Assembly (NCBI GenBank): GCA_963082975.1
Contig: OY720350.1
Location: 18,384,910 to 18,448,909, forward strand
Source: Labia minor
Taxonomy: Eukaryota > Arthropoda > Insecta > Dermaptera > Spongiphoridae
DNA length: 64,000 nt
Direction: 5' to 3'
In this document: positions 1 through 64,000 of the stretch, in pieces
Layout of the letters: every line of letters begins with the position of its first letter
Numbering within the stretch: the stretch's first letter is position 1
Translations under genes and position numbers: made by a program
Notes under the pieces: generated by a model
The model's database searches: none
The model's input: only the letters and a program-made list of their open reading frames with translations
What the model was told of the DNA's origin: nothing

Positions 1-1539
1 TAACATAATACTGTATATTCATTTCTCCTGGTTTTAATTGTGCAATCAACTTCTTTTCATCATTAATTTTTATAACGTCAAAACGTTTTAATCGTCTGTA
101 ATCCAAAGGTGTGTTGCACTTATTTTTAGCAGAAACCATCTCTTTTTGACATTCACCAGAGCATTTCTGTGATTATCAACATACACCATGAAAATAAATT
201 AAATTTTTTTAAATTATATTTATTAATTATTTAATTAATCGTGGTTTAATTTATATATTAAAAAATAATATATAAACATTTTTTTAGTGAAAAATCATTT
301 TTGCCCAGATATTAATATGTACTTTATATATATATATATAGTATATTTATTTCTTTGGTGCTTTGTTTTATTCTGATCCGCTTTGTATCTCTCTCATGTT
401 AAAGAAAAAAAGAAAGAAAACATTTTCCTTCTTCGTGAATAATAAATTTGCGTCAATGATTCATGTCACGTATTTATTTGCAAACATTTGCTATTCTCGC
501 GGTTAAATTGCTAATTTTTTTTTTCTCTCTCTCGAGTAAAGTGTTTTAATGGAAGTTATATAATTCGATTTGCCACCCCGAAAATGGCCATCTCTTTACG
601 TAACTAGACAATAGAGCATAGAAAATTGCCCTTTTGCTTTGCCGCCCTATAAACAACCCTTTGATTCACCCATCCCTTTACGAGTGCAACCAATGGACGG
701 ACGTGTCCTGAAATATAGAGAAACCAAACAATCATTAGTACTACATTTAACATGAAATATGCTGATTTAATTAAAGGACTGAATGAATGGCCCTTTCGCT
801 GACCAAACGACTCCACTTGTTTTTCATATTTTCTATTATCATTCAAATTCTTACTTGAAGGGTCATTGGAATATTTTGCCAATTATTTAACAATATTTTC
901 CTATTCATAAAAGAGACGATTGTTCAATCTATTTATGTAAATATTTTCAATTTAATTTAATAAACGGTATTAATTATCTAATTACTTCTATTCTCAAATT
1001 TAAATTTATACTTAAAATATATAACTTTGTCTAATATACTTATATATCATTTTATGATATTTAAAAAAGAATTAAATTTGTGTTTATAAAATGTAGAATG
1101 CAAAATATTAGGATAATATGTAAAGGATAATTTGAAATTAAAGATATCTAACAAAATCTCAAAAGACCCTTGTCAAATGCAAGTATTTTTCGAAATTTGT
1201 ATGAAAAAGATTCCATCAATATTGAATAAAATTTTACATGTTGATACTAGTAACTTATAAAGGGGACTGAGAATTTTTGGCTCATAAATTTCAATTAAAT
1301 TCACATTTCAGAATTTTCCCTTTTTTCGAATGAATAAAGTAAATTTATACTACCAGAACCAGTATTTTTTTTTTTTTTTGAATACCAATTTTCCAAAATT
1401 AAACACGCTTTCAAAATATTATTTCACAATGAATCTTAACATATTTATTTTCAATGAACAAATAAAACAGTTCTTTTGTGTGTTAGACAAATTCTTCCAG
1501 GACGGTCTCCTAAAGTTTTCACTATTTTATACTATAGAT
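1..1539. other. AT-rich intergenic DNA, no gene seen
   Basis: A/T-run sequence with a short TA tract near 329-341. A 92-codon minus-strand frame at 604-882 has no recognisable domain and lies in a slightly more balanced patch (540-880). I see no transposon ends or RNA gene. Confidence 0.5.
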
Positions 1540-1788
1540 CAGTGATTCTCCAGTGCCGCGAGATTATCAAAATTTGTGTGCTGCCAAATTATTACAAATG
1601 TAAAGAGGCTCTTAAACATTTCCGACTTTTTTTTCTAAATTTTTTCAATATGATTAAAAAAAAAAAAAATGTAAACCTTTTTTGGGACCAATATGGTAAA
1701 CTTTTACACTTATCTTTTTCTTTGTGTGCCGCCAAATTTTTAAACCATTAAAAGTGTGCCGCGGTAAAAAAAAGGTTGAGCATCACTG
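1540..1788. mobile_element. hAT-type MITE (about 249 bp)
   Basis: The left end starts CAGTGATTCTCCAG and the right end finishes GGTTGAGCATCACTG, an imperfect terminal inverted repeat of the CAGTG...CACTG kind typical of hAT transposons. The flanking 8-mers CTATAGAT (1532-1539) and ATATAGGT (1789-1796) agree at 6 of 8 positions, as expected for an old 8-bp target duplication. The interior is A/T-rich and non-coding; frames crossing it are not genes. It would have needed a hAT transposase from elsewhere to move. Confidence 0.65.
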
Positions 1789-1796
1789 ATATAGGT

Positions 1797-2611
1797 AGTA
1801 TTAAATTTATTTACAGAGGGTCCGGCAGGGAGGGGTGTTACGTTTTAGAGTCCGCCATAACTTAGGTGAAAGGAGGGCTAGCGCATACGCAAAGGTTGAT
1901 ATACATTCGTTATTATTTGCCATTTCAGTAGTCATGGAGCCTTGGTCGATTGAACAACGAGTCTTTGTTTACGGTATTTTTTTTTTTCTTAATTATTTAT
2001 TGATAATAACTATAAAATTCTCAATATAACTAATATTTATATTATTTAAATGGTAAATTAACAATAAAAAATGATCTTTTGACAACTTTGAAAAATTCAC
2101 AGATATTTGCAACCCCCTTTGACTTCTTTACTTCACTATAATAACCATTCTTTTTTTTTGCTTGTGGGTGGACAAAGGATACTTTTCAGGGACAATACCA
2201 CTGATCCCTTGAGGCCAGCTGCAAAGGTCTAAAATGACCTAAACCAAAAAGGGGTTGTTGTCTCATTCACTCTCTCTTTCTCTCTCATTTTTTTTTAAGG
2301 ATGAAAAAGATGAAAAAAGGCAGTTTTTTCAAACTGTCACTAACAGAACGAGTCGACACAAATTACATAAAAAAAAAACGACGAGATACACCCATCTGTA
2401 TGGATACTAGAGTAAATAAAACGATATTTGAATTTAGATTAACTGAGAAGTTTTTTTTATTTTTCAATTTGAATTATGACAACGCATCACATTTATAGCA
2501 TTTAATTTTTATTCATATTTATAAATGATGGACAATTAATGTATAATTAAAATTAAACCAGAAATTTATTATACAAATAGAATTAAAATTATGTTTATAT
2601 AATTATTAATA
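1797..2611. other. Intergenic DNA with one higher-complexity patch
   Basis: Mostly A/T-rich. The patch at 2160-2250 is balanced and non-repetitive within the window. No gene, RNA or transposon end is recognised. Confidence 0.4.
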
Positions 2612-2858
2612 TTTATCTATCTCTGCGGTTCTACGGAATTCGAATGTTCTTTGGCACAGCAACCACATTTCTCCAAGTGTCCCTATATCCTGAGCTATAA
2701 CCATCCAAATCCTACCCTCTCCCATCTTTCTTACGACCCTTCCTACATTGTCTGCCCACCATGTCTTTTAACCATTTGTTTCTTAATTGGTCTCCCCACA
2801 AATAGACTTTTCGCCAGTTTTTTTTCCCCATTCTTGCCACGTGTCCTGTCCTTCGCTA
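2612..2858 (-). pseudogene. Non-LTR (LINE) reverse transcriptase tail, degenerate
   Basis: Read on the minus strand this matches, with many substitutions and frameshifts, the LINE tail at 37515-37921. Shared landmarks are a GRP-type proline motif, a DNV/QC-R region and an IAQ-D-GT/AW stretch. In intact LINEs this is the short conserved piece after the reverse transcriptase domain, near the end of ORF2. The copy is dead and keeps only the extreme 3' part. A hAT-like element interrupts it at about 2859, and LINE sequence resumes at about 3072-3121 (GATGCATAGA is shared with the 37.8-kb copy). The catalytic part of the reverse transcriptase is absent, so the clade cannot be named. Confidence 0.6.
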
Positions 2859-3076
2859 GGCTGACCAAACGTCCCGTTTGTCCGTGATTGTCCCACTTTT
2901 AGGTGCACTGTCCCGGCGTCTCGAAAAAATGTTTTCGGGACAGCCTATTGTCCCGTTTTTTTTAAATATTTAGGACATTTCATACTTTTTTTTCAAATTT
3001 TTTTCAATTTGGTTCTAAAAAAAAAATAAATAAAAAGGTCCCGGTTTGGTGTTTTCGAAATATGATCATCCGCAGC
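2859..3076. mobile_element. hAT-like non-autonomous element inserted in the LINE tail
   Basis: The left end reads TAGGCTGACCAAACGTCCCG and the right end is an imperfect inverse (GATCATCC after a GTCCCGGTTTGG block). This TAGGGTGACCA...TGGTCACCCTA style of terminus is widespread among animal hAT-like repeats. The interior repeats GTCCCG words around A/T runs. It lies between two pieces of LINE sequence that are contiguous in the 37.5-kb copy, so it is younger than that LINE insertion. A clean target duplication is not visible. Confidence 0.5.
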
Positions 3077-3121
3077 CTTCTCGATTTTAATACTCTATGT
3101 CTGGAGATGCATAGATGTTTT
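3077..3121 (-). pseudogene. Continuation of the interrupted LINE tail
   Basis: After the hAT-like insertion the sequence again aligns to the 37.7-37.8-kb LINE tail, including GCAGC-TTCT and GATGCATAGA. It shows that 2612-3121 was one LINE fragment before interruption. Confidence 0.5.
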
Positions 3122-3450
3122 AATTAATATATAATAAATATATTAACCCTATCCACAGTGTTAATCGGAAAATCAAATGTAAAAATTTAATCATGTTATT
3201 TTATGCAACATGATTCATGTTGCGATTTTTTATTAAAAACTTCCTTTTGAAAAAAAAAATTACTATCAAATAAATTTACCTCATGGAATGATAAGTAAAA
3301 GGTACTTTAAAGACACAAGGATTGATAAAATTTGTGCTAATAGAATCCAATTTGGAACTTGTATTATTTTCATTTAATCTGTTCAACTATTGTTTTTTAA
3401 TAAAAATGTAATTTATATAATATTCAAATTTATTTATACAAGTATTTATA
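3122..3450. other. AT-rich intergenic DNA
   Basis: A/T-rich sequence with poly-A and poly-T runs. Nothing recognisable. Confidence 0.4.
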
Positions 3451-3788
3451 AATAACGGAATTTTGTAAATTAAACCACATATTGATATTTGTTATTGTAA
3501 ATTTATTCAAAAAATACAAACATATACACAACGTTTCGATTGCTACTTCTGCAATCGTTCTCAAGCGACTGCACTGAATTTGTAAGCACGTTCCGAGCGC
3601 CATCTGGTTGGTCACTTAGGTCTTATATTAAGTATCATTGGTCACTTGTCACTGGACACTAGAACAGTGCAGTCGCTTGAGAACAATTGCAGAAGTAGCA
3701 ATCGAAACGTTGTGTATAAGTTTGTATTTTTTGAATAAATTTACAATAACAAATATCAATATGTGGTTTAATTTACAAAATTCCGTTA
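3451..3788. repeat. Fold-back element: two inverted arms of about 125 bp around an 88-bp spacer
   Basis: Arms at 3451-3576 and 3665-3788 are near-perfect reverse complements, running from TTCCGTTA at the outside to CAGTGCAGTCGCTT at the inside. The arm contains GCTTGAGAACGATTGCAGAAG and a run resembling a transposon 3' tail (TTGAATAAATTTACAATAAC). The spacer 3577-3664 is unique here. Both arms give look-alike 60-codon frames, which only reflects the symmetry. The parent element is unknown; a LINE or Penelope-like 3' end duplicated in inverse orientation is possible. Confidence 0.75.
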
Positions 3789-4279
3789 TAAATAAAACAA
3801 CCACTAAAGCTTTAATAATTTAAGTATTTATAAATTATTTCAATTTTAATTTTTTTTTTACTAACAATTTTATATTAATCAGAAGTCTAATTAATTTTTT
3901 TTTACAATTTTTAAAGAATTTTTCTAATAAAATATAATTGCAAGTGAAAGAACACTTAGAACTTAATTTAATTTTAATTAATAATTTTTTTTAGGTATAT
4001 TATTTTAATTATTATTAGGTAGGAGAAGGTATTTGTCAAGTAAAGGATATATATATTTTTCCATTTAATAAAATTATATAGTAGGAATGTGGATGAAGAA
4101 ATCATGAGCTCACGTGATAGTAGGGGTGCTAATATCTTTCTTACAATGAAAGATTTTGTCCTCTACTTAAGTAAATAAGAAGTAATTCCAGATTTTTAAA
4201 AATATATCATGAATGAAAAAAAAATTATTTATATAACATATTATTATATCATTTTTATAAAAAAAAAACCTTATAAATG
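3789..4279. other. AT-rich intergenic DNA
   Basis: A/T-rich with short homopolymer runs. No feature seen. Confidence 0.4.
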
Positions 4280-4710
4280 ATAAGCAGGTCATTTATCAAG
4301 AAATAAATTTGGCTCCCCTTCTCTCCCCTTTTGGCACAATTGTCAACTTGTATACCATTGTGTATATTTTGACAAAAAAAAAAAATTTTATTTGGTTTCT
4401 AAAGTTTGGCCCTATGGATCTGTGGAGGGTGAATGCAAGGTATATACAATGGCCCTCTGTCCCTCCTTATTATGCTCAGGTGGGAATCAAGACGGGTCTC
4501 CTAATTTTGGTTGGCAATGACAATGGGGAAAGTTAGCCCTTTAGCTTAAACACCCTCCCCTTGTGTTGAGGGCCAGATTGCCCCTCAATCCAGGGCCATA
4601 AAGTCACTGAACCTACTGCTTATGAACCAATTATCGAGATTCTTCAGAAAGATAAATGGAAAGTCCGTTTCAAAAAGGACCACTCAGACGAAAAGCATCA
4701 CTGATTTAGG
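4280..4710. other. Higher-complexity non-coding island
   Basis: Base composition becomes balanced, with C/T-rich words, no internal repeat and no match to any other repeat in the window. The longest frame (4309-4536) has no recognisable domain. It is a candidate conserved non-coding or regulatory segment, or an unrecognised old transposon. Confidence 0.3.
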
Positions 4711-5651
4711 CTATTTATTCTTTTATCATCATTTCGAGAGTATAAATTTAGCATTTGATTTTCTGTTATTTTTCACAGACCCCATTTAAAATTCGTAATA
4801 AATTTTTATCAATAGATCTAATAACAATATAAAGATATAAAATTGTAAATATTGATTAGATGTGAATAAAATAAATAGAAAGGAGAATTGATTCATTGAC
4901 ATAATAAAATCAATGTTTATAGAGTTTTAGAAGAAACTTTATTATTATTGAAATCAAAAAGAAGAGAGATGGAAATAAATATTATTTCTTTTGCAGTGTG
5001 TCAAATGTACACTTTCTTGGCAAATTGGAAAATTCAAACAAATATTTTTAAAAATGAAAAGAGCTTTGTTCATTCAAAACTCATCGTTATTCTATAAACC
5101 AAAAAAAACAAAAAAAACAACAGATTTTAATCGATGAATTGAGCCTAAAATAATGGATCAAGAATTTTTATTATTTAAAAACTTGTTTTTTTTATGTTTC
5201 AGGGCGTAGGTATATATGCACAAAATAAAATATTTTTTATCGTTCAAAAATATAATTTAGGTGATATCAAAATTATTCGAAATTTTTTTCCATTGAATAA
5301 TTCTTTATTTACATTAAAAATGATAATTTAGTTTTATAATACATAAATCACCATTTGACAGTTTATTATTATAGTCATTATAATAAAATTTAGATTTTTC
5401 ACATACTTAAACAGAGATACCATTTTATAAAAAAGAAAAACACAAAAAAGCGTTTCTTTTTATTAAATTTTGAATTTTTTGTTGAGATTCAAAAAGCATA
5501 CATAAGTGTTTATATTTCTAAATATTGTAATTAAATTTTTACACAAAATTTAGAAACTTATCAAATCAAATAAATTATTGTAATATTAAGAAAATATAAA
5601 CAAATATATAGTATAATTAAAAATATATAATCTGACATTTTATAAAATTAT
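4711..5651. other. AT-rich intergenic DNA
   Basis: Long A/T-rich tract without transposon ends, RNA genes or coding signal. Confidence 0.4.
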
Positions 5652-5653
5652 TA

Positions 5654-6059
5654 CAATGAACACTTTATATAAGCAACCTCTCTATAAGAAACATACTTAA
5701 TAAGCAACCTATCTATAGATGAGACTATTTTTACTTCAACTGTTCTGTATAAGCAATTTAATTTTTTTAAAGCTAAATATTTGAGTTGATAGCTGTTCAC
5801 AACAACAAAACTTCAAATTTTAAAAAATTATGTTATTGTAATATGTTTGTGTTTTCTGCTGCCAGTATTGAGGTTAATTTCTGTTAAATAGAATAGTTAC
5901 TTATATTTATTCTGACACAGTTGAGTTGATAAAAAAAATAATTAAAAATATTTTCCAGGCGGTAACTATTTTTATACTCTTTTTTTCCCTATAACTAACT
6001 TAAAGAAAGATTTTTATTGAAATTGGTTAAAATGAGTTGCTTATATATAGCGTTCATTG
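5654..6059. mobile_element. pogo/Tigger-like MITE (about 406 bp)
   Basis: The left end CAATGAACACTTTATATAAG and the right end (inverse CAATGAACGCTATATATAAG) form an imperfect 26-bp terminal inverted repeat. TA dinucleotides flank it at 5652-5653 and 6060-6061. The pattern resembles the CAGTGAAACCTCTATAAACGAAC termini of pogo-type elements, and a second copy of the AAGCAACCT-CTATA motif follows inside the left end, also usual for pogo. The interior is non-coding. Confidence 0.6.
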
Positions 6060-6061
6060 TA

Positions 6062-6379
6062 TTATAAATTTTTGTTAAACTGTTGAATTTCAGGACAAAT
6101 GTACAATGTTTTAATAAAATGTATAATAGAAAAATTAATGAACTACTTCAATCTCTATGCTAATTAATCGAAGTAAAAATATTATACGAATAAATAATAT
6201 ATTTATGAAATATATACGTATGTACAATATTTTTCAAGAATAATAGATATATATGTATGTATTTTAGTAATGAATTGATTTAATCGAAATGAAAAGTGAT
6301 TAAATATATATTTACTTTCTCAAAGAACGATATTCATGAATTTCGACAGCTGTTCAATAATGTTTCATGAATGATGCTT
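6062..6379. other. AT-rich intergenic DNA
   Basis: A/T-rich sequence with ATGAATGAATGAATGA-type short repeats just beyond its end (6408-6425). No gene. Confidence 0.4.
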
Positions 6380-6830
6380 ACCTTTCATTAAAAACATATT
6401 TTTTTTATGAATGAATGAATGAATGATTCAGTTATTCAGGGATGATGACACTCTCGTACAGGCCATCCTCTAGATTGATGATTAGATCAATCCCATGCTT
6501 TAGGCGCAATTGAATTTCGGCATCATTTGATGATCATAATATGATACGTGCGAATGAAAACCTCCTCCTCTTGCCATTACTCCTCTCTCTCTGGTCCCTC
6601 TTGAAATAAATTCATTGGAAACCGCGCGAAATGATTTCAATAGCCAGGAGAGAGGACTAAGATTTGAAGATAAATCATTTATCACGATCATCAGCCCGGC
6701 TGCATTAACGCCCTTGGGGCCAAGTAACAATTTGATTAAACGCTCTATCATTGAGTCATCGAATGCACTAGCATCAAATCATCAAAGTATATAGCGTTGC
6801 TAGGCGACACTCGATTTGATTATATGGATT
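6380..6830. other. Higher-complexity island rich in ATGATTAGATCAATC-type words
   Basis: A balanced, non-repetitive block. It contains several homeodomain-like ATTA/TGATTGAT words (around 6474-6492) and a GC-richer run at 6690-6725. The 83-codon minus-strand frame has no known domain and probably is not a gene. It may be regulatory; this rests only on composition and motif impression. Confidence 0.3.
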
Positions 6831-6980
6831 ACTATTACCATTCACTAACTAATTGAAAAATAAAATAAAAAAAATATCAATAATCAATATTTCCTTAAAT
6901 CACACAAAAAAAAAATTAAAATTATATACATAGATAGATATATATATTATTTTTAAGATTAATGAATTTTTTTATTTTCA

Positions 6981-7594
6981 TTTTTACTATCTCGCCAGTG
7001 ATAGTATTGCGATCACGAAAATTTTCGATGTTGAGATTTTGATGTTTTTATACGTTTTGAAGGTTCCTGAATTATTTTCACTTCAGGTTGAGAAAAATGT
7101 CTGTGTGTGGGTATGTGTGTGTGTGTATGTAACCAAGATTACGCAAAAACGGTTTGAGCTAGAATGATGAAATTCGGTACATGGGCATTATTCAAAATTC
7201 ATAGTTTTCTCTCAACTTTTGAGAAATGTAGCTCAACCGGAAGAGGGTCATTACTTACAACGTTTTGATTTTATTTCTTCAAAAGTGACCGTAAAAATAA
7301 AGATATATGTTTGATAATTTTTCACATGATTAATAATTGTATAAAACTGCTATATATAGAATTTCAACTTGATTGAATCACTGAATTAGAATTAGTTTTT
7401 TAACACTGCAAATCTCACGCCCCAACACTTGACGTAGTGCCATCAACAATGAGCCAAACATGCGCTGGATTAATAAATATTATTTATTAATTTTAATTTA
7501 TAATTTAATTAATTAAATTAAATTTAAATTAATATATGTTATTTAATCCAATTCAAATTTGCGAGATAGTCGAGTGGAGACACTCCAGATTTTT
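6981..7594 (+). mobile_element. Family A Helentron-like non-autonomous element (HINE), copy A1
   Basis: Starts TTTTTACTATCTCGCC. A GT-rich microsatellite lies about 130 bp in (7105-7130). The reverse complement of the 5' motif (GCGAGATAGT, 7561-7570) sits about 20 bp before the 3' end, followed by the hairpin GGAG-ACA-CTCC. The end reads CTCCAGATTTTT. This asymmetrical inverted repeat plus 3' hairpin is the HINE/DINE-1 layout known for Helentrons. No coding capacity. Confidence 0.7.
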
Positions 7595-8067
7595 AATTTT
7601 GTATTATTAATTGAGTGAGAAATTTATAAGATTTTTCAATCTAGATATTTGATGATGAATTATTCTGGTATTTGACTTGATATCATTTTTTATAGTTTTC
7701 AAGTATATAATGCAACACACACCTAAGTATATATTTCGTTTATAGATAATATCTAAAAAAGAATATGAAAGTATTCTGCATTTTAATCTCATTAAATATT
7801 ATTTCATCAATTTAGCTAATAAACTTTTTCAAACAAAAACAAAATCATACTTAATATTAAAAATATTAAAAAATAATAAATTAATAAATCAATAATGTTG
7901 CAGTTTCATTTTTTTTAAAAAAAAATTAATAACTCAATCAAATATAAAAGTCAAACGTATTTAGCGTAACAGAATGCATTTTTATGAAAATGAATACAAA
8001 AACAATTCTATTAACTCATTAATTGTTTCCTAGAAATAGGAGAACGCTAAGATAATTTTTTTTATCT
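7595..8067. other. AT-rich intergenic DNA
   Basis: A/T-rich spacer between copy A1 and a solo family A 3' end. No feature seen. Confidence 0.4.
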
Positions 8068-8181
8068 ATTTTATTAATTTTAATTTATAATTTAATTAAT
8101 TAAATTAAATTTAAATTAATATATGTTATTTAATCCAATTCAAATTTGCGAGATAGTCGAGTGGAGACACTCCAGATTTTT
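8068..8181 (+). mobile_element. Family A solo 3' end (A1b)
   Basis: These 114 bp are almost identical to the last part of copy A1 (7480-7594), from the TTATTAATTTTAATTTATAA tract through GCGAGATAGT, the 3' hairpin and CTCCAGATTTTT. No 5' part is present. It may be a truncated insertion or a local duplication of the A1 end. Confidence 0.7.
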
Positions 8182-8640
8182 TCAAAAGTAGGGGTACCGA
8201 AATTGGACTTTGAAGCAAATAGAGTTAAAAATAGATCCACCACTTTCAAAATTGTATTATATTATAAATTTACATTTAATTAAAATAAAAAATTATAAAT
8301 TAGAAAATATTTAGGTTAATACTCAATTAAATCCTTCATCTTTATTTGATTAAACAAACTATGGTATATGGATGTAATTATAGTTTGCTAATAATAATAA
8401 TAATAATATTATCATAAGGCTACAATTATTATGATAAAGAGTGCAATCCTTTATATTGGAGAGTTCGATCCTGCTAATTAACTTTGATATAAAACATATT
8501 TATTTATTTGTTTGTTTGTTGAAAATTGGAACAAATAATTTAAAAACAGACAATTATTTAAAAAGAGATTTGTTTTTCAATGAGTGGGGTAGTTTTGATA
8601 GTAAATGTCAGGTTAAGAAACAAAACGGATATGTTCTTTG
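8182..8640. other. Intergenic DNA
   Basis: A/T-rich with an AAT microsatellite at about 8390-8408. A 99-codon plus-strand frame (8441-8740) overlaps the next feature and is not recognised. Confidence 0.4.
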
Positions 8641-8673
8641 CTGGGTGACCGCCTGGGAACTCAATGTGCTGTT
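8641..8673 (+). pseudogene. 5S rRNA-like fragment
   Basis: The stretch around GGGTGACCGCCTGGGAA followed by GTGCTGTT closely matches the 3' third of animal 5S rRNA (usual context GGATGGGTGACCGCCTGGGAA...GGGTGCTGT). The 5' two thirds, including the internal promoter boxes, are not visible upstream. It is therefore a fragment, either a 5S pseudogene or the remains of a 5S-derived SINE. Chance similarity cannot be excluded because the match is short. Confidence 0.4.
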
Positions 8674-8779
8674 TATTACACTTTATTATCTTCTCCAGAA
8701 ATGCACGGCCATATCCATTAAACATTACCGGTTCAGGTAGAACCTGGACAATATATTATATCTATAAAACCATGTGCTT

Positions 8780-9560
8780 TATAAAGTGTTCTATAATCAG
8801 CAATGGATTTTTATGTCCCGCCTCCCATTGACCATCCTATTTTTTCCTGTTCGTCTCCCTCATCCCAACACCCTGGAAGAATCCGTCCGTTATTGGCTTT
8901 CCGTTTTCCTTATAGATTTTCGCTACCCATAAAAATGCAACTATTTCCCTTTTTGCAACGTATTTCAAATAAAAGAGCTCATAATTAACGAACTGGAACT
9001 CGATTTGTATATAAAAATATAAAAATAACTGGCTATTCAATAAAAACGGTGTCTGAGTGCTGCAACCATCCAAACATTGCATTCAATTTTATATCTCTTC
9101 TTAGCAACAATGTTGCTCCTGAATAGAACAAAGTAACCCCTTTGACAAAAGACAACATAAAATATATTCTAACTTTATTATCCCGCGTCTTATTAACCTT
9201 TCTGTCATTTTTTATATTCCCGCCTATAAAAAGTTCGGATTATAAAGTCGTTTATATATAAGATGGCGGCGAAATTTTATAGACGCAATTAAAATATCTA
9301 ATAGTGGAGGATTAAGAAAAAGATACGGGGAGAGAAGAAAAGCAGTGTCGATGGGTTTATAGGCCAGGATTTTCCATGGCCCTGATGCAAGAAATCAAAT
9401 TTTGGAATGGATGGCTTTTGTGTGTCAGTTCGTCCATAAACCATTTTAGCTCTTCTCTTTTTTGAATTATGATTAGATATATATTTTGTATTATATTGTA
9501 AGCAACATTGCGAAGTATTACGACCAAAAAAACCTTTTGTAATCCAGACATATTTTAATG
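8780..9560. other. Higher-complexity non-coding island
   Basis: Balanced, non-repetitive sequence with short frames on both strands (8803-8988 plus, 8837-9082 minus, 9357-9551 minus), none with a recognisable domain. Candidate conserved non-coding DNA. Confidence 0.3.
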
Positions 9561-9649
9561 CCCAACCGTTTGTAGTAATAACAATTTCATATCTTTTTAT
9601 TTTTTATTTTTTTTTTTTTACAAATTAAACTTCACAAATATCCAAATCA

Positions 9650-10170
9650 GATTGGGATGCTTGGTTACTTTTTCCCTATTTCGTACATCCCTCCCTTTGA
9701 CATGTGTAATACTCCCAAAAGAGACTCCGATCCGCTTATTCTTGCCTTTATCTTAATCCGATAACAGAGAAAAGAAAATGCAACCGTATTATTTCGCCTC
9801 GCATATTAATTCCCATTGGATATTTTTTTTTTGCTTTTTTTTTTTTATACCACCCTCCAATGTTGTTCATTCATCGATTGGGGAAGCGCATCGTCAGGAA
9901 AACTTGAGCAACGGGAAACAGACATTTGTCAATTGTCTGCCATTTCCTTTGAACGAGAAGTTCATTTAGAGTAGAGATCACATGTATTCGAATGGATTGG
10001 GTGGTTACCGAATGGGGGGTGGGGGGTGGGAGTTGGATGAATTTATATTGAAATAGACCACGCTTGTGGGTGGGTGTCTGTCATTAGTTTGTAAGGAGTG
10101 TTGGCCATCAGTGAAACGCAAAAGGGATTGCGTTTCCTTCCACGATTTATCATCGCCCCAGTTGACAATT
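9650..10170. other. Higher-complexity non-coding island
   Basis: A balanced block with C/T-rich words, a G-rich run at 10015-10032, and the near-repeat AACGCAAAAGGGATTGCGTT (10115-10134), an imperfect hairpin. No gene is recognised. Confidence 0.3.
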
Positions 10171-10380
10171 GAATTTAAAGAAAAAAAAAATTATTAAGGA
10201 AATACTTTGAAGAGGTTTTTAATAATGAATAATGAAAAATGGTATTAGAAGGCAAAGTAAGCATTTGGAGGGTAGGAGTATTCATCAATTGAGTATTAAG
10301 AATTATTTTGTTAAAACTCACCCATATACTTATATTTAAAAGAAAATTTAATCTAATAAAAATTAAATAAAAAAAAATTA

Positions 10381-10720
10381 TTTTTACCGACCGACGATTG
10401 TTTTCACACCAAATTTCACATGTGGAGATTTTTACATAACTCCACGAATCATGCACTTTGTATTGGTTTTAAATCATCTTCATTAGTTTTTTCTTAATTT
10501 AAAATTATATGACGTCACCCAGCCCTTCATGACCTCGCAGCAAGCGCCTCCTTATATATTATAAATAAAATATAATTAAAAATATTTATGTTATATCCAT
10601 ATCTGTTTTTTTTTTGTATTAATAGATACATTTAAATTATTTGAAATTGTTTCTGGAGCTGGAAATTAATTTATTTCAAACCGTCGGTCGGTTCTGTGCC
10701 TGGCCACACTTCAACTTATT
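10381..10720 (+). mobile_element. Family B HINE, copy B1 (internally deleted)
   Basis: Begins TTTTTACCGACCGACG and ends CAACTTATT, with the inverse subterminal motif CGTCGGTCGGT at 10682-10692. The whole middle, including the GTCY microsatellite core, is missing, so the copy is about 340 bp instead of about 640. The 3' hairpin is mutated (TGCCTGGCCACACTT). One intact TGACGTCA (10510-10517) and one mutated partner 20 bp on remain. Confidence 0.7.
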
Positions 10721-11504
10721 TGTTGATGTTATCATATTGTATAAAATCAATTCTGCTACCTGATGGAATATAATCTGCTGCTATATATATGTTTAAAATA
10801 CAATATATAGAATTTATGAAAGTAGTAGAGACTAAATTTAAAAAAAAAAAAATTATAGCATATTCGATTGCAATCCTGATTTACTGATTAAAATTAGTTT
10901 TAAGTTCAGTTCAGATGCATATTTTTATTATCAAAATTTTAAAAATTGTTAGGATATCTCAATTTTTAAAGTCATAAAACAACTTGTGTTTAAGAACTAC
11001 AGAAATTTGATATTAAAATCTATTCAGTACGAATTAATTCAAATTTGTTTTCATTTAAATTTATTGTTTTGTGATTAATATTCATTTAATATTTTCATTT
11101 AATTGTATAAATAATTCATTAGAAAATAAATATAGCTAAATAATTAAATTGCTTTTTAATTTTTTCAGAAAAAAATATGAATAAGAAAAATATGTCAATT
11201 AACTAGATCGGCTCCAGTTTGTTGACCTCTGTATATTAAATGCACCATTATTGTGTATGAGTTTTAAGTAAATATATAAGATAATCACATAAATATATTC
11301 AATATTTTCAGTAAAAATGTCAAAATATATATATTTTTTTTTCTAATTTCAATTACATTCATATAATTTATATTTTGTATAAATTATGCCTTATACATAT
11401 TTTTTTTAACAATAAGTATTTAGAAAATTTAAAAATGTGTTTTAGACATGTTTTATTTATTTATTTTTAAATATGATCGTCAAAATAAACTTTTGTATCG
11501 TTTT
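10721..11504. other. AT-rich intergenic DNA
   Basis: A/T-rich with short TA tracts. No feature seen. Confidence 0.4.
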
Positions 11505-12010
11505 TGGTTTCAGTTTAGAGAGAGGAGGATGGGTGAATGGAGGTGGGGAAGGTAGAGAGTGAGAGCGAGGTAAGGGTAGTGAAAAAAAAAAAAAAAATTC
11601 CGAATCGAGACAACTTTTTTTTCGGGCTTGCACACGTGCACGGGGACCTAAACAGAGATAGAGTGAGAAGAAATAAGGTGGAGGTGGAGAGGAGTGGGGG
11701 GTTGAAGAAGGAGATTGGCGGCGCGGGAGGGATGAAGAGGGTATGAGAGGTTGAAAGGACAGCAGCACAAGCAATTCATTTGAATTCTTTTTTTTTTCTC
11801 CAAGAGTCCCGATGGTTTGTAGCCTGCGTCTTGCTGATCGTTCTGGATATTAGTATAGGAATCCGAAAAACGGCTTAATTTCCAAACCCAAGGGACAAAC
11901 AGGCCCTATGCAAACGAAATGCCCTAGGTAGTTACTTGAGGCCTTTTAATGAGATTGCGACCCAGGCAAGGACCCCGACTCAACCAAGGGCTTGGCTAAT
12001 TGAATTAAAT
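11505..12010. other. Higher-complexity island; purine-rich then balanced
   Basis: The first part (11515-11760) is a purine-rich G/A strand. It produces a 105-codon Ser/Pro-rich frame on the minus strand that is best read as low complexity. The second part (11800-12010) is balanced and non-repetitive. No domain or transposon end is recognised. Confidence 0.3.
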
Positions 12011-13531
12011 TATAGATTTTCAGAAAGATAGTCGTAGAAATTAAGCTTTATTGCCATTAAATCGAAAGGGCCAATTGAAAAGAAAAAAAAAAAAATCTTT
12101 GAAAAACAGCGCATCAATTTCAATTCTTTTCTTTCAACGTTAAATAGAATAAATATTAATTATTAATATTTTTTTTTTGTAATATCTATTGGAGATAAAT
12201 TTAACTATTAATAAAAACTATTGTGATAGCTTTAAAAAAAGAAGAAAAAAAAAAAAAAAATAATCAACCGTGGGCCAGAAAAAAAAATATTAATAATTTT
12301 TTTTCTAATGTGAAATGATTCAAATTATAGCATAATCATTTTTATTTTTATTTTTATCTTTTCTTATCAATCTCTTTGTTTAAAACATTAAATGAATCTA
12401 TAATGCAATACATACATGACATTGGAAAAAAAGAAGAGAATACAAAAATATTTCTTTTAATTCGATTATATTTATGTACTTATATTAATTAATTTTTAAA
12501 ATGATTTTGGGCGATTGAAAGGCATTTTAATCAATTTTCTGAATATTTTTAACCATATAAAATATTATTTTTTTTTTATAAAATATGTAATATTAATTAT
12601 TCGGTTTATTTTTTAATTTAATGACTCATTCCTATTTTAAAAATATTGATGAGTCTGTTTAAAACTATTTATTTTAAAATAAAAAAAAAAAACAATTTTT
12701 TTCAATTTAATTTTTTTTTTTATTATTATTCAAAGTTATCAGTTATCAATTAATATATTCAGTTTTATATTTATTTATTTATTCATTTCTTAAATGGCAA
12801 TATATTTTGTAAGTTTATAGTTAATTTTAATTATTTATTTGTTTATTTATTTTTTTAGAATGTTAACCTAAAAGTTGATATCAAGATAGCCTGTACTACA
12901 AGGTGAAAAATATATTAAAAATCTTAATTGCTATTACATCATGAAAATAAATAAATTAAAAATTAAGATAAAAATTTAATTATATTTGTTAAAACTAAAA
13001 AAATTCTTTAAGACCTTCCTATACCCTTAATTAAACTAATATAATAATTTTATCTCTTTTGTAAGAATAATATTTTAATCTAAAAATTATTTCAAGTATT
13101 AGTATTTGTTTTTGTTTTTATGTTTTTTGGCTATTTCCAAACATTTTATGACGTGAATGCAATGTAAAATATACTTATCAACTATTATTATTTTTATAAA
13201 CAAATTCTATTTATAAAATATGTCATACAATTTTTAATTAATTAATGTTCTAATGTCAATCAATTCTAAAATTATATTTTACTTGACTTTACAATGAAAA
13301 TAGATCATTCTCGACAAAAATTTGAAATGATATAAATAATAAAAAAAAAAATAAAGATATTTAATTTCAATAATTTTTTTTATTAATAAAATATGATTTG
13401 TTTTTATTCTACAAATTTATTAAAAATTTTATTTTTTAAAATATGTACTTTTCTTTTATATAAGTGATTAGAATATTTTTGTTTTTATTTTAATTCATTA
13501 AACTAATTGATGTCATGAGTAGTGTATCTAT

Positions 13532-13562
<31 letters not shown>

Positions 13563-14132
13563 CAATAAATAAAAATGGATAAAATAAGAAAATTAATTAT
13601 TTTAAGTAATAAGTAAAGCAGAGTTTCAAAAAATGAATAATATAAATGATAAAATGATAATATATATGTAAATACCTATTCTAATATATGATAAATAAAT
13701 AAACATCAACCACTTTTAAAAACTACTGATGATTTTGTTTTAATTCGAAGATGAAATGAATTTTTCTAATATTCAATATTCATTGAAAGCACTTTTTTTT
13801 TGCAAAGACAGATAAGCGAATCAATTAGAGGCCCCACATATAGGTAAGGATGGAAAATGGAAATTTCCAATCACAAACTATTCACCGGAGTCTAGGATAG
13901 ATACGTAGTTATTTATACCTATCATTGATTTTTTTTTATAGCTATTTAATCTTTTAATATTAGAAATAAAAATATAAAAGATGTATTTTATTAACAAGAG
14001 AAATTATCACAGAAACTTTTTTTTCCTAATTTGATTTTAAAATTTCATTTTAAAAATTATATTAGTCAGAGTGACTTTGAAGAAGAAGAAATTAAGTTTT
14101 TATTTGAACTTAAAGTAGTCGGGTTGAAATGG
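12011..14132. other. Very AT-rich intergenic DNA with microsatellites
   Basis: Includes poly-A at about 12240-12260 and an AAT microsatellite at about 13534-13561. A short balanced patch lies near 13800-13920. No gene is recognised. Confidence 0.45.
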
Positions 14133-14140
14133 ACTAAATC

Positions 14141-14410
14141 CAGTGGTGTATTGGGAGGGGAACGCGGGGGAACGACGTTCCCTTACCTTTTTTCAGAACC
14201 GGAATGCGTTCCAGTACTTTTTCATATCCCGACAACTCCCACTTGAATCTACTGTTAGAATTTCTTTTTTTTTTTTGTTCGTTAATATTTTGTATAGTAA
14301 GAATAAGAAAAAATAAAAACTTATATGGAAAATAATAGTTTGTTGAAAATAGGACTTTTTTTGCTCCCACTATGCGTTCCCTTACTTCTTATTGTACCAA
14401 TACATCACTG
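14141..14410. mobile_element. hAT-type MITE (270 bp)
   Basis: Termini CAGTGGTGTATTGG and CCAATACATCACTG form an inverted repeat of the hAT CAGTG...CACTG type. Flanking 8-mers ACTAAATC (14133-14140) and ACTAAAAC (14411-14418) match at 7 of 8 positions, consistent with the 8-bp hAT target duplication. GTTCCCTTAC-type words occur near both ends. Frames at 14031-14246 and 14134-14370 are accidental. Confidence 0.75.
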
Positions 14411-14418
14411 ACTAAAAC

Positions 14419-15934
14419 TCATTTCAGATTATTTCTCAATTCAGATATTCTAAATATTCTTACTGGTTATGTGTTCTATTATTATAGCATTAAATCATTA
14501 ATTTAAAATTAAAATAAACCAATATTTATAATTATATTTATGCATATTATTATTGTTAATATTAATATTTATTTTAAATTATTATTCTAAAGATATAAAA
14601 AAAAATCACACACACACACACACACAGATTAAATGTCCAATTAATAAATTACTTACCATAATTTTTTAATATTATTGTCAATATTTATTTTTTCTCTTAT
14701 TTATAAAGTTAATTAAATGTTATCACTAAATTTGAAATCAATAATTAGAAATTGATATCAGCTGATTATTCTCAATATTTATTTTTTATGAATTTATAAA
14801 CAGAACACGACGACTGTTTGAATAAAACTATAATTATTAACCGAACTACTTTAATAGTTATTCATAATTAAAATATGATTAAGAAATTTAAAAAAAAAAA
14901 TTATCATTAAATTTAAAAAAGAAAAATGAAACTGTAATTATTATTATTATTTTATTATTTAATAAGTACATAAATATTTAATTCAAACTAAAACTAAATT
15001 AATAAAAAAATAAATTATTTAAATTATCTTAACACATTGTGATTTTATTATTTATTTAATACTTATTTTTTTGATTATACAATCAATATTAGAATATTTC
15101 AACCCTTTAAAGTATTAATTAGATTAATAAATAAATAAATATATAATGAATATATAATATGATTTTTAAAAGGGATTCCAATTTAAAATATTTTTAATTA
15201 AAATACAAAAAAAAACACACCTTGAATGGATTTAAGTATTTGTTGGAGAAGAGAGAGTTATATTTAGATAATAAAACCAAACTACATAACTGACCATTGA
15301 CAAATATATTATGCAATGTCAATATAAGATGTTTACTCAAGTTGCATGTTTGTTCATCTCCCACTTGACTAATAACCATCCCCCAAGAATAGCTAATAGC
15401 AATAAGCTATTCAATATTGAATAGCAATAATCTTAATAGCAATTCTCTTATTTGATGATTAGCGCTCTTTAAATTAAAGGGAAATTTTATTCAAGTGTAT
15501 TTTAATGACATAAATATTAATAGGAAAAATAGACAATAGTTGGAGTAGACAAGAGATATTGATATTATCTTATTTTTTGTTATAAATATTGATTATTAAT
15601 TATTATTAAACTATATATTTTTTTAATATACATATTTTTAAAGTGAATATTATTTATTTTGATATTTTAATTGCTTGATATTAATTTCTAGTTGATTATT
15701 ATTATAAATTCTGATAAATATATATTTAAATAATTATCTACTGGCAATTGTTTATCATTTATATAATGTAATTTTGATAACAACGATCATGTATTTTTTA
15801 TAAAAAATTTTCAAATATTGTTTGTTTTATTAAAAAGGGTATTAAATAAGTACTATTAGATAAATTCTTATTAGATCTCAAGATCACATTACTTTCTTTT
15901 AAAACATATGTAAAAGTTAATCTATAATAATAAA
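14419..15934. other. AT-rich intergenic DNA
   Basis: Contains a CA microsatellite (14609-14627) and ATAGCAAT words repeated near 15390-15440. No gene or transposon end seen. Confidence 0.4.
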
Positions 15935-16200
15935 AGCAAGTGTAATGTGTCTGTCTGTTTGTTTGTCTGTTTGTCTGACCGAGCTCTCCAGCAAAAACTA
16001 TCGCAAGCAGGGACCTGGAATTTTTTACACGGAAGCACAAAGGGGCTGGCCACCAGACCTCGAAGCCCGATTTTCGATTTTTGAATTAGAAAAATTTTAA
16101 AAAAATTATAAAGAATATTAATTAAAAATAGTTTAGTTACCATACTAGATCATAGAGGCGCTGGTGGCGATAATTTGGCGGTAATTTAAATTCTGAGCAA
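15935..16200 (+). repeat. Probable repeat remnant with GTCTGTTT microsatellite
   Basis: A (GTCTGTTT)n tract at 15949-15978 is followed by a balanced block (ACCGAGCTCTCCAGC onward). A GTCTGT tract joined to a conserved block resembles the core of family B but is not homologous to it. It may be a diverged third Helentron-like family. Ends are not identified. Confidence 0.35.
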
Positions 16201-16534
16201 TGTGCAGATAAAAATCTTTTTATATATCTATTGATATTTACAATATCTCAATTGATCTTATTGGCCTTTTAAACTTTGAAAACATTCACATTACGGCTAT
16301 AATTTAATACTATTAATTTTTAAGATTATTTTAATTAAGAAAATTTGATCTCATAATTGGATTTTCACGTAAGATTTTAATATGTAATATATTTTTTAAT
16401 ATTATTTTTATAGTAGTTTAGTGTTATGCTAATTTTATTTTTTATTTTTATTTTGTTTACTCTGATTTTTTTTTTAAATAAATTATTAACATTTAAAGTA
16501 GCATAAAAAAATTAATCGAGGCAGGAAAATTGAT

Positions 16535-16857
16535 GGGGTTTGAAATTAATAGTGATAAGACAAAATAATTAGTATCAGAGAGAATAATATTTGCAAAGAA
16601 TTTAAATCGAGGTTGCAATCGGGAAATTATTATCAAAGGGGATCAAAATTATTAAATTATAGATCATAAAATAGAGAAGGCTGGGGCCGACAGGGCACAT
16701 GGCTAGCATGGGAGAGGAAAATATATTGGTGGGAGTTCGATTGGAAAACGTCCGTTTGGAAGACCAATTGTGAACAGGGTGGACAATGTAGGAAGAAACG
16801 TGAGAGAGATAGGATAGGGTAGGAGTTAGATTGTTATAGCTCAGAATAGGGACACTC
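16535..16857 (+). pseudogene. LINE reverse transcriptase remnant, internally deleted
   Basis: Near 16540-16565 the plus strand reads GFEINSDKTK, resembling the G-x-x-I-N-x-x-K-T-K motif late in the reverse transcriptase domain of LINEs. Near 16700-16855 it reads GRGKYIGGSSIGKRPFGRP, then a DNVGRNVREIG segment and IAQNRDT, homologous to the LINE tail at 37515-37921. Stops and a large internal deletion separate the two parts. The copy keeps the 3' end of ORF2 and is inactive. Clade cannot be assigned. Confidence 0.6.
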
Positions 16858-16926
16858 GGGGGGGGGGGGGGGTACAGGGGGCGGAGCCCCCGTCTAGGTG
16901 TGAAGAGCGCCGAAGGCGCTCTGATC
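16858..16926 (+). repeat. G15 run plus two GC-rich perfect hairpins at the LINE 3' end
   Basis: A run of 15 G (16858-16872) is followed by GGGGGC-GGA-GCCCCC (6-bp stem, 3-nt loop) and GAGCGCC-GAA-GGCGCTC (7-bp stem, 3-nt loop). They directly follow the LINE coding tail and stand out sharply from the AT-rich surroundings. They may be 3' UTR structures recognised by the LINE machinery, or part of a separate insertion. Confidence 0.6.
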
Positions 16927-16948
16927 AGCTAGTAGTTAATATAATGTA

Positions 16949-17457
16949 CTACATGGGCTGAAAAGTCCCGGGATTTTTCAATAGATGACGCCACTAGAAA
17001 ATGAACATGATTCATTTCGCGAGGCTCATCTGTCACTAGTTTATGTATGAAGTATCATAACATCTCGTCGATTCGTTTACAAGCTACAGTCGTTTGAGAG
17101 ACGCTACTTTCGCCTTCATAAGAAAAATCGAAAAATAGGAATATCGCGTCTTGATTAAACATTGTTTTTTAATGGGAAAAACTTGTGAACAATCATTGCA
17201 GTGGTTGCAGGAATGTTATCCCACATCTGCTCCTTCGAGATCAACAGTTTATCTAGACGCGATATTCCTATTTTTCGATTTTTCTTATGAAGGCGAAAGT
17301 AGCGTCACTCAAACGACTGTAGCTTGTAAACGAATGGACGAAATGTCATGATACTTCATACATAAACTAGTGACAGATGAGCCTCTCGAAATGAATCATG
17401 TTCATTTTCTAGTGGCGTCATCTATTGAAAAATCCCGAGATTTTTCAACCCATGTAG
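16949..17457 (+). mobile_element. Palindromic mariner: two inverted 5' ends of about 204 bp around an HTH-coding loop
   Basis: TA duplications at 16947-16948 and 17458-17459 flank termini starting CTACATGGG. Left arm (16949-17150) and right arm (17256-17457) are near-perfect inverse copies through the 5' UTR. The 105-bp loop is single copy. The element therefore carries two 5' ends and no 3' end, and cannot encode a transposase. Confidence 0.8.
17139..17255 (+). pseudogene. mariner transposase N-terminal helix-turn-helix fragment
   Basis: The plus strand reads EYRVLIKHCFLMGK followed by a CEQSLQWLQECYPTSAPSRS segment. This is the first helix-turn-helix of a mariner-family transposase, which binds the terminal repeats (the family usually reads EYR/FRVLIKH-FL, then G-SAPS at the recognition helix). 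An in-frame TAG sits immediately before the EYR motif. The reading frame runs from the left arm through the loop and is destroyed where the inverted right arm begins. No catalytic domain is present. The termini differ from the mariners at 29.6, 40.3 and 62.8 kb, so this is a separate family. Confidence 0.75.
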
Positions 17458-17462
17458 TATAG

Positions 17463-17790
17463 CAGGGTTTCCTAACCATTTTTTAACGTCTACCCCTTTT
17501 AAACTTTCTTTTCGTTTAATAGACCCCTATTTTTTAGTGCAATTTAAGTATATTAATAAAGTTTAACATAGAACTTTGAGCATTTAATTGAATTAATTTT
17601 TAACAATTTTACAACAAATTAATAATTTTTTATGCATTTGTAATAGTAGTAGAGCTAATATTATTTAATAAAACTTACATTCAATATTTTATAAATTATG
17701 TAATAAACTCATTAATGATTAATTTAAATTTAGTATGAAAAGAAATAATTAATATTTTATAATTAAAACATCTGGGAATGCTAGGAAGCA
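17463..17790. mobile_element. Possible decayed hAT-type repeat
   Basis: The left part starts CAGGGTTTCCTAACCATTTTT and contains TACCCCTTTT and a second ACCCCT block, typical of the CAGGGGTTCCCAACC class of hAT repeats. A degenerate inverse end may lie at about 17771-17786 (ATCTGGGAATGCTAG). No target duplication is seen. It abuts the palindromic mariner. Confidence 0.35.
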
Positions 17791-18629
17791 TTACTATCAA
17801 CGAACTTTTATTCATATTTATCACAAAATTGTATAAATAATTCCAATTTATATGATCTTATTATATTGTGAGAATTAATATAAATTATAATTATAATTAT
17901 ACGATCCAAGATGCGCTGAAAACATCGCTTATTTATAATTATGCGCTGAAAATAAGGGAAATTTTCAACTTTGACCGCCGATTTGACCATGTTCCAAACC
18001 GAATTTGAAAAAACCAAGACCACTTTACAATTACACTTTTTTAAGCTCTACTTGAATAAAAAATCGAAAATTTTTGGCGACAGACACACAGACATATAGA
18101 TTTTATAAACGAACTAAAAAGTTCGTTGAAAATTTTAAAATTAGATAAACAACAGGCATAGCAAGTTGATTATATTTGTATATAATAGTTTCTACTTAAA
18201 TTTAATATACTTAATAAATTAAATATTCAAAATATAAATTTTATTGTAAATTTTAACACTTGCTAAATTTTCCATATGCCACATAATAAAGTGTTAAAAA
18301 ATATTATCATATAAATAAATCTATATTTATTTTGTTCCATTGATATATTATTTAAATAATAACATAGAATTTGAAAAACGTCTTTAAAAAATATAATTTT
18401 CCTCTTTTATTAAAATTTTAAAAAAAGATTATATATTATAATATTAATAAGTAGGTAAAACATTAATATTCACAAGTATATTGTACTTGTATCATTCTCA
18501 CGTACAAAGGTGAATTAATTTCTTTAAAATATATTTATTAAAAACCAAAGTAATTTTAATGACCATAAAACTAATACATAATAACATATGTTATAATGTC
18601 TCAGTAAAAAAAAAACAATTAACAATTGT
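17791..18629. other. AT-rich intergenic DNA with a perfect 8-bp hairpin
   Basis: A block at 17890-18130 is more balanced and contains GATGCGCTGAAAA twice-like words and an ACAGACACACAGACAT tract. AACGAACT-AAAA-AGTTCGTT (about 18109-18128) is a perfect hairpin. This may be another Helentron-like relic but lacks clear ends. Confidence 0.35.
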
Positions 18630-18910
18630 TATTTGAATGAAACATACTATGACCCTCATTACTTCCCTATGGATTAAAGTAATGTATTTTTTTCTATTTC
18701 CTTTTGCGCGTGGATTAATGTATTCATTTCTTCCTCATCCTTCTACTTTGGTCGATTTGATTCATCCAATCAAGAGTGAAATTAGTCATAAGCTCAATGA
18801 TTCAGCTTTCGAATATTTATAACACAGAATAAAGGCCTTGAAAATTAATAAAAAATTATAATAATAAAACAACAACTAATCATCACTGACCTACGATCGA
18901 AAGACCATCA
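18630..18910. other. Higher-complexity non-coding island
   Basis: Balanced, non-repetitive sequence with one 61-codon frame of no recognisable domain. Candidate conserved non-coding DNA. Confidence 0.25.
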
Positions 18911-19429
18911 GGTAAAAATAAATGTTTGATTAGATTAAAACTATTCTTTTTGTAATTAATACGACGTAGAATTACGTAGGTATTATTATATCTTTTAATT
19001 GGATATCAAAAAGGTCTTATTTTATAATTAAGTATAATTTATTGAAGAAAAAATATATAAGAAAAGATATAATGATGATTTATTTTTAAATAAAAAATTA
19101 ATAAGATATCAATTGAGGAAAATAATCTTTTTATTATCATTTAAATATATTATAAAATTAATTTAATATTGTGCAAATATTTTAGATTTATTAAATGATG
19201 TGATGTGTGTAAATAGGATTGTTTTTAAAATATTTATTTTCAATTCCAAAATCAAATTCATAATAATAATATACAAATTCTTAGTGATTTATTTACGAAA
19301 ATAAATTATAAAAATTAATCAAAATTATCTTAAAAATTTGTTTATATTGATCATGAGCCGTGTTCGATGACATTTTAAAAACGAGTAAAGATTTGAAATA
19401 TATTTTTGAAAATAAAAAAAAAAACTTGA
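18911..19429. other. AT-rich intergenic DNA
   Basis: A/T-rich sequence with no recognised feature. Confidence 0.4.
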
Positions 19430-19753
19430 TAGGGTAAATCATACAGTCGTTGGCCCCCTTAAGCAATTCCTAGCAGTCTTTAATGCATATCTGGGGAAAT
19501 TCCGGAACAATCAATGTCAAATTATGTTTGCAGAACATAGATACTATGAACATTTTGATGAATAAAAAAAAATCCTAAAAAATACAGTTATTAGCCCCCT
19601 GTTATAGGCATTGGCCTAAGAAGTCTATAGTGATTATACAACCATACAACAAATGATTACATAACCATAGCTAATAGAGCAATTTTTAAAATAAAAATCT
19701 CTTAATATTTGTGTTTTAGTGATAGGGGGCCAACGACTGTTTATTTTATCCTA
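19430..19753. mobile_element. TIR MITE family G, copy G1 (about 324 bp)
   Basis: The left end TAGGGTAAATC...CAGTCGTTGGCCCCCT is mirrored by the right end AGGGGGCCAACGACTG...ATCCTA. A second copy with the same interior lies at 52901-53278. TA at each border fits a TA target duplication. An internal ATTAGCCCCCTGTTATAGG echo of the terminus lies in the middle. It is non-coding and the superfamily is unknown (TA target suggests Tc1/mariner or a similar group). Confidence 0.75.
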
Positions 19754-19919
19754 ATAAACTTTAGTATAACGTTGGAGAGATTAAAATTTAAAATTTAATT
19801 CTATTCGTGACATATATACTTAAAGTTTATTTTTTGTTTATTAATCAAATTTTTGATTGATTGGATGATGATATCAAAGAAATAAGAGAAAGGGATTTTG
19901 TATCTTTACCCTAATATTA

Positions 19920-20480
19920 AATATTAATTAAATTTGTGCCGATGCCCATCATCGAAATTGAAGGGTCCCCTGTTTTGAATTTCCTTTAAAAAAAAAAAAA
20001 AATAAAAAAAAAAAAAAAATTCAATTTCACGCAGCTCAGCTTTGAAACAATTTTACACGATGTTATAGGCAAATCCATAGAGACAATGTCACATAGCAAC
20101 ACTTGGACCCACCAAATTCTTGTCATATTTACGACTTATGAGTAAACTGTGGGAGAGAGGCGAGGCAAATCCAAATGCTTATTGGGGACTGATAACATTC
20201 AGAGATTGGTGGTGATTGGTCCAGAAATAGAGAGGATAACAAAAGAAAGCCGCCCTTGTTGCTACCCAAGAACATAAACTTTTGTAAATCGCATGAAATG
20301 TTGAGAGGGTTATTGAAATACATAACGGGATTCGGCGAAATGCAAAAAGCGCCCGTCAACAGAGAGAGACAGAGATAAGGAATATATAGAAGTGATCTCG
20401 TCAAAGAGATGCATCTGGATAATAAGTTTCATTTCATAAAAGGCTGAGTATGCATTCGCAAATTATTCATGATAACTTTC
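19920..20480. other. Higher-complexity non-coding island
   Basis: A balanced block after two poly-A runs (19988-20019). The 91-codon minus-strand frame (20129-20404) begins with a hydrophobic stretch but has no recognisable family and no support beyond length. Candidate conserved non-coding DNA. Confidence 0.3.
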
Positions 20481-21216
20481 GTAAATTCCATCTATTCAAT
20501 CGGTTACAGAGTAAAAGAGCATTCATATAGATGTAATACAAGCAAATTTCTATTCGTTTAATCAAAATATATTCTAATTTATGAGAGTCAAAGAGATTTG
20601 ATCATCAATCTAATCTAAATATCACAATAGGAATAGCATTGCAAAAAAAAATTTAAGAAGACATGATATTAAATTAAATGTTAATCTTGGTTTTAATTGA
20701 AAAATAAATAAATAAAATAGAAAAAATAAAAGAATATATACCATGTATATACCATTAATAAATACGTTTATTTTTTTAAAATTCGAATTCTCTCTTTCTA
20801 GAATCTTATAGATGGCGCCACCTTCTAACAAACCTAATTTAGTACTCCTAATGTCCAAACAGAAAGAGTAAAAATTAATATTAATCTGACAAAAGTGACT
20901 GTCTTTTAGAAATTTCTATTGGTTAGTTATAGACAATGCAGCTTGTCACATGATGATCATATTGAACAAATTTGAATATCAGCCACCGAAAAATTTAGAC
21001 AAAATCTCCAGTGACTACTGGTTTTTTATAAACCTTAATGAAACTGAAGAATTGATTGACAATCTTTGAAGAAATTGCAAGCATAGGTAAATCAGAATAA
21101 GAAAATAATATAGGAAAATTAGAGAAGAGATGAACTGAGAATGTTTTACTGGTACTGGTGTATTGATTTAATTAATAAAGTTGAATTTTGACTAAAAGTT
21201 GTTTTAATAGTTAAAT
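20481..21216. other. Intergenic DNA
   Basis: Mixed A/T-rich and moderately balanced sequence. The 78-codon minus-strand frame (20622-20858) is not recognised. Confidence 0.35.
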
Positions 21217-21228
21217 TCGAGACTTATT

Positions 21229-21466
21229 ATTCTCCTCCCTTTCGGAGTTTAGCTAATCATCATGACTAGGATAGCCTTAGAAGCTGCCCAGCCTGATAAT
21301 TTTTCTTGGGAATGTTAATGCGGTGGTTTCCCGTTGTCTTCCGCATGTATAAAACTAGGAACTGAGGCAGCTAATGTTAAATTTAATTTTATTAGAAATA
21401 TTTGTTCTTAGTTCGAATCGAACACCGACGAAAATTGCTACGCTACACTCTCGGCTAGCTGCCTCC
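21229..21466 (-). mobile_element. tRNA-derived SINE with 12-bp target duplication
   Basis: A perfect 12-bp repeat TCGAGACTTATT flanks the element (21217-21228 and 21467-21478). On the minus strand the head carries an A-box-like AGCCGAGAGTG and a B box GTTCGATTCG about 30 bp on, the RNA polymerase III promoter of a tRNA-related SINE. The body contains GGAAGACAACGGGAAACCACCGC, a word common in arthropod SINE bodies (here at about 21335-21357). The related head at 45661-45735 shares the A/B-box region. It depends on LINE machinery for movement. Confidence 0.75.
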
Positions 21467-21478
21467 TCGAGACTTATT

Positions 21479-22369
21479 GAGTTATGTTAAAATATTGATT
21501 TAATGATTAAATTAAGGTTTATTGAAACTTTTATATATATTATATATGTGTTTTTATGTGGGTTTTAATAGGAAAAAATTCTAAAACTAAAGAGAATTTG
21601 TAAAATCATTATAATAATAATATAAATATAAAATTTTTTTATAAAATAACGTTTTTCCAATGGACTAAAAAGAATAAAATAATTTTTCTATAAGCTTGAC
21701 AAAGTTTATAGATGAATTACTTCATATTAAACGAAAATTAATATACTTATATATTTATATATTTTATTTTTTATACGAATATTATAAATTAATGTATATG
21801 TAATATTACTTACATCAATTATTGAACATTTAATAAAGATTTAATATTTAAGATCCATTATTATTAGAATGATTTTGAAATATAATTTATTGAAAAATTA
21901 AAAAAAAAAGTTACTAATATAGTATTAATTATAAATATTAAATCGCTAATAACTAATAAAAATAAAAATGAATAAATAAAAATATTAAGTTATAAATATT
22001 TAATTACAAGATATCAGCCAAAGATTAATAAAATAAAATTCTATATTTTTATTTAATATTATTTCTTTATATTATCTAATTGAATTAATGAAATGAATTG
22101 AATTAATTGAATTAATGAAGAAAGAAAATAAGAATAAATAGATAAGAAAAGATTTGATTATAATATACTTCAAAAAAAAAAAAAAATTGTTTTTGATCAA
22201 TATTTAATTACAAATAAGATTTATTTAATTTTTAATTAAACAAATTTGCATTATAATTGTAATTAAACTCAAATATTGATGACAAAGGTAAAAACAAAAT
22301 CCATTGGATCATGCAATATTATAAAAAGATACAATATGAATAATGAATGAATTATTTATGGAAATTTTC
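21479..22369. other. AT-rich intergenic DNA
   Basis: A/T-rich. Near 21655-21690 a faint match to the arm of the 55-kb element occurs (GGACTAAAAAG-A-AAAATAATTTTTCT). No gene is recognised. Confidence 0.35.
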
Positions 22370-23060
22370 TAGACCACCATCTTGCTGATTGTTTACACAT
22401 TGGAATAATATTTAATTATTTTGTTATAGGTTTGTATTTTGTTTTTAGTTTCCTGTCCAATTTTCATTTCTCTCTCTTTGATACTAATGAAATATTTATA
22501 TATGCATATGGTAATTTTGTACCAAAATTCAATTTTATTTAACATTTTCATAGTTCAATCATGGATTTGGTATCCCTATTATTTAATCCCCTGTAATGTT
22601 TTAGTGAGGGTTGTGGCCAAATCAACTCCCACAGCCATGTGGTTCTTTCGGACCAAACAACAAAAAGATCTTGACCTGTATTATTATTTGACCATCCCAA
22701 GAGGAATTGCTTTCCAAGCCCCTTAAAACCTTCAATTAGTCTGAATCATAATCTATTTCTAGTTTTCTTTTATTGAGAGTACAACATAAAAAAAAACTCC
22801 CCCACTTTTTGAATATAATAAAAAACCAAGGCGCCAGAAGTGGAGGGTGGTATTGTCAAATCTAGCCCTCCCCTGTTGGCATTATCATTCCAAAAGCCCA
22901 TGCTGTTTATATTAAAACTAAAATAACATGCAACCATAGCTAATAATGCAAAAGTGCCTAATGTGGGTGGCACCAATTAGGGGAATATATGGGTTGCAGC
23001 TTATCTTCTACTCCTCCACCGAATTATTGAAACCTTGAAAAAAAAACAAACAAACAAATA
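22370..23060. other. Higher-complexity non-coding island
   Basis: Balanced sequence with unremarkable frames on both strands (22439-22726 plus, 22770-22976 minus). No domain is recognised; candidate conserved non-coding DNA. Confidence 0.3.
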
Positions 23061-23093
23061 CAAAAGATTCCTATTACTTCCAGAAGGGAAATA

Positions 23094-23743
23094 AATAAGT
23101 TGACCTGTGGCCAGGTCCGAACCGACCGACGGTTTGAAGTAAATTAATTTCTAGCTACAGAAACAATTTCAAATAATTTTAATATATCTATTAATGTAAT
23201 AAAAAACAGATATGAATACATAAATAATAAATATAAACCTTTTTAATTTTATTTTATTTATAATATATATGTAAGACCAGGCTGTGACGTCATGAATGGC
23301 TGGATGACGTCATATAATTTTAAATCAAGAAAAAACTAATAAATATGATTTTCCCGAGGATAAAACCAATACAAAGTGTATGATTCGTGGTGATATATAA
23401 AAAAATCTCCTCATGTGAAATTAGGTGTGAAAATAACCCTTCCCTTCCTATCGTCGATCGCTAATACTACCACTTCCGGTTTCCGGATTTGCACCAAAAG
23501 TTGATCAATTCATCCCACTGATGCATTAAGTAAATATACCAAATTTCATCAAAATCGGTTGAGCCGTTCAGGCTGTACACATCTATACGGACGGACAGAC
23601 GGACAGACGGACGGACAGACATCATGCTAAAAATACTTTTTTCTGTTTAGAAAATGCATGATTCGTGGAGATATGTAAAAATCTCCACATGTGAAATTTG
23701 GTGTGAAAACAATACCTCCCTTACTATCGTCGGTCGGTAAAAA
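23094..23743 (-). mobile_element. Family B HINE, copy B2 (full length, about 650 bp)
   Basis: Read on the minus strand it begins TTTTTACCGACCGACG and ends with the hairpin GACCTG-GCCA-CAGGTC then AACTTATT. The inverse subterminal repeat CGTCGGTCGGT lies just before that hairpin. The core holds a (GTCY)n tract (ACGG/ACAG on plus, 23588-23620), the microsatellite typical of HINEs. Two perfect CRE octamers TGACGTCA start at 23285 and 23305. A second, mutated copy of the terminal module is present inside. No coding capacity. Confidence 0.8.
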
Positions 23744-23864
23744 GAAGGAAAAACGGAAATATTTTAATTAAGGATATTTAGGAAAATAATAGAGAAGTAA
23801 AGTAGAGTCTAAATTAAATATTAATTTAAAAAAAAGTTATATAAAAGTTATAGATTCCAATAAA

Positions 23865-24293
23865 AATAAGTTGACCTGTGGCCAGGCACAGAAGCGACCG
23901 ACGGTTTGAAATAAATCAATTTCCAGCTACAGATACAATTTCAACTAATGCAATAAAAAACAGATATGGATATAACATAAATATTTTTAATTTTATTTTG
24001 TTTATATTATATAAGGAGGTGCTGACTGTGACGTCATGAAAGGCTGAGTGACGTCATATAATTTTAAATTAAGAAAAAACTAATGAAGAAAATTTTTCCC
24101 GAAAATAAAACCAATACAAAGTGCATGATTCGTGGAGAAATCCGTTGAGCCGTTCACATCTATACGGACGGACAGACGGACGGACAGACATCATGCTAAA
24201 AATACTTTTTGCTGTTAACAAAATGCATGATTCGTGGAGATATGTAAAAATTTGATGTGAAAATAATACCTCCCTTACTATCGTCGGTTGGTA
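23865..24293 (-). mobile_element. Family B HINE, copy B3 (internally deleted)
   Basis: Both ends of family B are present (AATAAGTTGACC left, CGTCGGTTGGT right), but about 200 bp between the second CRE octamer and the GTCY core are lost. The CRE octamers start at 24029 and 24049. It lies about 120 bp from B2 in the same orientation. Confidence 0.75.
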
Positions 24294-24897
24294 ATATAAA
24301 GAATTCAAAATTCAAATATTCCTATAAAATAAATAAATTATAATAACGAGAATGGAAATTATTGGTTGGTTGTAGGATTTGAATAAGTTTATATTCAAGA
24401 ATGTAGGTATATACGTATATATATATTTATATATATATATAAACTCAATTAGAATTACTTTCAAGAATTATTCAAATTAATTAAATTATAAAAAAATAGT
24501 TTTATTAGGTTGATTACTAAATAGGTTAAATAATTTATTGTAAACCTATACCTATATATACAAACATATGTATATACCTATATAAAATTGTATATTTTTA
24601 TTTTAATAGAAATTATAATAATTTAATAGAATTATTAGATTTACATGATTAGTTGTTTAGTTTTTTTTTATTAATTATTATTAAATATACTATAAATGTT
24701 TTATAAAATTTGAATTATTATTTTTAATTTGAGATATTTTTTGAATGAAGTTTTTTTCTTAATTAATTAAATAGTTATCATCTTCTGTTTCAATTAAACT
24801 GAATTGATGAATAGAATATTTACTCTAGCAACAAATAAATGTGAAAATAAATAAATTTAGAAAAATAAAAATATTTCAAAATCTACTTTATACACTA
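24294..24897. other. AT-rich intergenic DNA
   Basis: TA-rich tracts at 24408-24440 and 24556-24580. No gene. Confidence 0.4.
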
Positions 24898-25460
24898 TTT
24901 TTACTATCTCGCCAGATTCGATGTTGAGATTTTGATGTTTTTATACGTTTTGAAGGTTCCTGAATCATTTTCACTAGAGTTGAGAAAAATGTCTCTGTGT
25001 GTGTGTATGTGTGTATGTATGTAACCAAGATTACGCAAAAACGGTTTGAGCTAGAATGATGAAATTTGGTACATGGGCATTATTCAAAATTCATAGCTTT
25101 CTCTCAACTTTTGAGAAAGGTAGCTCAACCGGAAGAGGGTCATTACCTACAACGTTTTGATTTTTTTTCTACTAAAGTGACTGTAAAAATAAAGATATAT
25201 GTATAATAATTTTTCACATGATTAATAATTGTATAAAACTGCTATATATAGAATTTCTAAAAGTACCAGAATTAATTTTTTAACACTGTAAATCTCATTC
25301 GCCAACACGTGACGTGGTGCCATCAATAAAGAACCAAACATGCGCTGGTTTAATAAATATTATTTATTAATTTTAATTTATAATTTAATTTAAATTAATA
25401 TAGGTTATTTAATCCAATTCAAATTTGCGAGATAGTCTAAGGGAGACACTCCAGATTTTT
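24898..25460 (+). mobile_element. Family A HINE, copy A2
   Basis: Starts TTTTTACTATCTCGCC, has a GT-rich tract near 24993-25020, the inverse motif GCGAGATAGT near 25427 and ends with the hairpin and CTCCAGATTTTT. A short 5' deletion removes the GATAGTATTGCGATCACG segment seen in other copies. It belongs to the 3'-AT subgroup with A1 and A7. Confidence 0.75.
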
Positions 25461-26349
25461 TATATCCTTTCTACTTTATGATAAAAAAAATACAAAACAA
25501 TAAATTCAGGTGATATTCGTTTTTGAAAAATGAAAGGGTAATATTTCATGCAAAATAAAAACATAATAATTAATATCGGGCGTTTGGAATAAATGGGGAG
25601 GGGATGGTTCCCGTATGGTGACATATTCATGGTTCGAATTAGAGAGTGACATCAGATATGCACCCATAACCAGTGCCTATAACTCGGTGTAATAATCATA
25701 ATTGTTGTGATGTACTGTCGCGTATACAGCAATTTAATGGTCGAGTATGCACAGAGCATTGAGATTATTATTATTAATGAAATTTATACCTGCCTATTGT
25801 AATAGGTCAGAAGATAACGGTCAAAAAAGCGTTAATGGAATGGTGCATCAGGACCAATAAAAAGCATCAAAATCACCTCAGAATTATCATTACAATACAA
25901 TAGTTGCTTCACCACATCCCTCCCACCCCCGCTCCATTCATAACATTCCGATCTTGGTATGAGGAAGATAGACAACGCAACAACAAATTGTTTGAAATTT
26001 ATACAGAGAGCATTACAATTTAGTATAATGGATATTACTATTATTATTTACTAAAGATAATATATCATGGTATTCGAATAAAATTGAAATAAATATGAAA
26101 AGGATGGCAGGGAGAGGAATTCTCGTTTATTATTTAAAGTACTTGTAAATGATTTTATAACGTTATAATTTATCATAGAGAAAGTAAAAGACATCCATGA
26201 CAATTGTCATTCAAAAAAATAAATAAATAAATAAAATATTTATTCGGAATATTTAAATAATAAAGAAAATATTTGTTAATAAAAAAAAAATAAATAAATA
26301 TAAACATAAAAATTAATAATACCTTGTATATTCATAAAAATTTAGTTTA
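25461..26349. other. Intergenic DNA with a higher-complexity island at about 25570-26010
   Basis: The island is balanced and unrelated to other repeats in the window. The remainder is A/T-rich. No reading frame or RNA gene is recognised. Confidence 0.3.
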
Positions 26350-26984
26350 AATAAGTTGACCTGTAGCCAGGTCCGAAACGACCGACGGTTTGAAATAAAT
26401 TAATTTCCAGCTACAGAAACAATTTCAAATAATTTTAATATATCTATTAATGTAATAAAAAACAGATATGGATAGAACATAAATATTTTTAATTTTATTT
26501 TATTTATAATATATATGTAAGACCAGGACGTCATGAATGGCTGGATGACGTCATTTAATTTTAAATTAAGAAAAAAACTAATAAATATGATTTTTCTCGA
26601 GAATAAAACCACCGCAAAGTGCATGATTCGTGGTGATATGTAAAAAATCTCCTCATGTGAAATTTGGTGTGAAAATAACCCTTCCCTTCCTATTGTCGAT
26701 CGCTAATACTACCACTTCCGGTTTCCTGATTTGCACCAAAAGTTGATCAATTCATCCCACTGATGCATTAAGTAAATATAACAAATTTCATCAAAATCCT
26801 TTTAGCCGTTCAGGCTGTACACATCTATACGGACGGACAGACGGACAGACGGACAGACATCATGCTAAAAATACTTTTTTCTGTTTAGAAAATGCATGAT
26901 TCGTGGAGATATGTAAAAATCTCCACATGTGAAATTTGGTGTGAAAACAATACCTCCCTTACTATTCGTCGGTCGGTAAAAATA
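26350..26984 (-). mobile_element. Family B HINE, copy B4 (near full length)
   Basis: Family B ends on both sides, GTCY core at 26831-26858 and the internal second copy of the terminal module. The upstream CRE octamer is damaged (GGACGTCA) and the downstream one is intact. An extra T splits the subterminal CGTCGG motif region (CTATTCGTCGG). A 74-codon minus frame inside is accidental. Confidence 0.8.
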
Positions 26985-28129
26985 AAATCTATAATGACAA
27001 ATTATAATTTCATATTATTATTATTATTATTATTAAATTATTTACATTTATTAGATATAGAATCATTTGATTATATTTTTTTTGGAAGATTTACTTTAGA
27101 AGATGAACGATCTAGTAGAATTTGTGAAGTAGTAAAATTTGAAATTCACACATACTTGACAATTTAACTTTATTTTACCGTTTAGTTTAAATTTATCATT
27201 TTTCAGCAATAACTCATTTTAATCATTTATAAATATAATTTTTTATTTATTTTGAAAGATTGAGGATAATCACTGACTCAAGAAAAAGATCAAGACTTGT
27301 AATGATTTATTTCCGGGCGGCTAAATTTATGCAAACCACTTATCTAAGAAGATTTAGTAAATATAAAATCGAATTCATGATGATCGATGGATAAATCGTT
27401 TTTATTATTTTTTATTAAATAGTTTATTTCTTATTTCAATTTGATAGAAATTTTTTTTTAATATTTTTGATCAAAGAAATGTGTGAATATTTTAAATAAT
27501 TATAAATTTACTGAAAATGAACGTTTCTGACGAAATAACCATAATGCGCATAAAGTAAAAAATATTAATCACACAGAATGATTTAATTAAAAATTATTTT
27601 TATAATTAATGTTTATATTTTTTTAAATTCAAATTTTCATTTAATTAATTATAAATCTATTTATTAAAATAAATCGAAATATATATTTTAATATTTATTT
27701 TATTTTATTAAAAATACAAAAATAATAAAAATTGTTTGAATTTGAATTGTTAGGTCTTGCTGACCGAAATTACTAAATTATTTTAAAAAAGAGTAGAATC
27801 AAATGTTCTTTCTTGAAAATTATATTTACCAATTTTATTAAATCTGGAAGAGAAGAATTAATGTCTCAACATTTTATAATAAATATTTGTTCTTTAATTA
27901 ATTAATTATGTAAGTATAGGAGATATTATAATATTAAATATAAATTATTTGTGTATTTAAAATAATTTCTGGGATTATAATTCAAAATCGAACCAATTGA
28001 ATAAAGAATTAACAAAAAAAAAAAAAAAAAAATTAAAATAATAAATAAACAAAGCGGTTAATAATCTTATGTAGATTTTTTTTACTACGATCATAATTAT
28101 TAATGATCTCAGTTTAATCGCTTAATTAA
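26985..28129. other. AT-rich intergenic DNA
   Basis: An ATT microsatellite at 27017-27034 and poly-A at 28014-28031. A short frame at 26892-27167 begins inside copy B4 and continues into unique DNA; no domain is seen. Confidence 0.4.
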
Positions 28130-28500
28130 TTTTGCAATTATCATCTGTTGCCCGTTTTCGGTCAGGTTTTTTTTTTCTTGTTTTTATTAATCCATCAAGT
28201 GATTAGATTTACTGCTCCCGGGAAAGTAAAACGGTAGAGTGACTTGGTTGGCGGTCTATTTACCTTCCTGTAATCAACCCACTCCATATTAAATAAGAAG
28301 CATTTTCATCAATCGACATAAAACGCCGCCAAATGATGATTGGAGTCAATCTATGACTCATCAAGAGGTAGTAGAAAATATCTTAGTGTATATGTACGTG
28401 TGTGAGTGTGTTTGTGTGTGTGTGTGGAACAAAAAGTGAGGGAGAAGAAAAGAGAGATTAACTAAAGCATCAGGAGAGACAGACAGACGGCCACACCTTG
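28130..28500. other. Higher-complexity non-coding island
   Basis: A balanced block ending in GT and AGAC repeats (28392-28430, 28470-28490). It contains words such as GATGATTGGAGTCAATC. Candidate conserved non-coding or regulatory DNA. Confidence 0.3.
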
Positions 28501-28925
28501 CAAATAAAAATAATCTTAATGAATGGACCGCGTTTTATTTTATGTTTTATATTCTTCCAATGACGATTTTGCATGCTGTAAAAACTGATATATGTAAATT
28601 TAATATACTTTGAAAAATACTGTATTACATTGTATAAATTGGCTGTTTAATAATCAAGCGAGGTGAGTTTGATTCGTTGCTGAGGGCATGAATAAATTTT
28701 CTAGAAAATTGCTGAGCATCATTCTCTACTTGGCGGTTGTACACTTCACTTACGCGAATTAAAATACAATTTATTAGTAGCGAATCAACATATTCAAATT
28801 CGGGATAATTAATCAATCAATTTAAAAAAAAAAATTAAATTAAAATATAACAATTAAACAAAAATTTTCAAATCCTATTAAAAAAATAACTAATAAGAGA
28901 TGTTATATTTTAAAATATAAATTAA
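28501..28925. other. AT-rich intergenic DNA
   Basis: A/T-rich; a 63-codon minus-strand frame (28625-28816) is not recognised. Confidence 0.35.
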
Positions 28926-29472
28926 AATAAGTTAACCTGTGGCCAGGCCCAGAACCGACCAACGGTTTGAAATAAATTAATTTCCAGCTACAGAAACAAT
29001 TTTACATAATTTAAATAAATCTATTAATGCAATAAAAATAGATATGGATATAACATAAATATTTTTAATTTTATTTTATTTATAATATATAAGGATGCGC
29101 TGGCTGTAACGTCATGAAGGGCTTTTAAGAAAAAAGATTCGTGAATATTTAAAAAATTTCCTCATGTGAAATTTGGAGAGAAAATAACCCTTCCCTTTCT
29201 ATCGTCGATCGGTAATACTACCACTTCCAGTTTCCGGATACACACCAAAAGTTGATCAATTCATCATAGTGATGCATTATGTAAATATACCAAAATTTAT
29301 CAAAATCCGTTGAGCTGTACACATCTATACGGACGGACGGATGGATGGACAGACGGACAGACATCATGCTAAAAATACTTTTTCCTGTTAAGAAAATGCA
29401 TGATTCGTGGAGATATGTAAAAATCTCCACATGTGAAATTTGGTGTGAAAACAAAACCTCCCTTACTATCGT
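28926..29472 (-). mobile_element. Family B HINE, copy B5 (truncated end)
   Basis: The AATAAGTT-ACCTGTGGCC side is intact, but the opposite terminus stops after CTATCGT and lacks the GGTCGGTAAAAA end, so the HINE 5' end is lost. The CRE pair has decayed and about 60 bp of the middle are missing. The GTCY core lies at 29330-29365. Confidence 0.7.
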
Positions 29473-29590
29473 TAAATTTTAATTTTGTGGCTAGTTGACA
29501 AAAAAAAAAAACAAAAAAAAAACATCACAATTGAAATGACTTTTACACTTTTAATATTGATTTACTAATATTCCAACTCTTCTCTTTATA

Positions 29591-30522
29591 TTAGGTTGGG
29601 GAAAAAGAAATCCATTATTTTTTCGGTAGATGGCTGTAGTGATTGATATCTCGTAAATTATCTTTCAAACAATTTCAAATTTATGCTCGTTGTCAAGGTA
29701 ACAGTTCGCACTAAAAGAATTCGTTTGCAGTTTTTTGTTTTGTCCATTCAGTTCAGAGTTACACGGCGTTAAAGATGGAAGTCAACAAAGAGAAAATTCG
29801 GTACATTTTACAGTTTTTCTTTGATAAGGGCGAAAATGCAAGTCAGGCGGCTGAAAATGTGAATAGTGTTTATGGTCCCGATACCGTAACAGCTAATTAC
29901 GCGCAATTTTGGTTTCGTCGATTCCGTTCGGGTATTTTTAACGTTAAGGATGCCCCTCGCACAGGCAGGCCCGTCGTCGAAAATGTCGACAAAGTCACTG
30001 AAATCATCGAAGTGGACCGGCATGTTAGTAGTCGTAGCATCGCCCAGGGGTTAAAGATCGACCACAAAACAGTTTTAAACCATTTGTACAAAGCTGGGTT
30101 TAAAAAAAAGCTTGATGTTTGGGTGCCACTCCAATTAACACCAAAAAACATGATGGATCGAATTTCCATCTGCGAAGCCTTGGCCAAACGTAATGAAATC
30201 AACCCATTTCTTAAATGGATGGTGACTGGGGATGAGAAATGGGTCACATACGACAACATTATGCGAAAGCGATCGTGGTCAAAGCGTGTTTTAGTGATAA
30301 GAAATTGGCATCAAGGGAAGAGTGTGAAAATCAATTGCTGGAGTTTTTCGCTAATAAGGACCAAGACCTTTATGAGAGAGGCATAATGAAGCTACCATTA
30401 AAATGGCAACAAATTATAGAACAAAATGGTGCATATTTGACCTAAATCGGACAATGCAAAACATGTTAAATAAAGTCTTGAAGTTCACGTAAAAATAATG
30501 GATTTCTTTTTCCCCAACCTAT
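29591..30522 (+). mobile_element. mariner (irritans-like) element with internal deletion, about 932 bp
   Basis: About 30-bp terminal inverted repeats (AGGTTGGGGAAAAAGAAATC and its inverse at the right) enclose a mariner transposase remnant. A TA target duplication fits on both sides. Intact mariners are about 1.3 kb, so roughly a quarter is gone from the catalytic region. Both termini look nearly identical, so the copy may still be recognised by a transposase supplied from elsewhere. Confidence 0.9.
29775..30445 (+). pseudogene. mariner transposase, internally deleted and frameshifted
   Basis: From the ATG at 29775, just inside the left terminal repeat and a 5' UTR, an open frame of about 173 mariner-like residues carries the N-terminal helix-turn-helix region, then the linker motif WVPLQLTPKN (family WVPHELT) near residue 115, then TGDEKW near residue 150, whose Asp is the first residue of the DD34D catalytic triad. 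Near 30285 the frame jumps: the next recognisable family sequence, FSDKKLASREECENQLLEFF, is one frame over and runs to the stop at 30445. The segment with the second and third catalytic Asp is missing. A full mariner transposase has about 345 residues. The frame-1 reading continues to 30386 only as out-of-frame sequence. The protein cannot cut DNA, although its DNA-binding part is intact. Confidence 0.92.
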
Positions 30523-31239
30523 TATTATGTAAAATTTAAATTAAAATGTAATTTTAGATATCTTTGTATTTGGATCATTGATCAAATTTTAATATTTTGT
30601 AACATAACACATGTAGTATCATGACGTATTATTTTTTTTAATAAGGAAAAAAAATTTGAAATAAATGAGAGCTTCAATATAGAGCGAATTTTACATTTTA
30701 AAGATGGAGAATCAAATGTAGTGTTTACTTCGTTTTTTCCAATATTTTCCTCAAATTGGAGCAAAATTGTCAAAACGCAATTAGTGACCTTGGAACAAAT
30801 ATCATATTGGTTATTATGACGTGTGAAAAATTTTAACTTAATATGATTCATGTTTAATATGTGAATATCAATTTTATTAAAAATTACCAGCTTAATTAAT
30901 TTATACATTACAAACAATTAATTCAAGTTTTAATGGGCATTCATGAGTTTTTCTTTTTTTTGGAATTTATAAATGTAATTATTAAATAATATATCAGAAA
31001 AGGGTTCTTTTTAATAATTTCCTAAATCTATTGTTTTTATTCTACAATATACAAAGATTGGGTTTAAACTATAAAAAAGCCAATTTTATGAATAAATTGT
31101 CAGTAATTTATTTATCATTAAAAAGGTAAAAAAAGGCCTTCTTTAATAATAGATGATTAGATTCAAAATTATTTATTTATTTATTTTGAGTTTTATTTTT
31201 TCAATTTATGATTCACCAATTTTGAATAATTTTTTTTTC
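30523..31239. other. AT-rich intergenic DNA
   Basis: A/T-rich. The 111-codon minus-strand frame (30582-30917) has no recognisable domain and is rich in Ile, Lys and Asn as expected of random A/T DNA. Confidence 0.4.
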
Positions 31240-31600
31240 TACTTTTTTTTAGTCCCTGCTTGCACCCCTTCTCGATATATATATATATTTCCACAGAGCA
31301 TCTCATTTAGGGTGCTAGCAGACTCATAAAGACTTCATAAATTTTAAATTAATGACATTATCTATTATAATAAACTGGTGGTGATGATTGCTTGGCTTTT
31401 GAATAATAATAAATGTAAGGAAAAAAAAAATGCCCAATGAAACCTGGGAAAAGGTCAGTTGGTGGTCGAAAGTAGTCGGTCAAAAAGGGCTTGGGGCTGA
31501 ATGAAGAGAATCCGATCAACAAGAAAGAAAAAAAAATGTTATTTATATTTTATTCAGAGCCTGGAGGGTTGAAATAAGAACATTTCCAATCAATCTCTAT
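31240..31600. other. Higher-complexity non-coding island
   Basis: Balanced sequence interrupted by a TA tract (31276-31289) and poly-A runs. Nothing is recognised. Confidence 0.25.
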
Positions 31601-31897
31601 AAATATAAATATTATATATCAGAAGATCCCTTTTATCTTATTGATATTCCATCATTTAAGTCTATCACTTATCAAACATTTCAAGATTTTCAAGATTTTT
31701 TTTTTTTTTTGTAAAAATAAAATGTTTAAATATTCTCTTTTTTCTTCAAATAATCAAAAGTTTACTAGTAGTAGCCCAAAAGAAAGATGAGTTTAAACGT
31801 AATCTTAGTTGCTCTAAATATTTTATTTCTATCTTATCTTATTATGCTAGCTAAAATTGTATATATGTATTTATCTATATATCATGGTTCTCAAAAA

Positions 31898-32450
31898 CCG
31901 CTCTAACGATTTTTTTCAAATTCACACTAGATATAGTATTTATAAAGAAAAATTAAGTTTTATTGATGATATCTCTTGAAACATACAGCTTCATTATTAA
32001 TTTCTTAATTGAAAATTATATATTATATGGAAAACGTCAAAATTTTTAATACTGCCTGCTAAGACAGTAAAAAAATGACAATTTTTTATCTAAATACATA
32101 TAGTCCAGCGGTTGGACTGATGTTTTAACGAGTGGATTTCGTCGGTTCGAAACTCGCCGGGTGAATCGTTATTTAAAAATGAAAATAATGATTTTGTTAT
32201 TTTTTTTTCTTTTTATCTATTGTTTACTTTTTAATAAATTACTATTCTATATTTATTTATTCATTGTTCTTTTATTAATAAAGTTTTAGATAGTTTTATA
32301 AGTTTTAATATTTTTTCAATAAAATATTATTCAATATATTTATTAATATTATTTTATTTATTATTATTGAGTACCCGAAGTTCCATTCATTTTAATCAGA
32401 TTGATGCAATGATGCAACAGTTAATAATTGTAATATTGTAATAAATTTCT
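31898..32450 (+). repeat. Unclassified repeat family P, copy P1
   Basis: Shares blocks in the same order with 33888-34600: an AACCGCT-GATTTTTT opening with CA-AGATA-TATTTATAAAG, a TTTAGATAGTTTTATAA tract, and a TTATTATTGAG-ACC...GATTGATGCAATGATG block near the end. Divergence is high and exact termini are unknown. It contains a tRNA-like segment (32103-32162). Confidence 0.45.
32103..32162 (+). other. tRNA-like sequence (SINE head or tRNA relic)
   Basis: GTCC-AGCGGTT-GGAC forms a D-arm-like stem and GGTTCGAAAC matches the T-loop/B-box consensus with 4 of 5 T-stem pairs. The anticodon and acceptor stems do not pair, so this is not a functional tRNA gene. It is probably a SINE head or a decayed tRNA copy. 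Confidence 0.35.
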
Positions 32451-32703
32451 ATCTTGAAAATTGTTACATATTATTCAGGATATTTTAAAAACTATTTCTT
32501 TCTTTAATTAATATTCATTTTTTCTATAAGTCAGATATATTTCCAAATATTAAATAATTTTTGAAGTGAAAACTTCTTTAGCGGCGTTGAGCACTTTTGC
32601 GGGATGGGGAAAAAGTATAGAACTCGCGTGATCGTGACCAACACCATGAAACCATCTGCTTTCAAATTTCTTATAACAGAGCGCGAAATTTGAATTGTCA
32701 TTA

Positions 32704-32854
32704 GAACTGTTTTATAAATTATCTCTAACATATAAATATATATTTATTATGTAAAGTTCATTTCATATATACATATATAATCAAAATTATACGAAATGAA
32801 CTTCACATAATAAATATATATTTTATGTTAGAGATAAGAATTATAAAACAGTTC
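32704..32854. repeat. Inverted repeat with arms of about 61 bp
   Basis: Arms 32704-32764 and 32793-32854 are near-perfect reverse complements starting GAACTGTTTTATAA and meeting at GTTCATTTC/GAAATGAAC. The spacer is 28 bp. Outside it, a second inverted pair AGAAGTGAAAACTTCT lies at about 32562-32577 and 33041-33056, suggesting a larger symmetrical element. Confidence 0.65.
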
Positions 32855-33189
32855 GTATTGCAATATTTTAAACAAAGTTGTGTATTTATATATATATAAA
32901 TATAAGTTACAAATTTGTTTAAAATATATGTTTAAAATAATATATAAGTTATATATATATACATGCATATGAAATTCATCTTTCTCGTGAAATAGCGCGA
33001 ATTTCGTCTGTTTTAAAATTTCTTACGCAGAAGTTTTCACTTCTGTCGGCCAGTCCCACGACTGCCAATTTTGCTTTTTTAATTCCGAAAAGCTGCAAAG
33101 CACGTTTTTTTGTCTTTAGTTTGTTTTATAACCACTTGGGGCGCTAAACAGTTTTTCAAAAAAACACTATAGAAAAAAAATATATGTAC
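32855..33189. other. Intergenic DNA
   Basis: TA-rich start, then a balanced patch (32990-33150) that includes CAGAAGTTTTCACTTCTG. No gene is recognised. Confidence 0.35.
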
Positions 33190-33430
33190 CTATATATTAT
33201 ATATTTATGTATTATTGAGGAGCACAAGTTCATTAATTTTAATCAGATTGATGCAAATGTGTAACATTTAATAATTGTAATAAATAATTAAAGAATTGTG
33301 TATCAATATTTTTTAAAGGGTAGAGCGAGAGCTCGGTGTCCCAGGTATTAATATTACCAGCCAAATCCAATAATAATGAATCATTTTTTTTAACTTAAGT
33401 ACCGAGCCGAGGCTCGGGGTCCCGGTACTT
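33190..33430 (+). repeat. Repeat family P, partial copy P2 with CCGAGC/GCTCGG motifs
   Basis: The TTATTGAGGAGCACAAG...GATTGATGCAAATGTGTAACATT block is shared with P1 and P3. It is followed by GAGAGCTCGGTGTCCC and GTACCGAGCCGAGGCTCGG, a GC-rich partial palindrome in an AT-rich setting. Similar GCTCGG words recur at 49190-49275. Confidence 0.4.
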
Positions 33431-33887
33431 TAAAATTAAAGGGGATGTAAGATTACATTTCAATTCTTTGTGAATTATTGAAAGCGTATTTCTAATATGG
33501 TCAGTGGAGATAATATTTGTCTTTCTATATTCTTACTTGATTTTTCTTTTAATTAATCAATCTCTCTTCATTTTAAATATTAAATACAATCTTGGAATTT
33601 AATTTTAATATATATACTGTCTGAATTTCAGTTAGTATTTCATGTACTTACAGGTTAAAAAAATAGTAAAGTGTGTGTGTGTGTGTGTGGAATATAAATT
33701 AGATGATTTAATAAATGTTTAAAAAACTTGGATTTGTTTAATGATTTATAATGATTTTATATTTTTTTTCCTACAGAATTAGGATAAATGTATAATCAAT
33801 TCTTATAAAATTCCATCATTTTATTAAATTAATTTCTTCAATAATTATATATATATTTGTATATTTTTGAATTAATTTATTAATTAA
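33431..33887. other. AT-rich intergenic DNA
   Basis: A GT microsatellite at about 33671-33688. No gene. Confidence 0.4.
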
Positions 33888-34600
33888 CCGCTAAAAGGAT
33901 TTTTTGAAATACACATCATAGATAATATTTATAAAGACAAATCGATCCGTATTGGTTTCAGCCTGGAAAAATTATTTTCATTAGTTTTTTCTTAATTTAA
34001 ATTTAAATAAGTCATCCATATTTGCCTCTTACCATTCTTTTTTAATTGAAAATGTATTAATTTTTTTTATATTTAAAATATTTTAAAATTTTTTATTTAA
34101 TTTCGAAATAACATTAAAAATATTTATTTTAATAATATTTTGGAATCAAATTACGAAATATATTTATTAATCTTACACCAACAAAAAATCTAAAAGTTAT
34201 CTTATGTCTCTTACAAACATTATAAGTTAAATTATGATATTTTAAAAACAATTTTTAATCTGTTTTGTCTTTTAATTTTTTTGTTAATTTTTATAAATTT
34301 TTATTAGTTAATTTTGTTTTTTTTTATCTATTTTCGCCTTTATTTTTTATTAAATTATTAATTTATATTAATTCATTCATTGTTCTTTTATTAATTAATT
34401 TTTAGATAGTTTTATAATTTTTAATATTTTTTCATTAATATATTATTTAAATTTTAATTAATATTATTTATTATTATTGAGGACCCCAATTAGATTGATG
34501 CAATGATGTAACATTTAATAATTATAATAAATAATTAAACAATTGTATATCAATATTTTTAAAGGGATAGCTCGATGTTCCAGATTCTATAGTTTTAAAA
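33888..34600 (+). repeat. Repeat family P, copy P3
   Basis: Begins AACCGCTAAAAGGATTTTTT and ends near AAAGGGATAGCTCGATGTTCC, matching the order of blocks in P1 and P2. A block at 33955-34020 (TATTGGTTTCAGCCTGG... TTAGTTTTTTCTTAATTTAA) is shared with the CRE-flanking part of family B, so family P may be a distant Helentron-like relative. Confidence 0.45.
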
Positions 34601-34869
34601 CATGAAACTAATAATATCTATTTTAAATGAGAATACATTTTAAAATTTTTAAAAATTTAATTTTTTTTATTTCATTTTTAATATATATCATTGAAATATA
34701 ACTTATATAAGAATAACATATATTTTATAAAATTTCATTCAGCAATTATTTATTAAATTATTTCTTAACGAAACTTTTAACCAGCCATTTGAAATCAATA
34801 ATCTTTAAAACAAAGTTTTATTTATTAATATTTTTGTATCATTTTGCAAAATAAAAAAGAGATTAAGAA

Positions 34870-35440
34870 ATTACCTTAACGGATCTCTTCTGGTTTTTAA
34901 GGTAAGCGATAAAATATTATTTATTGTTCTGGTGCGATTATCATCAGAAACCATTAGTCGTTGGCAGGTATAAAAGCACGCCGACGCATATATATATTAT
35001 ATATATATATATATAAAATAAGATATTTATATTTCCAATGTATATTCCATTTATCTTAATGAGTGTGGGTCATTCAAACTCAATTTTGAATCTGCCAGAG
35101 CGTGTCAAACTTAAGTGGATTTGACTCATTTATTCAGTGGAATTCACTACTCTGTTCTCTTTCTCTTTCGCCCCCTCCCCCTTCCTTTCCATAAGCAATG
35201 GGTTTTGAAATTTAAGATCTTGGGAAGAGTTTTAACAAAATCCATTAAAAATAAGAGAGATGGCTTTATAGAGGCCATTTGCATGATATTCGATGGGAAA
35301 GCGCAGATGATTGACCACACAGAAGTCAATATTGGAGAGGATAATATACACTAATAGGACTACTAGTAAGGAAATATTATAAAGGGAAAATTGAAAAATA
35401 AATCTATTAAGGCCTCCCCAATTGAGGTTAAATAATGATA
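34870..35440. other. Higher-complexity non-coding island
   Basis: A balanced block interrupted by a TA microsatellite (34988-35015). The overlapping frames at 35115-35354 and 35147-35329 lie on opposite strands and have no recognisable domain. Confidence 0.3.
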
Positions 35441-35657
35441 AATTATTATTTATAATACTTCTTACTATAAATTTTAATTTTTAGTTTAATATTTTAGAAT
35501 ATAAATACTATAATCGAATGAAAAGTTTTATAAACATTGAATTAAATTTAAAAAAAAAATGTGTAGTTTAATTATTTTTTTTATAATTAGTAATTAATAT
35601 AATTAAATATAAAGGTAAATTAGAATGAGAATGGTGGGATTAAATATTTATTAATTA

Positions 35658-35908
35658 TTAACACACTATGAGCGGGGCGGGTATTTGTACCAGTTGCGGG
35701 ACTGCCACTTATAAGCGGGGCGGGTATTTATACCCGTTGCCACTTATATGAGGGATATATATTAGTTATCGTTTAAAATAAGTAATTTTAAGTGACACAA
35801 GGGAAAATATATATTATATAAGTGGCAACGGGTATAAATACCCGCCCCGCTTAAAAGTGGCAGTCCCCGCAACGGGTACAAATACCCGCCCCGCTCATAG
35901 TGTGTTAA
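35658..35908. mobile_element. TTAA-flanked palindromic MITE (about 251 bp)
   Basis: TTAA at 35658-35661 and 35905-35908 flank near-perfect inverted arms of about 80 bp that begin CACACTATGAGCGGGGCGGG. Within each arm the GCGGGGCGGGTATTT motif occurs twice. The GC-rich arms contrast with the surroundings. The TTAA target site points to the piggyBac superfamily. No transposase is present. Confidence 0.8.
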
Positions 35909-35929
35909 TAAATATAGGAATAATATGAA

Positions 35930-36480
35930 GTAATACAGGATGCAGTTGATGATTTCCTATAAACGCTCATCCTAACCCCTAAAATAAGATTATAACAAAA
36001 TACAACATTATAATATTTTCAAAATTAATATAATATTATTTCTATGCAATTTCTTCTACTTTAAATATGATTTTTAGAAAGAATGAATAAAAGATACAAT
36101 TTGCAATGTGAAGGTCTTTTCGTATGTCAAAGAATTGATTTTTCCATACTAATCTGAAATTATTCATGAAAGTGCTTCTCTTAAAACGTGTCTGGATTTA
36201 ATATTGAATTCAATGCCGGTTAGCAAGAAAACGGTTCAACTTGCTTGTGATTGATACGAATAATATTATTATTTGTCTATCAAGGATAAATATGACAAAA
36301 TGATGTTCAATAGAAAAAGAATGAAAGAGAGAGAGAGATTGAAAAATAATGCATGTTAATTCTATGTGTTATCGCGGTTGACTGATATCCTGCTAGTAGA
36401 GGCCCAGTCACGCCATTCACTGGACAAAACAGTGATAGTATAATTCATTTCCATCAATAACAAAATTCAAGAAATTTAAA
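35930..36480. other. Intergenic DNA with moderate complexity
   Basis: The part at 36110-36460 is fairly balanced and non-repetitive apart from a GA tract (36327-36338). No gene is recognised. Confidence 0.25.
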
Positions 36481-36579
36481 GCGTAAATTTTTTATTGAAA
36501 AAAAATAGTAATACTTTTAAAGATAAATAATTATAAAATCAAATTCAAAACAATCATTAAAATTATTGGATGATAAATA

Positions 36580-37195
36580 AATAAGCTGGAGTGTCTCTAC
36601 TCGACTATCTCGCAATTTGAATTTGATTAAATAACATATATTATATTCAAATTAAATTTAATTAATTATAAATTATATATTAAAAATAATATTTGTTAAA
36701 CCAGCGCATGTTTGGCTCTTTGTTGATGGCACTATGTCAAGTGTTGGGGCGTGAGATTTGCAGTGTTAAAAAATTAATTCTGGTACTTTCAGCGATTCAA
36801 TCAAGCTGAAATTCTATATATAGAAGTTTTATACAATTATTAATCATGTGAAAAATTATCAAACCTATATCTTTATTTTTACGGTCAGTTTAGAGGAAAC
36901 AAAATCAAAACGTTGTAGTTAATGACCCTCTTCCGGTTGAATTACATTTCTCAAAAGTTGAAAGAAAACTATGAATTTTGAATAATGCCCATTTACCAAA
37001 TTTCATGATTCTAGCTCAAACCGATTTTGCATAATCTTGTCTACATACACACATACACACACACATATACACACAGACATTTTTCTCAACCTTAGTGAAA
37101 ATGATTCAGGAACCTTCAAAACGTATAAAAACATTAAAATCTCGACGTCGAAAATTTTCGTGATCGCAATACTATCTAGGGCGAGATAGTAAAAA
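36580..37195 (-). mobile_element. Family A HINE, copy A3
   Basis: On the minus strand it starts TTTTTACTATCTCGCC, includes the GATAGTATTGCGATCACG segment and a GT-rich core (CA on plus, about 37046-37075). It ends with the hairpin and CTCCAGCTTATT. It belongs to the CTWATT-ending subgroup with A4, A5 and A6. Confidence 0.8.
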
Positions 37196-37514
37196 TTGGA
37201 ACCATAAAATTTAAAGAAATATTAAAATATCATAGTATATTTTATATACTTTCCTATACATCGTATATTCATTTTTTCAGATGAAAACACAAGTAATCTT
37301 GAATCATCCCATAAATAAGATCTCACTGTAAGATAAATATATATAGCATTTAATAAATACCTAATGTTGGTTCATCTTTTAATGATTAAATTGGTAACAT
37401 AAGTCAATCAAATGAAGAAATTATAGAATAGGCAAGAAAATTATATCTAATTTCTGTTGTTAAATCATATATATAAGATATTTCAAGATCTTCACACACA
37501 TATCATTCTATCTA
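37196..37514. other. AT-rich intergenic DNA
   Basis: No recognised feature. Confidence 0.35.
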
Positions 37515-37921
37515 TCTCTGTGGCTCTACCGAACTCGAAAGTTCTTAGCCGCAGCAACCACACTTCTCCAAGCATCCCTATTCTGAGCCACAACCTTGCA
37601 GTCCCTACCCTCTCCCATCTCTCTCACGACCCTTCGCACATTATCCACCCACCGCGACCTTGGTCTTACAAGCGGACTCGGTCTCCCTACCAATATATTT
37701 TTCGCCATTCTTTCCTCTCCCATTCTAGTCACGTGCCCTACCCATTGCAGCTTCTTCTAGCTCTAATAACCCTAACTATATGTGGCGATGCATAGAGGTC
37801 ATGCAATTCCTCGTTAGTTTCCGCCATTCCCCGTTGACTACATCTTTCTTTGGCCTATAAATGCTTCGCAGAATCCTATTCTCAAATACTCTAAATCTAC
37901 TTTCGTCTTCTAAGGTCATAA
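37515..37921 (-). pseudogene. Non-LTR (LINE) ORF2 C-terminal remnant
   Basis: On the minus strand the sequence reads, from 37919 down, SRFRVFENRILRSIYRPKKD, then GEWRKLTR, a stop, then across a frameshift RMGEERMAKNILVGRPSPL, RPRSRWVDNVRR and IAQ/AQNRDAWR. This order (ILR-I-GPKK, then GHV-RM, GRP-RPR-RW-DNV, then DR--WR) is the conserved tail that follows the reverse transcriptase domain in several animal LINE families. The polymerase itself is absent. The frame at 37526-37732 is the best preserved part. It is the longest and cleanest of three homologous tails (also 2612-3121 and 16700-16857). Confidence 0.75.
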
Positions 37922-38809
37922 AATACACATATCATTACTTATCTTAATTATATTATTAATTATATTATTATTTAAGATATTAATTTGCATTTCTGTTAAT
38001 CATATTCAATATCAAAAGCATAGCAATTTAAAAAATTATAATGAAAACATTAAAAATTTAAACAAACAATGATGGATAGGGCGATAACGGGTTAACAGTG
38101 AATGAGGGATGGAAGGGGGTTTAAAAGCCGATGATTTAAAGAATTTAAAGGAATGAAGAAAACGGCGAGATTAGATAATATGAAAAGGAATATGATTTGA
38201 GATGAATAGATTTATGTCGTAATTTTATATTTGAATTTCTATGTTCATTTATTTCATATTTTGATAAAAAAAAATACATATAATGTTATTTTTCTTAATC
38301 TCTCTCCAAATCCTTTAAGTCATTCAAATTCTGAACAATTTTCCAGTTAAGTATATAGAATATGAAATATTTAATATATAGAAATGATTAATCTCTCTAT
38401 TTACAACTTATTCAAATATTATATATATAAAAAGTAATTAAATTTTTTTTTTAATTTATAAAAACCATATTTAAAATAAAAATTTGTATTTTAAAAATTT
38501 TCAATATATTCGTAAGTTAATTTTAAGTTATCGTTTTATTTTTTCTTATTCGAATCTATGTTGATTGAGGGCGTCGACCTTTTTATCATTTTTTTTTCTT
38601 TGTAAGTTCCTACTTCCTATATAAGAAAGATAAAATTATTTAAAAGAGAGTATTTTCTATCTGGATAATGATTTTGTTGTTAATTTATATATAATTATTC
38701 TCAGAAGGTAATACATTAATTAATATCAAGCATAATTAAAGATTATTATATTATGGTCCTAATTTGATCTTAAAAAAAACTTATTGAGGTACTATCTACA
38801 TAAAAAGTA
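37922..38809. other. AT-rich intergenic DNA
   Basis: A/T-rich; nothing recognised. Confidence 0.4.
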
Positions 38810-38811
38810 TA

Positions 38812-39333
38812 TACAGGGTGTCCCAAAATGAAAGAGCAGATTTCAATTTCGTATTACAGACAAACTATGAAAGATAGAAACACATTGAGCATGTCATTGG
38901 ATAGAGGAAGGATCAAAGTTTTGACACTACATCATAAACTCAACATGAGCGGCATGTGTTGCTCGAGAAACATCGAAACTGTAGTCCATTTCATTCCATA
39001 CACGCATCAACTGGTCCCTGTTTATTGAATTGACAGCTTTAATAATTTGATTTCGCAGATCTTGAAGAGTAGATGGCATAGGTAGGACAAACACTGTCTC
39101 TTTTATGTTCCCCCACAGAAAAAAATCACAGGGAGTAAAATGTGGGGACCTGGGACTTTTTATGACTTTTCCTGTGATGTAGTCGCCATATTGCTATAAA
39201 CAAACAACAGCGCTGTTGTGTCAAAACTTTGAACCTTCCTCTCTCCAATGACATGCTCAATATGTTTATATCTTTCATAGTTTGTTTGTAATACGAAATT
39301 GAGATCTTCTCTTTCATTTTGGGACACCCTGTA
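38812..39333 (-). mobile_element. Tc1/mariner-IS630 relic with TACAGGGTGTCCCA ends (about 522 bp)
   Basis: Terminal inverted arms of about 117 bp (38812-38928 and 39217-39333) begin TACAGGGTGTCCCAAAATG, flanked by TA. The interior encodes the C-terminal end of the transposase on the minus strand; the rest is deleted. The left arm is the natural 3' end of the element. Confidence 0.85.
38927..39164 (-). pseudogene. IS630/Tc1-type transposase C-terminal fragment
   Basis: About 79 residues are readable on the minus strand: RSPHFTPCDFFLWGNIKETV, then a linker, LRNQIIKAV, RVWNEMDYSFDVSRATHAAH and a stop at 38927-38929. The family motif is RSPDLTPCDFFLWGYVK..., then VW-E-DYRLD-CR-T-G-HIEH. In this family the Asp of SPD is the third catalytic acidic residue; here it is His, so this copy was dead even apart from its truncation. 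The first two catalytic acids and the DNA-binding domain are missing. A full protein of this type has roughly 330-350 residues. Confidence 0.85.
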
Positions 39334-40260
39334 TATATTTATTTTTAATCGTTTTTATCTTAGAAAATAAAACAGGTCAAGAAAATTGAAATTAAATTTG
39401 AAGTTATCCCCCGTATTAGTATTTGTAAATATGTTTATTACCCGAAAAAAGATTGTCATTGATTTAAATTAAAAATAAATTGATTTTAAATTAATTCAAT
39501 TGAAAAAATTCTAATAAAAATATATCTAATAAAAAAATAAATAATAATTTAGTTCTTATATATATCAGACCACATCACAAGACAAGTTATATATTTACAA
39601 ATCCATTATCTTTCAAGGTTGTTTTTATCATTTTTTTTTCTTTCTATCTCTGTCACTATTTTTTTTATCGTATTTCCTTAGATAATCGGATGATTAGATT
39701 AACAATATCATCTAGTCATTGGTTTTATTTTTATTGATTTTTATTTAAACACACACACACACACACACACGCATTTATATATATATATATATATATTTAG
39801 AATAATATTTTTATATACGATTAGCTATGTCATTTTAATCTATAGAAAAATAATATTATTTCATTTGGTTGATTTATAATTATCTGTATTTTTTTTACTA
39901 CTATTAGAGATTTAAACATATATTCTTTATAAATATTTTCAATTTTTTTATTATTATTCTTTTTTCTAAGTTATTTGTGAATAAAGGCTTTTTTTATCAT
40001 TTAAACATTTAAATTTTGATTATTTAAAAATTATTTCCAAATTTAAATTGAATACATACAGGTGAATATGCATCTATAAAAAAAATTCCCAATGAATTTG
40101 TTCTAAAAGAAATTTTTAAAATTGTAAATTTATAATTCGATATCAAATTATTCAGCAAAACAAATGAAAGAAGGCCCGAAGATTTTTTTGGTGAATTTTG
40201 TCAAAACTTTGTCAGATGATCGAAGTAAATCAAATGAATGAATTTTTTGACATATACATA
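39334..40260. other. AT-rich intergenic DNA with CA and TA microsatellites
   Basis: (CA)n at 39750-39770 is followed by (TA)n at 39777-39797. No gene is recognised. Confidence 0.45.
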
Positions 40261-40262
40261 TA

Positions 40263-40971
40263 CGAGGGATATACACAAAGTAGGTTACGTTTTGGAATTA
40301 AGACAAAACTAGTACAGGGAAATGTTTTTTATTATATACATTTGAAAGAGCAACTAAAATACTATTTTTCTACACAATGGCCAAAAAAGTTGAGACATTT
40401 ATCGTAACGATGAACGAGCTTCGAAATTCCTTCCTCATAGAAATCCGCCGCCTGAGTGTGGTCTGGGCTGTATGGCGGATGAGGAAAAACCTCCCACTTG
40501 AAGGTCTCTAGGAGATTCTGTGTACAATTGCCGTGTGAGGTCGCGCATTGTCGTACAAAAACATGAATTTTGAGCTGAGTTTCCCTTTTCGCCTGTTTTG
40601 AATTGCCCTTCTTAGGTTTCGTAATGTTTGACAATACCTATCAGAGCTTATTGTTGCACCACGTTCCAGAAAATCGACAAGAATCACACCTTTTCTGTCC
40701 CAGAACACTTGTTTCCAAAGATGAAGACCTGTCTTGCAACGTAGCGTTTTGATGACGACAACGATCTGGCTCAACACTCAGGCGGTGAATTTCTATGAGG
40801 AAGGAATTTCGAAGCTCGTTCATCGCTACGATAAATGTCTCAACTTTTTTTGGCGATTATGTAGAAAAATAGGATTTTAGTTGCTCTTTCAAATTTATAA
40901 AATAAAAACCATTTTCCTGTACTAGTTTTGTCTTAATTCCAAAACGTAACCTACTTTGTGACTTGCCCTCG
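40263..40971 (-). mobile_element. Palindromic mariner: two inverted 3' ends of about 199 bp, catalytic-domain spacer
   Basis: TA duplications flank termini reading CGAGGG...CACAAAGTAGGTTACG. Arms 40261-40459 and 40775-40973 are near-perfect inverse copies and both encode the transposase C-terminus. No 5' end exists. The 315-bp spacer is single copy and encodes part of the catalytic core. The same architecture occurs at 62760-63304. Confidence 0.85.
40362..40777 (-). pseudogene. mariner transposase catalytic-core and C-terminal fragment
   Basis: On the minus strand, from about 40745 down, the frame reads KQVFWDRKGVILVDFLERG, then RRAIQNRRKGKLSS, then FLYDNARPHTAIVHR. The Asp of YDNARPH is the second residue of the DD34D triad. 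A frameshift near 40520 leads to LLETFKWEVFPHPPYSPD, with the third catalytic Asp, then directly HTQAADFYEEGISKLVHRYD and the C-terminus at 40362. In intact relatives some 40 residues lie between SPD and FYEEG, so a deletion joins them. The N-terminal DNA-binding domain and the first catalytic Asp are absent; an inverted 3' end stands in their place. Not functional. Confidence 0.88.
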
Positions 40972-40973
40972 TA

Positions 40974-42312
40974 CAGATAATATTAAAATTAAACTAACAA
41001 GATTATGCCTTTTTATAAACCATACAGTTATTACGGAAGAAGGATTTCAAGGAATTTCAGATATTAACAACCCGGAAAAATAATAAATATATCGTGTACA
41101 CTCGCCTTACAACTAAATTTCATGTAAATAAGCTCTTTTTGTAAAATTCATATACTTAATAATATACATAGTAATAAATGTTTTCAAAATATAATTATTC
41201 ACAAATTTAGTGAATCATTAGTTTATCCTTCAAATAGGAGGGGAATTTTTCATAATCCTTGCCAGTTATATTACATGGATGATTATAATAATAAATAAAA
41301 TATGTAAAAATAATTAGCCCCCTCCTCTCTCTCTTCATTTGTAAAATCACGTCCGGAATATTTTTGACGCTCGAGTTACAATGAATTAGTACTTACTCTT
41401 TTGTTTAATTTTTTGGGTGTGTTACAATCTAACGGCATGGTAAATGTAGAGTAATTAAATTTTATATAAATTTCAAATTTCAAAAAAAAAAAAAAAAAAA
41501 AACTTAAATTTATATATAAAATGGTTTAATAAAATTTAAATAACATAAATTCAATTAATCTAATTGATAAATATTTATTTTTTATTTCTTTATAATCTTT
41601 AATTACAAAACACAAATGTGCTTATACGATTCAATGAAAATTTTTATATAACCAATTGCGAAGGAGAATCAACTCCCCCTTAGAAGAAATGATTTATCAT
41701 TAAATTGAATCTTTTTCTTATTCTTCTTTAAACCTATGCATATGTATGATTTTAATACTTAAATAATAAAAAGGAAGATCGATTATTACCAAATGAACTT
41801 AGACACGATATATACATTTGTTAATAACGTTGAAGTATTCTGGGCGTGGTTTGAATATAAATTGGTGGCCTTCAAGTTCAACATGTCAGCCACTTTGTTT
41901 TCTAATATTCACTCATTGAATTTTGTCTAGGATGTTTTTCTCACTAATTCTATTATATAATGGATTCGAAAGAAGTTGTGTTGTGGGTTTGATTGATATT
42001 ATTACCGATTTATAGAAATATTCTTCAATACCCTCCTTCATGAATAGAAGAGATTCATAAATATTTTTTTTTTTTTAAACAAAATTATTATTATTATTAT
42101 TATTATTATTAAATGTTTAATTAACATGACACTCGATTAATGAAAATATAGAAATAAAAGTTATGTTTTCAAATTCAAAATTCATATTCTATTGTTCTAT
42201 GAAAATACACGTTTTAAGGCTTAAACTAAATTGAAAACTATAAATGTTACAATATTCAAATTTTTATTTTTCTATAGATTGGAGGTAATTATTCAAGTAA
42301 ACGTATTTTCGA
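40974..42312. other. Intergenic DNA with two small balanced patches
   Basis: Patches at 41220-41400 and 41790-42050 are more balanced; the latter contains TCTGGGCGTGGTTTGAATAT. Poly-A at 41480-41500 and an ATT microsatellite at 42086-42110. No gene or transposon end is recognised. Confidence 0.35.
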
Positions 42313-42733
42313 GGATTTGGATAATACTTTACCAATGGGTTCCTTTTGCAATTCCAAATAAACTTTTTTTATGAAATTTTTTCGAGCCTCTTCTAGTTTT
42401 CGAGATTGACAGATTAGTTATGAACGTCGAAATGTGCCATTAAGAAATGTTTTATTGACTAATTCATCAATTATTCACTTATTCACTAATTTTCGGTTTT
42501 TATAAGTTTCGATTTTTAATTTTCATAAATCCAAACCGAACTTATAAAAACAGAAAATTAGTGAGCCCTCTGGCAGTCAAACGGATAAAACATGCTAGCT
42601 AAATAGAATATGAATGGTTTATATGCAAATTTTAATAATTTTTATCTCGTAAACTAGAAGAGGCCCGAAAAAATTTCATAAAGTTTATTTGGATTTGCAA
42701 AAGGAACCCACTGGTAAAGTATTATCCATATCC
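42313..42733. repeat. Nested inverted repeat: 90-bp outer arms, 27-bp inner arms
   Basis: Outer arms 42313-42403 and 42644-42733 are near-perfect inverse copies (GGATTTGGATAATACTTTACC to TCTTCTAGTTTTCGAGA). Inside them, 42483-42509 and 42538-42564 form a second inverted pair (TCACTAATTTTCGGTTTTTAT). No coding sequence is present. The parent family is unknown. Confidence 0.75.
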
Positions 42734-42916
42734 ACCAAAATGCGTAATAGATATTCAACTTTAACATTTGCATTAAAATTGACCAAAAAATGGAAATTCC
42801 TGTTTACATATATCAAATTTGTGTAAAATTCAATTTTAATTTGATAAGAATAATTTTTAGAATTGAAAATGGAGTTTAAAAAATAAGCATGAATGGAAAT
42901 CTATAAAAAAACTTGA

Positions 42917-43536
42917 TTTTTACTATCTCGTAAGAGATAGCATTGCGATCACGAAAATTTTCGATGTCGAGATTTTGATGTTTTTATACGTTTTGAAGGT
43001 TCCTGAATCATTTTCACTAAGGTTGAGAAAAATGTCTGTGTGTAAGTGTGTGTGTGTGTATGTGTGTGTGTGTGTGTATGTAACCAAGATTACACAAAAA
43101 TGGTTTGAGCTAGAATGATGAAATTTGGTACATGAGCATTATTCAAAATTCGTAGTTTTCTATCAACTTTTGAGAAATGTAGCTCAACCGGAAGAGGGTC
43201 ATTAATTACAACGTTTTGATTTTTTTTCCTCTAAAGTGACCGTAAAAATAAAGATATATGTTTGATAATTTTTCACATAATTAATAATTGTATAAAACTG
43301 CTATATATAGAATTTTAGCTTGATTGATTCGCTGAAATTACCAGAATTAATTTTTTAACACTGCAAATCTCACGCGCCAACATGTGACGTGGTACCATCA
43401 ACAAAAAGCCAAACATGCGCTGGTTTAATATTTATTATTTATAATTTATAATTAAATTTAATTTAAATATAATATATTATGTTATTTATTCCAATTCAAA
43501 TTGCGAGATAGTCGAGTGGAGACACTCCAGCTTATT
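42917..43536 (+). mobile_element. Family A HINE, copy A4
   Basis: TTTTTACTATCTCG start, an additional short palindrome CTATCTCGTAAGAGATAG at the 5' end, GT microsatellite 43038-43080, inverse motif GCGAGATAGT at 43503-43512, 3' hairpin and CTCCAGCTTATT end. Confidence 0.8.
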
Positions 43537-45650
43537 TAAATTATATTTTAAAACATTGAATATTTCAAAATTTACACAAGAAAACTTGAAAGTCGTATTA
43601 CAAGTGGATATATTAAATGTTTATTTAAAAAAAAAAAGAATATAATATAAAGAATTAATAACAACTTTCTTAATTTACAATAATTATAATGCATAAACCC
43701 TTACGGAGCCCCTAAATTTCTTTCACCATCTGTTATTTCGAGATGATATTTTATTAGATAGAAGAAATTTTGAAATCAATTTTCATGGAAATTTATAATT
43801 TCTCTATTTTTATTTCTTTCTTAAAATCATTCTACTAAATGTAAATATAATTTTAAAATTAATAAAAATTGAGTAAAAATTAATAAATATTTTATTAAAT
43901 GATTTATACTAAAACATATAATCGATAATTTTTTAAATACAATTTGATAAGAGAGTAACCATCCATTTAATCTTTTATCATTTTAATTTTTATAATAATT
44001 TTTTTAGTTTATTTTAACAATATCAATCACTTATTAAATATTTTGATATTTACTAAAATTGAAAATAAAAATGTTTAAAATTTTTAGGGAATTAATTTGG
44101 AAATGAACTTTAAATCCCTACAATCATTCAATTATGTGATTATAAATAAATTGACAAGATAGATTAGAATAGTTTACAGAAAACGGAGATAATGTAGGTC
44201 TGATGAACTCTACATCTCGAGTTACACCATGAATAATAATATAATAACAACGCGGTAAACAAAAAAAAAAAAAAACAAAAACAAATTGAAATGTACAAAC
44301 AAAGTTGCCTACCTATAATTTGTTCTAAATTAACATCTCAGCAAATTATCTTAAATAGTGCTTTTATATTTAATATCTTTTATTATTTTCATTTTTCTTT
44401 CTTTCTTGTATAATTACTCTAATCTCAAAAAATTTGAGTAAAATAAAAAAAAAAAAAATACACGTGGGAATTTTAATTATCTTAAAATGAGTTAAAATTT
44501 TGCTAAAAGATATTTTAGATTAAAATCAAATGATACAGATAGAAAAGATAGAAGAGAAAGAGAGAGAGAAAGAGACGAGAGGGTGGGGGGGGGGGGGAGA
44601 ATGAGCAAGTCTATAAACGCGTTTCTTTTGTAGAAAGTGTTTTTTAAGATTATAATAATTGATATTCTTAAAGTAATTTATAGTAAAACGAATAAAAAAA
44701 AATACAAAAAAAAAAAAATTCAAAAAAATGTAGTTATGATGAAAATTGTGTTGAGAAGTGGGATCAGTAGGAGGGAGCATTTTAATTGCAACCACCGCTC
44801 AACATCTGGCGATGAGATAGAAAAAAAAACAACAACAACAAGAACAACCACAAACATTTTCTTGACAAACAAATCGGTAAAAATATTGTTTACGTGTAAC
44901 GGATTGGAGGGTTAAAAAATAGACGAGAATAGTTAATTCCCCCACTCGTTGTGTGTGTTTGTGTGTCTGTGTCGCTTCATTTCAATTCTCGAACTGATTT
45001 TTAGACAATCGTTTTCCGTGCAGGTGCAATGCCCATGGGAATTTTCGTTAACTTCCACTTTATGGGGGGCGGCGGGGGCCCTGAGGGGCCAAATGACTCA
45101 TCCTAATGAGGGCTAAAGGTCTTTTAACTCGACACTCGCACCACGGTTACCAGAAAACATGTTTTATGGTTATAAAAAGGTAGTAGATGATTCTGAATGG
45201 GGAGTGAAGGAGTTGGTTCCATCGGTAAAACTAATGAAACTGACAAAATGTATTTTCAAAGAAAATTGTACAATAATTTTTTTAATTTTTCCATCCATGA
45301 AAAAGCAATTGAAAAATTATTGATAAAATTTTAATACATCACTGGAAAATTATATTTGAATTTTACTTATTCTAAGGATACAATTTATTATGAGATTGGG
45401 ATTTTCTCAATTCTCTCTTCAATCATTCAATTCTCAGTATAAATATTATAAATATGCTTTTTATATATTATAATTAAAATATACTAATTTTATTTAATTC
45501 AGCATCTTTTTTCTATAAAGTAAAAATAAATAGAATATTATTTGAAATTATATCATAATTCTTATTATTTAAACATTTATTTAAATTTTTAATAAATCAG
45601 TTTACACAGTATAATATATATAGGTTTGTATATTTTTATTGCTCATATTA
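43537..45650. other. AT-rich intergenic DNA with one island
   Basis: Mostly A/T-rich, with a GA/G-rich tract at 44540-44600 and a CAA-rich tract at 44827-44850. The stretch 44900-45230 is a balanced island including a G-rich run (45064-45090). Frames at 44526-44795 and 44637-44915 are low-complexity accidents. Confidence 0.35.
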
Positions 45651-45660
45651 GTTAGTTTTT

Positions 45661-45735
45661 GGAGGCAGCTTGGGCGAGAGTGTAGCGTGGCAATTTTCTA
45701 CACAAGAGGTCGGCGTTCGATTCCAGTTAAGTAAC
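45661..45735 (+). mobile_element. tRNA-derived SINE head (partial)
   Basis: GGAGGCAGCTTGGGCGAGAG and a B box GTTCGATTCC about 40 bp on match the head of the SINE at 21229-21466 (opposite strand there). The SINE body is absent; a hAT terminus follows. It is therefore a truncated or chimaeric copy. Confidence 0.6.
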
Positions 45736-45745
45736 TGTACTCTAC

Positions 45746-45803
45746 CCCCGTCTGGCTATAATGTACCACCAATGGTACATGGACCACAGTATGAGAACCA
45801 CTG
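45746..45803. mobile_element. Solo hAT right end
   Basis: ACCAATGGTACATGGACCAC followed by AGTATGAGAACCACTG is a typical hAT right terminus (inverse CAGTGGTTCTCAT). The presumptive duplication GTTTAGAC follows, but no matching left copy is found nearby, so the left part is lost. Confidence 0.5.
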
Positions 45804-45811
45804 GTTTAGAC

Positions 45812-46810
45812 AATTAAGTATTAAATATTTTATTATACATTTTTGTAAATTTCATCTGGTTTGAACACGTGTTCTCAAATTTAATAGTAGTTCTTTAACT
45901 ACTAATGTTGATACGACAATTTATATTTATTTTAACGAAATTAATAAAACCAAATAATTGATTAATAATTAAAAAGGAATAATGAAAATATAAAAATAAA
46001 ATCGAATTTTATTAATTTTATATTCAAAACAAAATGAATTAATTTAATATTTATTTTTATTTTAATAACTCCTTTATATTTGTAAAAAATCTAAAATACT
46101 AAAATGTTAAAATAATCTTTATGATCTTTAATAGTCAGCCCGCATACCTAATAAAATTTAATTATTATTTAAAAAAATTATCTAATTTTCGGGTCATTAA
46201 TTCAAGTCACATAATATTTGAAATTTGAGGAATATTAATTAAGAGCATGAAAAATGTATACGTTCTGATGGTTAAAGATGACAGTGGTGAGTCCAGATTG
46301 ACCTTAGTATGATGATAAATGACATTTTGCTAAAATGCCACAAAAAAAAAACATTTATCATTCCCATAATCTTAAATGAAATTATAATATATAATAAAAT
46401 ATAAACATATGATAATATGTATAATCTTATGAATATATAATAATTCCTGTTGTTTTTAACATGCTAAACCCTATTGTTCTATAAAACTACAAATAGTCTT
46501 ATATCATTATTAATTAAAGTTACAGTAACACTATTGTCAAATAGAACTATTAATTATTTGTACTTAAATATATAAAAAATATTAAAGTTTGTGTCTGAAG
46601 TTTTAAAATGAAAATTTAAGATGCACGACAGTCAGGAGATTGAAATAATACTACATTTATTTAAGTTTTCTGTAATCGTTTCGGGTACAATGTATACCCT
46701 TCTTAGGTCCTGGGTGTTCCATTTATTTTAATGTCAAAATATTTTGCAAAATACATATAAGAGTATCAGAAAATCTCTAAGAATTTTCATAAAATGCATA
46801 ATAATTATCT
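45812..46810. other. AT-rich intergenic DNA
   Basis: A slightly more balanced patch at 46250-46345 and 46610-46740. No gene is recognised. Confidence 0.35.
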
Positions 46811-47331
46811 ACCATTTCCGGTTTCCGGATGTTCACCAAAAGTTGAAGAATTCGTGGTACTGATGCATTAACTAAATATAACAAATTTTATCAAAATCCC
46901 TATAGTCGTTCAAGCTATACACGTCTATACGGACACACAATGGACAGACGGACGGACGGACAGATATCATACTAAAAATACTTTTTTCTGTTAACAAATG
47001 CATGATTCATGAATGTATGTAAAAAATCTCCTCATGTGAAATTTGGTGTGAAAATAACCATTCCCTTCCTATCCTCGGTCGGTAATACTACTTCCGGTTT
47101 TTTGGATATATACCAAAAGTTGATGAATTCATGCTACTGATGCATTAAGTAAATATACCAAATTTTATCAAAATCCGTTAGGCCATTCAAGCTATACAAT
47201 TCTATATGGACACACATGGAAGGACAGACATCATGCTAAAAATGCTTTTTTCGGTTAAGATGTAAAAAATCTCCACATGTGAAATTTGGTGTTATAACAA
47301 TACCTCCCTTTCTATCGTCGGTCGGTAAAAA
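46811..47331 (-). mobile_element. Family B HINE, copy B6 (tandem terminal halves)
   Basis: Two successive copies of the family B block (CCGGTTT-GGAT...AAAAGTTGA, GTCY core, CATCATGCTAAAAATACTTT, then the terminal module ending CGGTCGGTAA) lie head to tail. The AATAAGTTGACC side is missing. The first GTCGGT motif lies inside at about 47071-47085 and the second at the end. This looks like a tandem duplication of one end. Confidence 0.7.
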
Positions 47332-48305
47332 TATGTAAAGCCTTGAAAGTTTTTCTCTCAGATGAACCAAAAATTTTTACAATTTTAATTATTATTAAAT
47401 ATATAGATAATTAATTTATATTTAATCCTTACTTTAAGGATCGATCGTTTACAAAAATATTGATTATTAATTTTTAACATTTTTCTTCTAGGCTGTAGTA
47501 TGCAATATTAAGATTTTTTATATCGTCTTTTGAATTAAAAGTGGTGGGTGGTGTGGTTGTTTGAATTATAAATTTAATTATTCTAAATAATAAATATATT
47601 TTATTTTTTAATTATATTTATTTTTAATATTCGTAATAAAGGTTTTTGTTCGTCATAGGATTAAATGAATATTAAATGGTTTTTAATTTAAAATTTTTTT
47701 TCATTTTTTATTATTAAATTTTCATTATTCTGTTAAAAGAACGAATAATTATTTTTATTTTTTTTTTTTTTATATATTTTAACTCGTCTTTGGATGATTA
47801 TGAAGATGTTTTGTTGGTAGATGGATAAAACACAATCTTAAGATCTTTTATTTGCTAGAGAAAAAGAAATTGCAAAATGTAATATGTTAATTGAGCAAAA
47901 ATACATTATCGTGAATTCATAGGTAATACATCAAAGGATACGATAAAATCTAATTTAAAGGTAAATTAAATGAATAATTCTTTCACCTTCTTCTTTCTTA
48001 GACAGTGGATTCATTTTTCTTAACAATTTTTTTTTAATTTTTTTTATTGGAGATGACATCTCAAGGATCGTTTATAAGACATAAAATCTTAATTTTAAAA
48101 ATTTTTAATTTTTTTTTATAGAAAGTAAAAAATTCGTATACCTATATATACTAAACATTATAAACTCACTTATTCATTTATTTATTTATTTTTATTTAAT
48201 TGCCCTGACTTTGCAGTAAATTATAAATTATTTCATTAACATGTATATTAAATATTAACTCATCACCCTTGGTATAATAAAGAAATGTTTTTCTATTAAT
48301 ATTTG

Positions 48306-48338
<33 letters not shown>

Positions 48339-49180
48339 TTGTTTTAATAAAATACTTATTTAATTAAAATAGTTTATTAAATGTTATTTTTTATTTTGTG
48401 AATTATTTCTGGATTTATTTAGAGAACTAATATTTATTTTTCATACTCTTTTCAATTTAATCCAGTATTTTAGGAATGGTGAATATATTCTATTTTAAAT
48501 AATAACACATCTCTTCAAATTTTTTTAATTTTTTTTTTTTATATTTAGGCTCTGGAATGATGAAAAAAATTTTCCAAATAAAAATTTCTCTTTTGTATAT
48601 TTATTTGAAACGATAAATTTCGTTAATGGAAAACTAAATAAATATTTGAGAAATAGAAAAAAAATTGCTTTGCTATATTTAGGCAACAGACTAGAATTTT
48701 ATTTTATTTTTTTGTTACGCACCCCTCATTAGCCCTGGGATTGTTTGTAAAGAGAGGATGGAGGCGCCAGAGCGACCTGGCGCCTAAATATTATCGTCAA
48801 TAATTCTATTATTCTTTTGTTCAGAACTGTAAAATTCAAATTACACTGTAAAAGAGTCTAGACCCTTTTTTAAAGGACACTTGTTACTTTATTCAAGTGT
48901 TTTTAAGGGAAGAGAGAGAGTTCAGGGAAGCTGGGGTGCATGAAAGGTAGATAGATACTCGTATTTAGCAAAACAAAAAAAAATCATAAATTGATATTTA
49001 TTTGATTGAAATTTTCTCTAACCTGATTAAAAAAAAAAGAAAAATATTTCAAAAAGCTATATAAAATAAGGTGAGAAAATTTAATAAATTTGTATTATGT
49101 AAATTGCATCTAATATTCAAATTTATAATTTTTTTTTTATAATCGTAATAATAATTCAGTTCTCTCCTTTTAATATACAT
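47332..49180. other. AT-rich intergenic DNA with a small island
   Basis: TA microsatellite at 48308-48332. A moderately balanced patch at 48710-48960 includes TGGAGGCGCCAGAGCGACCTGGCGCC. No reading frame is recognised. Confidence 0.4.
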
Positions 49181-49590
49181 TACCTGGTTCACCGAGCCGC
49201 CGCTCGGTCATTAAAAAAAATTATTCCTTATTATCGAGTTTGACTGATAATATTAATACCTGGTTCGCCGCTCGGTATTTTATAAGAACATAAATTTAAA
49301 AAATTAGTCATAAAATATACACCCCTTAAACGTACGTATTAATGCACTGAAAGATAAAGTATGGTCTGTGGTTATAACATAATATATATTTCGTAATTTA
49401 ATGTTATTTATATTTATAATATTTTGTATTTGAGGAAGCGCTCGGTCTGACGTAGTTGCTGACGTCATTTAACTTTCCTATTTTAAATTAAGCTAAAACT
49501 AATTAAGATGATTTTTCCCAAGACTGAAACCAAAACAGATCGATTTTTCTTTATAAAAATTATCTATGGTGCGAATTGATTTTGCTAATA
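49181..49590 (-). repeat. Relative of repeat families P and B with GCTCGG motifs
   Basis: ACCGAGCCGCCGCTCGG and a second GCCGCTCGG (about 49264-49275) resemble words at 33316-33420. The stretch 49440-49570 shares with family B the order GACGTCA, TTTTAAATTAAG-(A)AAAACTAAT, GATGATTTTTCCC, and ACCAAAACA. Read on the minus strand it also resembles 33888-34020. Ends are not defined. Confidence 0.4.
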
Positions 49591-49659
49591 TAATAAGATA
49601 AGATATATTAAGAACATATACGAGTATTTTTTGAATAGTAAAAATAAAAATAAAATCAT

Positions 49660-50160
49660 CCCTTCCTATTTATTGATTTAAACAACCTCTTGTGTGTTAA
49701 TTGAAAAGAAGTGGATATTTATTAACTCTCTCTTTGGTGCTTTGAACACCCCTCAAAAAAGACGTAATGATTTCTCAATAGAATGATGATGCAGTAATTT
49801 AACAACAATACGTATCCGTTACAGTGGACCCAAATCCGGAAATTATATCAGCCATGCAGACCGGTAATTAACCTGACGCATCGCAATAATCCAAAGTGAA
49901 TAGCATTCAAGAACATGATCAGGCGAATGAAAACAATACCACAGTGGCTTTTTGATTGATTTTAGTTCAGGTGGGTGCTCAGGTGTCAGTGTATTGGGGG
50001 GTGCTTTGTCTCAAGCAATGACTCGTTAGTTTTTAGCACGGATCTACCAACCTACCGACCCCTGGCCGTTGACCAACCGGTGGTTGAGGGTGCAGTCGGA
50101 TATGTACTTTTTAGATAATTAATTATATCTGGTAGAATAAAAAATAAGGGTAGATGATTA
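49660..50160. other. Higher-complexity non-coding island
   Basis: Balanced and non-repetitive, including CAACC-GGT-GGTTG (about 50077-50090), a short hairpin. No domain-bearing frame. Candidate conserved non-coding DNA. Confidence 0.3.
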
Positions 50161-50480
50161 AAAAGTCGATCAGAGAGAGCAAAGGGGAAATGTTTTTTTT
50201 TAATATTCACCTTTACCCTTAAAAAAGTGAATAGGTTAAGTTACAAGGCACGTGATCAAAATTATTATTAGAATATAAATATTTTGTATACGTTATTCTA
50301 TTGTGTTAGAGAGCTTTAAAATAAAAAACAAATACACGCATCAAACTAATTTCAATTATAGATTCTAATGATAATGATAATGACAATATAGTAAACTTAA
50401 TTAATATATAACATAATGATAATAATTTTAATTTTATATCCTAATAAATTGAACTCATAGTATCATTAAAATAGTATTAA

Positions 50481-51758
50481 AATAAGTTGACCTGTGGCCA
50501 GGTCCGAACCGACCGACGGTTTGAAGTAAATTAATTTCCAGCTACAGAAACAATTTCAAATAATTTTATTATATCTATTAATGTAATAAAAAACAGATAT
50601 AACATAAATATTTTTAATTTTATTTTATTTATAATATATATGTAAGACCAGGCTGTGTCGTCATGAATGGCTGGATGACGTGATATAATTTTAAATTAAG
50701 AAAAAACTAATAAAAATGATTTTTCTGGAGGATAAAACCAATACAAAGTGAATGATTCGTGGTGATATGTAAAAAATCTCCTCATGTGAAATTTGGTGCG
50801 AAAATAACCCTTCCCTTCCTATCGTCGATCGCTAATACTACCATTTCCGGTTTCCGGATTTGCACCAAAAGTTGATCAATTCATCCCACTGATGCATTAA
50901 GTAAATATACCAAATTTCATCAAAATCTGTTGAGCCGTTCAAGCTGTACACATCTATACGGACGGACAGACGGACAGACGGACAGACATCATGCTAAAAA
51001 TACTTTTTACTATCTCGCCAGAGATAGTATTGCGATCATGAAAATTTTCGATGTTGAGATTTTGATGTTTTTATACGTTTTGAAGGTTCCTGAATCATTT
51101 TCACTAAGGTTGAGAAAAATGTCTGTGTGTGTGTGTGTATGTGTGTGTGTATGTGTGTGTGTATGTGTGTATGTGTGTGTGTATGTATGTAGGCAAGATT
51201 ACGCAAAAACGGTTTGAGCTAGAATGATGAAATTTGGTACATGGACATTATTCAAAATTCATAGTTTTCTATCAACTTTTGAGAAATGTAGCTCAACCGG
51301 AAGAGGGTCATTACCTACAACGTTTTGATTTTTTTTCCTCTAAAGTGACCGTAAAAATAAAGATATATGTTTGATAATTTTTCACATGATTAATAATTAT
51401 ATAAAACTGCTATATATAGAATTTCAGCTTGATTGATTCGCTGAAATTACCAGAATTAATTTTTTAACACTGAAAATCTCACGCGTCAACACGTGACGTG
51501 GTGCCATCAACAAAAAGCCAAACATGCGCTGGTTTAATATTTATTATTTATTATTTATAATTTATAATTAATTAAATTTAATTTAAATATAATATATTAT
51601 GTTATTTAATCCAATTCAAATTGCGAGATAGTCGAGTGGAGACACTCCAGCTAATTTCTGTTTAGAAAATGCATGATTCGTGGAGATATGTAAAAATCTC
51701 CACATGTGAAATTTGGTGTGAAAACAATAACTCCCTTACTATCGTCGGTCGGTAAAAA
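50481..51758 (-). mobile_element. Family B HINE, copy B7, split by copy A5
   Basis: Family B runs from AATAAGTTGACC (50481) to AAAATACTTT (about 51003) and resumes at CTGTTTAGAAAATGC (51658) through CGGTCGGTAAAAA (51758). Family A copy A5 occupies the middle. Without it B7 is about 625 bp. Both CRE octamers are mutated (TGTCGTCA, TGACGTGA). The GTCY core lies at 50958-50990. Confidence 0.85.
51004..51656 (+). mobile_element. Family A HINE, copy A5, nested in B7
   Basis: Complete family A: TTTTTACTATCTCGCC start, long GT/GTAT microsatellite (51123-51190), inverse GCGAGATAGT (51622-51631), hairpin and CTCCAGCTAATT end. It sits in the T run of ACTTTTTTCTG in family B with no target duplication beyond T residues, as expected for Helentron insertion between two T. 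The 95-codon plus-strand frame with a valine/cysteine run is just the microsatellite. Confidence 0.9.
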
Positions 51759-51761
51759 TAT

Positions 51762-52410
51762 AATAAGTTGACCTGTGGCCAGGTCCGAACCGACCGACGG
51801 TTTGAAATAAATTAATTTCCAGCTACAGAAACAATTTCAAATAATTTTAATATATCTATTAATGTAATAAAAAACAGATATGGATATAACATAAATATTT
51901 TTAATTTTATTTTATTTATAATATATAGCTGAAGTAGCCGGCGTTACCCGAGGCTGTGACGTCATGAAGGGCTGGGTGACGTCATATAATTTTAAATTAA
52001 GAAAAACATAATGAAGATGATTTTTCCCGAGGATAAAACCAATACATTCGTGGTGATATGTAAAAAAATCTCCTTATGTGAAATTTGGTGCGAAAATAAC
52101 CCTTCCCTTCCTATCGTCGATCGCTAATACTACCACTTCCGGTTTCCGGATTTGCACCAAAAGTTGATCAATTCATCCCACTGATGCATTAAGTAAATAT
52201 ACCAAATTTCATCAAAATCCGTTTAGCCGTTCAGGCTGTACACATCTATACGGACGGACAGACGGACGGACAGACGGACAGACGGACAGACGGACGGACA
52301 GACATCATGCTAAAAATACTTTTTTCTGTTAAGAAAATGCATGATCCGTGGAGATATGTAAAAATCTCCACATGTGAAATACCTCCCTTACTATCGTCGG
52401 TCGGTAAAAA
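51762..52410 (-). mobile_element. Family B HINE, copy B8, head to tail with B7
   Basis: Starts AATAAGTTGACC three bases after B7 ends. Both CRE octamers are perfect, beginning at 51957 and 51977. The GTCY core is long (52251-52303). It carries an extra segment GCTGAAGTAGCCGGCGTTAC (51929-51948) not seen in B2, B4 or B7, and lacks 16 bp within the terminal module. Confidence 0.85.
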
Positions 52411-52898
52411 GAACAAACAACACATGAATTGTGTATTTGATTTTTATATTCGCAACGCCGTAAAGACTAATAAACCAAAATGTAAAATATGTAAAACTTA
52501 AAGATAAATAATTATCAGTCTTAATCTTTTTAATAAATTTAAATTAGTTTAATTAATTTAATTTTAATTATTTTAATTAAAATTGAACAAATATAGAAAA
52601 CATGGTAGCCATCCCTTAATATGGATATGGTATTTTTGGTCACTAGAAATGATACTAAACTAACTTATTTTTCAATTATATTAACTTTAAAGATGGGATC
52701 ATGCAATTCTCAGTCATGCTGAAGAAAAGTGGTTACAAAAGTATAAAATTATCTCTGAAAATCTATAGTAACAATTTTCCAAATTATTATAACCATCGTT
52801 TCCCTTCAGCCCGTATTTTTATTCAATTTGATTTTTGAGAAAAAAAACTATTCCGAAATCGCTATAATTTAATTCTATTAATATATCAATTGCTTTGA
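52411..52898. other. Intergenic DNA
   Basis: A/T-rich, then moderately balanced at 52600-52760. No feature is recognised. Confidence 0.35.
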
Positions 52899-52900
52899 TA

Positions 52901-53278
52901 TAGGGTAACGGCTACAGTCGTTGGCCCCCTTAAGCAACGCCTAGCATCCTTTAATGCATATGTAGGCAAATTGCAGAACAATCTGGGTCAAATTAGGTTT
53001 GTAGAACATAGATACTATGAGCATTTTGATGAATAAAAAAAAATCATTTTCTCATGATATTTTCAATAAGCTCTTTTTAAAAAAAAATCCAAATAATCCA
53101 GTTATTGGCCCCCTGTTATAGTTATTGGCCTAGGTATTCTATAATGATTATACATCCATAGAACCAACGATTACATAACTATAGTAAATAGCGCAATTTT
53201 TAAAATAAAAATCTCTTTTTATTTGTGTTTTAGTGATAGGGGGCCAATGACTGCCACGGGGGCTACGACTGTACCCTA
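52901..53278. mobile_element. TIR MITE family G, copy G2 (about 378 bp)
   Basis: TAGGGTAACGGCTACAGTCG at the left and an inverse CGACTGTACCCTA at the right, TA on both sides. The interior matches G1 (CTTAAGCAA-GCCTAGCA-TCTTTAATGC; ACATAGATACTATGA; AGTGATAGGGGGCCAA). It has a 54-bp insertion relative to G1 near 53050-53090, and a duplicated GGGGGC...ACGACTG near the right end. Confidence 0.8.
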
Positions 53279-53601
53279 TATATAATGTATTAAAAATAAG
53301 TTTATCACAATAAAAAAAAAATATTTTAAATTATAAAAATTAAATTTATTAGAAGTAAAAATTAAAATGAATAATTAAAAATTATTGAAAAACCATGTAT
53401 TATATTTAAAGAATTAGAAATATTTCTTACTTTTGGTGAGCTGTAGATTATTTCAATTGTAGAAGAAGATGGAAATCAACGGCAAAAACGAAGATATATC
53501 AAATATTTGTAATCTAGAAAATAAGGATATAAACATTTTAAAATGAAATTATTACTAATCAATTTTTAAAATATAATACAGACACCAAAGTAAGGTTAAT
53601 G

Positions 53602-54020
53602 CAGTGGTTTCCAATCTTTATGCTAGTATGCTTCACAGAAAATAAACATTTTCCGTGCCTCCACATCTTTTATTTTTTTAATAGATTTAATAAAATAAAG
53701 AAATTTTAAATAATATACATTTTATTAAAAAATAAAAAAACTGAACGTTTTACACTCTCCTTTAATATTGACCCAAAATTGAATTTCATTTAATTTTGAA
53801 AGTTCTGTTTTAAGAAACTATCGCATAATAGTTCTATCAATTTTTCCAAATATGTCATCTTCATTGTCACCAAATGAATTCTGTACTCATAAGATAAGTT
53901 TTATTTATTTGTTTATATTATGGAATAGAAATGAGAGTTTTATTAAAAAATTGTGGTACCTCCCCTAGCAACAATCCGTGCCTCCCTAAGGAAGCGTGCC
54001 TTCCAGTTTGAAAACCGCAG
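53602..54020. mobile_element. hAT-type MITE with perfect 8-bp target duplication (419 bp)
   Basis: GGTTAATG occurs exactly at 53594-53601 and 54021-54028. The termini CAGTGGTTTCCAATC and CAGTTTGAAAACCGCAG are an imperfect hAT inverted repeat. CCGTGCCTCC occurs near both ends in the same orientation. No coding sequence. Confidence 0.88.
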
Positions 54021-54028
54021 GGTTAATG

Positions 54029-54552
54029 GATTGATGTAGATTTCTCGCATAAAAGAATTGATAGAATACCACTTTTTCTTAACTGATTGAAACAAAAAAT
54101 TAAAATGTTAAACATAATTAATAAAAAAAAATAACTATTTTAAATATTTTCCAAATGCAATTGAAATTAAATACATTTAAAAATATTATTAGTTCTTTGA
54201 TAGTATTTTCTAAAAATATAAACAAAAAAAAAAATTTAGTATGAAATAATTATACTGTAATTCTTAATAATTGAGATATTATCACGTTTTACTTAACTTG
54301 TATTCTTGTCTGTGTGTATGCTTCAAATCTTGCAATCGATTTTTCGACGACTTCCAATCATCGGATTTTCTTGAAACTTCACCAACAGCTTTGCTCTCGA
54401 TGACAATACAATATTATCATTTCTATGAGCTTCTAATTGCTACAATTTGAATGAAATAATCCAAAATTATTCCTATATATAAAAATTCAAAATGTCGGAT
54501 GTAAACAAAAAAACATAAAATCCCCAACTTTATAAATATAAATATTTAGTAC
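54029..54552. other. Intergenic DNA with a possible repeat block
   Basis: A TTGTCTGTGTGTATGC tract at 54306-54321 followed by a balanced block to about 54420 resembles the core-plus-body layout of families A and B but lacks recognisable ends. Confidence 0.3.
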
Positions 54553-54570
54553 ACATTCATTTCTTAAATT

Positions 54571-55076
54571 CTTCTTCTTCTTAGCCTTATTTCCCAAGGG
54601 GTGTGGGGTCGGCTCTTCTCGTAAATTGGCGCCAACTAAATCTGTTGTTGGCGTCGTCTGTAGAGAGACCAGATGCCATTAGATCTCCCGTTATACGGCA
54701 GGACCAGCTGGTTTTAGGCCTCCCACGCGGTCTTTTTTGGTACTCAACCTTCGATGACGGTGATGATGGTGTTGACGACTTTTTGATGTGAGGTTGATGG
54801 CAATGATGCTGATGCTGACCGATGTGACGATGTTCGGTGATGGTGTCGATGTTGATGTGGATGTAGATGTATGTAGATGTGGATGTTGGACTATCTTCTT
54901 TAGCCCACCTCGTCCATAGGAGGGTAACCCTAACCCATTTCTCGCATCGCCCGGGTGCTGACAATGCGCGTCGCTTGCAGGGGACGCCCCAGCCGTTAAC
55001 CGTATAACATTTCTCCATTAATTGTTGATGCGACGCGAAGATGATCCAGCCGGCCTGTCGCTACAGCCTGACGCGT
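54571..55076 (-). mobile_element. Non-LTR retroposon with 18-bp target duplication and AAG-repeat tail
   Basis: ACATTCATTTCTTAAATT is repeated at 54553-54570 and 55077-55094. On the minus strand the insert ends ...GGAAATAAGGCTAAGAAGAAG, a simple-repeat tail seen in some LINEs and their SINEs. It is GC-richer than its neighbours. The middle (54730-54880) is a diverged minisatellite of GATGTnGATGTn words on the plus strand. Confidence 0.85.
54587..55018 (-). pseudogene. 143-codon frame: 5' segment fused to a LINE ORF2 tail
   Basis: The open frame starts MEKCYTVNGWGVPCKRRALS, passes through a Thr/Ile/His-rich stretch made by the minisatellite (about residues 46-85), then reads PRGRPKTSWSCRITGDLMAS, GLSTDDANNRFSWRQFTRRA and DPTPLGK to a stop. 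The second half matches the usual LINE tail pattern (RPRGRPK-RW-D-I--DL, then DA-DR--WR, then ADPT). The first half is unlike it, so the element appears to be a short internally deleted LINE joining a 5' region to the 3' end. It has no polymerase. Whether the frame is translated is unknown. Confidence 0.6.
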
Positions 55077-55162
55077 ACATTCATTTCTTAAATTATACTT
55101 CATAAATTTAATTAATATGAGTAAACTAAAATCGATTGCAAAATTTGAAGACTAAAAAGTAG

Positions 55163-56013
55163 AAAATAATACTTTATAAAAAAAATTTTAAAAAAACCAC
55201 GTTTTACTAACGGACTAAAAAGGAGAAAATAATTTTTTTCTGAAAAATCCATACTGACATACATACAAGAGATCTGATTTGAATCAAACTGTCCATAACG
55301 TAAAACGTGGGGCGCAAATATGTCTAAAAAAATATCCTGTTTCTAATAAAAATATAGAAAATATATATAAATCTCAAAATAAACATTAAAACCACGCATA
55401 ATATAATTTGACGAATGAATATTGATCTTTATCAAAAATATTAAATTTAATGCTCGAAAGAATTTAAATTAAAAAAAATCTATTGGACTACTAATATTAT
55501 TCCCTTTTACAAGTGGTCTGATAAAAAATTTGATATTTGAAAAGTTTGATAGTATAAGTTAGTATCTTAAACAATTTTTAAATATATTAAATATACGATA
55601 AATTTTCTAATGATTAACTAATAATATTCCCTTTTACAAAAAGTCTGTTAAATATTTAATAGGTAATATTTATAACAATACCTCCCTTACTATCGTCGGT
55701 CGGTAAAAATTATATCACGAAACTTATCCTATCGTATTACTAATAATATTCCCTTCTACAAGAATTTTGGTGAAAACTTAAGCCTTAAAAAATACAACGA
55801 TTGATGCTAAATAAAAATTAATAAAGGAAATCATATTTGAATAGAAAAATTATTATTTGTTGCGCCCCACGTTTTACGTTATGGACAGTTTGATTCAAAT
55901 CAGATCTCTTGTATGTATGTCAGTATGGATTTTCAGAAAAAAATTATTTTCTCCTTTTTAGTCCGTTAGTAAAACGTGGTTTTTTAAAATTTTTTTTATA
56001 AAGTATTATTTTT
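55163..56013. mobile_element. Long-TIR element (about 157-bp inverted ends, 851 bp total)
   Basis: Arms 55163-55319 and 55855-56013 are near-perfect inverse copies (AAAATAATACTTTATAAAAA outside; AACGTAAAACGTGGGGCGCAA inside). The interior contains three diverged tandem units each carrying CTAATAATATTCCCTTTTAC, starting at 55491, 55618 and 55740. No reading frame. Superfamily unknown. Confidence 0.8.
55673..55709 (-). mobile_element. 37-bp family B terminal fragment (B9)
   Basis: TAACAATACCTCCCTTACTA and TCGTCGGTCGGTAAAAA match the family B terminus exactly, with nothing else of family B nearby. It lies inside the long-TIR element between the second and third tandem units. Confidence 0.8.
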
Positions 56014-56479
56014 AATATTTTAATTTTTGAAACACCTTGAATAAAGACTAAAATATTTATCTGTAAAATAATTTAATTTTTATATTTGAAATTGACAAAT
56101 AAAAAAAACGTGAATAATTGTGATTAATTAAATTTTAAATAAATAAATATATATAAGATATATAAATCAAATTGTTTCAATTATTAAAGTGAGAATTTAT
56201 ATAAAATAATATACACAATTGTAATCAATTTTAATGATTTTTCAAAAAATATTTATTAGTTTATTTATAATATTACATAAATATATAAGAATTATAAATA
56301 AATATCCAAATTATTTGATTTATTTTAAAATCAAAAAAAAAAAAAAAAAAAAAAAAACATTTAAACAAAATTAAATCGATCGTTTTTTTTTCTATTTAAT
56401 AAATTATTTCTTTTATTTAAAAAACTTTTAAATTAATTAAATCTTGGAATTTCCAGTTAATTAGATATAATCGTTATCA
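56014..56479. other. AT-rich intergenic DNA with poly-A
   Basis: Poly-A run at about 56335-56357. No feature is recognised. Confidence 0.4.
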
Positions 56480-56760
56480 GTTAATTAGTTGGTTAATGAT
56501 GGAGTCTCTCGAAATGATGCATTTGCTACCTGCTACTGGATATACTCCGAAAATCTCCCCTTAGCCCCCCTCCCAGTTTAAACAAAAGGGTGGCAGGAGG
56601 CTCTTTATGATGTCGCTGGTGCTAGGAGAGGTGGCCTGTGCTGTTGTGGTCAGACAACCTCCTTCCAGCTGCCACTGGTCCTACACCTCCCCCCTCCAAA
56701 CGAAGAGCTTACTGAGATACTCAAATAAAGATAGTCCTTCGTGAAGTAAGTTTTTTTTTT
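56480..56760. other. Higher-complexity non-coding island
   Basis: GC-richest unique stretch of this part of the window (56560-56710), C/T- and G-rich, with no long frame and no repeat homology. A candidate regulatory element. Confidence 0.35.
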
Positions 56761-57121
56761 CGATTTTCAATCCCTCTTTAATTTATTTATTACGTCATCT
56801 CGCCATTTTTATTAAATATAAATTATAAGTATTTTTTTTCACATCTGAAAAGACTAATTGATATAACTTTAGTATATTTAAAATGATTCAATTTTATTAA
56901 GACATAATTGCAGATAATTTTTTTTTTCTCAAATTAAAATTTTCAATTAGAAATAAATATAGTATTCTATTCTCAATAAAAAAAAAATATTAATTGATTA
57001 TTTTTTATTTTATACTAGCTGGGGCTCTAAGTAATATAGTATTTATTTGAAAGTCTGTATGTAATAGATTTTCCATTATTTAATTTCACAATCGGTATAT
57101 TAAAACATTAAATCTACCCCA
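56761..57121. other. AT-rich intergenic DNA
   Basis: Nothing recognised apart from TATACTAGCTGGGGCTC near 57013. Confidence 0.3.
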
Positions 57122-57965
57122 TTTTTACTATCTCGCCGGAAAATTTTCGATGCCGAAATTTTGATGTTTTTATACGTTTTGAAGGTTCCTGAATCATTTT
57201 CACTAAGGTTGGGAAAAATGTCTGTGTGTATGTGCGTATGTGTGTATGTAGACAAGATTATGCAAAAACTGTTTGAGCTAGAATAATTAAATTTGGTATA
57301 TAAGGACATTATTCAAAATTCGTATTTTTTTGGATTATTACATTTCATGTTTTGATTTTTTTTCTCTAAACTGACCGTAAAAATAAAGATATATCTTTGA
57401 TAGTTTTTCACATGATTAAAAATTGTATAAAACTTCTATATATAGAATTTCATTTTGATTGAATCGCTGAAAGTACCGGAATTAATTTTTTAACACTGCA
57501 AATCTCACGCGCCAACACGTGACGGTTTGAGCTAGAATCATGAAATTTGGTATACGGGCATTATTCAAAGTTCCTAGTTTTCTATCAACTTTTGAGAAAT
57601 GTAGCTCAACCGGAAGAGGGTCATTACCTACAACGTTTTGATTTTTATTTTTCTAAAGTGACCGTAAAAATAAAGATATACGTTTGATAGTTTTTCAAAT
57701 GATTAAAAATTGTATAAAGCTGCCAGATATAGAATTTCAGTTTGATTGAATCGCTGAAAGTACCGGAATTAATTTTTTAATACTGCAAATCACGCGCCAA
57801 CAAGTGATGATGCTATCAACAAAGAGCCAAACATGCGCTGGTTTAATAAATATTATTTATTAATTTTAATTTATAATTTATAATTTATTAAATTTAAATT
57901 AAATATAATATATGTTAATTAATCCAATTCAAATTTGCAAGATAGTCGAGTGGAGACACTCCAGA
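57122..57965 (+). mobile_element. Family A HINE, copy A7, with internal tandem duplication
   Basis: TTTTTACTATCTCGCC start, a short GT tract, then the block from GTTTGAGCTAGAAT to CCAACACGTGAC (57271-57524) is repeated head to tail at 57525-57790 (period 254 bp). It ends with GCAAGATAGT, the hairpin and CTCCAGATTTTT. The duplication explains its extra length of about 230 bp. Confidence 0.8.
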
Positions 57966-59234
57966 TTTTTTTATAATTAGAGAGAAGCTGATGTCGATTA
58001 TTTTACCTCCCCCACCCCGCCATTTTATATACGCCACTGATATATTAAAAAAAATATTTATTACTTTTAAAAATTTAAATATATATATTTTATTATAATA
58101 TTTTATTAATAGATATTCTTAACCGGATGACCTTAATATTCCATTTATGGTATTATTTTATCTGATAATTCTTTTAATGATATTAAGTGTAAAATTTTCC
58201 TATAAAAACTATTATTATTAATTTTATTCAATTAATTTTAAATCTATGAATATTATATGAATTTTTTTTTTTATTTTAATATTCGATCACCATTGAAAAA
58301 ATGTATTTATATTTCATATTATTTTTGTACGTATGATTTACAATTTCAATTGGAGATATAAATTATATACAAAGTATTTTTTGTTTTTTAATTCCCCACA
58401 CTAATATTTAATATTAAATAACCATTGAAAAATTTATTTTTGTAATATCAAAAAAAAAAAAAAATATTAATTTATTTTATTCATGTTTTTGAGTAATATA
58501 TATATATATATATATATATTTTAGAGCGAGAATGCGTGTTGTGAATTTTCAATTTAAAATGTCTATCATCTGTCCATGTTAGTAATTTCATTTTTATTAT
58601 TTTTTTTTTTTTAGACAAAATATTTTTGAACAAATTGAATCGAGGGGTTACTTTGGAATAATTTAATTATTAAAAATTAAAAAAAAAATATTCATGAAAA
58701 TAAATTAATCAAGATAAAATAAAAATTTATTAATAACTAATCCCTAATTTTTTTCATTATATTATTGAAGTAGAGTTTCCTGTTTTTCTTATTAAAATTA
58801 CCCCTGACAAAATATTTTATTATATGAGTTTATTGATTTAATTTTTTTTTTTAATAAGTTTTTATAGATTAAATTTCATACGACATGCTCTGATTCTTTT
58901 TCATGAGATGAACAATAACAAAAGGAACTATAACTCTGCAAATAACCTCAGCCTTTTGTTTTAATATCATGATTATAGTAAATAATAATAAACTAAATAT
59001 AATTAAATAAACAAAAAAATAAAAAATTACATAAATAAATTTCTATTATCTTAAAATTTTATTTCAACTTTTTTTTTAAATATATATATATATATATATA
59101 TATTTTTTTATTTTGGTAAATTGTCATAAATATACATTCGAATATATAAAAGAAAAGATATTTATTGTGGAGGAATGCGTCACCTATTACCAATTAAAAT
59201 GTTAATTATCTTGCTCCCTGGGTTTTTCTATTTA
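57966..59234. other. AT-rich intergenic DNA with microsatellites
   Basis: TA microsatellites at 58496-58520 and 59082-59103, and poly-A near 58450-58463. No gene is recognised. Confidence 0.45.
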
Positions 59235-59242
59235 TTCTATCA

Positions 59243-60313
59243 CACGCCTGGCCAACCCGCGGCCCTCGGGCCGCATACGGCCCACCGTGAAAAATTGTTC
59301 GGCCCGCCAGTTAAGTTTATATTTCTTTTGTAACTTTCATTTCTCGTCTGTATATTCAAAAACCGAGAATATAATTGAAATAATTATAATTATTTCATTT
59401 TTTTATTTAAAATATGTCCTACAATTTTTAAACTACATATTTGATTCAAGAAAAACGAAGAAAAAAGTTAGAAATAATATTAATTAATAGACAATATATT
59501 TTTTTTTTTATTTTAAATTGTTATTATTGTTTTTATTTAAAAAATTAGCTGGAGTGTCTCCACACGACTATCTCGCAATTTGAATTGGATTAAATAACAT
59601 AATATATTATATTTAAATTTAATTTAATTAATTATAAATAATAAATATTAAACCAGCGCATGTTTGGCTTTTTGTTGATGGCACCACGTCACGTGTTGGC
59701 GCGTGAGATTTGCAGTGTTAAAAAATTAATTCTGGTAATTTCAGCGAATCAATCAAGCTCTATATATAGTTTTATACAATTATTAATCATGTGAAAATTT
59801 ATCAAACATATATTTTTATTTTTAGAGAAAAAAAATCAAAACGTTGTAAGTAATGACCCTCTTCCGGTTGAGCTACATTTCTCAAAAGTTGATAGAAAAC
59901 TACGAATTTTGAATAATGCTCATGTACCAAATTTCATCATTCTAGCTCAAACCGTTTTTGCGTAACTTGGTTACATACATACACACACACACATATACAC
60001 ACATACACTCACACACACATATACACACAGACAGACATTTTTCTCAACCTTAGTGAAAATGATTCAGGAACCTTCAAAACGTATAAAAACATCAAAATCT
60101 CAACATCGAAAATTTTCGTGATCGCAATTCTATCTCTTAAGAGATAGTAAAAAGTAGACGGAAAATAATAAATAAAACCATTAAACATTAAGCATCAAGA
60201 AAGTATTAAAAGTGTTTTTTAATACATTGATGCACGTTTTCCTAAAATGCGGCCCCTGTAGCATTGCTCCTAATCAAAGAGGCCCATGGAGTCATTTGGG
60301 TTGGCCAGGGCAG
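59243..60313. mobile_element. hAT element remnant with perfect 8-bp target duplication, carrying nested A6
   Basis: TTCTATCA is duplicated exactly at 59235-59242 and 60314-60321. The termini are CACGCCTGGCCAACCC at the left and the inverse GGGTTGGCCAGGGCAG at the right. GGCCCTCGGGCCGCATACGG follows the left end and GCGGCCCCTG precedes the right one, giving GC-rich ends. No transposase is readable; the interior is A/T-rich and occupied by family A copy A6. Without A6 it would be about 460 bp. Confidence 0.88.
59543..60153 (-). mobile_element. Family A HINE, copy A6, nested in the hAT element
   Basis: On the minus strand TTTTTACTATCTCTTAAGAG starts the copy (with a short palindrome as in A4), followed by the GT microsatellite (CA on plus at 59979-60028), the inverse motif GCGAGATAGT, the hairpin and CTCCAGCTAATT. 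Its whole length lies within the hAT remnant, so it inserted later. Confidence 0.85.
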
Positions 60314-60321
60314 TTCTATCA

Positions 60322-62757
60322 TATCAAATCTTGAAATATGCGTTATTCGTATTTACTTTTCTAGCATGTCAAACTTATAAAGAACCGACTAGAGAATAGT
60401 TGAAGAAGTGGGGTAGGGATGAAAAAGAATAAACCGGAATTGCATCCGTTTTGAATATTTAAAATAATGTATTTTATAATTATTTTAATGTACTAATATA
60501 TTATATTAGATTCAGTTTACCAAAAATATTATTTTAGTAAATGGTTAAAATTAATTTAAAAAAGATAATTTAAATTAATTTTTAAATAAAATATATGCAC
60601 TTACATTTATATACATGTAGAACATTAAATGTCTAATTATTTCATATTTATTTTTTAATTTTTAAATAAAATGATAAATACTTAAAAACAAAAAAATAAT
60701 AGAACTTAATTTAATTAATATATTTATTAATTTTGCTGTTTGAAATTGTATCATCTTATATATAAAATTCTCGTCAGTATATAAAAATTTATATCATACA
60801 CATAATATTATCTTGAGGTTAGAAAGTGGGTGTATTGGTGTCTGATCGATTAGTCAATGACATACCTAACGTGTGTGTTAAATAGCTTGGTAACAGCTTT
60901 CCGTAGTTAATTATTTATAAGCAATTAATTGTTTATAAGTTAAAATCTTATGGAACTAAAATCTGGTTTAAAAATTATTTTGAAAAAAATTTGAAAAAAT
61001 ATTTTTTTTATTGACCTTAAAATGAACTTTTTATAACGTTTTTCTCAACTTCACTTGGCGTCCGTCTGTCCCGGTGTCTGTTCGCTCTTTTTACAAGTTA
61101 AATTGAACTGCAAGACTGTTGAATTCCTGAAAAAAAATAAATCCCTTGGTTATACCAGTGACAATAGTTTTACATCTATCAAATTAATTATTATATTATT
61201 ATTATTATTATTATTATTATTTACTTTATATAAAATGAATTATTTTTTCGATACGAATTTCAATCTTTAGATATTCCAATTATTTTTAAAATCATATTTT
61301 TAAATAACTTGTTTATATAATATATAAATATTCCAAGAAAACGTTTAAATTATCATTATTTTAATAAATAAATGAATATATAGAATGAAACTCGACACGA
61401 GTATGTAAGAATAGATGATAACAAAAATACAACATTTGCAATTTTACTCTAGAAAAACATATTTTTTATGTATTTCAATTTGAGATTTATTAGTTTAACA
61501 GTTTGTTTAATCATATTTGCAAATGCATGAAAAAAGACACCACTCTAGTTTTTGTTTGTTTTTTTTTTTTTCATTCTATTTTCTATTTTCTACCAATAGA
61601 AAGCGAAATGATCACCTCTGTTTTCGGGAATAAGTCATCGCTTCATTATATCAACGACGCACGTGTCATTTGTCGCGCATGACTCACTACTGATTACTTT
61701 CTTTAATATAAATACAATTTAAATACTGATAAGAGGTGGAGACGAATAGGAAAGCAAACAGGATGAGGGTATCCACTTTAAAAAAAAAAAAATGAAAATA
61801 ATTAGTAATTAAATCAAAAATATTTCACAAAAAGGAGGAGTAAAATGTTTTGAGCGGAAATACCCTTTTTCTGTTTTTTAAAATAAAAAAAAAAAATTAA
61901 TATCTATGTTTATTTAATTAAATAAATAAATAGTAGTTGCTTGTTATTTAAAATATATATTATGTATCTTAATATGTGTATATAATTAATAGATATATGT
62001 TAATAAGACTATACAATATATTCAGAGAATTAGGTAAATAGCGGATTTTTGTCTTAACTGTCATGATGATCATTCTAAAAATAATTAATGATGGGTAATC
62101 AGCTAAAATGAGTAAATAACCTGGTGAGTGAACAATAGAAATTAAAATTAAATATAGGTATTGATTTTTTTTTTTTATCATATTTCTATAAATATTCATA
62201 GGTTGATTAAATATGAATGAATAAATATTTAATATTTTAATAAGAGTGTGAAAATAAGGAATAAATATAATCTTATAAATTACCATAATGCATTTAATTG
62301 ACTTGCTTTTTTTTATAATATTTTAATAAATTATGTTAAATAATTTATTCAATATTATTTGAAAACTATAAATTATAACAATTTATATATTTTTTAAATT
62401 AAAATAAAGTAGTTTTTTTTTAAAATATCAAAAATATCTAATTGATTTGTTAATTAATTTAGACAATATATAATTACTTATTTAAGGTTAATTACGTCAT
62501 GTGTCATTTGCCATTATATAGTAATTAAGTATGTTTGTACTGAGTCGATTGGGGAAAAAATACAGTTTATCATAAAATACAAATTTCCAAAGAATTATAT
62601 TATCAAATTGTCTTCTTATCACCTATAGATTCATTTTTATTTTTATTTATAAATTGATTTTTAGATATATTTAAGTATATTTTCAAATAATGACATAATG
62701 TTGAGGGGGTGATTTGATGTCATCTATCCTATGTATCCTCTATCTAGAAAATATTAA
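60322..62757. other. AT-rich intergenic DNA with one small island
   Basis: Mostly A/T-rich, with an ATT microsatellite at 61190-61219. Balanced patches at 60800-60905, 61050-61110 and 61595-61770. The 105-codon minus-strand frame (61969-62286) is Ile/Tyr/Asn-rich, as random A/T DNA gives, and has no recognisable domain. Confidence 0.4.
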
Positions 62758-62940
62758 TACGAGAGCGATCCACTAAGTAGGTTATCTTTTGGAATTAAGA
62801 CAAAACTAGTACAGGGAAATGTTTTTTATTTTATAAATTTGAAAGAGCAAATATTATTTATCTACATAAGTTGATAAATCGTAGCGATGAACGAGCTTCG
62901 AAATTCCTTCCTCTTAGAAATCCGCCGTCTGAGTGCGGTA

Positions 62941-63110
62941 CCCACCTGGCACAAAACTTATGGTAACCTAACTTTTGAGAAACAATTTCGTACAATAAAG
63001 TGCGTGAAATTTACGGAAAACTGAAGGAAAGTTCGGTTATCGTGAAACGACCGTTTCCTCTAATTTTTTCATTGATCTTTCCATCAGTTCATTTTTTTTT
63101 ACCGTCTTAC
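62941..63110 (-). pseudogene. mariner transposase second helix-turn-helix and linker fragment
   Basis: On the minus strand, allowing frameshifts, the spacer reads LMERS-KKLEE, RFTI/HDN-ELSFSF, SRTLLYEIVS and GYHKFCARWVP. This matches the part of mariner transposases after the first helix-turn-helix (typically RFTISDLS..FPQISRSLLHEIV..LGYHKLCARWVP). WVP is the start of the conserved WVPHELT linker. Right after it the left arm begins, so the whole catalytic core is deleted. Confidence 0.75.
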
Positions 63111-63232
63111 AGCCCAGATCACACTCAGGCGGCGGATTTGTATGAGGAGGGAATTTCGAAGCTCATTCATCGCTACGATAAATGCCTCAATTTGTTGAAA
63201 AATAAAATTTTAGTTGGTTTTTCAAATTTATA
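63098..63232 (+). pseudogene. mariner transposase C-terminal fragment (right arm)
   Basis: The plus strand reads SYSPDHTQAADLYEEGISKL, then IHRYDKCLNL. SPD contains the third catalytic Asp, and the same deletion junction (SPD joined to DF/DLYEEG) is present as in the 40-kb copy. The first codons of the longer open frame (from 63000) are unrelated sequence from the spacer. The inverse left arm carries a second, stop-containing copy on the minus strand (62932 downwards). Confidence 0.8.
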
Positions 63233-63393
63233 AAATAAAAAACATTTTCCTGTACTAGTATTGTCTTAATTCCAAAACGTAACCTACTTAGTGAATTGCC
63301 CTCGTATTATTAATATTTGTTTTACTGATTGATTAGAGAAATACATCTATATTATATTTAATTAATTATTCAATTTATTTTATTTTTTATTAA

Positions 63394-64000
63394 TTTTTAC
63401 CGACCGACGATAGTAAGGGAGGTATTGTTTTCACACCAAATTTCACATGTGGAGATTTTTACATATCTTCACGAATCATGCATTTTCTAAACAGAAAAAA
63501 GTATTTTTAGCATGATGTCTGTCCGTCTGTCCGTCCGTCTGTCCGTCCGTATAGATGTGTACAGCCTGAACGGCTCAACCGATTTTGATGAAATTTGGTA
63601 TATTTACTTAATGCATCAGTGGGATGAATTGATCAACTTTTGGTGCAATTCCGGAAACCGGAAGTGGTAGTATTAGCGATCGAAGATAGGAAGGAAAGGG
63701 TTATTTTCACACCAAAGGAGATTTTTTTATATATCACCACGAATCATGCATTTTGTATTGGTTTTATCCTCGAAAAAAATCATATTTATTAGTTTTTTCT
63801 TGATTTAAAATTATATGACGTCATCCAGCCATGCATGACGTCACAGCCTGGTCTTGCATATATATTATAAATAAAATAAAATTAAAAATGTTTATATTTA
63901 TTATTTATGTATCCATATCTGTTTTTTATTACATTAATAGATATATGAAAATTATTTGAAATTGTTTCTGTAGCTGGAAATTAATTTATTTCAAACCGTC
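63394..64000 (+). mobile_element. Family B HINE, copy B10, cut by the window edge
   Basis: Starts TTTTTACCGACCGACGATAG, with the GTCY core at 63518-63550 and perfect CRE octamers starting at 63816 and 63836. It reaches CAAACCGTC at the last base, so the 3' hairpin and terminus lie outside. It runs opposite to B2-B8. Confidence 0.85.

Follow-up and report, generated by a model that had tools for sequence, protein, structure and literature searches.

Two HINE families of Labia minor with similar outer ends probably belong to two related Helentrons

Introduction

Helentrons constitute the Helitron2 branch of rolling-circle transposons. Several systems described in this class resemble two repeat families, here called A and B, that we analyzed in a 64,000-base stretch of DNA from Labia minor (the window). 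The DINE-1 elements of Drosophila, also called INE-1 or mini-me, are described as having, like A and B, subterminal inverted repeats (subTIRs) near both ends, a conserved core, a 3' stem-loop and a TT-rich insertion site (PMC2374699). This likeness is one of described anatomy: DINE-1 has a GTCY microsatellite as does B, whereas that of A is GT-rich, and the motifs of A and B are 10-11 bp long and have other sequences (PMC2374699). For D. willistoni, the same source describes three DINE-1 subtypes with different subTIRs and central repeats (PMC2374699), a direct precedent for A and B; the present case is ordinary in kind. The mite and Culex families HINE-Mo and HINE-Cq are presented as derivatives of Helentrons that encode Rep, helicase and endonuclease, with which they share subTIR, hairpin and T ends; they have a variable number of T and no clear target modification, and A and B broadly resemble them (PMC4067079). 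In addition, the palindromic 5' subTIR of A resembles that of the mite HINE (PMC4067079). Asymmetric terminal inverted repeats and hairpins are also features of Helitron2 according to a Fusarium oxysporum review, in which the Fusarium elements insert after TNAT in one group and the site of the other group is given as undetermined (PMC5148889).

The reading that we favor is that A and B are two HINE families, that is, non-autonomous Helentron derivatives, which go back to two related Helentrons that follow one landing rule, and that A belongs to a Helentron that we designate alpha.

Results

Copies of A and B in the window

A family A copy (plus strand, 51009-51650, then CTAATT) is nested within a family B copy (minus strand, 50481-51758), to which a second B copy (51762-52410) adjoins head to tail. 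The features of this interval, and further copies in the window, are as follows.

51004..51008, plus strand: TTTTT before the A copy; together with the TTT that follows the copy this makes 8 T, the empty B site having 6; mostly target DNA
51009..51656, plus strand: HINE family A copy, ACTATCTCGCC to CTCCAG-CTAATT, inside B
51009..51018, plus strand: A 5' subterminal inverted repeat ACTATCTCGC, also an arm of the 5' hairpin ACTATCTC-GCCA-GAGATAGT
51623..51632, plus strand: A 3' subterminal inverted repeat GCGAGATAGT
51637..51649, plus strand: A 3' hairpin TGGAG-ACA-CTCCA
50481..51758, minus strand: HINE family B copy interrupted by the A copy; the 5' motif reaches 51753 and the T run 51758, and CTTATT forms the 3' end at 50481
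50489..50504, minus strand: B 3' hairpin GACCTG-GCCA-CAGGTC
50508..50518, minus strand: B 3' subterminal inverted repeat, CGTCGGTCGGT in sense
51743..51753, minus strand: B 5' subterminal inverted repeat ACCGACCGACG
51762..52410, minus strand: second B copy, in head-to-tail arrangement with the one at 50481-51758; a paralogous empty site for A
6986..7588, plus strand: further A copy, ending in GATTTTT and not CTWATT
42922..43536, plus strand: further A copy, ending in CTTATT
23094..23743, minus strand: further complete B copy

Elements in which both ends are present were located by script, 6 of A and 4 of B in the window, and 6 more B elements were obtained from the loci L001-L006. A covers 4,554 and B 5,162 bases of the window, together about 15%. 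Within the listed A and B copies we found no frames of at least 160 aa; the sole such frame of the window, at 29715-30383, lies outside them. This open frame of 223 aa contains a Mos1-type HTH (HTH_48, 57.6 bits) and is probably a mariner transposase remnant. As to the two head-to-tail B copies, only ATA separates the CTTATT of one from the TTTTT of the other (51753-51765), and the pair may have arisen by insertion of one copy into the older one's T run, or else as a rolling-circle tandem.

With at most one mismatch, ACTATCTCGC matched the window 14 times (0.81 expected) and ACCGACCGACG 18 times (0.08 expected), and neither count was attained in any of 100 shuffles. Throughout the genome (604 Mb), the B 11-mer had 25,431 + 25,612 = 51,043 matches and its reversed control 50 + 42 = 92, which corresponds to roughly 25,000 copies of B if there are two motifs per copy. 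A 29-base A 5' pattern had 3,880 + 3,961 matches genome-wide, with 0 + 0 for its control.

Anatomy of the two families

Family A is composed of ACTATCTCGCCAGAGATAGT (the palindromic 5' subTIR), a GT-rich microsatellite, the core, an AT-rich stretch, GCGAGATAGT, the hairpin GGAG-ACA-CTCC, and CTWATT or GATTTTT. The order in B is ACCGACCGACG, a GTCY microsatellite, the core, an AT-rich stretch, CGTCGGTCGGT, the hairpin GACCTG-GCCA-CAGGTC, and CTTATT. In both families the 5' motif returns inverted just ahead of the 3' hairpin, as an earlier note on this DNA had described. Both are non-coding, with subTIRs near both ends and a palindrome between the 3' subTIR and the 3' end, and their ends lack the 5' TC, the 3' CTRR and the insertion between A and T of canonical Helitrons. 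The assignment of A and B to the HINEs, on the grounds of subterminal inverted repeats, a microsatellite, a short core, a 3' hairpin and a T-rich insertion site, was thereby upheld.

According to a published rule, the members of a family have at least 11 bp of identical subTIR in common (PMC4067079). ACTATCTCGC and ACCGACCGACG do not, and A and B are therefore different families. The description of the two as unrelated is nearly right for their bodies, but the core TGATGAAATTTGGTA is common to both with 17 of 18 bases matching, and it directly follows the microsatellite at offsets 184 and 189. The ends CTTATT or CTAATT that had been ascribed to both families describe B well, as 11 of 12 B ends over all sequence read are CTTATT, but they are not general for A, in which CTWATT was found at 7 of 11 ends over all sequence read and at 4 of 8 in the window, the remaining 4 being GATTTTT. 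These four window ends (7588, 8175, 25454 and 57964) read CTCCAG-ATTTTT and not CTCCAG-CTWATT, and A therefore has two 3' subtypes. Positions 276-370 of the B consensus are a second, diverged copy of the B 5' region 1-93 (about 86-87% identical); an older B 5' end may have been extended by a newer one.

The T run and the landing rule

The observation that almost every copy has five T was accurate for A, with exactly five T before AC in 6 of 6 copies, but less so for B, with exactly five in 15 of 22, six T in 2 and an interrupted run in 5 (copies found by script; 28 copies in all). The script passed over some window copies, such as the A copies at 24903 and 57127, in which five T are likewise present. 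When the 5 interrupted runs are set aside, five T are present in 21 of 23 copies, for which the p-value ranges from 4.5e-6 to 2.7e-3 depending on the null, with T runs drawn randomly from the window.

Searches for empty sites were made with 15 joined flank pairs. One gave a clean site (that of the A copy at 51009), 2 gave only the tandem-B junction, 1 gave an AT-rich stretch, and for the other 11 we found no match that spans the join. The site in B at which this A copy is inserted reads AAATAC-TTTTTT-CTG; it is unfilled in 21 aligned B stretches, of which 19 have six T and 2 have five by eye count, whereas 5 + 3 T are present where A has been inserted. L001 contains a B copy within another B copy, at the same position as A and again with 5 + 3 T. 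At a third junction, that of a B-started unit in the leader of alpha (see below), 5 T became 5 + 2 T. The net gain is two T at each of these three junctions with paralogous empty sites, and of the five T in TTTTTAC, three or more therefore belong to the target. Insertion thus takes place in a T-rich site with T on both sides. For comparison, Helitron2 insertion is listed as occurring between TTTT and T or C (PMC5148889), and T strings of 2 to 5, variable in number, are reported for Culex Helentrons (PMC4067079).

The gain of two T fits two element-borne T and a TT target duplication alike. A and B could accordingly be MITE-like cut-and-paste elements with a 2-bp TT target duplication, a duplication that was once proposed for DINE-1 (PMC2374699), and a gain of exactly two T at three junctions is what such elements would leave. 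We regard this as highly improbable, given the asymmetric subterminal repeats and the 3' hairpin of both families and two further observations, on the A 3' end and on the B-started unit, that are given below.

A and B were inserted at one and the same position of a common target repeat and changed the number of T in the same way, so that the machineries behind them obey a single landing rule. The identical position and the net gain of two T in each case also speak for a single Helentron that moves both A and B, its Rep reading the outer termini only, and so does the occurrence of TTTTTAC and CTWATT in many copies of both families. We consider this unlikely, since the five T are mostly target, 4 of the 8 window A 3' ends lack CTWATT, and the subTIR and the hairpin differ between A and B. 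Another possibility, to which we give little weight, is that the Rep and endonuclease of alpha move several HINE families with unrelated subterminal repeats, the landing being decisive (five T into a T run, net gain two T); if so, one enzyme would have left its footprint in placing A and B at an identical base of one repeat. The favored reading of two related Helentrons accounts for the same position by a common landing rule.

A Helentron with the 3' end of A

Alpha was read in two copies, L046 and L054, with 98.6% identity across 6.4 kb. Each of them terminates in GCGAGATAGTCGAGTGGAGACACTCCAGCTAATT, which is exactly the A 3' subTIR, hairpin and CTAATT, and the flanks beyond differ, so that a Helentron with the same 3' terminal sequence as A is present in two places. 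Over the last 60 bp, alpha L046 is 81.7% identical to each of two A copies and 46% identical to B, A and B being 52% identical to each other; the value for alpha and A is above the 80% threshold for a subfamily (PMC4067079). That the 3' end of A is the end of an element with Rep and helicase is the first of the two observations against cut-and-paste transposition.

The 5' side of alpha was read in one copy, L046, as L054 is truncated on that side. In the stretch formed by L057 and L046, positions 819-1569 correspond to A positions 1-494 followed by 285-521 again (an internal duplication), and the A 3' terminus lies at 12952-12988. An A 5' end without an A 3' end of its own is thus located 12.2 kb upstream of the 3' end of alpha, on the same strand. 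The sequence spanning A-521 recurs once, at 98%, on contig C60, where a Rep lies on the same strand about 22.6 kb from the A junction; a search for the alpha C-terminus on C60 found none. Other repeats, including one that is common in the genome, lie between A-521 and the alpha leader. It is likely that the 5' terminus of alpha is also that of A, and A would then be an internal-deletion derivative of alpha. Unlike HINE-Mo and HINE-Cq as they are described (PMC4067079), A and alpha have in common only the outer 38 bp of the 3' end with the adjoining CTAATT, and some 520 bp on the 5' side.

In L046, alpha has a single open frame of 2181 aa, which in L054 is broken into several frames; a third, decayed copy is present on C10. 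The alpha protein has matches above the cut-offs to DUF6570, Rep and PIF1, the PIF1 match being in the Rep frame (E 1.9e-31, 109.8 bits, cut-off 25.9). The Rep of alpha contains SYERVEFQMRGSPHEH, with the S in RGSP and the aromatic-x-R before motif 2, which are the residues given as diagnostic for Helentrons, Helitrons having L (PMC4067079). A match to Exo_endo_phos_2 is weak (E 0.0003, 21.1 bits, below the cut-off of 27.4), and alpha probably carries an endonuclease; in the Fusarium review, no fungal element is reported to have one (PMC5148889). The C-terminus (L046, C1:47863894-47865339, minus strand) has a weak Ulp1/SENP8-like match (Pfam C48 17.7 bits, below the cut-off; SENP8 E 0.016), which suggests that alpha probably ends in an Ulp1-like cysteine protease domain, whereas the proteases described for mite and Culex Helentrons are OTU-like (PMC4067079).

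Weak matches to the alpha endonuclease (36% identity, query residues 175-248) were also seen at C1:4735048, 2936741, 6380765 and 1135317. In all four cases an A 5' end is found 382-384 bp away, on the other strand; by eye, this applies to 4 of the 9 matches that fall in the part of C1 covered by the list of A copies. At those places, A may belong to a larger unit that is itself repeated.

The B-started unit and the Helentron beta

In L046, a unit that starts exactly at TTTTTACCGACCGACG sits 1.1 kb downstream of the A segment. The alpha leader repeat flanks this unit on both sides (2399-2709 and 4827-5105, 89%), and the uninterrupted counterpart of its site was found at 2393 and 5094 of the same L057 and L046 stretch, which indicates that the unit is inserted. 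Its 2.1 kb are made up of B 1-530, which lacks the 3' subTIR and hairpin, and of some 1.6 kb of leader sequence behind it; this leader sequence also precedes another Helentron, beta (L056). L051, a near-copy of beta L056, encodes a protein with 50% identity to alpha across 1409 residues. Of the 15 leader matches among the best candidates scored, 3 have the junction of B-530 to the leader and the other 12 the leader alone. In the simplest account, the terminator of a B HINE next to a Helentron leader would have been lost, and a later transposition from the 5' end of this HINE would have run into the neighbor. Such read-through fits rolling-circle transposition and is the second observation against cut-and-paste elements.

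One alpha locus thus carries the A 5' and 3' ends together with a B-started unit, which speaks for a single Helentron moving both families; but the B unit is nested, with leader repeats on both sides. The terminal repeats of alpha are those of A at the 3' end and probably at the 5' end, and those of B occur only in this nested fragment within its leader, so that the claim of the earlier note that one Helentron drives both was not sustained. Alpha as one element with a B 5' end and an A 3' end was likewise rejected, on account of the leader repeat on both sides of the unit and because no more than 3 of the best candidates scored show B joined to the leader.

The origin of B itself would, by inference, be a further, related Helentron. 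A special case of the favored reading is that B derives from beta (L056/L051), A with alpha and B with beta forming matched pairs, a proposal that we put forward only tentatively. A B 5' region (a damaged B copy) precedes the leader of beta in L056, with TTTTTACCGACCGACG as the exact start of B 1-530; this start was also seen in a second place, where the flanks differ. The link lies on the 5' side of beta, which was read as far as an OTU-like domain (L059, OTU 24.2 bits). However, the junction occurs in so few of the leader matches scored, and at C6:22376036, one of the leader-alone matches, there is room for a complete B 3' end between the adjoining B and the leader. These positions suggest that B was inserted as a HINE and that about 98 bp of it were lost afterwards.

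Other Helentrons and Helitrons, and family H

Genome-wide, at least 104 profile matches to PF14214 and at least 46 to DUF6570 were obtained, and 18 candidate regions were read (8, then 4, then 6). L039-L042 are canonical Helitrons (RGLPH in L039 and L040), among which L040-L042 represent a separate Helitron that ends in CTA after a hairpin. Helentrons with RGSPH are L044-L047 and L051-L054. The canonical Helitrons were rejected as partners since no A or B end is present at their boundaries, which are known for L040-L042. Gamma (L043-L045) was rejected as a partner of B as far as it was read, the B copies upstream of L044 being on the opposite strand. A hairpin scan for CTWATT-like ends in L045, L047, L051-L053, L055 and L056 gave nothing convincing and recovered the A hairpin in L046. 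The search proposed earlier, for a Rep/helicase Helentron with TTTTTAC and CTWATT ends, thus led to alpha with the exact 3' end of A, but no partner of B was found. At C5:46739897-46792979, five Helitron_like_N matches with identical scores and stop counts are spaced 9.8, 9.8, 5.7 and 5.7 kb apart and look like a tandem array of a degenerate Helitron copy.

A third family, H, bears on the outer ends. L048-L050 have a 2.4-kb unit in common that is 99% identical and has different flanks, and parts of it show 92-98% identity to L047, where a Helentron protein of 1754 aa is encoded. The unit starts with TTTTTAATACACTTTACTTAA (six T in L050) and ends with TTAAGTAAAGTGTG ... AAATTTATT; it has a third subTIR, yet the same outer style, with a TTTTTA start and a TTATT end. 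As H is tied to another Helentron, TTTTTA and TTATT do not single out one partner, and the same end style in H argues against one Helentron for A and B. The inference from shared outer termini to a common autonomous partner was only partly supported, as these termini are mostly target T and bases that also occur in H.

Discussion

The observations on A, B and H can be arranged in a model in which the Rep would recognize family-specific subterminal repeats, peel off one strand from the 5' end and stop at the 3' subTIR and hairpin. The strand would then be joined to a nick at a short run of T, so that five T stand on the left and two T are gained in all. TTTTTA and TWATT at the outer ends would reflect the landing rule and recur across families, while family identity would reside in the subTIR and the hairpin. 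For a broken terminator, this model would predict a unit such as the B-started one, which lacks the 3' subTIR and hairpin and runs about 1.6 kb onward. The two families may still be cross-mobilized by one Rep, but we consider a common autonomous partner less probable than a pair of related Helentrons that share their landing rule.

Helentrons are described as carrying deubiquitinases of different classes (PMC9741609), and an Ulp1-like domain in alpha beside an OTU-like domain in beta would fit this published variety. In a literature search on this point, judged by titles and the beginnings of abstracts, we recognized no account of a Ulp1-like domain in one Helentron where a related one has an OTU-like domain.

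For this class of elements, the present case means that shared outer ends are weak evidence for a common partner. It provides a concrete pair of a Helentron and its HINE as well as three junctions with empty counterparts, and the B-started unit is probably a natural example of the loss of a 3' terminator.
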